Below, piece by piece: positions 1 to 37,144 of a stretch of DNA of 37,144 nt (within the stretch, counting starts at the first letter, position 1; each line of letters opens with the position of its first letter). This stretch comes from an uncultured Spirochaetaceae bacterium (GTDB lineage: Bacteria; Spirochaetota; Spirochaetia; Sphaerochaetales; Sphaerochaetaceae). The notes below the pieces were generated by a model. It saw nothing but the letters and a program-made list of their open reading frames with translations. It searched no databases and was not told the DNA's origin. The stretch is taken from NCBI GenBank assembly GCA_944392735.1, contig CALXXR010000125.1:1-37144 (forward strand), read 5' to 3'. The position numbers and the translations under genes are program-made.

Positions 1-2561
1 ACTACTTCGCCTCCAGGCTCTCTACAGCGAGATACACCATCACCATCCCGCGCTCGGCAGAGGATGGGGAGATCGAGATCCCCATCAGCGTCAGGATCCC
101 TGGCGGCGACTCCCTCGAATACACGGCACCGCTGAGGATCCATAAGGCGGATTTCAGGCCGCTGGCGACCTCATACAGGATCAGCGACAGAAGCGGCAAC
201 GACGATGGCGTCATCAACCCGGGCGAGACCATCAGGTTCGATGTGCTCTGGACAGCCGGCGCCAATTCAGACCCCGGACGCAATGTCACCGCCCAGCTTT
301 CGTCATCCGACCCGAGCGTCATCATCAGGCAGGGAAGGGCGACGTATAAGTCGATAGAGGAGGGCAGGTACAGCAGAAGCCCTTCAGGCAGCTACAACTC
401 GCGCTCCTCAGGGCAGAATGCGCTCAACGCAACCAGCTCCAACGCATTCGAGATCTCAGTGCTGCCGTCCTGCACGTCTTCGACGCTCGATCTTGAGTTC
501 AGGCTCGTCGACAGCATCGGCGCGACGCGCACTGTTCCGTTCATCCTTCCCGTCGCCAATGTCGATGCCGACGTCCGTCTGACGAAGTGGGAGATCCTCG
601 AGACCACGGGCGATGGCGATGGCAGGGTCAGCCCCGGCGAGACGGTGAGGTTCGGGTACGTCTTCCGCAACGCGGGGGAATCGGATCTCCTGAATGCAAA
701 GATCGTCTTCTCCACAGAGACGGAAGGCGTCACGCTCCGCGATTCCACAGCAAGCTGGAAGTCCATCAATGCAGGGCTGAACGCGACCACATGGAGCACC
801 AATACCTCATCCACGGATACAGGCATCAGATCCGACCGTGGCCTGGAGATCATCGTCGGACGCGGCTATGAGCCGGGAACTCCGATCGTGCTCGATTGGA
901 AGGCCACCGGATCCGGAAGCTCTGCGGAAGGATGGACAGGTTCCGTGAGGATCCCCGTCGTCGAATCGCAGACGGATGCGACCATCGCCGGCTACAGGTT
1001 CTTCGATCCGAAGGGCAATGATGACGGAATCGTCAGTCCCGGCGAGGAGTTCAAGGTCGACGTCGCGATCAAGAACAGCGGCAAGAGCGATCTGAGGATG
1101 CTCTCCTACCGCTTCTCGACCGACAGCGAATACATCACGATAACATCCCCCGGCCCGTATCGCTATGAGAGGAAGGTCGCACCCGGAAGCACGTTCGTCG
1201 CTTCGAGGAAGTCGGTATACACATCGAGCAGCTACTCCTACACCGCGAACGGAGAGGCGACGTTCAGGGTCTCCTCAGCAGCTCCTGTCGGATCCCGCGA
1301 GGAGATCAAGGTGCTCATATCCGATGGAATCAATGCATGGGAGAGGAGCATCTGGGTCACGATCAAGAATCCCGACTCCCATCTGAGGATGCAGAGGCGC
1401 ACGATCATCGATACCGGCAACGGCGATGGCACGGTCAATGTCGGAGAGACGGGATATCTCGACTTCGTCGTCTTCAATGATGGAGAGAGCGATATCGCAA
1501 ACGCCACTGCGAGGATATCCACCGAGACGCCGGGCATCATCATCACCAAGGGCAGCTACAGCTTCGGTGAGATCCGCGGAGGAACATACAAGTCCATCAA
1601 GTCGGGCGGTTCCTCGTATACCTCATCGACAGCGCCATCGGTGAGCTCTTCGATGAGCAGCAAGTCCGACAACTGCCTCTCGTTCAGGGTCGCAGGCGAT
1701 GCCGAGATCGGAACCAGGGCAGAGGTCGTACTCACGCTCTCCAACGGCTATGAGAGCTGGGATTATCCCATCGCATTCACGATCGAGAAGGCCTCCCTCG
1801 GAGTCGATGCGGACATCTCCGTCATCGGCAAGGAGCCATATGAGCTGGTATATCCGGGAGAGACGCTGGAGCTCTACGTCTCGATGAAGAACACCTCGTC
1901 GAACAGCATCTCGGGAGTGAGGATGTCGATGAGCTCGGATTCCCCGTACTTCATGGTGAACCAGCGCACGTTCAGCCTCAGCGATTCCATCAGCAAGGGC
2001 AGCTCTCGGACCACGAGCATCTACGAGGGCAAGGGCGCACCTTCGATCTCCTATTCGGCTCCTGTGGGCGAGAGGATCAAGGTGACCTACACGATCATGG
2101 ACAGCACCGGCGTATCGAAGGACTTCGATGTCTACTACACCGTAGGCGTGAACGGCTTCGATCCGGTCGTCTCGCAGAAGAAGGTGACGGGCCTGGACGG
2201 CAGCGGAGCCGAGAGGATCGTCCCCGGCGGCTATGCCTTCCTCGATGCCGCGGTGCTCAATAGAGGGCCGGTGTCGGGTGATGTCTCCGTCAGGTTCTCC
2301 TCATCCGATCCTGCGATCACGGTCAATACCGGAACGATCTCGGTAGGGGAGGTCCGCTCGGGACAGAGATTCGTGCTCAGCAGCCCCTCGGATCGCTTCG
2401 GATACTCAAGCCGCGACTATGCATCCTCGATGCTTCCCGGCGGAGGTGCGGAGGTGAGGATCGCTGATGACGCAGAGTCCGGTCGCCATGAGGTGACGAT
2501 GACCATCCTCTCCGGTGGCCTCGCCGTCATGGACGAGACGTTCATCGTAACGGTCGAGTAG
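1..2561 (+). CDS. Repeat protein with Asp/Asn-rich loops and CARDB-like units (3' part)
   Basis: The frame is open from base 3, so the gene begins upstream of the window; about 852 C-terminal residues are visible, ending in TAG at 2559-2561. The sequence is built of units of about 135 residues. Each starts with an Asp/Asn-rich loop followed by a PGE-type turn: GNDDGVINPGE (base 195), GDGDGRVSPGE (609), GNDDGIVSPGE (1014), GNGDGTVNVGE (1416), then degenerate copies around 1851 (YPGE) and 2218 (VPGG). The loop is followed by a beta-rich stretch of the kind RNAGESD or KNSGKSD and STETEG or STDSEY, which resembles CARDB/immunoglobulin-like surface domains. The loops look like calcium-binding DxDxDG sites (inference). 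The protein is rich in Ser and Tyr, with no membrane segment or sorting signal at the C-terminus. An extracellular or surface role is likely; the exact function is not recognised because the N-terminal part is missing. Confidence 0.75.
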   Translation, partial: YFASRLSTARYTITIPRSAEDGEIEIPISVRIPGGDSLEYTAPLRIHKADFRPLATSYRISDRSGNDDGVINPGETIRFDVLWTAGANSDPGRNVTAQLSSSDPSVIIRQGRATYKSIEEGRYSRSPSGSYNSRSSGQNALNATSSNAFEISVLPSCTSSTLDLEFRLVDSIGATRTVPFILPVANVDADVRLTKWEILETTGDGDGRVSPGETVRFGYVFRNAGESDLLNAKIVFSTETEGVTLRDSTASWKSINAGLNATTWSTNTSSTDTGIRSDRGLEIIVGRGYEPGTPIVLDWKATGSGSSAEGWTGSVRIPVVESQTDATIAGYRFFDPKGNDDGIVSPGEEFKVDVAIKNSGKSDLRMLSYRFSTDSEYITITSPGPYRYERKVAPGSTFVASRKSVYTSSSYSYTANGEATFRVSSAAPVGSREEIKVLISDGINAWERSIWVTIKNPDSHLRMQRRTIIDTGNGDGTVNVGETGYLDFVVFNDGESDIANATARISTETPGIIITKGSYSFGEIRGGTYKSIKSGGSSYTSSTAPSVSSSMSSKSDNCLSFRVAGDAEIGTRAEVVLTLSNGYESWDYPIAFTIEKASLGVDADISVIGKEPYELVYPGETLELYVSMKNTSSNSISGVRMSMSSDSPYFMVNQRTFSLSDSISKGSSRTTSIYEGKGAPSISYSAPVGERIKVTYTIMDSTGVSKDFDVYYTVGVNGFDPVVSQKKVTGLDGSGAERIVPGGYAFLDAAVLNRGPVSGDVSVRFSSSDPAITVNTGTISVGEVRSGQRFVLSSPSDRFGYSSRDYASSMLPGGGAEVRIADDAESGRHEVTMTILSGGLAVMDETFIVTVE

Positions 2562-2580
2562 AGCGATATCGGACAATCAG

Positions 2581-2606
2581 GCGCCGTCTCCGATCGGGGG
2601 CGGCGC
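2581..2606 (+). terminator. Hairpin after the repeat-protein gene
   Basis: Twenty bases after the stop codon lies an 11-bp stem (six GC pairs at its base, GCGCCG/CGGCGC, then pairs including two T-G wobbles) closing a GATC loop. The bases that follow (TTCGCTGTTG) are only weakly T-rich, so termination may be inefficient or Rho-assisted. Confidence 0.45.
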
Positions 2607-2613
2607 TTCGCTG

Positions 2614-2643
2614 TTGACAGCGCTCGATGAGGTGTGGTATCAA
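2614..2643 (+). promoter_or_regulatory. Sigma-70-type promoter of the PFOR gene
   Basis: A perfect -35 box TTGACA (2614-2619) is followed after 18 bases by TATCAA (2638-2643), preceded by TGTGG. Transcription would start near 2650, giving a leader of about 250 bases before the PFOR start codon. This is the best -35 match seen in the window, which fits a highly expressed central enzyme. Confidence 0.6.
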
Positions 2644-2644
2644 A

Positions 2645-2664
2645 TGGTTAGCCATAACTAACCA
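2645..2664 (+). promoter_or_regulatory. Palindrome at the PFOR transcription start (possible operator)
   Basis: TGGTTAG (2645-2651) and CTAACCA (2658-2664) form a perfect 7-bp inverted repeat with a 6-base centre CCATAA. It lies directly downstream of the -10 box and so spans the expected transcription start, the usual place of a repressor site. The half-sites GGTTAG/CTAACC recall DtxR/IdeR half-sites, but those are spaced by one base rather than six, so no regulator is assigned. The inner ten bases TAGCCATAAC recur inverted at 2855-2864. Confidence 0.4.
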
Positions 2665-2889
2665 AAGTCACCGGGATAAGGGGCGTCTCCGGTTTCTCCG
2701 CATTCCTTGGTCCCTCCTGCAGCGAAGCAGGACCCTCCGGAGCGCTCCTTCCCATCTTCTCGCCGCAATTCCACAGCAAGGTGGCCTCATCGCGTGTTGT
2801 ATTCCAAACGGACTTGCGATAATCTATGTAATTGGCTGATACCTTTCGATTACGGTTATGGCTAGTGGCATTGCCACAAGAAATATTTA
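2665..2889 (+). other. Untranslated leader of the PFOR mRNA
   Basis: No convincing gene lies here. Visible structure includes a hairpin around CTGC/GCAG flanked by GGTC/GACC (about 2710-2735), and GTGGC-ATT-GCCAC at 2865-2877 close to the Shine-Dalgarno AGGAG (2889-2893). The bases 2855-2864 are the reverse complement of 2649-2658, so the two ends of the leader could pair. A second, weaker promoter may lie inside the leader: TTGCGA (2814-2819), 17 bases, TGATAC (2837-2842). I recognise no known riboswitch class. Confidence 0.4.
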
Positions 2890-2899
2890 GGAGCGAGAA

Positions 2900-5800
2900 A
2901 TGGCAGACAAGAAAATGGTTACCATTGATGGAAACACCGCTGCTGCGTATGTTGCATATGCATTCAGCGATGTAGCCGCGATTTACCCGATTACTCCGTC
3001 CTCTCCGATGGGCGAGTATGCAGAGCAGTGGTCCTCCACGGGCCAGGAGAACCTCTGGGGCAAGAAAGTAGACATCATGGAGATGCAGTCCGAGGCTGGC
3101 GCCGCCGGAGCCGTCCATGGTTCTCTCGCCGCAGGAGCTCTGACAACCACGTTCACGGCATCTCAGGGACTTCTCCTGATGATCCCGAACATGTACAAGA
3201 TCGCTGGTGAGATGATCCCTACGGTCTTCCATGTCTCGGCTAGATCGCTTGCTGCACAGTCACTCTCCATCTTCGGCGATCACTCCGATGTCATGGCATG
3301 CCGCAACACCGGATTCGCAATGACCTGCGCTTCCAGCATCCAGGAGACGAGGGACATGGCTCTTGTCGCCCATCTCGCCACGCTCGAGTCGCAGATCCCG
3401 TTCCTTGCATTCTTCGACGGATTCAGGACATCCCACGAGATCCAGAAGGTCGAGCAGTTCTCCTATGACGATATGCGCTCGCTCGTCGATGAGAAGTACA
3501 TCGAGCGCTTCCGCTCACGCGCACAGCGCCCTGAGCACCCGATGACGAAGGTCGCTGCACAGAACGAAGACGTCTACTTCCAGGGAAGGGAGACGGTCAA
3601 CCCGTACTATGATGCAGTTCCCGCCATCGTACAGAAGTACATGGACAAGGTCGCTGCCATCACAGGAAGGCAGTACCATCTCTTCGACTATGTGGGAGCT
3701 CCCGATGCGACGGATGTCATCATCATCATGGGCAGCGCCGCCGATACGTTCGAGTGGGTCGTCGACTACATCAACAAGAAGGGCGGAAAGGTCGGACTCG
3801 TGAAGGTCAGGCTCTACAGGCCGTTCTCCGCAAAGGACCTCGTCGCATGCATCCCGGCATCCGTGAAGAGGATCGCCGTCATGGACAGGACGAAGGAACC
3901 AGGCGCTCTCGGAGAGCCTCTCTACGAGGATGTCGTAACAGCTCTCGCACAGCAGGGCAGGACCGGCATGAAGGTCATCGGCGGCCGCTATGGCCTTTCC
4001 TCGAAGGACTTCACGCCTACCCACGCAAAGTCGGTATTCGACTTCCTTGCACGCGACGATGCATGGCATGACTTCACCGTTGGAATCAACGACGATGTCA
4101 CAGGCCGCTCGATTCCTGTAGGCGACAAGATCGATGTCACGCCAGCTGGCGTCGTCTCCTGCATGTTCTGGGGACTTGGCTCCGATGGTACGGTCGGTGC
4201 GAACAAGAACTCCATCAAGATCATCGGCGACAACACCGACATGAACGCCCAGGCATACTTCGCATACGATTCGAAGAAGTCAGGCGGAATCACGATCTCC
4301 CACCTCAGGTTCGGAAAGGGCAAGCTCGATATGCCATGGCTCATCGACCATGCGGACTTCGTAGCATGCCACAACCCGGCATACATCGGTCGCTATGATA
4401 TGCTCTCGGCTCTCAAGGATGGCGGTGTATTCCTCCTCAACAGCCAGATTCCTTCCGATGAGGTCTTCGAGCACCTCACAAGGGATATGCAGGAGCAGAT
4501 CATCAACAAGCACATCCACTTCTACAACATCGATGCTCTCGACATCGCAAGGAGCGTAGGACTCGGATCGAGGATCAATACGGTCATGCAGGCCGCATTC
4601 TTCAAGATCGCCAACGTCCTTCCTGAGACAGAGGCCATCGAGCTGATCAAGAAGTATATCAAGAAGACGTTCCTCAAGAAGGGCGAGGAGGTCGTCAACA
4701 AGAACTGGGCAGCCGTCGATGGCGCTTCCGCAGCTCTCGTAGAGGTCAAGGTTCCTTCCCAGATCACGAAGAGCTACGAGCCTAAGAGGCTCATCCCGGA
4801 CGATGCAGATGACTTCACGAAGAACGTCATCGAGCGCATCATGCACCTCGAGGGCAATGATATCCCCGTCTCTCAGATGTCCTACGATGGAAAGCTTCCC
4901 ACCGGAACGGCAAAGCTGGAGAAGAGGGGCGTCGCAGCCTATGTTCCACACTGGGACAGCACGAAGTGCATCCAGTGCAACCAGTGCGTCCAGTCCTGTC
5001 CGCATGCAGCTATCCGCGCTAAGCAGATCACGCCTGAGGATATGGAGAAGGCACCGGCTACATTCAAGGCCATCAAGTCCAACACGAAGAACGATCGCAA
5101 CCTCCTCTTCAAGATCCAGGTCTACACGGAGGACTGCCAGGGATGCGGCGTCTGCGTAGAGGCCTGCCCTGCTAAGGAGAAGGCTCTTGAGCTCAAGCCG
5201 ATCGCAGAGGAAAGGGCCAATGGCGAGATCGAGAACTGCACATTCTTCGAGGGCCTCACATACGACAACCTCGACGGACTGAATATGGGAACGGTCAAGG
5301 GCCTGCAGTTCAAGCAGCCGCTCTTCGAGTTCTCCGGCGCATGCGCTGGCTGCGGCGAGACTCCGTATGTGAAGATGCTTTCGCAGATCTGCGGCGAGAG
5401 GGCAGTCATTGCAAACGCAACGGGATGCTCCTCCATCTACTCCGGAACATTCCCGACCATCCCGTACACCAAGAGGGCTGACGGACGTGGGCCGGCATGG
5501 GGCAACTCGCTCTTCGAGGACAATGCTGAGTATGGTCTCGGTATGCGCCTCGCTGTCGATTCCAACAGGAACCTCCTCAAGCTGAAGTGCGATGCGCTCA
5601 TGGCGAAGGGATGCTCTGCAGAGCTCAAGGCAGCTATCGAGAAGTGCTACTCGCTCTGGACAGACATCACAGAGGCTTCCATCGAGGCTCAGAAGGAAGT
5701 CCAGGCTGTCCTCGCCAAGGAGAAGGCTGCGGATGCAGAGTCTGCGGTCATCCTCGAGAAGATCATCGAGCTCCAGGACTACTTCTCCGAGAAGGACGTC

Positions 5801-6442
5801 ATCATCATCGGCGGCGATGGCTGGGCCTATGATATCGGATTCGGCGGCGTGGACCACGTGGTTGCCTCCGGCAAGAACGTGACGATCCTCGTCCTCGATA
5901 CGGAGGTCTACTCCAACACAGGTGGACAGGCTTCGAAGTCGACGCCTATGGCAGCAGTCGCGAAGTTCGCAAATGCTGGAAAGAAGGTCGGCAAGAAGAA
6001 CATGGGCTTCATGATGATGAGCTATGGCCATGCATATGTTGCTTCCGTTGCTCTCGGATACAACAGGCTCCAGGCACAGAAGGCTCTCCAGGAAGCTGTC
6101 GCATACGACGGTCCTTCGATCGTCTTCTGCTACGCACCGTGCATCAACCACGGAATCAACATGAGGTACTCTCAGGTTGAGGCGAAGAAGGCTGTCGAGG
6201 CTGGCTACTGGCCGCTCTATCGCTTCGATCCTCGCCTTGAGGCAGGAAAGAGGTTCATCTGGGAGACCAAGCCGGCTACAGCGGACTACCAGGAGTTCAT
6301 CAAGGGCGAGACAAGGTACGCTTCGCTCTACAAGACGAACCCCGAGCATGCTGATGAGCTCTTCGCAGCAGCTGCTGAGGATGCAAAGGATAGGCTTGCA
6401 TTCTATCAGAAGTGCGGCGAGGTTCTCGGCGAGACGATCTAA
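2900..6442 (+). CDS. nifJ: Pyruvate:ferredoxin (flavodoxin) oxidoreductase
   Basis: Oxidises pyruvate with coenzyme A to acetyl-CoA and CO2 in the cytoplasm and passes electrons to ferredoxin or flavodoxin; the main pyruvate-oxidising step of many anaerobes. At 1180 residues it has the usual length of the fused, single-chain enzyme. The N-terminal pyrimidine-binding domain carries YPITPSSPMGEYAEQW. Two [4Fe-4S] ferredoxin motifs are intact: CIQCNQCVQSCP from residue 690 and CQGCGVCVEACP from residue 746. The cluster-proximal motif ACAGCGETPY follows, then the thiamine diphosphate site GDGWAYDIGFGG near residue 972 and DTEVYSNTGGQ. The ATG at 2900 is preceded by AGGAG six bases upstream. Codon use is strongly biased, as in highly expressed genes. 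It is a single-gene transcript with its own promoter and terminator. Confidence 0.97.
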   Translation: MADKKMVTIDGNTAAAYVAYAFSDVAAIYPITPSSPMGEYAEQWSSTGQENLWGKKVDIMEMQSEAGAAGAVHGSLAAGALTTTFTASQGLLLMIPNMYKIAGEMIPTVFHVSARSLAAQSLSIFGDHSDVMACRNTGFAMTCASSIQETRDMALVAHLATLESQIPFLAFFDGFRTSHEIQKVEQFSYDDMRSLVDEKYIERFRSRAQRPEHPMTKVAAQNEDVYFQGRETVNPYYDAVPAIVQKYMDKVAAITGRQYHLFDYVGAPDATDVIIIMGSAADTFEWVVDYINKKGGKVGLVKVRLYRPFSAKDLVACIPASVKRIAVMDRTKEPGALGEPLYEDVVTALAQQGRTGMKVIGGRYGLSSKDFTPTHAKSVFDFLARDDAWHDFTVGINDDVTGRSIPVGDKIDVTPAGVVSCMFWGLGSDGTVGANKNSIKIIGDNTDMNAQAYFAYDSKKSGGITISHLRFGKGKLDMPWLIDHADFVACHNPAYIGRYDMLSALKDGGVFLLNSQIPSDEVFEHLTRDMQEQIINKHIHFYNIDALDIARSVGLGSRINTVMQAAFFKIANVLPETEAIELIKKYIKKTFLKKGEEVVNKNWAAVDGASAALVEVKVPSQITKSYEPKRLIPDDADDFTKNVIERIMHLEGNDIPVSQMSYDGKLPTGTAKLEKRGVAAYVPHWDSTKCIQCNQCVQSCPHAAIRAKQITPEDMEKAPATFKAIKSNTKNDRNLLFKIQVYTEDCQGCGVCVEACPAKEKALELKPIAEERANGEIENCTFFEGLTYDNLDGLNMGTVKGLQFKQPLFEFSGACAGCGETPYVKMLSQICGERAVIANATGCSSIYSGTFPTIPYTKRADGRGPAWGNSLFEDNAEYGLGMRLAVDSNRNLLKLKCDALMAKGCSAELKAAIEKCYSLWTDITEASIEAQKEVQAVLAKEKAADAESAVILEKIIELQDYFSEKDVIIIGGDGWAYDIGFGGVDHVVASGKNVTILVLDTEVYSNTGGQASKSTPMAAVAKFANAGKKVGKKNMGFMMMSYGHAYVASVALGYNRLQAQKALQEAVAYDGPSIVFCYAPCINHGINMRYSQVEAKKAVEAGYWPLYRFDPRLEAGKRFIWETKPATADYQEFIKGETRYASLYKTNPEHADELFAAAAEDAKDRLAFYQKCGEVLGETI

Positions 6443-6461
6443 GGGAAACCTTAGGAAAGAT

Positions 6462-6490
6462 GAGAGGCAGCTTTCGGGCTGCCTCTTTTC
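6462..6490 (+). terminator. Rho-independent terminator of the PFOR gene
   Basis: GAGGCAGC (6464-6471) pairs perfectly with GCTGCCTC (6478-6485) around a TTTCGG loop and runs directly into TTTTC. The position 20 bases after the stop codon is ideal. Confidence 0.88.
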
Positions 6491-6503
6491 TGTATTTCAG
6501 GGC

Positions 6504-6509
6504 TATAAT
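6504..6509 (+). promoter_or_regulatory. -10 box TATAAT directly before the nuclease gene
   Basis: A perfect TATAAT ends seven bases before the ATG at 6517, so transcription would begin at or next to the start codon. No good -35 box is seen; the upstream region is the PFOR terminator. No Shine-Dalgarno sequence precedes the ATG. Confidence 0.5.
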
Positions 6510-6516
6510 CATCCAT

Positions 6517-7401
6517 ATGCTTGCAAGATTTCGTTCAGCTTTCGTACTGCTATCGGTTCTCATCCTCATCTCAGGATGCGATTTCATCATGGACATGTTC
6601 CCGGACGGAGAGAATCCTTCGACCCCAGGTGCAGAGATGCCGGTGGATGGGGATGACGGGAATGCGCTCCTTGGATTGCCGTCTTCTGCGGAAAGGAATA
6701 CCCAGCTGATATCACGTGAGGCATATACCCTTCTGTTCAGCTATGATGACCTCATCCCGCTTTGGGTTTCCTGGCATCTCGATGACGAGGATACAGGTAC
6801 AGGGCGCGATGCGGATTTCCGCGGGGATCCAAATGTACCTCAGGAGTATAGGCTCAACAAAGACGATTATACCAACTGCGGATATGACCGAGGCCATATC
6901 TGTCCAAATGCCGACAGGAGCGGTGATGATGGTATGCAGCAGGAATCGTTCTATATGACCAACATAGTCCCGCAGAATGGCGACAACAACCAAGGCGTCT
7001 GGCGTGAATTGGAGGAGTTCATCCGTAGCGAATACATAGACAATGGAAAGGAGGCGTATATCATCGCTGGTCCAGCTGGCGTGGGCGGCTATGATGAAGA
7101 CGGCGAACTGCGTGAGTCGTTCACGACGGAAGTCGATGGAAAGGACGTGGAGGTGACTGTTCCGGCCTATGTGTGGAAGATCGCGATCATAATCGATGAC
7201 GGAAACGATGATCTTGATAGGATTGAGGATCGTGGTGTGACGGTGCTTGCTGTATGCATGCCGAATGCGGATCCAGGCAGCAACGCATGGGATGATTATG
7301 TCTGCACCATAGATCATATCGAAGAGCTTACCGGATACGATTTCCTTTCAGCTGTCGATGACAGCATCGAGGCTTCACTCGAGACCAGGAAGTACGCTTA
7401 G
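6517..7401 (+). CDS. Secreted lipoprotein DNA/RNA non-specific endonuclease
   Basis: The 294-residue product starts with a short basic n-region, a hydrophobic stretch and a lipobox LISGC (Cys near residue 21), so it is a probable lipoprotein. The body matches DNA/RNA non-specific endonucleases (beta-beta-alpha metal fold): the catalytic motif DRGHICPNADR is followed by SFYMTNIVPQ and, downstream, the metal-binding Asn region NNQGVWRELE. Such enzymes cut DNA and RNA outside the cytoplasm, often for nutrient scavenging. The frame is open upstream to 6412, but the ATG at 6517 is chosen because only it puts the signal sequence at the N-terminus. It lacks a Shine-Dalgarno sequence and sits seven bases after TATAAT, suggesting a leaderless mRNA. 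The mature N-terminus is acidic and low in complexity, probably a tether. Confidence 0.88.
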   Translation: MLARFRSAFVLLSVLILISGCDFIMDMFPDGENPSTPGAEMPVDGDDGNALLGLPSSAERNTQLISREAYTLLFSYDDLIPLWVSWHLDDEDTGTGRDADFRGDPNVPQEYRLNKDDYTNCGYDRGHICPNADRSGDDGMQQESFYMTNIVPQNGDNNQGVWRELEEFIRSEYIDNGKEAYIIAGPAGVGGYDEDGELRESFTTEVDGKDVEVTVPAYVWKIAIIIDDGNDDLDRIEDRGVTVLAVCMPNADPGSNAWDDYVCTIDHIEELTGYDFLSAVDDSIEASLETRKYA

Positions 7402-7468
7402 AAACCATTTGCGTGGAGATGGCATCTGGGGTGTTTCCGGATGCCGTCCGCTGCATTATATTAGAGGC

Positions 7469-7768
7469 ATGAGTCGCATTTGTGCCGAAATCGATACATT
7501 CTATGGTGATTTCCGCGCTGAGTTCGATTTCTCGATCGATGGCGAATCGATATCGGGAACCTATGATTTCATAGGGTATCATGGGGACTTCAGCGGCATG
7601 ATGACGGGGGAGGATTCCTTTGTCGTCAACGGCGTCGTCGATTCCTATGCCGGGGAGATCGATTTCTCGATCACCGGCCGTTATGACGGCAGGAATGTGA
7701 CGGGAGAGGGCATTACGGGGAACAAGGGAAGGTTCTCCGTCAGGGGGTTTCCGATTGGCGAGCTTTGA
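7469..7768 (+). CDS. Small beta-rich hypothetical protein A
   Basis: A 99-residue product with ATG at 7469 preceded by AGAGG. It has no signal peptide or membrane segment. The sequence alternates polar and hydrophobic residues with repeated Gly turns (FDFSIDGESISGTYDF, FSGMMTGED, NVTGEGITGNKG), as in a small beta-barrel or beta-sandwich. It resembles its neighbour at 7755-8042 along its whole length, so the two are tandem paralogues. I recall similar small uncharacterised proteins in anaerobes, sometimes near FMN-binding or fumarate reductase-like proteins, but no function can be given. Its 3' end overlaps the next gene by 14 bases, implying translational coupling. The frame is open upstream to 7358, inside the nuclease gene, but that part has no start signal. 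Confidence 0.6.
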   Translation: MSRICAEIDTFYGDFRAEFDFSIDGESISGTYDFIGYHGDFSGMMTGEDSFVVNGVVDSYAGEIDFSITGRYDGRNVTGEGITGNKGRFSVRGFPIGEL

Positions 7769-8042
7769 TGTGTTCGTGCGCACTCCGCTTGGAAGGTATC
7801 AGGGCACCATCTCCCTCTCCATCGATGGAGGCGTTGTGACAGGAGAGGCCGCCTTCATGGTGTTCACGACGAGCTTCTCCGGAACTGCTTCCGGAAACGA
7901 TCTTGCGTTCTCCGGCATATTCGGAACGCCGGCCGGGAATGTGCCATACAGCGCCAAGGCCGTGCTCTCAGAATCCGGCATCGAGGGTTCCCTCGATACC
8001 CAGCTCGGCCCGATGACCTTCTCATCGAAAGAAGGGAAGTAG
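7755..8042 (+). CDS. Small beta-rich hypothetical protein B
   Basis: A 95-residue product that begins with TTG at 7755. The start is supported by AGGGGG at 7742-7747, seven bases upstream; no in-frame ATG gives a comparable N-terminus. Its pattern (TISLSIDGGVVTGEA, SFSGTASGNDLAFSG, GPMTF) lines up with protein A: both have a strand pair around SIDG, a central SG or FSG turn and a final strand before the C-terminus. The 14-base overlap with protein A suggests that they are made together and may form a complex (inference). Two separate well-initiated frames argue against a frameshifted single gene, though a split ancestral two-domain protein is possible. The function is unknown. Confidence 0.6.
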   Translation: MASFDVFVRTPLGRYQGTISLSIDGGVVTGEAAFMVFTTSFSGTASGNDLAFSGIFGTPAGNVPYSAKAVLSESGIEGSLDTQLGPMTFSSKEGK

Positions 8043-8073
8043 CGAAAAAAAACACTGTTTCTCGAAAAAATCC

Positions 8074-8095
8074 TATATGTACGGCATCCGGATGC
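8074..8095 (+). promoter_or_regulatory. Possible -10 box and 12-bp palindrome upstream of mglB
   Basis: TATATG (8074-8079) is followed by the perfect palindrome GCATCCGGATGC (8084-8095), which would cover the transcription start. No -35 box is obvious (the region is A-rich), so this may be an activated promoter. The palindrome is a candidate operator for the mgl genes. Confidence 0.35.
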
Positions 8096-8129
8096 GGTGG
8101 GAAACTTCTGGCAAGAGGTAAGAACTACC

Positions 8130-8144
8130 GCAGGCGTTGCCTGC
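8130..8144 (+). promoter_or_regulatory. Hairpin just before the mglB ribosome-binding site
   Basis: GCAGGC (8130-8135) pairs with GCCTGC (8139-8144) around GTT. It ends three bases before the strong Shine-Dalgarno AGGAGG (8148-8153). A 5' stabilising hairpin that keeps the ribosome-binding site open is a likely role. Confidence 0.4.
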
Positions 8145-8149
8145 TTTAG

Positions 8150-9373
<1,224 letters not shown>

Positions 9374-9391
9374 TCCTCTTCGCAGGCGGAT

Positions 9392-9423
9392 ATGATGGCG
9401 GATGCATATGCGTCCGCCATCAT
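9392..9423 (+). terminator. Intercistronic hairpin between mglB and mglA
   Basis: A stem of 11 perfect pairs (ATGATGGCGGA, 9392-9402, with 9413-9423) continues with three more pairs to an ATAT loop. No T-tract follows. The position after a binding-protein gene fits partial termination or 3'-end protection, which keeps binding protein in excess over ATPase and permease, as known for malE and other transporter operons. Confidence 0.6.
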
Positions 9424-9455
9424 CGGCATTTCGACGCACAGTTTGGAAGGACAAG

Positions 9456-10952
9456 ATGAGTGGGAAGACTGTACTTGAGATAAAGAATCTATCCAAGTCC
9501 TTTGCCAAGAACAGGGTCCTTGATGGCATTAACCTCACAGTGGAGGAAGGCACCGTATGTGGGCTCATGGGAGAGAACGGAGCCGGCAAATCCACTATGA
9601 TGAAATGCCTTTTCGGCATCTATGCAAAGGATGAAGGGCAGATTTCCCTCTTCGGCCATCCGATAGATTTCAAGAATCCAAAGGATGCGCTGGAGAATGG
9701 AGTGGCTATGGTGCACCAGGAGCTGCAGCAGTGCCTGGATCGCACGGTTATGGATAATCTGTTCCTCGGCCGCTACCCGACGAAGGGCGGGATAGTCGAT
9801 GAGGCGAGGATGCTCAGGGAGAGCAACAATCTCTTCGCCAGGCTGAAGATGAATGTGAACCCGAAGACGGTGATGAGGACGATGTCCGTCTCGCAGCGTC
9901 AGATGGTGGAGATAGCAAAGGCCGTCAGCTACGATGCCAAGCTCATCGTACTCGATGAGCCGACGAGCTCCCTCACCGAGAGAGAGGTGAAGAAGCTCTT
10001 CTCAATTGTCGACGACCTCAGGAAGCAGGGTATTTCCTTTGTATATATATCCCATAAGATGGATGAGATCTTCGAGATCTGCGATGATGTCGCCGTCCTC
10101 CGCGATGGCAAGATGATCTTCAAGAAGCGCATCTCGGATACGAACATGAACGATCTCATTGCGGCAATGGTTGGGCGCTCCCTCGACAAGCGCTTCCCCG
10201 ATGTGGACAACATGCCAGGCGAGGACTACCTCGTCGTCCAGGATCTTAGGACGAAGTACAATCCCGTGCTGCATGACATCTCATTCTCCGTGCGCCGAGG
10301 CGAGATATTCGGGCTGTATGGCCTTGTCGGAGCCGGCAGGAGCGAGCTTCTCGAGTCGATGTTCGGAATCAGGACCATCGCCAGCGGCGAGATCGCCGTC
10401 AATGGCAAGAAGATGAGGTTCCGCTCCTCGAAGGATGCCATGGAGCATTCCTTCGCGCTCGTCACGGAGGAGAGGAAGCTCAACGGCATGTTCGGCAAGG
10501 ATACCATCAAGTTCAACACCACGATCACGAACCTGGAGGCATACAAGAGCTTCCATCTCCTTGATAACAAGAAGATGTACGAGGCGACCAACAGGGAGAT
10601 CTCGGTGATGAACACGAAGTGCGTCTCGCCGGATGAGCTCATAACTGCGCTCTCCGGAGGAAACCAGCAGAAGGTCATCATCGGAAAGTGGATGGAGAGG
10701 GCTCCAGAGGTGTTCCTCATGGATGAGCCGACGCGAGGAATCGATGTCGGTGCGAAGTATGAGATCTATCAGCTGATCATCAGGATGGCCAAGGAAGGGA
10801 AGACGATCATCGTCGTCTCCTCCGAGATGCCCGAGATCCTCGGTATCACGAACAGGATAGCGGTGATGAGCAACCATCGCCTCGCTGGTATCGTCAATAC
10901 CAAGGAGACGAATCAGGAAGAGCTTCTCAGGCTCTCTGCCAAGTATCTGTAA
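9456..10952 (+). CDS. mglA: Galactose/glucose ABC transporter ATP-binding protein MglA
   Basis: A 498-residue cytoplasmic ATPase with two fused nucleotide-binding domains, as is typical for the sugar (CUT2) class. Domain 1 has Walker A GENGAGKST, a signature region TMSVSQRQMVEIAKA in place of a strict LSGGQ, and Walker B LIVLDEPTSSL. Domain 2 has the degenerate Walker A GLVGAGRSE, signature LSGGNQQKVIIGKW and Walker B VFLMDEPTRGID. This asymmetry is normal for MglA/RbsA. The ATG at 9456 is chosen because GGAAGG lies five bases upstream; the frame is open to 9402 but that extension overlaps the intercistronic hairpin. It stands between mglB and mglC and must energise the permease at 10964-12649. 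Confidence 0.94.
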   Translation: MSGKTVLEIKNLSKSFAKNRVLDGINLTVEEGTVCGLMGENGAGKSTMMKCLFGIYAKDEGQISLFGHPIDFKNPKDALENGVAMVHQELQQCLDRTVMDNLFLGRYPTKGGIVDEARMLRESNNLFARLKMNVNPKTVMRTMSVSQRQMVEIAKAVSYDAKLIVLDEPTSSLTEREVKKLFSIVDDLRKQGISFVYISHKMDEIFEICDDVAVLRDGKMIFKKRISDTNMNDLIAAMVGRSLDKRFPDVDNMPGEDYLVVQDLRTKYNPVLHDISFSVRRGEIFGLYGLVGAGRSELLESMFGIRTIASGEIAVNGKKMRFRSSKDAMEHSFALVTEERKLNGMFGKDTIKFNTTITNLEAYKSFHLLDNKKMYEATNREISVMNTKCVSPDELITALSGGNQQKVIIGKWMERAPEVFLMDEPTRGIDVGAKYEIYQLIIRMAKEGKTIIVVSSEMPEILGITNRIAVMSNHRLAGIVNTKETNQEELLRLSAKYL

Positions 10953-10963
10953 GGAGTGGGAAT

Positions 10964-12649
10964 ATGGCGGATAATCAGGACAAGGGGATCATCGCCCTTG
11001 AGGAGAATAAGAAGGTTCAGGAGTACTCCGAGAAGCTGCGCGAGCTCAGGGCAGATGGAGTCAAGAAGCTGAATGACTGCAGGATCGAGCTTGCCTCATT
11101 GAAGAAGAACAAGCTCATCGATGAGTCCGATAGGACAAAGCGCATCCAGGAGCTGAATGCCGAGATCGAGAAGGCTAAGGCCGTCGAGGCGCAGAACAGG
11201 GCTGAGGTCGCGGCCATATCCAAGGAGGCGGTGAAGTACGTCAACACCATCTCCAGGGACATCGAGGCGGCGGTCAATGCAAAGCAGGACAAGAGGATCG
11301 AAGGCGCCAAGGCCTTCTACGCCAAGGAAGTGGGCGAGATCAAGAGCTCCTATGAAGCAAGGGAGAACGAAATCAAGTCGCGCCTCTCTGGCGGCGATCC
11401 GCAGATGCTCAAGAGCGAGCTCGAGATCTGCCATTATGAGCTCAAGAGCGCTCTCTTCGATTCCAAGTCCAGATTCAAGGATCATGTGGATAGGGCAAAG
11501 GCCGCCAAGCATCAGGCCTTCGTCGACCATATCCAGAAGAACAGGGAGCTGAGGAACGGAAAGTCCGCATTCGGCGAGGACATGCAGATGAAGTGGAAGA
11601 GCTTCATCAGGAACTTCACGCCATCCTCGTTCTTCCTTGCGAATGGACTCTATATAGCGATCATCATCTTCTTCATCGTCTGCATCATAGCAGCTCCGCT
11701 GATGGGATCGGGCAACCTCCTTTCGCTTCCGAACATCCTCACGATCCTCGAGCAGGCCTCGACCAGGATGTTCTATGCCCTCGGCGTCGCAGGACTCATC
11801 CTCCTTGCAGGCACCGATCTCTCGATCGGAAGGATGGTCGCTCTCGGCTCGGTTACGACGGGCCTTATCCTCCATCCGGGCATGAACATCGTATCGCTCT
11901 TCGGATTCCCGACCTGGGACTTCTCCTCCCTTCCGATGGGCGTGAGGGTGCTCATGGCGCTTGGACTTGCGATCGTGCTCTGCGTCTTCTTCAGCGCTGT
12001 CGCCGGATTCTTCACGGCACGCTTCAAGATGCATCCGTTCATCTCCACGATGGCCAACCAGCTGATCATCTACGGAATGCTCTTCTATGGAACATCCGGA
12101 ACGCCTGTCGGATCGATCGACAGCAGCATCAGGAGCCTCATCGGAGGAAGGTGGACCATCGGAGTGCTCAACGGGCAGCTCATAACTTTCCCGAAGCTCA
12201 TCATCCCAGCGGTCATCGCTATCATCGTCGCATGGCTCATCTGGAACAAGACGACATTCGGAAAGAACATGTACGCGGTCGGCGGCAATGCCGAAGCGGC
12301 GGCTGTATCCGGAATCTCCGTATTCTGGGTCACGGTGGGCGTATTCATCATGGCGGGCGTCTTCTATGGCTGCGGATCGTTCCTCGAGGCCTTCAGGGCG
12401 AATGCCTCCGCCGGTACGGGACAGGGCTATGAGATGGATGCCATCGCGGCCTGCGTCGTCGGTGGAATCTCGTTCAATGGCGGTATAGGAAAGATAGGCG
12501 GCGCTGCGATAGGCGTTGTCATATTCACATCGCTCACATACTGCCTCACATTCCTTGGAATCGACACGAACCTCCAGTTCGTCTTCAAGGGATTCATCAT
12601 CCTTGCTGCCGTCTCGCTCGACAGCATCAAGTACCTGAAGAAGAAATGA
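10964..12649 (+). CDS. mglC: Galactose/glucose ABC transporter permease MglC with long N-terminal extension
   Basis: The C-terminal ~345 residues are a membrane permease of the MglC/RbsC family: a first membrane segment near residues 228-245, the conserved GTDLSIGRMVALGSV, KMHPFISTMANQ and the cytoplasmic EAA-like loop GNAEAAAVSGI, and FNGGIGKIGGA near the end. The E. coli protein has about 336 residues in all. Here it is preceded by about 205 hydrophilic, highly charged residues rich in Lys, Glu, Ala and Leu (for example KLRELRADGVKKL, RIQELNAEIEKAKAVE) that are predicted by eye to form coiled coils in the cytoplasm. The ATG at 10964 follows AAGGAG and lies 11 bases after mglA. There is no frameshift between the two parts. 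The role of the extension is unknown; sensing, clustering or regulation of the transporter are possibilities. Confidence 0.92.
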   Translation: MADNQDKGIIALEENKKVQEYSEKLRELRADGVKKLNDCRIELASLKKNKLIDESDRTKRIQELNAEIEKAKAVEAQNRAEVAAISKEAVKYVNTISRDIEAAVNAKQDKRIEGAKAFYAKEVGEIKSSYEARENEIKSRLSGGDPQMLKSELEICHYELKSALFDSKSRFKDHVDRAKAAKHQAFVDHIQKNRELRNGKSAFGEDMQMKWKSFIRNFTPSSFFLANGLYIAIIIFFIVCIIAAPLMGSGNLLSLPNILTILEQASTRMFYALGVAGLILLAGTDLSIGRMVALGSVTTGLILHPGMNIVSLFGFPTWDFSSLPMGVRVLMALGLAIVLCVFFSAVAGFFTARFKMHPFISTMANQLIIYGMLFYGTSGTPVGSIDSSIRSLIGGRWTIGVLNGQLITFPKLIIPAVIAIIVAWLIWNKTTFGKNMYAVGGNAEAAAVSGISVFWVTVGVFIMAGVFYGCGSFLEAFRANASAGTGQGYEMDAIAACVVGGISFNGGIGKIGGAAIGVVIFTSLTYCLTFLGIDTNLQFVFKGFIILAAVSLDSIKYLKKK

Positions 12650-12662
12650 TCTCTTCTTCCGC

Positions 12663-12697
12663 AAAGGAAAGCTGGGCCTCGGCTCAGCTTTTCCTTT
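12663..12697 (+). terminator. Long hairpin between mglC and the second binding-protein gene
   Basis: AAAGGAAAGCTG (12663-12674) pairs, with one bulge, with CAGCTTTTCCTTT (12685-12697). The T-rich 3' arm would also act as the U-tract. It may end most mglABC transcripts with some read-through into the gene at 12709, whose Shine-Dalgarno AAGGAA starts at the foot of the stem. Confidence 0.6.
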
Positions 12698-12708
12698 AAG
12701 GAACGGAA

Positions 12709-13698
12709 ATGCTCAGACTCCTCCTCGTCGCCATCATCTCGGTTTCCCTTCCGCTGTTCGCTTCCGGCTCTGTCGAGGAGCCGCGGATCGGCGTCGCCGT
12801 CTACGATTTCCAGGACTCCTACATCACCGAGGTCCGCAATGCCATCACCGCATGCAGCGAGGGCGGGATTCCCGTGACGATCGTCGATGCGGAGGGCAGG
12901 CAGCAGCGCCAGAACGAGCAGATAGAGCGCTTCATCGACGAAGGCTTCGATGCCATCATCGTGAACTCGGTGGACAGGACCGCTTCCGGCGTCCTCATCG
13001 AGAAGTGCAGGCAGAGCGGCGTTCCCCTCGTCTTCTTCAACAGAGAACCTGTGAAGGAGGATATGGCGAAGTGGGATAAGGTCTACTATGTAGGGGCTCG
13101 GGCAGAGGACTCGGGAAGGATGGCTGGGGATATCCTTGCGGATTACTGGCTCATGCATCCCGAGATGGACCGCAACGGCGATGGCGTGCTCCAGTTCGTC
13201 GTGATCAGGGGCGAGACCGGGCACCAGGACACGGAGCTTCGCACGGAGTACTTCATAGAGACCCTTCTTGATCACTCGATACCCCTTGAGAAGCTCCATG
13301 AGGACACCGGTCTATGGTCGCGCGAGAAGGGGTATGAGGTGATGAAGTCCTTCATCTCCCGCTCGGGCGATGCGATAGAGGCCGTCTTCGCCAACAACGA
13401 CGATATGGCGCTCGGTGCGATAGAGGCGCTCCAGGAGGCAGGATACTTCGGCAGCAGGGGGTATATGCCCGTCATCGGCATCGATGGCACTCCCACGGGC
13501 AGGGCAGCGCTGGAGAACGGCATGATGCTCGGCTCCGTCTTCAATGATGCGCAGAACCAGGGAAGGGCGGCGTATCTGCTGGCTGTCGAGCTTGCTGAGG
13601 GCAGGATCCCGACGTTGGATTCCATCGGCTATGAGATCGTCGATGGACGCTATGTCTGGATACCTTACCAGCCGCTGCCTGGACGGAATGCCGTATGA
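12709..13698 (+). CDS. Galactose/glucose-binding protein of ordinary topology
   Basis: A second periplasmic sugar-binding protein, 329 residues with a signal peptide (cleavage near LFAS). Unlike the product of 8159-9373 it has the standard GGBP order: RIGVAVYDFQDSY (sugar-contact positions 14-16), IIVNSVD, FFNREP (Asn91), calcium loop DRNGDGVLQF, GETGHQDTELR (His152, Asp154, Arg158), LWSREKG (Trp183), FANNDDMALG (Asn211), GIDGTPTG (Asp236) and SVFNDAQNQG (Asn256). All key ligand residues are present, with Tyr for Phe16. The best guess is a glucose or galactose receptor sharing MglA and MglC, or one that signals to the neighbouring kinase (inference). AAGGAA precedes the ATG. No separate promoter is evident, so expression may depend on read-through from mglC. 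Confidence 0.9.
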   Translation: MLRLLLVAIISVSLPLFASGSVEEPRIGVAVYDFQDSYITEVRNAITACSEGGIPVTIVDAEGRQQRQNEQIERFIDEGFDAIIVNSVDRTASGVLIEKCRQSGVPLVFFNREPVKEDMAKWDKVYYVGARAEDSGRMAGDILADYWLMHPEMDRNGDGVLQFVVIRGETGHQDTELRTEYFIETLLDHSIPLEKLHEDTGLWSREKGYEVMKSFISRSGDAIEAVFANNDDMALGAIEALQEAGYFGSRGYMPVIGIDGTPTGRAALENGMMLGSVFNDAQNQGRAAYLLAVELAEGRIPTLDSIGYEIVDGRYVWIPYQPLPGRNAV

Positions 13699-13703
13699 TC
13701 GAC

Positions 13704-13726
13704 CCGGCGGAGGGGTGTTCCGCCGG
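13704..13726. terminator. Hairpin between convergent genes
   Basis: CCGGCGGA (13704-13711) pairs perfectly with TCCGCCGG (13719-13726) around a seven-base loop. It lies just after the stop of the second binding-protein gene and before the end of the histidine kinase gene on the other strand. There is no T-tract on either strand. Confidence 0.5.
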
Positions 13727-13782
13727 ATCCGATGGCAAAGGGAATGCCCTCATTCCATATACGCCGCAGATAGGCTCTTCTG

Positions 13783-15540
13783 TCAGGATTTCATCACGAC
13801 TGGCTGTATAGGTGGCAGGTGCGGTATCGTGATCTCCACGGTGGTGCCCTCGTCCGGCTCGGAGGCTATCGAGAGACCATACCTCTCGCCATACGACAGC
13901 TTTATCCTCTCGTCTATGTTGATGATGCCGATGCCATTCCCATCCGTGATGTGCTTGCGCTCGCTGCTCTTGTCCAGGAGCGTCGAGAGCACGTCAGGCG
14001 TCATCCCGACCCCATTGTCCGAGACTGCGATCACGATCGTTCCGTCCTCTCCCTCCCTGGCTGATATCCTGATGAGACCTTCATCCTGCAGGTACTTGAT
14101 CCCATGGTAGATGGAGTTCTCGACTATGGGCTGGATGATGAGCTTGATCGTCGGCGCGTTCTCCAGCTCCTTGGGCAGGTCGATCTCGAAGCGGAACTTG
14201 TCCTTGTACCGCATCGACTGGATGTCGAGATAGCTCTCGACATGGGCAAGCTCCTCCTTGAGCGTGATCGTATCATGGCCCTTCGCTATCGAGATCCTGA
14301 AGAGGCTTGCAAGCGCAGTGACCATCTTCACGACACCCTGGCTGTTCCCTGTCTCCGCCATCCAGACGACGCTGTCGAGCGTGTTGTATAGGAAGTGCGG
14401 GTTGATCTTCGCCTGAAGCGCATCCAGCTCCCTCTGGCGCTTCACCGCCTCGGTCTTGCGCACCTCCTCCATAAGATCCTCGATGCGGCGTATCATGATC
14501 TGGAACGATTGCGATAGCGATGCAACCTCCGCCGATCCACCGCTTGTCTCTGTGATGGAGAAGTCGCCGTCCTGCACCTTCCTCATGTCCATCTCAAGCT
14601 TTCGAAGCGGCTTCGTGATCCTCTTGGATATCGAGTTGGAGAGCAGCGTCGCGGCGACGACGGATGCCACGAGGATGAGAGCAAGCGTGATGCGGAAGGG
14701 CTTGAGCGGCTCTAGGAGCTCATCCATGAATGCCACTCCAACGATCCTCCAGCGCGTCTGCTCCACCGTCTGTATGATCGTAAGCCTATCCCTGCCCTCG
14801 AATGAGGAGAAGTATGAGCCGTAGATATGCTCCGCGACGCTCCCGAGATCCTCCTCCAGCGTTCCCTCTGACAGCTGCAGCTCCTTTGGATGATAGACGA
14901 TGTCCCCATCGTTGGAGATGATGTAGATGTAGCCTGTGCGCGAGAGGTGAACGCTCTCCGACAGCTCCGCGATGGCATTGAAGTTGAGCTCTATCAGGAG
15001 GATGGCGGGGGAGGCGGCCCTGTTTATGTCGCCGTAGCTGATGATGGTGGAGTAGGAGATGACGAAGTCCTCGGATTCGAGGCTGCGGTGCGGGCCGGTG
15101 AAGAAGATGTCGCCCTCTCCGTCCTTTGCTCTCCTGAACCATTGCGATGAGGCGATGTCCTCAGGATCGGCATCCGGCAGGGGGCTGGTGGAGATGATGG
15201 TGCGCCCATCCATGTCGAAGGCTGCTATGCCCACGAGGTCGTCGCGCGAATTGATCAGCGCCTCGAGCCTCATCTTGATCTCGTCGGCAGCGAGGTTCGA
15301 TGTCGTCCTTGCCAGCTCCCTGGCGTAGTCCGAGACGTCGATGATATCCGAGATGTAGGTGCTGAGGTTGTTGTTGACCTGCGTCACGATCTCCGATGTC
15401 GACTCCATCGCGTTCGATTCGATGGCGCCGGAGACGAAGATGGATAGCAGCGCTCCGACGATGAGGATGAAGACGGATATGAGCGAGGCCATCGAGGCGG
15501 CCATCAGCGTTCTGATCGATACCTCTCCGCTTCTCTTCAT
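13783..15540 (-). CDS. Sensor histidine kinase, LytS/YesM type
   Basis: A 585-residue membrane sensor. A first membrane segment lies near residues 12-40, followed by a large extracytoplasmic sensor region of Cache type (GIAAFDMDGRTIIST, GYIYIISNDGDIVYHP). A second membrane segment (ALILVASVVAATLL) leads into a HAMP linker, then the His_kinase motif INPHFLYNTLDSV with the phosphorylated His near residue 382, and an ATPase domain with PIVENSIYHGIK, SDNGVGM and NGIGIINIDERI. It autophosphorylates and hands the phosphate to its partner regulator. The gene overlaps the response regulator gene by four bases (15537-15540), so the pair is co-translated. It converges on the sugar transporter, which suggests sugar sensing (inference). 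Confidence 0.93.
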   Translation of the reverse strand: MKRSGEVSIRTLMAASMASLISVFILIVGALLSIFVSGAIESNAMESTSEIVTQVNNNLSTYISDIIDVSDYARELARTTSNLAADEIKMRLEALINSRDDLVGIAAFDMDGRTIISTSPLPDADPEDIASSQWFRRAKDGEGDIFFTGPHRSLESEDFVISYSTIISYGDINRAASPAILLIELNFNAIAELSESVHLSRTGYIYIISNDGDIVYHPKELQLSEGTLEEDLGSVAEHIYGSYFSSFEGRDRLTIIQTVEQTRWRIVGVAFMDELLEPLKPFRITLALILVASVVAATLLSNSISKRITKPLRKLEMDMRKVQDGDFSITETSGGSAEVASLSQSFQIMIRRIEDLMEEVRKTEAVKRQRELDALQAKINPHFLYNTLDSVVWMAETGNSQGVVKMVTALASLFRISIAKGHDTITLKEELAHVESYLDIQSMRYKDKFRFEIDLPKELENAPTIKLIIQPIVENSIYHGIKYLQDEGLIRISAREGEDGTIVIAVSDNGVGMTPDVLSTLLDKSSERKHITDGNGIGIINIDERIKLSYGERYGLSIASEPDEGTTVEITIPHLPPIQPVVMKS

Positions 15541-17114
15541 CTGTGGCTGGCCCTGTACTGCGACGGCGAGACGCCGATGTTCTTCTTGAAGATGAAGGAG
15601 AAGTAGTTCGGCTCGGAGAATCCCGTCATCTCCGCTATCTCATACGTCTTCGCATCGGAGCTTTTCAGCAGCTCCTTCGCCTTCTCGAGCCTCACGTTCG
15701 TCAGATACTGCACGAATGAGGCTCCCGTCTCCTTCTTGAATGTCGTGGAGAAGTATGCTGGCGATACGGATATCTCATCGGTCAGCTGCTCCAATCCGAA
15801 CACCGGATCGCCGTAGCGCTCCCTGATGATCTTCTTCGCGTTCTCCACGAACTGGATGTGGGAGTTCTCCCTGACGCCGGAGGCCATCTCGTTCGCCCGC
15901 TTCGCAAGCTTCGTCATCAGGCTCTCGGAGCGCGAGAGGCTGTTGGCATGGGAGAGGGCCAGGAAGAGGTCCTCATCGCCGAGGAGCGTCGCCACGTTCC
16001 TTCCGTATGATGAGCATATCTCGGAGATGATGGAGAGGATGTTGATGACCGTGTTCTGCACGTTCGGCGTCTCGGCGATGCCCTGGAAGAAGGCATGTAT
16101 CGCCTTCTCCGTATCCTCGCTGTTGCCGAACTTTATCGCAAGGACGAGCTCGCTGCGGAGCTCTCCGGCGGCATCGATATGGTCGTTCTCGATCGTCTCC
16201 ACGTCCCCGATGCTGATGATGTGCTGCTCTGGGTATATCTGCGTGTAGTTCAGAGCCTCCAATGCACTGCGGTATGACTCGGGAAGCGCGGTGGACTCAT
16301 GCACGATCTCCCCGATTCCCATGTTGAAGGACCTAGAGAAGTAGTGGATGATCCTCGACTGCAGCAGCGATAGCGAGCGGTAGACCTGCTTGGCGAAGAG
16401 CGGTGAGAAGCTGTCCTGCATGTCCGATGAGAAGATCATCACGATCTGGTTCTCGTACTGGAAGGGGATGATGCTCCTGTCCTCCTTCGTCGCCTCGTCG
16501 ATGATCTCCTCGACAGCCACCGTGGAAAGGGGCTGGGAAGGGGCATCTATGACGCTCACTGCGAACATCCTGCCCTCCAGGGGAACGCCGTATTCCTCAG
16601 CCCTGGCGGCGATGGCTGCGGCATCCTGGCGCCTGGTGGGTGCTATGAGCGAGACGAGGAACTTCTCCTTGTACACCTCGATGGCCTCGCGGTAGAACGC
16701 ATCGAGCTTCTCCTTGTCGGAGACCTTCGCCCTGTCCTCATCCAGCCGTGCCCTTGAACGCTTCAGTACGTCCCTCATCGAGGCGACGCTGACGGGCTTG
16801 AGCACGTATTCTGCGACATCGAGCCTCATCGCCGTCTGCGCGAAGGTGAATTCATCGTAGCCTGAGAGGATGATGACCTCTACCGAGGAGGAGCGGCTTC
16901 TTCGCACTTCCTCGATGAATCCTATGCCATCGAGATACGGCATCCTGATATCCGTGATGATGACATCAGGCATCGTCTCCTCTACGAAGTCGAGGGCTTC
17001 CATGCCGTTCGAGGCTTCGCCGATGACCTCGAAGCCGTATTCCGACCAAGGGGTCAGGTCCCTGATCGATCTCCTTACCTCATCCTCATCGTCTACAAGC
17101 AGGATCGTGTACAT
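15537..17114 (-). CDS. Response regulator with AraC-type DNA-binding domain (YesN type)
   Basis: A 525-residue cytoplasmic transcription regulator. The N-terminal receiver domain has the acidic pair DDED near residue 8, the phospho-acceptor Asp near residue 55 in VIITDIRMPYLDG and the conserved Lys in VLKPVS. A long middle section is typical of YesN-like regulators. The last ~100 residues hold two AraC helix-turn-helix motifs (LEQLTDEISVSPAYFSTTFK and YEIAEMTGFSEPNYFSFIFK). Its start overlaps the stop of the WYL gene by one base (TGATG) and its end overlaps the kinase gene by four bases. Such pairs commonly activate nearby sugar-transporter genes; control of the mgl locus is a reasonable guess. 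Confidence 0.93.
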   Translation of the reverse strand: MYTILLVDDEDEVRRSIRDLTPWSEYGFEVIGEASNGMEALDFVEETMPDVIITDIRMPYLDGIGFIEEVRRSRSSSVEVIILSGYDEFTFAQTAMRLDVAEYVLKPVSVASMRDVLKRSRARLDEDRAKVSDKEKLDAFYREAIEVYKEKFLVSLIAPTRRQDAAAIAARAEEYGVPLEGRMFAVSVIDAPSQPLSTVAVEEIIDEATKEDRSIIPFQYENQIVMIFSSDMQDSFSPLFAKQVYRSLSLLQSRIIHYFSRSFNMGIGEIVHESTALPESYRSALEALNYTQIYPEQHIISIGDVETIENDHIDAAGELRSELVLAIKFGNSEDTEKAIHAFFQGIAETPNVQNTVINILSIISEICSSYGRNVATLLGDEDLFLALSHANSLSRSESLMTKLAKRANEMASGVRENSHIQFVENAKKIIRERYGDPVFGLEQLTDEISVSPAYFSTTFKKETGASFVQYLTNVRLEKAKELLKSSDAKTYEIAEMTGFSEPNYFSFIFKKNIGVSPSQYRASHR

Positions 17115-18079
17115 CAGCGGTACATCCTGAGTATGCTCTCCAGAAGGGAGACGAGGTTCTTCCTGACGTTCTCCGGCTCAAGCACGCACACGGCGGTGCC
17201 GCTCTGTATGATGCGCAGCATGAGCTCTATCGAGTTCTCGGCCCGCATCGTGCAGATCCAGCCCCCATCCTGGCACTTCTCTAGGACAGGCTTGTCATGC
17301 ACAAGCGTCGAGAAGGAGTTCATGGCGCTCTTCTCGCGCAGCTTCAGCTTGAGCGGAATCATGTCGATGGCATCGTACTTCTCGCTCTCGCTGTGCGAGA
17401 ACGGCTTGAGGTTGTCCGGGATCGTATAGGTCTCATCGAGCATGCGCGCCTCGGTTATCGAGGCGATGTCCAGCGTGATGATGTCCTTGGTGTGCCTGAG
17501 GCGACCAGTGACGGTGATGGGCTTGCGGCCTTCGCCCTCATCCTTGTAGCCGATGAAGTAGGGGGCTATCTCGATCTCCTCCCTCTCCGGCACGGATGTG
17601 GAGATGCGCGCGATCCTGCCGGATACCCAGCAGTCTATGAGCACTTCGAGTATTGCATTGTAATGCCCGGTTATGTTCCTGTTGCTCTGGATGGTCCTGT
17701 CGATCCTCTCTGCAAGCGAGAGGGCGTTCTCGCTGATCTTCGGCGCATACGAGCGCATGTTCATCGCCAGCTTCCGCAGTCCGGAGGCAAGATGGGGATT
17801 GGCGAATTCCGCCGTGGAGGCGAGCACCTCCGCGCCCATGTTGAAGGCAAGGCTCTCGTAGACGGAGAGCTCCATCGGAGAGGAGTCCTCATCGTTCTCC
17901 TTCAGCTTTATGAGGTTGTTCTCCTCGTATATCACGATATGCTGCGCAAGGTCATCCACATAGCGCGAGATGGTGGAGCGATGGACGCCCATGCGTCTTG
18001 CGATCTCAGCGCGCCTGAGTCCCTCCGGATGCGACCTCAGAAGCAGCTCGAGCTGAGCGATGCGTTCCCCTTTCATCAT
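17114..18079 (-). CDS. WYL-type transcription regulator with N-terminal helix-turn-helix
   Basis: A 321-residue protein. Residues 1-60 form a DeoR-like winged helix (LLLRSHPEGLRRAEIARRMG, HRSTISRYVDDL). The middle and C-terminal parts have the layout of WYL-domain regulators: a region equivalent to the WYL core (ISTSVPEREEIEIAPYFIGY), followed by RLRHTKDIITLDIASITEAR and a C-terminal WCX-like section. WYL domains bind small effectors or nucleic acid. The start is set at 18079, where two ATG codons follow GGAGGAGG; the upstream Met at 18103 has no such signal. It is the first gene of a WYL-regulator/kinase operon and may control that operon or the mgl genes. Confidence 0.8.
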   Translation of the reverse strand: MMKGERIAQLELLLRSHPEGLRRAEIARRMGVHRSTISRYVDDLAQHIVIYEENNLIKLKENDEDSSPMELSVYESLAFNMGAEVLASTAEFANPHLASGLRKLAMNMRSYAPKISENALSLAERIDRTIQSNRNITGHYNAILEVLIDCWVSGRIARISTSVPEREEIEIAPYFIGYKDEGEGRKPITVTGRLRHTKDIITLDIASITEARMLDETYTIPDNLKPFSHSESEKYDAIDMIPLKLKLREKSAMNSFSTLVHDKPVLEKCQDGGWICTMRAENSIELMLRIIQSGTAVCVLEPENVRKNLVSLLESILRMYR

Positions 18080-18093
18080 TGCCTCCTCCTTCC

Positions 18094-18099
18094 ATTGTA
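18094..18099 (-). promoter_or_regulatory. Extended -10 promoter of the WYL/two-component operon
   Basis: On the minus strand TACAAT, preceded by TATGC (TGn extended -10), lies 14 bases before the ATG at 18079, with the Shine-Dalgarno GGAGGAGG in between. No clear -35 box is seen. Confidence 0.4.
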
Positions 18100-18138
18100 G
18101 CATATGGAAAGGAGATGTTGCGTATCTGTTGCATGTGC

Positions 18139-18144
18139 TATCCT
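18139..18144 (+). promoter_or_regulatory. Extended -10 box before the slyX-like gene
   Basis: TGC-TATCCT ends six bases before the ATG at 18151. A weak -35 candidate TTGCGT (18118-18123) is 15 bases upstream. There is no Shine-Dalgarno sequence, so the transcript is probably leaderless. Confidence 0.4.
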
Positions 18145-18150
18145 GTTGCC

Positions 18151-18351
18151 ATGGAAGAAGAGATCGAGAAGCTTGAGATGAAGGTCAGCTATCTGGAGAG
18201 CCAGTGCGATGAGCTCAACAGCGTCGTAATAGATCAGGAGAAGTCGATCGCGATCCTCGAGAAGAGGATAGAGATCATGGAGCGCAGGATCGCCGATCTG
18301 ATAGAAGTGACGGGGGAGGCCCGCCCCAACCGCAGGCCGCCCCACTATTGA
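18151..18351 (+). CDS. slyX: SlyX-like small coiled-coil protein
   Basis: A 66-residue protein made almost entirely of one coiled coil (EEIEKLEMKVSYLESQ, ILEKRIEIMERRIADL) and ending in PPHY, the hallmark C-terminus of the SlyX family. The biochemical role of SlyX is not settled. The ATG at 18151 is chosen because the coiled coil begins right there; the frame is open back to 18079 but that part overlaps the divergent WYL start region and has no initiation signal. No Shine-Dalgarno sequence is present and a -10 box lies six bases upstream. Its TGA (18349-18351) directly abuts the stop codon of the convergent ATPase gene, leaving no intergenic base. Confidence 0.72.
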   Translation: MEEEIEKLEMKVSYLESQCDELNSVVIDQEKSIAILEKRIEIMERRIADLIEVTGEARPNRRPPHY

Positions 18352-19644
18352 TCATGGTGCAAGGAGCGAGATGGGAACCTCATATACGCCATCTGGTCGC
18401 TGCCTAGCGTATCTGCCTGCGGTGATGACCATCAGGAATGATGGTTCCTTCATCCTCTGGTAATCCATCTTCTCCTTTATGCGCAGGAGGTTGCGGGCTC
18501 CTTCGTCGATGCGGGATGGGTCGAAGAGCTTGACCTCGAACATCGCCCATCGATGATCCCTCAGCTCCATTACCGCGTCCGCTTCCAGCCCTTTTGCATC
18601 CCTGTAGTGGAAAAGGCTGCCATTGAGGATCGATGAGTATACCCGGAGATCCTTCACAGCATAGGATTCGAAGAGGAAGCCGAATGTCCTGAAGTCCTTG
18701 ATCAACGCTTGTGGCGAGAGTCCCAGCGAGGCTGCAGCAAGCGATGGCTCAGAGAGATGGCGGGTAGGGCTTCCCTGCACTCTTATCTTCGATCTGGTGC
18801 TTGGCGCCCAAGCTTCAAGATCCTCGATGATGAACATCGATTCAAGCAGCGCAAGGTATTTGTTCAGCGTCTCTTCATGAAACGGAGAATCCTCGTTGTT
18901 GCTCAGGTCTCGGCGTATGAGGCTCTTTGAAGCCTGTGTGGAGATATTCCTGGAATAGGAACGCATAAGCCTTCTGACATCATTGGGATTCTTCCTGAGC
19001 CCAAGCTCCTCCATCTTCCTCTGCGTATCATTATTGATGAGTTCATCGAGGAGCATGTATGGAATCTCGAGGGCATCTTCATCATCGTCATCCAGTGCAG
19101 CAGGCCAGCCTCCTCTGCATAGCGCAAGCGCTGCATCCTCGAGAGTGCGATCGGAGTGCTCGCTGATGTACATGGTGCCATCCTCGAAGAGCTTCGAAAG
19201 GGATACCTTGCCATAGGAGAAGCCTGTCTCAATCGAACTCATCGTGTGCATCCTGAGGTTTGCGATGCGGCCGAAACCCGAATGGAATATGTCTTTTCTG
19301 GATTCGTCATCCAATGGAGCAGAAGAGCCTGTCAGGATGAATTGGCCTCGCTTGCCACGGCTGTCGACTTCTCTACGTATCGCATCCCATAGCCTAGGGG
19401 CGTTCTGCCATTCGTCGATGAGCAGAGGGGGCTCCTTTCCGAGCAGATCGGAAGGCATCGCCTCTGCCCGCAGGATCAGGTCCCTGCCTTCCTCCGAGCT
19501 ATCGAGGACGATTTCCGAGGCCGCATACCTCTTGGATGAAGTGGTCTTTCCACACCATTTCACTCCTGTAACAAGAACAGCTCCAGAGAGGCGGAGCAGC
19601 TTCTCAAGCTGCTTGTCGGAGATCCTAGGTCTGTATTCTGCCAT
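18352..19644 (-). CDS. AAA+ ATPase with DUF4143 C-terminal domain
   Basis: A 430-residue cytoplasmic protein. The N-terminal ATPase has a Walker A GVKWCGKTTSS near residue 27, Walker B PPLLIDEWQNAP and sensor motif FILTGSSAP. The C-terminal half (KNPNDVRRLMRSYSRN, ALLESMFIIEDLEAWAP, FLFESYAVKDLRVYSS, ADAVMELRDHRWAMFEVKL) matches DUF4143, which has a nuclease-like fold without a proven activity here. These proteins are widespread, often in many copies, and of unclear function. The start ATG at 19644 has no good Shine-Dalgarno; a well-formed promoter (TAGACA, 17, TATCAT) ends six bases upstream. Three 23-bp repeats flank the -35 box, implying tight regulation. Confidence 0.88.
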   Translation of the reverse strand: MAEYRPRISDKQLEKLLRLSGAVLVTGVKWCGKTTSSKRYAASEIVLDSSEEGRDLILRAEAMPSDLLGKEPPLLIDEWQNAPRLWDAIRREVDSRGKRGQFILTGSSAPLDDESRKDIFHSGFGRIANLRMHTMSSIETGFSYGKVSLSKLFEDGTMYISEHSDRTLEDAALALCRGGWPAALDDDDEDALEIPYMLLDELINNDTQRKMEELGLRKNPNDVRRLMRSYSRNISTQASKSLIRRDLSNNEDSPFHEETLNKYLALLESMFIIEDLEAWAPSTRSKIRVQGSPTRHLSEPSLAAASLGLSPQALIKDFRTFGFLFESYAVKDLRVYSSILNGSLFHYRDAKGLEADAVMELRDHRWAMFEVKLFDPSRIDEGARNLLRIKEKMDYQRMKEPSFLMVITAGRYARQRPDGVYEVPISLLAP

Positions 19645-19650
19645 ACCTTG

Positions 19651-19679
19651 ATGATAATCCCCCTATTCCAGCCTGTCTA
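19651..19679 (-). promoter_or_regulatory. Promoter of the AAA+/DUF4143 gene
   Basis: Read on the minus strand: TAGACA (19679-19674), 17 bases, TATCAT (19656-19651), six bases, ATG. The hexamers and spacing fit a sigma-70 promoter and the start codon coincides with the expected transcription start. Confidence 0.55.
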
Positions 19680-19680
19680 G

Positions 19681-19749
19681 TGTGGAAAATTCTCCACATC
19701 AAGTGTGGAACTTTTTCCATGCCTGATGTGGAACTTTTGCCATATTGAA
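19681..19749. repeat. Three 23-bp direct repeats (TGTGGAA-type) beside the ATPase promoter
   Basis: Units start at 19681, 19704 and 19727, exactly 23 bases apart. Each begins TGTGGAA and contains a T-rich centre followed by TCC or GCC and CA. Unit 1 holds the palindrome TGTGGA/TCCACA; units 2 and 3 share TGTGGAACTTTT and hold the weaker pairs TGGAA/TTCCA and TGG/CCA. The array starts two bases from the -35 box of the ATPase gene and ends eight bases before the end of the thioesterase gene. A spacing close to two helical turns fits cooperative binding of a dimeric regulator on one face of the DNA. Confidence 0.7.
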
Positions 19750-19756
19750 TGTATCT

Positions 19757-20560
19757 TCAGCGCCTGACCCAGCTCGTCTCGGCCTCGAATACCGTCGTCA
19801 GCGAGCCATCCGCCTCCTTCTTGACGATGCGCGAGAAGAATCCAGGCTCATCCTCCGAGGAGGGGTCGGTGGAATCGGCATAGGTTTCGACGAGGATCTC
19901 ATCGCCGTGGAACGTCTGCTTCGCCCAATGGCAGTCGATCGTCCTGATCCTGTAGCTGTCGAGGAAGGAGAAGGGGAAGGCATCGCAGACCCAGTTGACG
20001 TAGCTGATGTTGTTTATGTGCCTGTTCGTGTCGGTGTCGTAGTAGCTCATCGCCGGGATGAAGTCCGGAAGGCGATGGCCCTGGAAGTCATCGGCGACCT
20101 TGAAGCGGCCGATATCCGGATCGATGAACTTCACGTCCTTATCGGGCAGGGTGAAGTACTTCAGGGCTTCATCCGGCCTGATGGGACGCTTCCTGGCAAT
20201 GTCCATCACGACCCAGTGGCTTATGGCGGTGAAGATAGGCGAGCCATCATCGCTTTGGCCTGTTACGAGCCTGGGAGCGAAGAGCCTGAATGGCTGCTCC
20301 GCCCATGTCTCGATGTTCACGTTCTCCATCCACTCGGGGAGCCTGTCTATCGTCAATCTGGCGCGGACGATGACCCAGGTCCTGTTCTCCGCTGCGACCA
20401 TCTCGGGGATGCCGCAGTGCTGCTTCGTCGAGTGCTTCGCCGCAGCTTCCTGGAGCATCGAGAAGAAGAAAGGCACCTTCGCCTTGAAGAACCTGTCGGT
20501 GTCAGCGCTCCTGACCTCCATCTCATCGTATCCGATTCCGTTTCCATCAATCCTGAACAT
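19757..20560 (-). CDS. Acyl-ACP thioesterase (FatA/FatB family)
   Basis: A 267-residue cytoplasmic enzyme that releases fatty acids from acyl carrier protein. It has two hot-dog folds: an N-terminal one (SADTDRFFKAKVPFFFSMLQ, NRTWVIVRARLTIDRLPEW) and a C-terminal one with the conserved DTDTNRHINNISYVNW that holds the Asn/His active-site region of this family. The length matches bacterial acyl-ACP thioesterases. The ATG at 20560 follows GGAAGG and overlaps the end of rsmD by 14 bases, so translation is probably coupled; the open frame further upstream lies wholly in rsmD. Chain-length preference cannot be read from the sequence. Confidence 0.88.
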   Translation of the reverse strand: MFRIDGNGIGYDEMEVRSADTDRFFKAKVPFFFSMLQEAAAKHSTKQHCGIPEMVAAENRTWVIVRARLTIDRLPEWMENVNIETWAEQPFRLFAPRLVTGQSDDGSPIFTAISHWVVMDIARKRPIRPDEALKYFTLPDKDVKFIDPDIGRFKVADDFQGHRLPDFIPAMSYYDTDTNRHINNISYVNWVCDAFPFSFLDSYRIRTIDCHWAKQTFHGDEILVETYADSTDPSSEDEPGFFSRIVKKEADGSLTTVFEAETSWVRR

Positions 20561-21098
20561 CAGTTTCCTTCCTGTAGAAAAGCAGCACCGATCGTCCGTA
20601 TCTGCGCTCATCCGTCAGCCTGAAGCGGCCTTCCGCCTCGGGCCAGAGCTTCCTCTCCTCCGTCGGTATATGGATGATGAAGAGCCCTGCATCCTTCACG
20701 GCATCGCCCTTGTCGGCTGCGTGGAGTATTGAGATCTTCTCCTTCATCGGGAAGGGGGGATCTGCATAGACGATCGAGTAGCGGTATGCGCCGGAGGAGA
20801 GGAATCTGAGCGCATCCATCATGAAGAGCCGATGGCTCTCCTCGACGAATGAGAGATTGCCTTCGATCGTGGCCTTCTTGCCCCTGTCCATCTCGACCAG
20901 ATGCACCGGATCGGCTCCTCTCGAGGCCGCTTCTATCGCGACGCATCCGGAGCCTGAATAGAGGTCGAGGAACGAGAGCCCGGTGAGATCGCCGAGGATG
21001 GAGAAGAGGGATTCCCTCATCCTGTCCATCGCCGGACGGATCACTCCTGGTGGACACTTCACCTGTCTTCTGACGTATTTTCCGCCTGTAATCCTCAT
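20547..21098 (-). CDS. rsmD: 16S rRNA (guanine-N2)-methyltransferase RsmD
   Basis: Methylates the N2 of G966 (E. coli numbering) of 16S rRNA in assembled small subunits, using S-adenosylmethionine. The 183-residue product begins with the typical MRITGGKYVRR, has the SAM-binding motif LDLYSGSGCVAIEAASRGA and the catalytic VYADPPFP motif (DPPF, standard N4/N6/N2 methylase type). The ATG at 21098 gives the usual N-terminus; a TTG at 21116 is also possible. Neither has a convincing Shine-Dalgarno; a weak promoter ends seven bases before the ATG. The 3' end overlaps the thioesterase gene by 14 bases. Confidence 0.9.
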   Translation of the reverse strand: MRITGGKYVRRQVKCPPGVIRPAMDRMRESLFSILGDLTGLSFLDLYSGSGCVAIEAASRGADPVHLVEMDRGKKATIEGNLSFVEESHRLFMMDALRFLSSGAYRYSIVYADPPFPMKEKISILHAADKGDAVKDAGLFIIHIPTEERKLWPEAEGRFRLTDERRYGRSVLLFYRKETDVQD

Positions 21099-21105
21099 GT
21101 TCTCG

Positions 21106-21135
21106 AGCTTAGCCAAAGAGAAGGGCTTTGTTCAA
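21106..21135 (-). promoter_or_regulatory. Possible promoter of rsmD
   Basis: On the minus strand TTGAAC (21135-21130), 18 bases, TAAGCT (21111-21106), seven bases, ATG. The -10 box is a poor match. It overlaps the end of the HD-domain gene. Confidence 0.3.
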
Positions 21136-21698
21136 GCTTCCGGCCAGAGCCCGATCTCGGGGGCGATTCCGGTCATGCCGTCTATGGTGAGCTGGATCAG
21201 GTCGGATACATCCATCCCCAGCATCTCGGCGCCATTGGCGATGACGGTGCGGTTGACGCCGGCGGCGAAGGACTTCTCCTTCCATTTCTTCTTCACCGAC
21301 TTGACGGAGATGCCCTTCATCTTCTCCGGCCTCATCAGGGCCGTGGCCGTCACGAGCCCCGTGAGCTCGTCGACTGCGTAGAGCATCTTCTCCATCCGCC
21401 TCTCGGGCTTGATGTCCGATACCAGCCCGTACCCATGGCTGCAGATCGCGTGGATCATGTCATCGGGGGCATCGATCTCCTTCAGAAGCTCCGGAGCCTT
21501 CCTGCAGTGCTCTTCGGGGAACATCTCCCAGTCGATGTCGTGCAGCAGACCCACGATGCCCCAGTACTCCTCATCCTCGCCTTCGCGCCTTGCAGCCTCC
21601 CTCATGACAGCCTCCACGCTCAGCGCGTGATGATAGAGGCTCTCCGTCCTGTTGTACTTCCTGAAGAGGCCAAGCGCCTCCTCCCTTGATATCGCCAT
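21132..21698 (-). CDS. HD-domain protein (predicted phosphohydrolase)
   Basis: A 188-residue protein with the HD metal-binding pattern: YHHALSVEAVM near the N-terminus, LLHDIDWE (HD pair near residue 67), ICSHGYG and YAVDELTGLV (a distal Asp). This set matches HD-superfamily hydrolases acting on nucleotides or related phosphoesters; the exact substrate is not recognisable. The ATG at 21698 follows AGGAGG with a six-base spacer; the longer frame to 21740 overlaps recG. Only 16 bases separate it from recG, so it is in the same minus-strand run of housekeeping genes. Confidence 0.82.
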   Translation of the reverse strand: MAISREEALGLFRKYNRTESLYHHALSVEAVMREAARREGEDEEYWGIVGLLHDIDWEMFPEEHCRKAPELLKEIDAPDDMIHAICSHGYGLVSDIKPERRMEKMLYAVDELTGLVTATALMRPEKMKGISVKSVKKKWKEKSFAAGVNRTVIANGAEMLGMDVSDLIQLTIDGMTGIAPEIGLWPEA

Positions 21699-21714
21699 AC
21701 TGCACCTCCTTGCG

Positions 21715-23742
21715 TCAGCAATGCATTGTCCAATGCCCATCCGCCACTGCTTTCCTCAGCGGGGCGTTCTCCGCCTTTAGCAGTCCGCGGTCCTCCTTTA
21801 CGATCCTCTCCGCCTCGCTTCTTGCCATCTCCACGATATCCAGGTCGCTGGTGAGATCCGCGAAGCGCAGATGGAGGAATCCCGACTGCCTGTCTCCCAT
21901 GATCTCCCCCGGTCCCCTGATCTCAAGGTCCTTCTCCGCGATGCGGAATCCATCGTTCGTCTCCCTCATTACCCTCAGCCTTGCCTTTGCCTCCTCCGAG
22001 AGGCTCCTGCCATAGACGAGGAAGCAGTAGGATGCAAGCGAGCTTCTGCCGACCCTTCCCCTGAGCTGGTGAAGGGCCGCAAGCCCGAAGCGGTCCGCAT
22101 GCTCTATGACCATGCATGTTGCGTTTGGTATATCGATGCCGACCTCCACGACGGATGTGGCGACGAGATAGGAGAGCCTTCCTTCCCTGAATGAGCGGAG
22201 TATCTCCATCTTCTCGTCATCTGGAAGCCTTGAGTGGATGAGCGCTGAGGGCACTCCAGGATATTCCTTCTTCAGCGCCTCGTGCATCGTCGTTACATCG
22301 CGCAGGTCGCTTTCCCTCTCATCGTCGATCCTCGGATAGACGAAGTAGGCCTGATGCCCACGTTCGAATTCGACGCCGACGGATCTGTACATCTCGCTCC
22401 GCCTGTCCTCGCTCACGAGGTATGTCTTCACGGGAAGCCTTCCCTTAGGCATCGAGCGCAGAACCGACACGCTGTAGTCGGCGAAGAGGGTGAGGGCCAG
22501 CGAGCGGGGTATCGGGGTGGCCGTCATGGAGAGGATGTCCGCGTTGCTTCCCTTCCTCATCAGCGCCTCCCTCTGCTGGACGCCGAAGCGATGCTGCTCG
22601 TCGATGATGACGTATCCTAGGTTCCTGAAGACGACATCCTCCGAGAAGAGGGCATGGGTGCCGATCACGAGATCCGTCGTGCCGTCCTTGAGGGATGAAA
22701 GCAGCAGCCTGCGGCTCTCGCCCTTCACGCTCCCTGAAATGAATGCGATCCTCACGCCCAGTCCGGAGAGGAGTGCTGCTGCTCCATCGGCGTGCTGGCG
22801 AGCAAGGAGCTCCGTCGGTGCCATGAAGGCAACCTGCCTGCCCTTGTCTATCGCATGCAGCGCCGTGATCCATGCCACGAGCGTCTTTCCGGAGCCGACA
22901 TCGCCCTGGAGGAGCCTGTTCATGGGGATCCTTCCGTCCATGTCGGTGCGTATCTCGTCGGCTGCATTCAGCTGGTCATCCGTCAGTGCAAAGGGAAGGG
23001 AGGCGATGAGCTTCCGTTCCATCCTGGATTGTCCGCTCTTCCTCCTTGCGCCATCGGAAGGCCTCTCCCTCAGCACGGACAGCTCCATGACCAGGAGCTC
23101 GGTGAATGAGAGCGTCCTGAGAGCCATGGATGCCTCTTCGGGGAATGAGGGGAAATGCAGCGCATTGTATGCCTTGTCATGGTGCATCAGGCCAAGGCGG
23201 CTGTACATCTCGTCCGGAAGCGCATCGGGGATGGGGGAGAGCGCCATGAGCGCATAGCAAGCCGCATTCCTCATCGCCTTCTCCGTCAGGCTTCCCGTCA
23301 GCGGGTATATCGGGAGGATGCGTCCGATGCCGGCTTCTTCCCGAGTCCTCTTCAGCTCGAATGATGATATCTGGTATACCCCATGGTTTCTCATCGCCTT
23401 TCCGTATATGTACCATTGGCTTCCGATATGCATCTGCTGCTTCAGGAAGTAGCGATTGAAGCAGAGCAGCTCCAGCCTCGTTCCGTCATCGTCGACTGCG
23501 CTGATCTTGAGCGTGCGTCCGCTGCGTGAGCTGAATTCGGAGTGGGAGAGGACGGTGATGCGGCAGGCTACCGATGGATCGAGGATGCTGGCATCGCGCA
23601 TCCTCCGCTCGGTCCTTCTGTCGTCGTAGGCGCGAGGCCTGAGCCCGATCATGTCGCGGAGCGTGGAGACACCCAGCGAGAGAAGGTCATCTGCGGCCTT
23701 CCTCCCGATCCCTGGAGCCTCCGTGATCCTCCGCTCGGCCAT
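21715..23742 (-). CDS. recG: ATP-dependent DNA helicase RecG
   Basis: A 675-residue branch-migration helicase that processes stalled forks and recombination junctions. The N-terminal wedge/OB-fold part (ERRMRDASILDPSVACRITV) precedes helicase motifs: Walker A GDVGSGKTLVAW near residue 280, PTELLARQHA, DEQHRFGVQQRE (DExH box), SMTATPIPRSLALT, VGIDIPNAT and QLRGRVGRS. The length agrees with the family (about 690 residues). The start at 23742 is one base past the yggT stop, indicating co-transcription with yggT and probably dnaE. Confidence 0.96.
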   Translation of the reverse strand: MAERRITEAPGIGRKAADDLLSLGVSTLRDMIGLRPRAYDDRRTERRMRDASILDPSVACRITVLSHSEFSSRSGRTLKISAVDDDGTRLELLCFNRYFLKQQMHIGSQWYIYGKAMRNHGVYQISSFELKRTREEAGIGRILPIYPLTGSLTEKAMRNAACYALMALSPIPDALPDEMYSRLGLMHHDKAYNALHFPSFPEEASMALRTLSFTELLVMELSVLRERPSDGARRKSGQSRMERKLIASLPFALTDDQLNAADEIRTDMDGRIPMNRLLQGDVGSGKTLVAWITALHAIDKGRQVAFMAPTELLARQHADGAAALLSGLGVRIAFISGSVKGESRRLLLSSLKDGTTDLVIGTHALFSEDVVFRNLGYVIIDEQHRFGVQQREALMRKGSNADILSMTATPIPRSLALTLFADYSVSVLRSMPKGRLPVKTYLVSEDRRSEMYRSVGVEFERGHQAYFVYPRIDDERESDLRDVTTMHEALKKEYPGVPSALIHSRLPDDEKMEILRSFREGRLSYLVATSVVEVGIDIPNATCMVIEHADRFGLAALHQLRGRVGRSSLASYCFLVYGRSLSEEAKARLRVMRETNDGFRIAEKDLEIRGPGEIMGDRQSGFLHLRFADLTSDLDIVEMARSEAERIVKEDRGLLKAENAPLRKAVADGHWTMHC

Positions 23743-23743
23743 C

Positions 23744-24331
23744 TCAGAAAGGCAGCTCCAGCGCCAGGTTCGCGAGTATGATGAAGGCTCTCTTCAGGAC
23801 GAAGTAGAGCACTATGTTGATGGCCAGCGAGATGATGGCTATGGTGCTGTCCCGCGGTATGCGCGTCGTGAAGCACCTGCGCACCATGTTGGATATCGGA
23901 TCGGAGAACTGCCCCGACATCCCGTACATCATCGGATTGTGCGTGAATGCCGCGATCGTCCTGAAGATCAGCAGGAGTATCGAGAAGAAGAGGAAGATGG
24001 AGACGCCGTAGGTCCAGAATGCGATGATGATGTTCGCGAGGATGATCCCGAACGTGAGGAATCCGAACCTGCCGTATACCGACAGCAGCGTCTGGACCAC
24101 GGATAGCAGCCCGATTGCGATGATCGGCGAGAAGTCCAGCATCCCGATCCTCGCCTTCGATGACCTGAAGAGGTTCAGGAACGGATCGACGGCCCGGGCT
24201 ATGTAATAGGTGAACGAGCCAGGCCTCGGGTAGGGCCTGAACCACGACATGATGATCCTGATCCAGATCAGGAATGAATATATCTCCAAGAGCCTCGCAA
24301 GGAACAGCGAGATCGACATGAGCGCTCTCAT
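23744..24331 (-). CDS. YggT-family integral membrane protein
   Basis: A 195-residue membrane protein with several hydrophobic segments (IYSFLIWIRIIMSWF, FSPIIAIGLLSVVQTLL, IILANIIIAFW, IFLFFSILLLIF and one near the C-terminus). The motif IRIIMSWF followed by DPFLNLFR is the YggT/YlmG signature, repeated less clearly in the second half (DPISNMVRRCF). Family members affect membrane or division processes in other bacteria, without a settled mechanism. The ATG at 24331 is preferred because TGGAGG lies five bases upstream; a GTG four codons earlier would overlap that signal. Confidence 0.85.
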   Translation of the reverse strand: MRALMSISLFLARLLEIYSFLIWIRIIMSWFRPYPRPGSFTYYIARAVDPFLNLFRSSKARIGMLDFSPIIAIGLLSVVQTLLSVYGRFGFLTFGIILANIIIAFWTYGVSIFLFFSILLLIFRTIAAFTHNPMMYGMSGQFSDPISNMVRRCFTTRIPRDSTIAIISLAINIVLYFVLKRAFIILANLALELPF

Positions 24332-24353
24332 CTTCGCCTCCACAATACAGAAG

Positions 24354-27300
24354 TTAAGAAATCCAGGCCTTCTTGACCAGTGGCAGATTCCCCAGCTTTC
24401 CCATCAGCGTCTTCGAGTACTCCACATGGTAGAGCCCTCCGGCCCTGAGCTCCTCCCCCGGAATGTCCTCGAAGGTGAAGGCGACAGGGACGAATCCCTC
24501 GTGCTCCTGCAGCGTGCGGCCTATCTCCCTGAGGTCATCCTGATTCAGCGAGGCGCTCTGCCTGAGCTGGATATGCACCATGCTGATCGCCTCCGGCTTG
24601 AGGTCGTACGGCGAGCAGACCGAGGAGAGCGTGAAGGAGAGCCTCGTGTCCCCCTCCTTGCGGCGGAATGTGCCCGTGAAGCCGTAGATCTGGTCGGATT
24701 CGATCTTGTCCCTGAGCGTTTCGTAGACGGAGGGGAATGCGACCGCATCCACTTCCCCCTCCTTCGTCTGCAGGGAATAGATGCCCATCTTCTCCTTCTT
24801 CGCCTTGGTTATCACCTGGCGGATGCCCGTCACCAGCGCTATGATCGAGGTCTCCTGATCCAGCGGTATCGTGTCCGGGTCGGAGATGTCCACCCTCACA
24901 GAGGCCGCTATCTGGTCGGCATATGCATCCAATGGATGGCCTGAGATGTAGAATCCGAGGTATTCCTTCTCCATCTGCAGCTTCTCCGCTGTCGGGATCG
25001 GCTCGGCTTCCCTCATCTTGAATTCGCCTATGACGGGATCGTCGGATCCGAAGAGGGAGAGCTGTCCGTACGCGGTCGCCTCCTTCGAGTCCTTGTCGAA
25101 CCTGAGCGCATCCTCGAGGTTCTCCAGGAGCGTTGCGGTATCGGTTCCGAGCTCATCGAAGGCTCCTGCCTTTATGAGGGACTCTATGGTCTTGGAGTTG
25201 AGGCTTTCGCCCTGCCTGGAGAGGAATTCCATGAAGTCCCTGTATGGCCCATGCTCCTCGCGTTCGCGGATGATGTCGCCGACGATGTTCTCCCCGACGT
25301 TCTTGATGCCGGCCAGTCCGTAGATGATGTCCCCATCGACGACATTGAAGTGCTTCTCGGACTTGTTGATCGATGGCGGCAGTATCCTCAGCCCATACTT
25401 CGGGGCAAGGTTGAGGTATTCCGTGAACTTGGCGGGGTTGCCCATCTCGTTCGTGAGGTTCGCCGCGAGGAACTCCGCAGTATAGTTCGCCTTCAGGAAT
25501 GCCGTCTGATAGGCGACGATGGAGTAGGCGACGGCGTGCGACTTGTTGAATCCATAGCCTGCGAACGGCTCAAGGATGTGGAAGATCTCCTCGGCATGGG
25601 CCTCCGTGAAGCCGTTCTTCACGGCTCCGGCCTTGAACTTCACCAGCTCCTCCGCCAGCTTCTCCTTCTTCTTCTTGCCCATGATGCGCCTGAGGTTGTC
25701 CGCCTGTCCCAGCGTGTAGCCTGCGATGATCTGGGCTACCTTCATGACCTGCTCCTGGTAGACGATGACGCCATAGGTCTCCTTGAGGATGTCCTCAAGG
25801 CAGGGATCCGGGTATTTGATCGGTATGCGTCCGAACTTGGAGTCGATGAACTGGTCGATGAATTGCATCGGGCCAGGCCTGTAGAGCGCGTTCAATGCGA
25901 CTAGCTCCTCGATCGTCTGCGGATGCTCGCGTCTGAGGATGTCGGCCATTCCGTCGGATTCGAACTGGAAGACGCATTTGGAATCGCCTCTGCAGAGCAT
26001 GTCGAAGGTGGGCTTGTCATGCTCATCGATCGTGTTGATGTCGAAGTCGGGGACGGTCTTGCGTATGAGCTCGACGGTGTGCTTGATCAGCGTGAGCGTC
26101 TTGAGGCCGAGGAAGTCCATCTTCACCAGTCCGCAGTTCTCGATCTGCGTCATCGGGTACTGTGTGGAGATGGATCCCGTCTTCGGATCGGCATAGAGCG
26201 GGACGTAGTGGTCGAGGTTCTCCCTTCCGATGACGACGCCTGCGGCATGGAGCGACGAGTGCCTGTTCAGACCCTCGAGGCGGCGCGCCGTGTCGAAGAG
26301 CTCTGCATACAGCGGTCCCCTTGCCTCGATCTCCTTCAGCCTCGGCTCGAGCTCGAACGCCTTGTCCAGCGTCATCTTGAGCTCATCGGAGATGAGGGAG
26401 CAGATCCTGTTCGATTCCTCGTATGGAATGTCGAGGACGCGGCATACGTCCTTGACGACGGCCTTTGGCTTGAGCGTTCCGAAGGTGATGATCTGTCCGA
26501 CCCTGTCCTTTCCGTAGTGCTCTGTGACGTAGTCGATGACCTGTCCGCGCCCTTCGAAGCAGAAGTCGACGTCGAAGTCGGGGAGGGAGACGCGTTCGGG
26601 GTTGAGGAATCGCTCGAAGATGAGGTTGTACTTCATCGGATCGACATCGGTGATCGTCGTCGCATAGGCGACCAGGGATCCAGCGCCGCTGCCTCTTCCC
26701 GGTCCTACGGGGATTCCGTGCGTCTTCGCCCAGTGGATGTAGTCCCGGACGATGAGGAAGTAGGCGGGGAAGTCCATCTGTATGATGATCCCGAGCTCGT
26801 AGTCCAGCCTCTGCTGCAGCTCCGGCGTCACGACGGGATAGCGCTTCTTCAGCCCTTCGTTCGCGAGGTACGTCAGGTACTCTGCATCGCTTGAGAACTC
26901 ATCGGGTATGGTGCACTTCGGAAGGATCGGGCCGGGGAAGCTGATCTCCAGGTGGCACCTCTCTGCGATCTTCCCGGTGTTCTCCACCGCCTCAGGGCAC
27001 CATGAGAAGAGCTCGGCCATCTCCTCCGGCGTGCGGAAGTAGAACTCCCCCTCCTTGTATCTGAGCCTGTTCTTGTCCGTCTTCTTCGTTCCCGTGCCGA
27101 TGCAGAGCAGCGTGTCGTGGGCGTTCCAGTCGTCCTTCTCTATGTAGTGGATGTCGTTGGTGCAGACTGGCGGTATGTCCAGCTCGCGCGAGAGGCGCAT
27201 GATGAGCGGGAGGATCTTCCTGTCCTCCGGGAGCCCATGGTCCTGCATCTCCAGGTAGTACCTGTCCCCGAATACGCCCTTGTACCAAAGAGCGCGCTCC

Positions 27301-27764
27301 TTCGCCTTCTCGTAGTTGTCGTGCAGCAGGTTCTGGGCGACCTCTCCCGCAAGGCACGCGGAAAGGCAGATCAGATCCTCGCTGTGGGCCTGGAGCGTCT
27401 CGTGGTCGATCCTGGGCTTGTAGTAGAAGCCCTCCTTGTAGGCGATGGAGTTGAGCTCCATCAGGTTATGGTAGCCCTTGTCGCTCATCGCCAGGCAGAT
27501 GAGGTGGTAGTATCTGTTTCCCTCCGAGGTGGGGGAGCGGTCCTTCCTGTTGTTCGTGATGTAGAATTCGCAGCCGACGATCGGATTGATGCCTTCCTTG
27601 CGGCATGCTTCATAGAACGTGACGGCGCCGAACATGTTGCCATGGTCCGTCAGCGCGAGGGAGGTCATCCCCGTCGCCTTCGCCTTCGCCACGTATTTCG
27701 GTATCGATGCAGCCCCATCGAGGAGCGAGTAGTCGCTGTGGTTATGAAGATGTACGAAGCTCAT
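24354..27764 (-). CDS. dnaE: DNA polymerase III subunit alpha
   Basis: The replicative polymerase, 1136 residues, of the DnaE (not PolC) type. The N-terminal PHP domain starts with FVHLHNHSDYSLLDGA and retains LALTDHGNMFG. The polymerase core has GPGRGSGAGSLVAY and the catalytic aspartates in LPDFDVDFCFEGRG near residue 400. It continues with FGTLKPKAVVKDVCRVL, helix-hairpin-helix region, MGKKKKEKL and the OB-fold (IPLDQETSIIALVTGIRQV) near the C-terminus. The gene starts with ATG at 27764 without a Shine-Dalgarno sequence; a perfect TATAAT ends eight bases upstream, so a leaderless mRNA is likely. yggT follows after 22 bases. Confidence 0.97.
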   Translation of the reverse strand: MSFVHLHNHSDYSLLDGAASIPKYVAKAKATGMTSLALTDHGNMFGAVTFYEACRKEGINPIVGCEFYITNNRKDRSPTSEGNRYYHLICLAMSDKGYHNLMELNSIAYKEGFYYKPRIDHETLQAHSEDLICLSACLAGEVAQNLLHDNYEKAKERALWYKGVFGDRYYLEMQDHGLPEDRKILPLIMRLSRELDIPPVCTNDIHYIEKDDWNAHDTLLCIGTGTKKTDKNRLRYKEGEFYFRTPEEMAELFSWCPEAVENTGKIAERCHLEISFPGPILPKCTIPDEFSSDAEYLTYLANEGLKKRYPVVTPELQQRLDYELGIIIQMDFPAYFLIVRDYIHWAKTHGIPVGPGRGSGAGSLVAYATTITDVDPMKYNLIFERFLNPERVSLPDFDVDFCFEGRGQVIDYVTEHYGKDRVGQIITFGTLKPKAVVKDVCRVLDIPYEESNRICSLISDELKMTLDKAFELEPRLKEIEARGPLYAELFDTARRLEGLNRHSSLHAAGVVIGRENLDHYVPLYADPKTGSISTQYPMTQIENCGLVKMDFLGLKTLTLIKHTVELIRKTVPDFDINTIDEHDKPTFDMLCRGDSKCVFQFESDGMADILRREHPQTIEELVALNALYRPGPMQFIDQFIDSKFGRIPIKYPDPCLEDILKETYGVIVYQEQVMKVAQIIAGYTLGQADNLRRIMGKKKKEKLAEELVKFKAGAVKNGFTEAHAEEIFHILEPFAGYGFNKSHAVAYSIVAYQTAFLKANYTAEFLAANLTNEMGNPAKFTEYLNLAPKYGLRILPPSINKSEKHFNVVDGDIIYGLAGIKNVGENIVGDIIREREEHGPYRDFMEFLSRQGESLNSKTIESLIKAGAFDELGTDTATLLENLEDALRFDKDSKEATAYGQLSLFGSDDPVIGEFKMREAEPIPTAEKLQMEKEYLGFYISGHPLDAYADQIAASVRVDISDPDTIPLDQETSIIALVTGIRQVITKAKKEKMGIYSLQTKEGEVDAVAFPSVYETLRDKIESDQIYGFTGTFRRKEGDTRLSFTLSSVCSPYDLKPEAISMVHIQLRQSASLNQDDLREIGRTLQEHEGFVPVAFTFEDIPGEELRAGGLYHVEYSKTLMGKLGNLPLVKKAWIS

Positions 27765-27772
27765 TTCAGAAG

Positions 27773-27778
27773 ATTATA
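27773..27778 (-). promoter_or_regulatory. -10 box TATAAT directly before dnaE
   Basis: On the minus strand TATAAT is followed by eight bases and the dnaE ATG. The -35 region is weak (GGACAA, 18 bases upstream). Confidence 0.5.
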
Positions 27779-27788
27779 GAACAGGAGG

Positions 27789-27804
27789 GGAGGTTTTGTC
27801 CTCC
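27789..27804 (-). terminator. Small hairpin after the xanthine-dehydrogenase-like genes
   Basis: On the minus strand GGAGG-ACAAAA-CCTCC begins just after the stop of the FAD-subunit gene and ahead of the dnaE promoter. Five pairs and no U-tract make it a weak candidate. Confidence 0.25.
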
Positions 27805-27805
27805 A

Positions 27806-28708
27806 TCACCTCTCCTCTGCCGGCACCGTCAGCGCCTTCTCGTTCAGGTCGTCTATGATCTGCCTCATGATGCCGCTGGTGCGCGTCCTCTGGAGCGGGG
27901 TGATGTCGGGGAACGACGATTCGATGAACGTGAAGATCATCGATTCGAGCGTGTCGACCTCCTCGTCGTCGAGGGGGAATCGCAGCGATGAGAAGATGCT
28001 GTCTATGTCCCTGGAGTAGCAGACGCCGTGCAGGGGGTAGGTGAATGCGATCCTCGGGTTGATGAGGATGTCCTGGTCCAGCGTTGCGGTGAATGCGGCG
28101 GCGACGGCATTCTCCGGATCGAGCATGAACGATCCGATCTCATTGAAGTAGTGGCAGTTCTTCTCCGAGAATGCGATCCTCACGCGGGAGATCAGGCCAT
28201 TGGACGGCAGCGATATGCGCCCGTTCCTGTCCAGGAGGCGCGTTATCTGCATCCATCTCGAGTGCAGCCTCTTCTTCTTCATGTAGCGGACCTCGGCGGT
28301 GGCATCGAGCACGATCAGGGTGCCTGGGAACGATGTCGTGAAGCCCTTCGTGGCGATCGTTCCGCCGATGGTGGCCTTCCTGGTTATAAGGCGGCTTCCG
28401 ATGGTCTGTATATTGTCCGTAAGCGCCTTCGGAAGGACGGTCTTCCCTGTGCTGAGTATCTCGTCGAGGGTCACCATGGCGCCGAACTCGGCGAATCTGT
28501 CGTTCCTCTGGAACCTGTGGAGCTCCTCGACCTCCCCTAGGTAGATGATCTCCGCGTTCATCGTCTTGGACGGATAGGCATCGGGGCGCGTCATGATGAA
28601 GGTGCCGCCGCCCCATAGCGTCGACATGGGATAATGCAGGACGATGGAGGCGTATTCGCCGAGGTTCTTCGGAGTATGGATGTTAGGCGAGCTGAGGCCT
28701 TTGTACAT
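27806..28708 (-). CDS. FAD-binding subunit of a xanthine-dehydrogenase-like enzyme
   Basis: A 300-residue protein of the molybdopterin dehydrogenase FAD-binding family (XdhB/CoxM type). The two FAD-contact motifs can be seen: LWGGGTFIMTRP (usual AGGTDL position) near residue 32 and ATIGGTIATKGFTTSFPG (usual TIGGNIA position) near residue 113, followed by VLDATAEVRYM. The C-terminal section resembles the CO-dehydrogenase flavoprotein C-terminal domain. In such complexes it passes electrons from the iron-sulphur subunit to NAD+ or another acceptor. It overlaps the iron-sulphur gene by 26 bases and is the last gene of the set. Confidence 0.82.
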   Translation of the reverse strand: MYKGLSSPNIHTPKNLGEYASIVLHYPMSTLWGGGTFIMTRPDAYPSKTMNAEIIYLGEVEELHRFQRNDRFAEFGAMVTLDEILSTGKTVLPKALTDNIQTIGSRLITRKATIGGTIATKGFTTSFPGTLIVLDATAEVRYMKKKRLHSRWMQITRLLDRNGRISLPSNGLISRVRIAFSEKNCHYFNEIGSFMLDPENAVAAAFTATLDQDILINPRIAFTYPLHGVCYSRDIDSIFSSLRFPLDDEEVDTLESMIFTFIESSFPDITPLQRTRTSGIMRQIIDDLNEKALTVPAEER

Positions 28709-29171
28709 TCCTCTTCCTCCTTATCTCGATGCCGCGGCGCACGATCATGATCTCGTCCTCCGGGTCCATGCATGGACAGCGGACGATGGAGAGCTCCTTG
28801 AGTATCTCGCCGGGGTCGGTGATGCCTTCGTCTATGAGCGATTCGAAGATCAGGGAGCGCGATGCATAGCATTCGGTGCATGGATAGCGTCCTACGCTCT
28901 CATAGGCCTTCTCGATGTCCTTCATGTTCCTTGTCCTGCGGAAGCTGTCGAACGTCGTCACCGTCTTGCCCCTTATCTCGAAGGCGGGGACCATGCAGCT
29001 GAGCATCGCCTTGCCATCGACAAGGACGGTGCAGAGGCCGCACATCTCCCCATTGCAGTGGTTGACGGCCCCGTCGTCCCCCATGTTCTCTCTGAGGATC
29101 AGCGAGAGGGGCTTGTCGGAGTTGAGGGAGAGCGTGAGCGTCTTGCCGTCGATCGTGCAGTCTATCTTCAT
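28683..29171 (-). CDS. [2Fe-2S] subunit of a xanthine-dehydrogenase-like enzyme
   Basis: A 162-residue electron-transfer subunit. The N-terminal plant-type ferredoxin domain has CNGEMCGLC plus a fourth Cys in AMLSC (spacing C-x4-C-x2-C-x11-C). The C-terminal helical domain keeps the second cluster's pairs YPCTEC and RCPC. All eight cysteines expected for the two clusters are therefore present, so this subunit looks functional. The ATG at 29171 follows GGAGGAG; the frame is open far upstream only as a shadow in the large-subunit gene. The start overlaps the end of the large-subunit gene by four bases. Confidence 0.85.
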   Translation of the reverse strand: MKIDCTIDGKTLTLSLNSDKPLSLILRENMGDDGAVNHCNGEMCGLCTVLVDGKAMLSCMVPAFEIRGKTVTTFDSFRRTRNMKDIEKAYESVGRYPCTECYASRSLIFESLIDEGITDPGEILKELSIVRCPCMDPEDEIMIVRRGIEIRRKRNVQRPQLA

Positions 29172-31099
29172 ATCTCCTCCCCGAACGCGGTGTTGATCTC
29201 CTCCGCGCTGATCGGCAGCGAGGCCGCCTTGTCGCCAGCTGCCTGATGCAGGGCATCGGCGAGGGCTCCGAGCGTCAGTCCCCTCGCGATCTGATGCACC
29301 GATGATATCGTGTCGTCCGTCCCTTCCTCGGATATCTCGATGTGGATATGGAATGAGAGCGGGATGTGCATGCCGTTCTCCTGCAGCGTCATCATGATCG
29401 TGCGCCTGATGGAGTTCTCGAGCGATACCCTGTCCAGGACCGACGGGAAGAGGAAGCTTGCCCATACGCCCACCACGGATGGGATCATGCTGGCCTTGTC
29501 TATCATGATCTCGCATGCGACAGCGCCGTATCCTGAGTTCTCGAACTCGCATGGATAGTATGTGTTCTCCGCATCGAAGCGCAGCGAGACGGGGAGCTTC
29601 TCCGTATCCTTGAGCACCGCAAGCTTCTTGGCGGCGCTTTCAAGCTGGAGCGTGAACGATGAAACGATGCGAGAGAGCGTGTCTGGGCCGGTATCGAGCG
29701 TATCGGGTCCGGGCTCGAGGAACATGACGCCTTCTGGCCGGTCCGGCACCAGCCGTTCCGCAATGCGCTTCTTCCAGATCTTCATCGTGCTCTGATGCGA
29801 GAGGGCGGATGTGTTCACGGTGACGTTGCGCTTCTGGGTGAATGTCATCATCGCCGAGAATCCAGCCTCCTTCGAGAGCGTCGTTGAGAAGCCCGCGATG
29901 CCAGCCCCTGATGCAATCCCTATGCCTTTGAGGTATCCGAGCAGTCCGAATTCCGACTTCTGGAACGTATTCGCAGACCACTTCCTGTCGTATGATGCAG
30001 CCTTCGTCACGCTCTTCAGGCATTCCTTCTGCGAGTCGAGGTCGAAGCCGGGGATGTAGTCGGTGAACTTCCTCTTCTCCTTCTCCACGGCTTCCCTGTA
30101 GAGGTTCGGGGTCGTGCCGGCGATCTCGGCAAGCCGTGAGATATGGTATTCGGTGGAGGCCAATGCCTCGCTGTATCCCAGCGATCCGCAGAACGAAGCC
30201 GGACGGGAAGGGGAATGGGCGATCCTCACCGTCCCCCTGAATCCCTTGAGCGGGTATGGGGGGATCAGCCCGGTCATCGCCTGCCTCTGGTATTCCTCCG
30301 GGACGAAGGCATAGGCGCCCTGGTCGACGATCATCTCGGCGCTTTCGTACACGGGCTTCGACTCGTCGTCGAGGAGGACCTTCCTCCTCACATCCACCGT
30401 GGGGCGGGAGAAGAACGTCTCCTCCCTGATCTCGCATGGCACTCCCGAGCGTATCGTCGCCGCCGCCGCTATCGCTGCAAGCAGGGCCGGCTCGAGGAGG
30501 AACTCGTCATGCTTGGCTGTGAATGGAAGCAGATGGACGATGATGCTGCGCCTCGGATAGCCTGTGGCCCTCTCGACGGACTCCTTGATCAGCTCGGTCC
30601 ACTGCGTCGGGACCTCGATGTGCATGTTGGATCCCTCCATCCATGCCGTTGCCGTGTAGAGCCTTCTGTTTCCTCTGGCGATCCTCGTGAGGGAGAACTC
30701 GGTGGAGACCTCCCTGTAGCGGCCCTCGCTGTTGTCGTCCATCTCGCCCCAGCTGTATTCGAGGCTGTCTGGCAGCTCTGCATCGAACTCCTCTTGTGCG
30801 ATATCCTCGGTGGAGAGGTGCACCTGCCTCATCATCAGCTCTGCCGATTCGTAGTCCGGGGCGAAGAGCGCAAGCACGATCTGGCCGGGGTAGGAGATGG
30901 TCTCCTTGGCGATGATCGGCATCGTGCGTCCCATGAATGAGAATGAGTTGCCTGCTGGAAGATCGCTGCCTGTGATGGCAAGGTACCGCGAGTCCAGATC
31001 CGGAAGCCTCAGCTCCGAGATCCGGGCCATCCCCTTCTCTGCGTGAAGCAGTATGCCGCATCTCATGTTGTAGCGTGAGAAGTTCTTGCGATCTGCCAT
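29168..31099 (-). CDS. Divergent molybdopterin-binding subunit of a xanthine-dehydrogenase-like enzyme
   Basis: A 643-residue protein in the place of XdhA/CoxL, overlapping the iron-sulphur gene. Family relationship is seen in ELRLPDLDSRYLAITGSDLPAG, YPGQIVLALFAPDYESAE, WMEGSNMHIEVPTQWTELIKE (usual MEP...TQ region), CGSLGYSEALASTEYHI, YLKGIGIASGAG and LPISAEEINTAF at the end. It is about 100 residues shorter than usual, and two hallmarks seem lost by eye alignment: the Gly-rich FGGK loop reads PFTAKHDEF, and the region that normally holds the catalytic Glu (GVGE) reads ARGLTLG. The start ATG at 31099 follows TATCCT by seven bases; the longer frame to 31387 runs into ligA. It may be a degraded or repurposed hydroxylase subunit. 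Confidence 0.72.
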   Translation of the reverse strand: MADRKNFSRYNMRCGILLHAEKGMARISELRLPDLDSRYLAITGSDLPAGNSFSFMGRTMPIIAKETISYPGQIVLALFAPDYESAELMMRQVHLSTEDIAQEEFDAELPDSLEYSWGEMDDNSEGRYREVSTEFSLTRIARGNRRLYTATAWMEGSNMHIEVPTQWTELIKESVERATGYPRRSIIVHLLPFTAKHDEFLLEPALLAAIAAAATIRSGVPCEIREETFFSRPTVDVRRKVLLDDESKPVYESAEMIVDQGAYAFVPEEYQRQAMTGLIPPYPLKGFRGTVRIAHSPSRPASFCGSLGYSEALASTEYHISRLAEIAGTTPNLYREAVEKEKRKFTDYIPGFDLDSQKECLKSVTKAASYDRKWSANTFQKSEFGLLGYLKGIGIASGAGIAGFSTTLSKEAGFSAMMTFTQKRNVTVNTSALSHQSTMKIWKKRIAERLVPDRPEGVMFLEPGPDTLDTGPDTLSRIVSSFTLQLESAAKKLAVLKDTEKLPVSLRFDAENTYYPCEFENSGYGAVACEIMIDKASMIPSVVGVWASFLFPSVLDRVSLENSIRRTIMMTLQENGMHIPLSFHIHIEISEEGTDDTISSVHQIARGLTLGALADALHQAAGDKAASLPISAEEINTAFGEEI

Positions 31100-31106
31100 A
31101 ATCCTG

Positions 31107-31135
31107 AGGATATCATCTCTGGGGTGGCTGTGCAA
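31107..31135 (-). promoter_or_regulatory. Promoter of the xanthine-dehydrogenase-like genes
   Basis: On the minus strand TTGCAC (31135-31130), 17 bases, TGA-TATCCT (31112-31107), seven bases, ATG at 31099. Together with the ligA -10 box it forms a back-to-back promoter in a 66-base divergent gap. Confidence 0.5.
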
Positions 31136-31153
31136 TGCGACCGCCAGCTGTGG

Positions 31154-31159
31154 TATCAT
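31154..31159 (+). promoter_or_regulatory. Extended -10 box before ligA
   Basis: TGG-TATCAT ends six bases before the ligA ATG at 31166. No -35 box is clear, as expected for an extended -10 promoter. Confidence 0.45.
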
Positions 31160-31165
31160 GCTCAC

Positions 31166-33271
31166 ATGGGCGCAAAGGAAGATATCGACAGGCTCACCGC
31201 AGAGCTGAAGGTGTATCAGGATAAGTACTACAAGGAAGGGGTCTCGCTCGTTTCCGACAGCGAGTACGACAGGCTGACGGATATGCTCATCGAGCTGGAG
31301 AGGGAGCATCCCGAGCTCCAGCATCCGGATTCCCCCACGCGTCGCGTCGGATCGGATCTCACGAACGATTTCCCGGAGGTCCGCCACACCATCCCGGTTC
31401 TGTCGCTGGACAAGGCGTATTCCGATGAGGCGGTGCTCGATTTCTTCTCCAAGTCCATCCAGAAGGAGGGTGGAGCGCTGTCGTTCGCCGCTGAGGAGAA
31501 GATCGATGGCATCTCCATGGTCCTCTACTATGAGGGCGGGGTCCTGAGGAGGGCGGTGACGCGCGGCAATGGGGAGATCGGCAACGACGTCACTCCGAAC
31601 ATAGCCACGATGCCGTCCGTTCCACTCTCCCTTCCCGAGCCCATCGACATAGCGGTCCGCGGCGAGGTCTACCTCGAGAAGGCCGACTTCGAGAGGCTCA
31701 ATGCGGAGGAGAGCGATGAATCGAAGAGGGCCGCGAACCCCCGCAACCTTGCCGCAGGCACGGTTCGAAGGCAGAAGAGCAGCGAGGCGGGCAGGGTGCC
31801 GTTGACGATGTTCTGCTACGAGGGATTCTGGACGGACCGCTCCCAGACGCCATCAGATCATCTGCACATCCTCTCGCGCCTCAAGCAGCTTGGGTTCAGG
31901 ATCAACCCGCACCTTGCCTTCTTCGCCTCGGATAGGGCCCAGGCGGAGGATAAGCTCAGGGATGCCGGATTGGAAGGCGAGGCATATGCCTTCTCCCAGA
32001 TCGATGAGTTCATCAGGCATAAGGCTGCGGAGCGCAGCGGGCTTGGGTATGAGATCGACGGGCTGGTGTTCAAGATCAACGAGCTCGATGTCCGCGAGCG
32101 CTTCGGCTATACCGAGCACCATCCGCGCTGGGCGATCGCCTACAAATTCGAGGCGCCGCAGGCGGAGGCGAAGCTTCTTGGCATAACGGTGCAGGTCGGG
32201 CGCACCGGCAGGATCACCCCCGTCGCCGAGATAACCCCGACGAAGCTCGGTGGCTCCACGATCAGGCGCGCGACGCTCCATAACCAGGAATACATCGATG
32301 AGCTGGAGCTCGCGATAGGGGACACGGTCTCCATCTCCAAGCGCGGCGATGTTATACCTGCGGTGGAGAGCGTCATAGAGAAGAACAGCGAGGGCAGCAC
32401 AACCTATCATCTGCCTTCCCAGTGCCCCTGCTGCCATACCCCGATCATCCAGGTGGGAGGGCTGCAGTACTGCCCCTACTACGACTGCCCCGATCAGGTG
32501 CGCGGCCGCATCGCATACTTCGCTTCCGCCGATCAGATGGATATCGAGACGCTGGGGCCCAAGACGGTCTCCCTGCTCTACGATGCCGGCATACTCAGGT
32601 CCATCGAGGACATCTACAGCGCCGACTACAGCAGCGCTGCAGATCTGCCCGGCATCGGCGAGAAGTCGATTAAGCTGCTGGAGAAGGGCATCAGGGAGAG
32701 CCTCGGAAGGCCGTTTGCAGTCGTGCTCTCATCGCTTGGCGTCGCCGATATCGGCAAGAAGAGCGCCGAGCTTCTGGTGAGGAATGGATTCTCAAGCATC
32801 GATGCGATCCTCGATGCCGTGGATAGGAAGGACTGCGAGGCATTTGCACGCATCCCGGGATTCGGCGAGCTTACTGGAGCAAGGATCGTCGAAGCCTTCT
32901 CCTCGGAGAGGCTCCGTGCGACGATCGAGGCGCTGAGGAAGGCTGGCGTGCATATGGATGCGGCCCAGGATGCGAAGGATGGCGGAGGCGAGGAGCAGAT
33001 ATTCTCGGGCGAGGTCTGGTGCATCACAGGCTCCTTCGAGCATTTCAACCCGCGCTCGAAGGCGCTGAAGGAGATCGAGAGGCGCGGTGGACGCACCGTC
33101 TCATCAGTCACATCGAAGACGACGCATCTCCTTGCCGGGGAAGGCGGTGGCTCGAAGCGCGCCGATGCGGAGCGCCTTGGCGTGAGGATCGTCTCGGAGG
33201 ATGAGTTCCTGAAGATGATAGGCACGGATGAGGAGCAGGATGGCGGCGATGGCCAGCTTCTTCTCTTCTAG
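31166..33271 (+). CDS. ligA: NAD-dependent DNA ligase LigA
   Basis: Seals nicks in DNA using NAD+. The 701-residue protein has the family layout: Ia/adenylation domain with the nucleophilic Lys112 in EEKIDGISMVLYYEGG, RGNGEIGNDVTPN and IAVRGEVYL; an OB-fold (VQVGRTGRITPVAEITPTKL); a zinc finger with CPCCHTPI and CPYYDCP; helix-hairpin-helix repeats (ADLPGIGEKSIKLL, RIPGFGELTGARI); and a C-terminal BRCT domain (WCITGSFEHFNPRS to LGVRIVSEDEFL). The ATG at 31166 gives the usual N-terminus; upstream in-frame sequence from 31124 overlaps the divergent promoter. No Shine-Dalgarno is present and a -10 box lies six bases before the ATG. Confidence 0.96.
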   Translation: MGAKEDIDRLTAELKVYQDKYYKEGVSLVSDSEYDRLTDMLIELEREHPELQHPDSPTRRVGSDLTNDFPEVRHTIPVLSLDKAYSDEAVLDFFSKSIQKEGGALSFAAEEKIDGISMVLYYEGGVLRRAVTRGNGEIGNDVTPNIATMPSVPLSLPEPIDIAVRGEVYLEKADFERLNAEESDESKRAANPRNLAAGTVRRQKSSEAGRVPLTMFCYEGFWTDRSQTPSDHLHILSRLKQLGFRINPHLAFFASDRAQAEDKLRDAGLEGEAYAFSQIDEFIRHKAAERSGLGYEIDGLVFKINELDVRERFGYTEHHPRWAIAYKFEAPQAEAKLLGITVQVGRTGRITPVAEITPTKLGGSTIRRATLHNQEYIDELELAIGDTVSISKRGDVIPAVESVIEKNSEGSTTYHLPSQCPCCHTPIIQVGGLQYCPYYDCPDQVRGRIAYFASADQMDIETLGPKTVSLLYDAGILRSIEDIYSADYSSAADLPGIGEKSIKLLEKGIRESLGRPFAVVLSSLGVADIGKKSAELLVRNGFSSIDAILDAVDRKDCEAFARIPGFGELTGARIVEAFSSERLRATIEALRKAGVHMDAAQDAKDGGGEEQIFSGEVWCITGSFEHFNPRSKALKEIERRGGRTVSSVTSKTTHLLAGEGGGSKRADAERLGVRIVSEDEFLKMIGTDEEQDGGDGQLLLF

Positions 33272-33317
33272 TGTACCAACCGGCGTAAATAGGGTATAAG
33301 GAGGCTGGAGGCTGATT

Positions 33318-34619
33318 ATGAATATCCTTGCAGAAGAACTCAACAGAACGCTCTCTGATTCCGTTGCATACGGATTCCTTTCCCCCATCGGAAGGAGGAT
33401 GTACTTCCCAAAGGGAATCGTCGCCCAGAGCGATGAGGCCAAGGAGAAGGCGAAGAAGTACAATGCGACGGTAGGGCTGGCCACGAAGAACGGCGCGCCA
33501 TTCTACCTCGAGGACATCTACTCCATGTTCAGGGAAGGATCGCTTAAGCCTGCCCAGATCTTCTCCTATGCCCCCGGCGGCGGCGACAAGGAGCTCCGTG
33601 CGCTCTGGAAGGAGCACATGGTTGCCAAGAACCCCTCCCTTGCAGGGAAGAGGACATCGCTTCCGCTCGTCACAGGCGGCCTCACGCATGCCATAAGCAT
33701 GGCGGCCCAGCTGTTCGCAGCCCCTGGTGACGCAATCGTGTGCCCGGATCTCTTCTGGGACAACTACGATCTCATATTCCGCGATCTCATCGGCGCTGAG
33801 CCCGTGCTGTTCCCATTCTACGGAGCAGATGGAGGCTTCAACATCGAAGGCATGAAGAAGGCCCTCCTCTCCGTCGAGGGAGACCATGCCAGGATCATCC
33901 TCAACTTCCCGAACAACCCCACCGGCTATTCTCCGACGAAGGAGGAGGCGAAGAGGATCGTCGACGCGGTGGTGTCCGTCGCCGATGCGGGGAAGAAGGT
34001 GCTCGTCCTCTCCGATGACGCCTACTTCGGCCTCTTCTTCGAGGATGATACCGAGACGGAGTCGCTCTTCTCGTTCTTCGCGGATGCCCATGAGAACATC
34101 TTCGCGATCAAGGGGGATGCCGCAACCAAGGAGGAGATGGTCTGGGGATTCAGGGTCGGCTTCCTGACATATGCCTCCAAGGGCTTCACCGATGCGCACA
34201 TCGATGCGCTCACGAAGAAGACGCTTGGGATGATCAGATGCACGGTCTCCAACTGCGACAGGCCGGGGCAGAGCCTCATCGTCGAAGCGATGAAGAACGG
34301 AGCCCATTACGATGAGGATAAGGCTGCGATCTTCAGCGAGATGAAGAAGAGATACTCCATCGTACGCAAGGCCGTCGAGAAGCATTCAGGCGAGGGCGTG
34401 CTTACGCCATACGCATTCAACTCGGGCTACTTCATGGCCTTCGACACGCATGGCCGCGATGCCGAGGAACTCAGGACATACCTTTTGGACAAGTACCAGA
34501 TCGGCGTCATCAACATCATGGGCAGGACGCTGCGCCTCGCATACTGCTCCGTTGAGCCCGAAGGCCTGGAGGAGGTCGTCGATACCGTCTACAAGGCGGC
34601 GGGAGAGCTATGGAGCTGA
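33318..34619 (+). CDS. PLP-dependent aminotransferase, class I/II fold
   Basis: A 433-residue cytoplasmic enzyme. Fold-type I aminotransferase features appear in order: PGGGDKELRALWKEHM, GGLTHAISMAAQLFAAPGD (cofactor phosphate loop), FPNNPTGYSPTKEEA (substrate/PLP Asn), SDDAYFGLFF (Asp and Tyr that contact the ring) and the probable Schiff-base Lys in FAIKGDAATKE, followed by WGFRVGFL with the conserved Arg. The N-terminus is longer than in typical aspartate aminotransferases. The substrate cannot be fixed from sequence; aspartate or aromatic amino acids are likely. A ribosome-binding site GGAGG precedes the ATG at 33318, and TATAAG at 33295 may be the -10 box. The end overlaps the next gene by ten bases. 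Confidence 0.88.
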   Translation: MNILAEELNRTLSDSVAYGFLSPIGRRMYFPKGIVAQSDEAKEKAKKYNATVGLATKNGAPFYLEDIYSMFREGSLKPAQIFSYAPGGGDKELRALWKEHMVAKNPSLAGKRTSLPLVTGGLTHAISMAAQLFAAPGDAIVCPDLFWDNYDLIFRDLIGAEPVLFPFYGADGGFNIEGMKKALLSVEGDHARIILNFPNNPTGYSPTKEEAKRIVDAVVSVADAGKKVLVLSDDAYFGLFFEDDTETESLFSFFADAHENIFAIKGDAATKEEMVWGFRVGFLTYASKGFTDAHIDALTKKTLGMIRCTVSNCDRPGQSLIVEAMKNGAHYDEDKAAIFSEMKKRYSIVRKAVEKHSGEGVLTPYAFNSGYFMAFDTHGRDAEELRTYLLDKYQIGVINIMGRTLRLAYCSVEPEGLEEVVDTVYKAAGELWS

Positions 34620-34972
34620 GCACGAAGCTCTACATCCTCGATGACGAGGGCAGGAAGTTCATGGGCGCTGGCGTGCTGTGGCTTCTTGAACGCGTGGAGG
34701 AGACAGGCTCGCTATTGTCTGCGAGCAGGAGCATGGGGCTCTCGTACACGAAGGCGAGGTCCATGCTCGAAGCGCTCGAGGAGAACCTCGGGAAGCCCGT
34801 GCTCGACAGGAAGAAGGGCGGCGCGGATCGCCACGGAGCGACGCTCACGCCTTTCGCGAAGGAATATGTTTCCCTATATAGGGAATTCCAGTATGATGCT
34901 AAGGAAGCGGCAGCGCGGAGGTTCGAGGAATTCTCCAAGGCTGTCGAGAAGCTCATGGAGGAAGAAGTATGA
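34610..34972 (+). CDS. ModE N-terminal-like winged-helix DNA-binding protein
   Basis: A 120-residue protein equal to the DNA-binding half of ModE/LysR-type regulators: LLERVEETGSLLSASRSMGLS (helix-turn-helix), YTKARSMLEALEENLGKPVLDRKKGGADRHGA and LTPFAKEYVSLY. In ModE this is followed by molybdate-binding domains; here the protein ends after a helical tail, so it should not sense molybdate by itself. It begins inside the last codons of the aminotransferase gene and its end overlaps the phosphofructokinase gene by ATGA, so all three are probably translated in sequence. It may regulate this operon (inference). Confidence 0.82.
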   Translation: MELSTKLYILDDEGRKFMGAGVLWLLERVEETGSLLSASRSMGLSYTKARSMLEALEENLGKPVLDRKKGGADRHGATLTPFAKEYVSLYREFQYDAKEAAARRFEEFSKAVEKLMEEEV

Positions 34973-36303
34973 GCAGCAAACAGCAGTATGATTTCACGAT
35001 CGAGACGCTTGGACCGGCAAAGCTGAGCTCCCCGATCAGGATGTCCAGACGCGGAGGCGACGGGCTTGCGGATTACGTCCGCGATACCGACCGCATCCTC
35101 TATTCCATCGAAACGGAGCAGATCGGCGACAAGTCCGAGCTCCTTCATACGGATACGCTCGAGATCGCGGGTCCTAGGGAGAAGATCTACTTCAACCCAG
35201 CGCACGTCCATGCGGCGATCTGCACATGCGGTGGCCTCTGCCCGGGACTGAACAACGTCATCAGATCTGTCGTTAGGTGCTTCTGGTACCGCTATGGCGT
35301 CAGGAGGATCTCCGGAATCCAGTATGGCTATCTCGGGCTTCTCGAGAATTCCCCATGGCCCGTCATCCCTCTCGATCCCGATGCCGTCGATGACATCCTC
35401 GAGAAGGGCGGAACGATCCTCGGATCGGCCAGAGGCGGCGGAAAGCAGGTCGAGGAGATCGTCGATTCCCTCGAGAGGATGAACATCAACATCCTCATCG
35501 CAATCGGCGGCGACGGAACGCTCCGCGGCGCTCAGGATATCGGAGAGGAGATCAAGAGAAGGGGATTGAAGATCGCAGTCGTCGGCGTTCCCAAGACGAT
35601 CGACAACGACCTCTCGTTCATCGATGCCTCCTTCGGATTCGACACGGCTGTAGCCCAGGTCGTCCCCGTCATCAGGGGAGCTCACGCAGAGGCTACGGGA
35701 GCCATAAACGGAATAGGCCTTGTGAAGGTCATGGGCAGGGCTTCCGGCTTCATCGCAGCCAACGCATCCCTTGCGCAGTCCGATGTCAACTTCTGCCTCA
35801 TCCCTGAGTCGCCATTCGATCTCGAAGGTCCCAATGGGTTTCTTGAGAACGTGAAGAGGCGCCTGCTTGAAAGAGGCCACGCAGTCATCCTCATCGCCGA
35901 GGGCGCCGGACAGGAGTTCCTCCCCGCAACGGGCGAGACCGATGCATCCGGCAACGTGAAGTTCCATGATATCGGAATATTCCTCAAGGATGAGATGAAG
36001 AAGTACTTCTCGGAGCAGGGCATCTCCACCTCCATCAAGTACATCGATCCGTCATACATCATCCGCTCTGCCCCGGCAGACAGCTACGACTCCATCTACT
36101 GCGCACGCATCGGAGCGCACGCGGTCCATGCAGCCATGGCAGGTAAGACGCAGTGCATCGCATCCAGGGTCAACAACCAGTTCGTCTATGTCCCCATCAA
36201 GGTCGCCGTCTCGAAGCGCAGCTATGTGGATATCGAGGGATCGCTTTGGAGGGATGTGCTTGAGAACACAAGGCAGCCGTTCCTTATGAAGAACTCCGAC
36301 TGA
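34969..36303 (+). CDS. 6-phosphofructokinase, long clade with GGDGT and PKTIDND
   Basis: Phosphorylates fructose 6-phosphate to fructose 1,6-bisphosphate in glycolysis. At 444 residues it belongs to the long spirochaete/trypanosome-like clade, not the 320-residue E. coli type. Visible motifs are TCGGLCPGLNNVIRSVV, IQYGYLGLL, GGDGTLRGAQ (residue 180), VPKTIDNDLSF (residue 208), FDTAVAQVVPVI and KVMGRASGFIA. The Gly in GGDGT points to ATP as phosphoryl donor, because pyrophosphate-dependent enzymes have Asp there; the Lys in PKTIDND is shared with pyrophosphate enzymes and with ATP-using trypanosome enzymes. The donor is thus probably ATP but should be treated as open. The start overlaps the ModE-like gene by four bases. 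Confidence 0.92.
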   Translation: MSSKQQYDFTIETLGPAKLSSPIRMSRRGGDGLADYVRDTDRILYSIETEQIGDKSELLHTDTLEIAGPREKIYFNPAHVHAAICTCGGLCPGLNNVIRSVVRCFWYRYGVRRISGIQYGYLGLLENSPWPVIPLDPDAVDDILEKGGTILGSARGGGKQVEEIVDSLERMNINILIAIGGDGTLRGAQDIGEEIKRRGLKIAVVGVPKTIDNDLSFIDASFGFDTAVAQVVPVIRGAHAEATGAINGIGLVKVMGRASGFIAANASLAQSDVNFCLIPESPFDLEGPNGFLENVKRRLLERGHAVILIAEGAGQEFLPATGETDASGNVKFHDIGIFLKDEMKKYFSEQGISTSIKYIDPSYIIRSAPADSYDSIYCARIGAHAVHAAMAGKTQCIASRVNNQFVYVPIKVAVSKRSYVDIEGSLWRDVLENTRQPFLMKNSD

Positions 36304-36355
36304 AGTCAAGGATAAAGCGGCATGGAATCAGGCCCCAAGCAGGCCGGATTTCCAT

Positions 36356-36410
36356 TCTCCAGGAAATGCTCTTCATTCCATGGAAAATCGAAGGACGCAT
36401 TTCCTGGAGA
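36356..36410. repeat. Perfect 14-bp inverted repeat downstream of pfk
   Basis: TCTCCAGGAAATGC (36356-36369) is matched by its exact reverse complement at 36397-36410. Between them CTTC/GAAG and the palindrome TTCCATGGAA (36376-36385) extend the possible fold into a long cruciform or RNA hairpin. No T-tract follows. Confidence 0.7.
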
Positions 36411-36496
36411 TCCCTCAACACCTCGAATCCCACCGGAATTATCCATTTCGCTATTCACGCAATTGAATGAATATACGGGAATTAAAACCGAAAGCT

Positions 36497-36616
36497 TCAA
36501 AAATGGAACGATGTTCCGTAAATCGAAAAGATTTTTAAGAAATTTTTCAAAAAGTACTTTTCACGCTTATCTGAACTCGCTATATTAGGGCCAGAAAGTG
36601 GAAGCAGAACTTCCAT
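36497..36616 (-). CDS. Possible 39-residue small protein
   Basis: On the minus strand an ATG at 36616 is preceded by AAAAGGAGG with a five-base spacer, one of the strongest ribosome-binding sites in the window. The 39-codon frame encodes a basic, partly hydrophobic peptide (KYFLKNFLKIFSIYG) and ends at TGA 36497-36499. A second identical ribosome-binding site (36649-36660) precedes a 19-codon frame that overlaps the first signal. There is no clear promoter, and the region folds as a terminator on the plus strand, so expression is uncertain. Confidence 0.25.
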   Translation of the reverse strand: MEVLLPLSGPNIASSDKREKYFLKNFLKIFSIYGTSFHF

Positions 36617-36633
36617 TCTAACCTCCTTTTGTT

Positions 36634-36682
36634 CCCCATGTGCGGTTTACCTCCTTTTGTCCGCGATGGGGTTTTTTATTTT
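36634..36682 (+). terminator. Rho-independent terminator upstream of the integrase
   Basis: CCCCAT and CGG (36634-36645) pair with CCG and ATGGGG (36661-36671), with one bulged base, around a 15-base loop, followed by TTTTTTATTTT. It probably ends transcripts from pfk 330 bases upstream. Confidence 0.75.
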
Positions 36683-36727
36683 CCGTGATAATTACAATAC
36701 TGGTTGTCGTATCTGTATACATAGCTA

Positions 36728-36741
36728 AGGTTTATAAACCT
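36728..36741. promoter_or_regulatory. 14-bp palindrome upstream of the integrase
   Basis: AGGTTTATAAACCT is a perfect palindrome about 100 bases before the integrase start and embeds a TATAAA that could act as a -10 box. A site for an element-encoded regulator or recombination directionality factor is possible. Confidence 0.35.
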
Positions 36742-36815
36742 GCCATGTAGGGTAAGGTCTTTATTACGGGGTAATTTAGCCTGATATTTAGCTCGAAATC
36801 AAATTCCGACTATTT

Positions 36816-36847
36816 CCCATAAGCCCTTGGAGTTGGGCAATTATGGG
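36816..36847 (+). promoter_or_regulatory. Hairpin enclosing the integrase start
   Basis: CCCATAA-GCCC (36816-36826) pairs with GGGC (36835-36838) and TTATGGG (36841-36847), with two unpaired A. The loop TTGGAGTT carries the likely Shine-Dalgarno GGAG, and the 3' arm contains the ATG at 36843. Folding would hide the start signals. Confidence 0.55.
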
Positions 36848-37144
36848 TAGGCATAAAGAGCCTTTCAGGTTAAAGCAAGTAGGTAAGTACTGGTACTACA
36901 AAACGCCAGATATGCCAGCATTCAAAACAACTGGTGAATCAACTAAAGCAATGGCTAAGCATGTTGTGACACAGCTTATGCAAAGGGCAATAGCTGGCAA
37001 TCCAAATCCATTGTTCAAGGATTATGCGGAACCGTTCTTTGATTGGAACAGGTGTCCCCATGCAACAAGGCTCAGGGCTGAGGGTAAGCATATTGGTGAA
37101 CGGTATTGCAAGAACGAGCGTAAATGGCTTGTTAAGTATGTGCT
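36843..37144 (+). CDS. Site-specific tyrosine recombinase (integrase), N-terminal part
   Basis: The frame runs open from ATG 36843 to the window edge (100 codons). The N-terminus MGRHKEPFRLKQVGKYWYYK, then FKTTGESTKAMAKHVVTQLM, is typical of phage-type integrase arm-binding domains, and the following section (PLFKDYAEPFFDW to IGERYCKNERKWL) resembles the SAM-like core-binding domain. The catalytic domain with the Tyr lies beyond the window. Codon use is AT-rich and unlike that of the neighbouring chromosomal genes, which fits horizontal transfer. A weak GGAG lies ten bases before the ATG, inside a hairpin loop. It probably marks the end of an integrated element extending to the right. Confidence 0.8.
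   Translation, partial: MGRHKEPFRLKQVGKYWYYKTPDMPAFKTTGESTKAMAKHVVTQLMQRAIAGNPNPLFKDYAEPFFDWNRCPHATRLRAEGKHIGERYCKNERKWLVKYV

Follow-up and report, generated by a model that had tools for sequence, protein, structure and literature searches.

The window analysed here, a stretch of 37,144 nucleotides from an uncultured Spirochaetaceae bacterium, encodes a sugar permease, MglC, in which some 217 residues precede the first membrane helix, and this N-terminal extension is genuinely coding and conserved. The long MglC permeases form one clade on the permease tree, on which the extension has a single origin, and they are encoded alongside a circularly permuted binding protein, MglB. We put at about one half the probability that the extension is a cytoplasmic domain of these clade-specific Mgl permeases whose rods would lie along the ATPase MglA and hold or tune the motor, a reading drawn from sequence comparison and predicted structure. 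The features are as follows.

8159 to 9373, forward strand: mglB, circularly permuted glucose/galactose-binding protein (Peripla_BP_4 then a C-terminal Peripla_BP_7; match to 5JX2/TP0684)
9402 to 10952, forward strand: mglA, tandem ATPase subunit and proposed docking partner (ABC_tran twice, MglA model; co-divergence with the extension)
10951 to 10956, forward strand: AAGGAG, the ribosome-binding site of mglC, 7 nt ahead of its start codon and overlapping the mglA stop codon
10964 to 11614, forward strand: MglC N-terminal extension, residues 1-217 (in-frame ORF; homologues in Spirochaetota and Bacillota; dN/dS 0.05-0.13)
11009 to 11107, forward strand: predicted helix 1, residues 16-48, with L28, R29 and G32 (AlphaFold2; conservation)
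11123 to 11386, forward strand: predicted helix 2, 88 residues (54-141) (AlphaFold2)
11399 to 11551, forward strand: predicted helix 3, residues 146-196, with the YE.KSALFDAKS motif (AlphaFold2; conservation)
11552 to 11611, forward strand: LRNGK..F.E junction and predicted elbow helix before TM1, residues 197-216, R197 and E205 invariant (conservation; AlphaFold2)
11621 to 12646, forward strand: MglC permease domain, residues 220-561 (PF02653 and NF007014 matches; membrane helices in the AlphaFold2 model)

The mgl Operon and the Extended Permease

The mglC frame (10964-12649, forward strand) reads uninterrupted through 561 codons, with its ATG at 10964 placed 11 nt past the mglA stop. A first-pass annotation of this DNA had described the extension as in frame, free of a frame break and preceded by a good ribosome-binding site, and the 561-residue frame with AAGGAG 7 nt ahead of the ATG agrees with this on each point. 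The BPD_transp_2 domain (PF02653) occupies residues 257-549 (E 5e-27) and the E. coli MglC model NF007014 (336 positions) aligns from residue 221 through to the end of the protein, so that the surplus at the N terminus amounts to approximately 210-220 residues, confirming the 205-225 first estimated. The window permease shares with E. coli MglC and other CUT2 permeases (PF02653) the permease domain, the mglB-mglA-mglC gene order and NF007014 as its best model, and with a sugar-binding protein, a tandem ATPase and a permease encoded together the importer is, as judged from its genes, of the galactose/glucose (Mgl, CUT2-type) class. It differs from E. coli MglC in being about 215 residues longer at the N terminus and in scoring 269 bits against the curated NF007014 cut-off of 386, and because it falls below that threshold it is not classed as an equivalog of the E. 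coli protein.

Several other features of the window were noted around the operon. A canonical MglB-like protein without an ATPase or permease of its own is encoded at 12709-13698 (forward strand), next to genes for a histidine kinase of the Cache/HAMP kind and a response regulator of the AraC type (13783-15540 and 15537-17114, both reverse strand). The same trio of binding protein, kinase and regulator also flanks three short-form mgl operons (L190, L191 and L194). There the homologue of the MglB-like protein (55-57% identical) serves as the binding protein of the operon itself, so the solitary protein may be a remnant that has been retained for sensing. Further upstream, 6412-7401 (forward strand) encodes a probable secreted DNA/RNA non-specific endonuclease (PF01223) with a cysteine towards the end of the hydrophobic stretch at its N terminus. 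Two long reverse-strand frames, 11096-12664 (522 amino acids) opposite mglC and 4280-6349 (689 amino acids) opposite the pyruvate:ferredoxin oxidoreductase gene, are probably by-products of codon usage.

Selection on the Extension and the Site of Translation Initiation

Comparison with relatives for which dS could be estimated gives the extension a dN/dS of 0.05-0.13, showing purifying selection at the protein level, with third codon positions changing most; the permease part is under stricter constraint (0.01-0.1). Short motifs (LR.DG, KEAV.Y.N, YE.KSALFDAKS and LRNGK..F.E) are strongly kept amid a fast-evolving background, and Arg-197 and Glu-205 are invariant among 46 sequences. The first-pass annotation held that the region would be dismissed if translation began near 11580, and two ATG codons do lie inside the gene, at 11582 (Met-207) and 11588, as would be expected if the real permease began near 11582 and the upstream frame were separate. 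Met-207 is, however, a methionine in only 47% of relatives and position 209 is mostly leucine, whereas most of the relatives have a ribosome-binding site and start at the equivalent upstream place, under a start-picking rule that itself favours starts with a ribosome site. Together with the purifying selection acting on the extension, this makes an internal start hardly credible, and it was rejected.

Predicted Structure and Topology

The AlphaFold2 model of full-length MglC, built on 46 homologues, places helices at residues 16-48, 54-141 and 146-196, followed by an elbow at 203-216 and the first membrane helix, TM1, from residue 220. Modelled alone, the extension is predicted to adopt the same helices and to be wholly helical (pLDDT 91.3, pTM 0.75), which, with 39% charged residues and a single proline, matches its original description as highly charged and helix-forming. 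That description had also proposed a coiled coil; the helical fold stands, but a canonical heptad repeat does not, the best periods of 3.5-3.75 being no better than those of shuffled sequences (shuffle P 0.2-0.9), and because of this "helical rod" is the safer label. From the positions of the turns between the predicted helices, the first part of helix 2 would pack on helix 1 and its second part on helix 3, forming a long rod of antiparallel helices that the short elbow would connect to TM1, with the membrane junction near the middle of the rod. The extension is almost certainly cytoplasmic, as the residues before 220 contain neither a signal nor a membrane segment and five Lys/Arg residues lie between 197 and 219 and the following loop has none.

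No Pfam or NCBIfam family covers the first 217 residues, and searches of the PDB by sequence and by fold returned no significant match to the extension. The top fold matches (designed bundles, Smc, F-BAR and XPR1) have E values of about 0.1 or worse and rmsd values of 10-34 Å and were set aside, and matches to ATP synthase b' (E 0.019) and to DUF7286 (8 of 34 members) appear to reflect generic resemblance between helices. The extension is shorter by about 50 residues in Treponema bryantii and its relatives (L051, L053, L060 and L067), with most of helix 1 and the N-terminal part of helix 2 absent.

Distribution and Phylogeny of the Long Permeases

Full-length relatives are found at 60-92% identity in Ornithospirochaeta-like and Treponema-like spirochaetes and at 47-50% in Oscillospiraceae, Lachnospiraceae and Erysipelotrichaceae. 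Scores of genomes encode homologous extensions, with identities falling as low as 26-30%. The extension is present in 65 of 393 genomes drawn from the phylum of the window; the feature recurs as a subfamily trait and is not unique to the window gene. It is present in 21 of 200 genomes of one Bacillota family and in only 2 of 398 genomes of a wide Bacillota draw. Matching genomes nearly always contain a single copy, and almost all of the matched frames are of permease length (about 490-650 codons).

A long branch in the permease tree (SH-aLRT 100) separates all long forms from the other permeases, the sole "short" row inside the long clade (L071) being truncated by a contig end. The premise that an N-terminal domain is not normal for such permeases is correct for the short-form permeases sampled and fails for an entire clade in which the arm is standard. 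Apparent decay of the long system is seen in other treponemes, at the loci L172 (G311), L181 (G454) and L178 (G463:C29): a permuted mglB that has neither mglA nor mglC nearby, a long mglC split over two frames for which no neighbouring mglB was found, and an mglA that reads into a shortened extension followed by a permease with a broken frame.

Pairing with a Circularly Permuted MglB

The window MglB is of the permuted type, since the piece that forms the N-terminal subdomain of canonical proteins lies at its C terminus: Peripla_BP_7 matches residues 325-395, the C-terminal 71 residues, after Peripla_BP_4, whereas in the canonical proteins L192, L195, L196 and L198 the Peripla_BP_7 piece is N-terminal instead. 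It also matches 5JX2/TP0684 end to end (residues 34-404, 591 bits, E 7e-177). The circular permutation of T. pallidum MglB-2 (TP0684, PDB code 5JX2; "Type Ic/Cluster Bc") was described by Brautigam et al. (PMC4990184), who state that homologues of the tp0686 permease are distributed similarly to the permuted MglB. The window system has this permuted MglB in common with the T. pallidum MglB-2 system, and the genome holding L173 contains an MglB nearly identical to 5JX2 together with a long MglC whose extension is divergent.

A TP0684-type permuted MglB is encoded in 83 of the 83 long-permease loci with a readable upstream binding-protein gene and a canonical one in none, the exceptions being loci at contig ends (L043, L052, L075, L079, L081 and L174), one whose true mglC lies past a contig end (L171) and the decayed or split copies L172, L178 and L181. 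Conversely, all 18 short-permease loci have a canonical MglB and none a permuted one, and among the 200 genomes of one Bacillota family the long permease and the permuted MglB occur in exactly the same 21. The pairing found here goes further than the similar distribution noted in PMC4990184, in being strict and in defining a permease clade. Because the arm and MglB are on opposite sides of the membrane, their association is best explained by the two genes being inherited as a single operon and not by contact. A simple pattern finds no lipobox in 45 of 106 permuted MglB proteins, which have ordinary signal peptides (FAQGG/FAGG), and the window MglB looks alike; this speaks against the suggestion, made in PMC4990184, that the permuted topology adapts the binding protein to membrane tethering.

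Co-divergence with MglA and Possible Roles of the Extension

If the arm touches a cytosolic partner its divergence should follow that of the partner, which is the premise of a mirror-tree comparison. Among 65 spirochaete loci the extension correlates with MglA with a partial r of 0.55 after the effects of the permease, MglB and G+C are removed, compared with 0.08 for MglB, although Mantel permutations ignore the tree and their P values are too small. Neither a reduced alphabet nor thinning of the taxa abolishes the signal, and it also survives the removal of RecA effects. RecA, an unrelated cytosolic protein of similar divergence and the single control protein used, is available in 29 genomes, in which the extension correlates at 0.59 with MglA (range 0.55-0.60 overall), at 0.18-0.22 with RecA and at -0.06 with MglB. 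Because the extension tracks MglA, follows RecA weakly and does not follow MglB, the pattern favours docking of the arm on MglA. The signal is diffuse along both MglA and the arm and singles out no interface, and although 34 positions of MglA differ between the long- and short-form groups, no long-form-specific insertion was found in it. Rods, one per MglC copy, would lie along MglA and would either hold it on the permease or tune its activity. The loss of most of helix 1 and the N-terminal part of helix 2 in some Treponema and the divergence of the extension in the T. pallidum-type genome indicate that much of the arm is not strictly required.

The first-pass annotation had listed MglA contact, clustering, a regulator and cell positioning among the possible roles; the first is favoured, indirectly, by the co-divergence, and spirochaete cell positioning is made unlikely by the presence of the same arm in non-spirochaete Bacillota. 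The elongated helical prediction, and weak fold matches dominated by rod-like coiled coils and F-BAR domains, would fit rods that pair between transporters or between two MglC copies, clustering or rigidifying the importers without MglA as a partner, but this is unlikely, as those matches are generic and fall short of significance (E no better than about 0.1), clear heptads are lacking and pairing alone leaves the co-divergence with MglA unexplained. The strongly conserved short motifs in a fast-evolving background could be expected of an arm that holds another cytosolic protein, for example a sugar kinase or a carbon-regulation protein. This is doubtful given that no partner gene confined to the long form turned up in the neighbourhood, where the trio of binding protein, kinase and response regulator is shared with short operons, and that the co-divergence points to MglA. 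The tails of ProP, BetP and OpuA are known to sense ionic strength or crowding, and the 39% of charged residues would suit a comparable switch in MglC; with no match to a known sensor domain or fold and no obvious need for osmotic gating of glucose uptake, such a switch is improbable. Docking on MglA is the reading we prefer.

Relationship to Other ABC Importers

In ABC importers such as MetNI, ModBC and OpuA, cytoplasmic regulatory domains are found mainly on the ATPase and bind ligands. The window importer resembles these in having an extra cytoplasmic domain adjoining the motor, and differs in that the arm sits on the permease, is predicted to be all-helical and matches no family or fold. 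More tentatively, the permuted-MglB importers may constitute a distinct class that has been remodelled on either side of the membrane, in which the permease arm would regulate MglA directly, a new regulatory architecture among sugar ABC importers that would include the T. pallidum glucose importer. The permuted MglB is already published (PMC4990184); text searches of that paper gave no mention of a permease extension, and we could not find a published description of the arm.

The likely glucose gateway of T. pallidum belongs to a widespread subfamily with an arm-bearing permease, which can be recognised in sequence by the combination of a permuted binding protein with the arm. The arm is a specific, testable addition to ideas on how type II ABC sugar importers may be put together or controlled, relevant to abundant gut bacteria as well as to spirochaetes.
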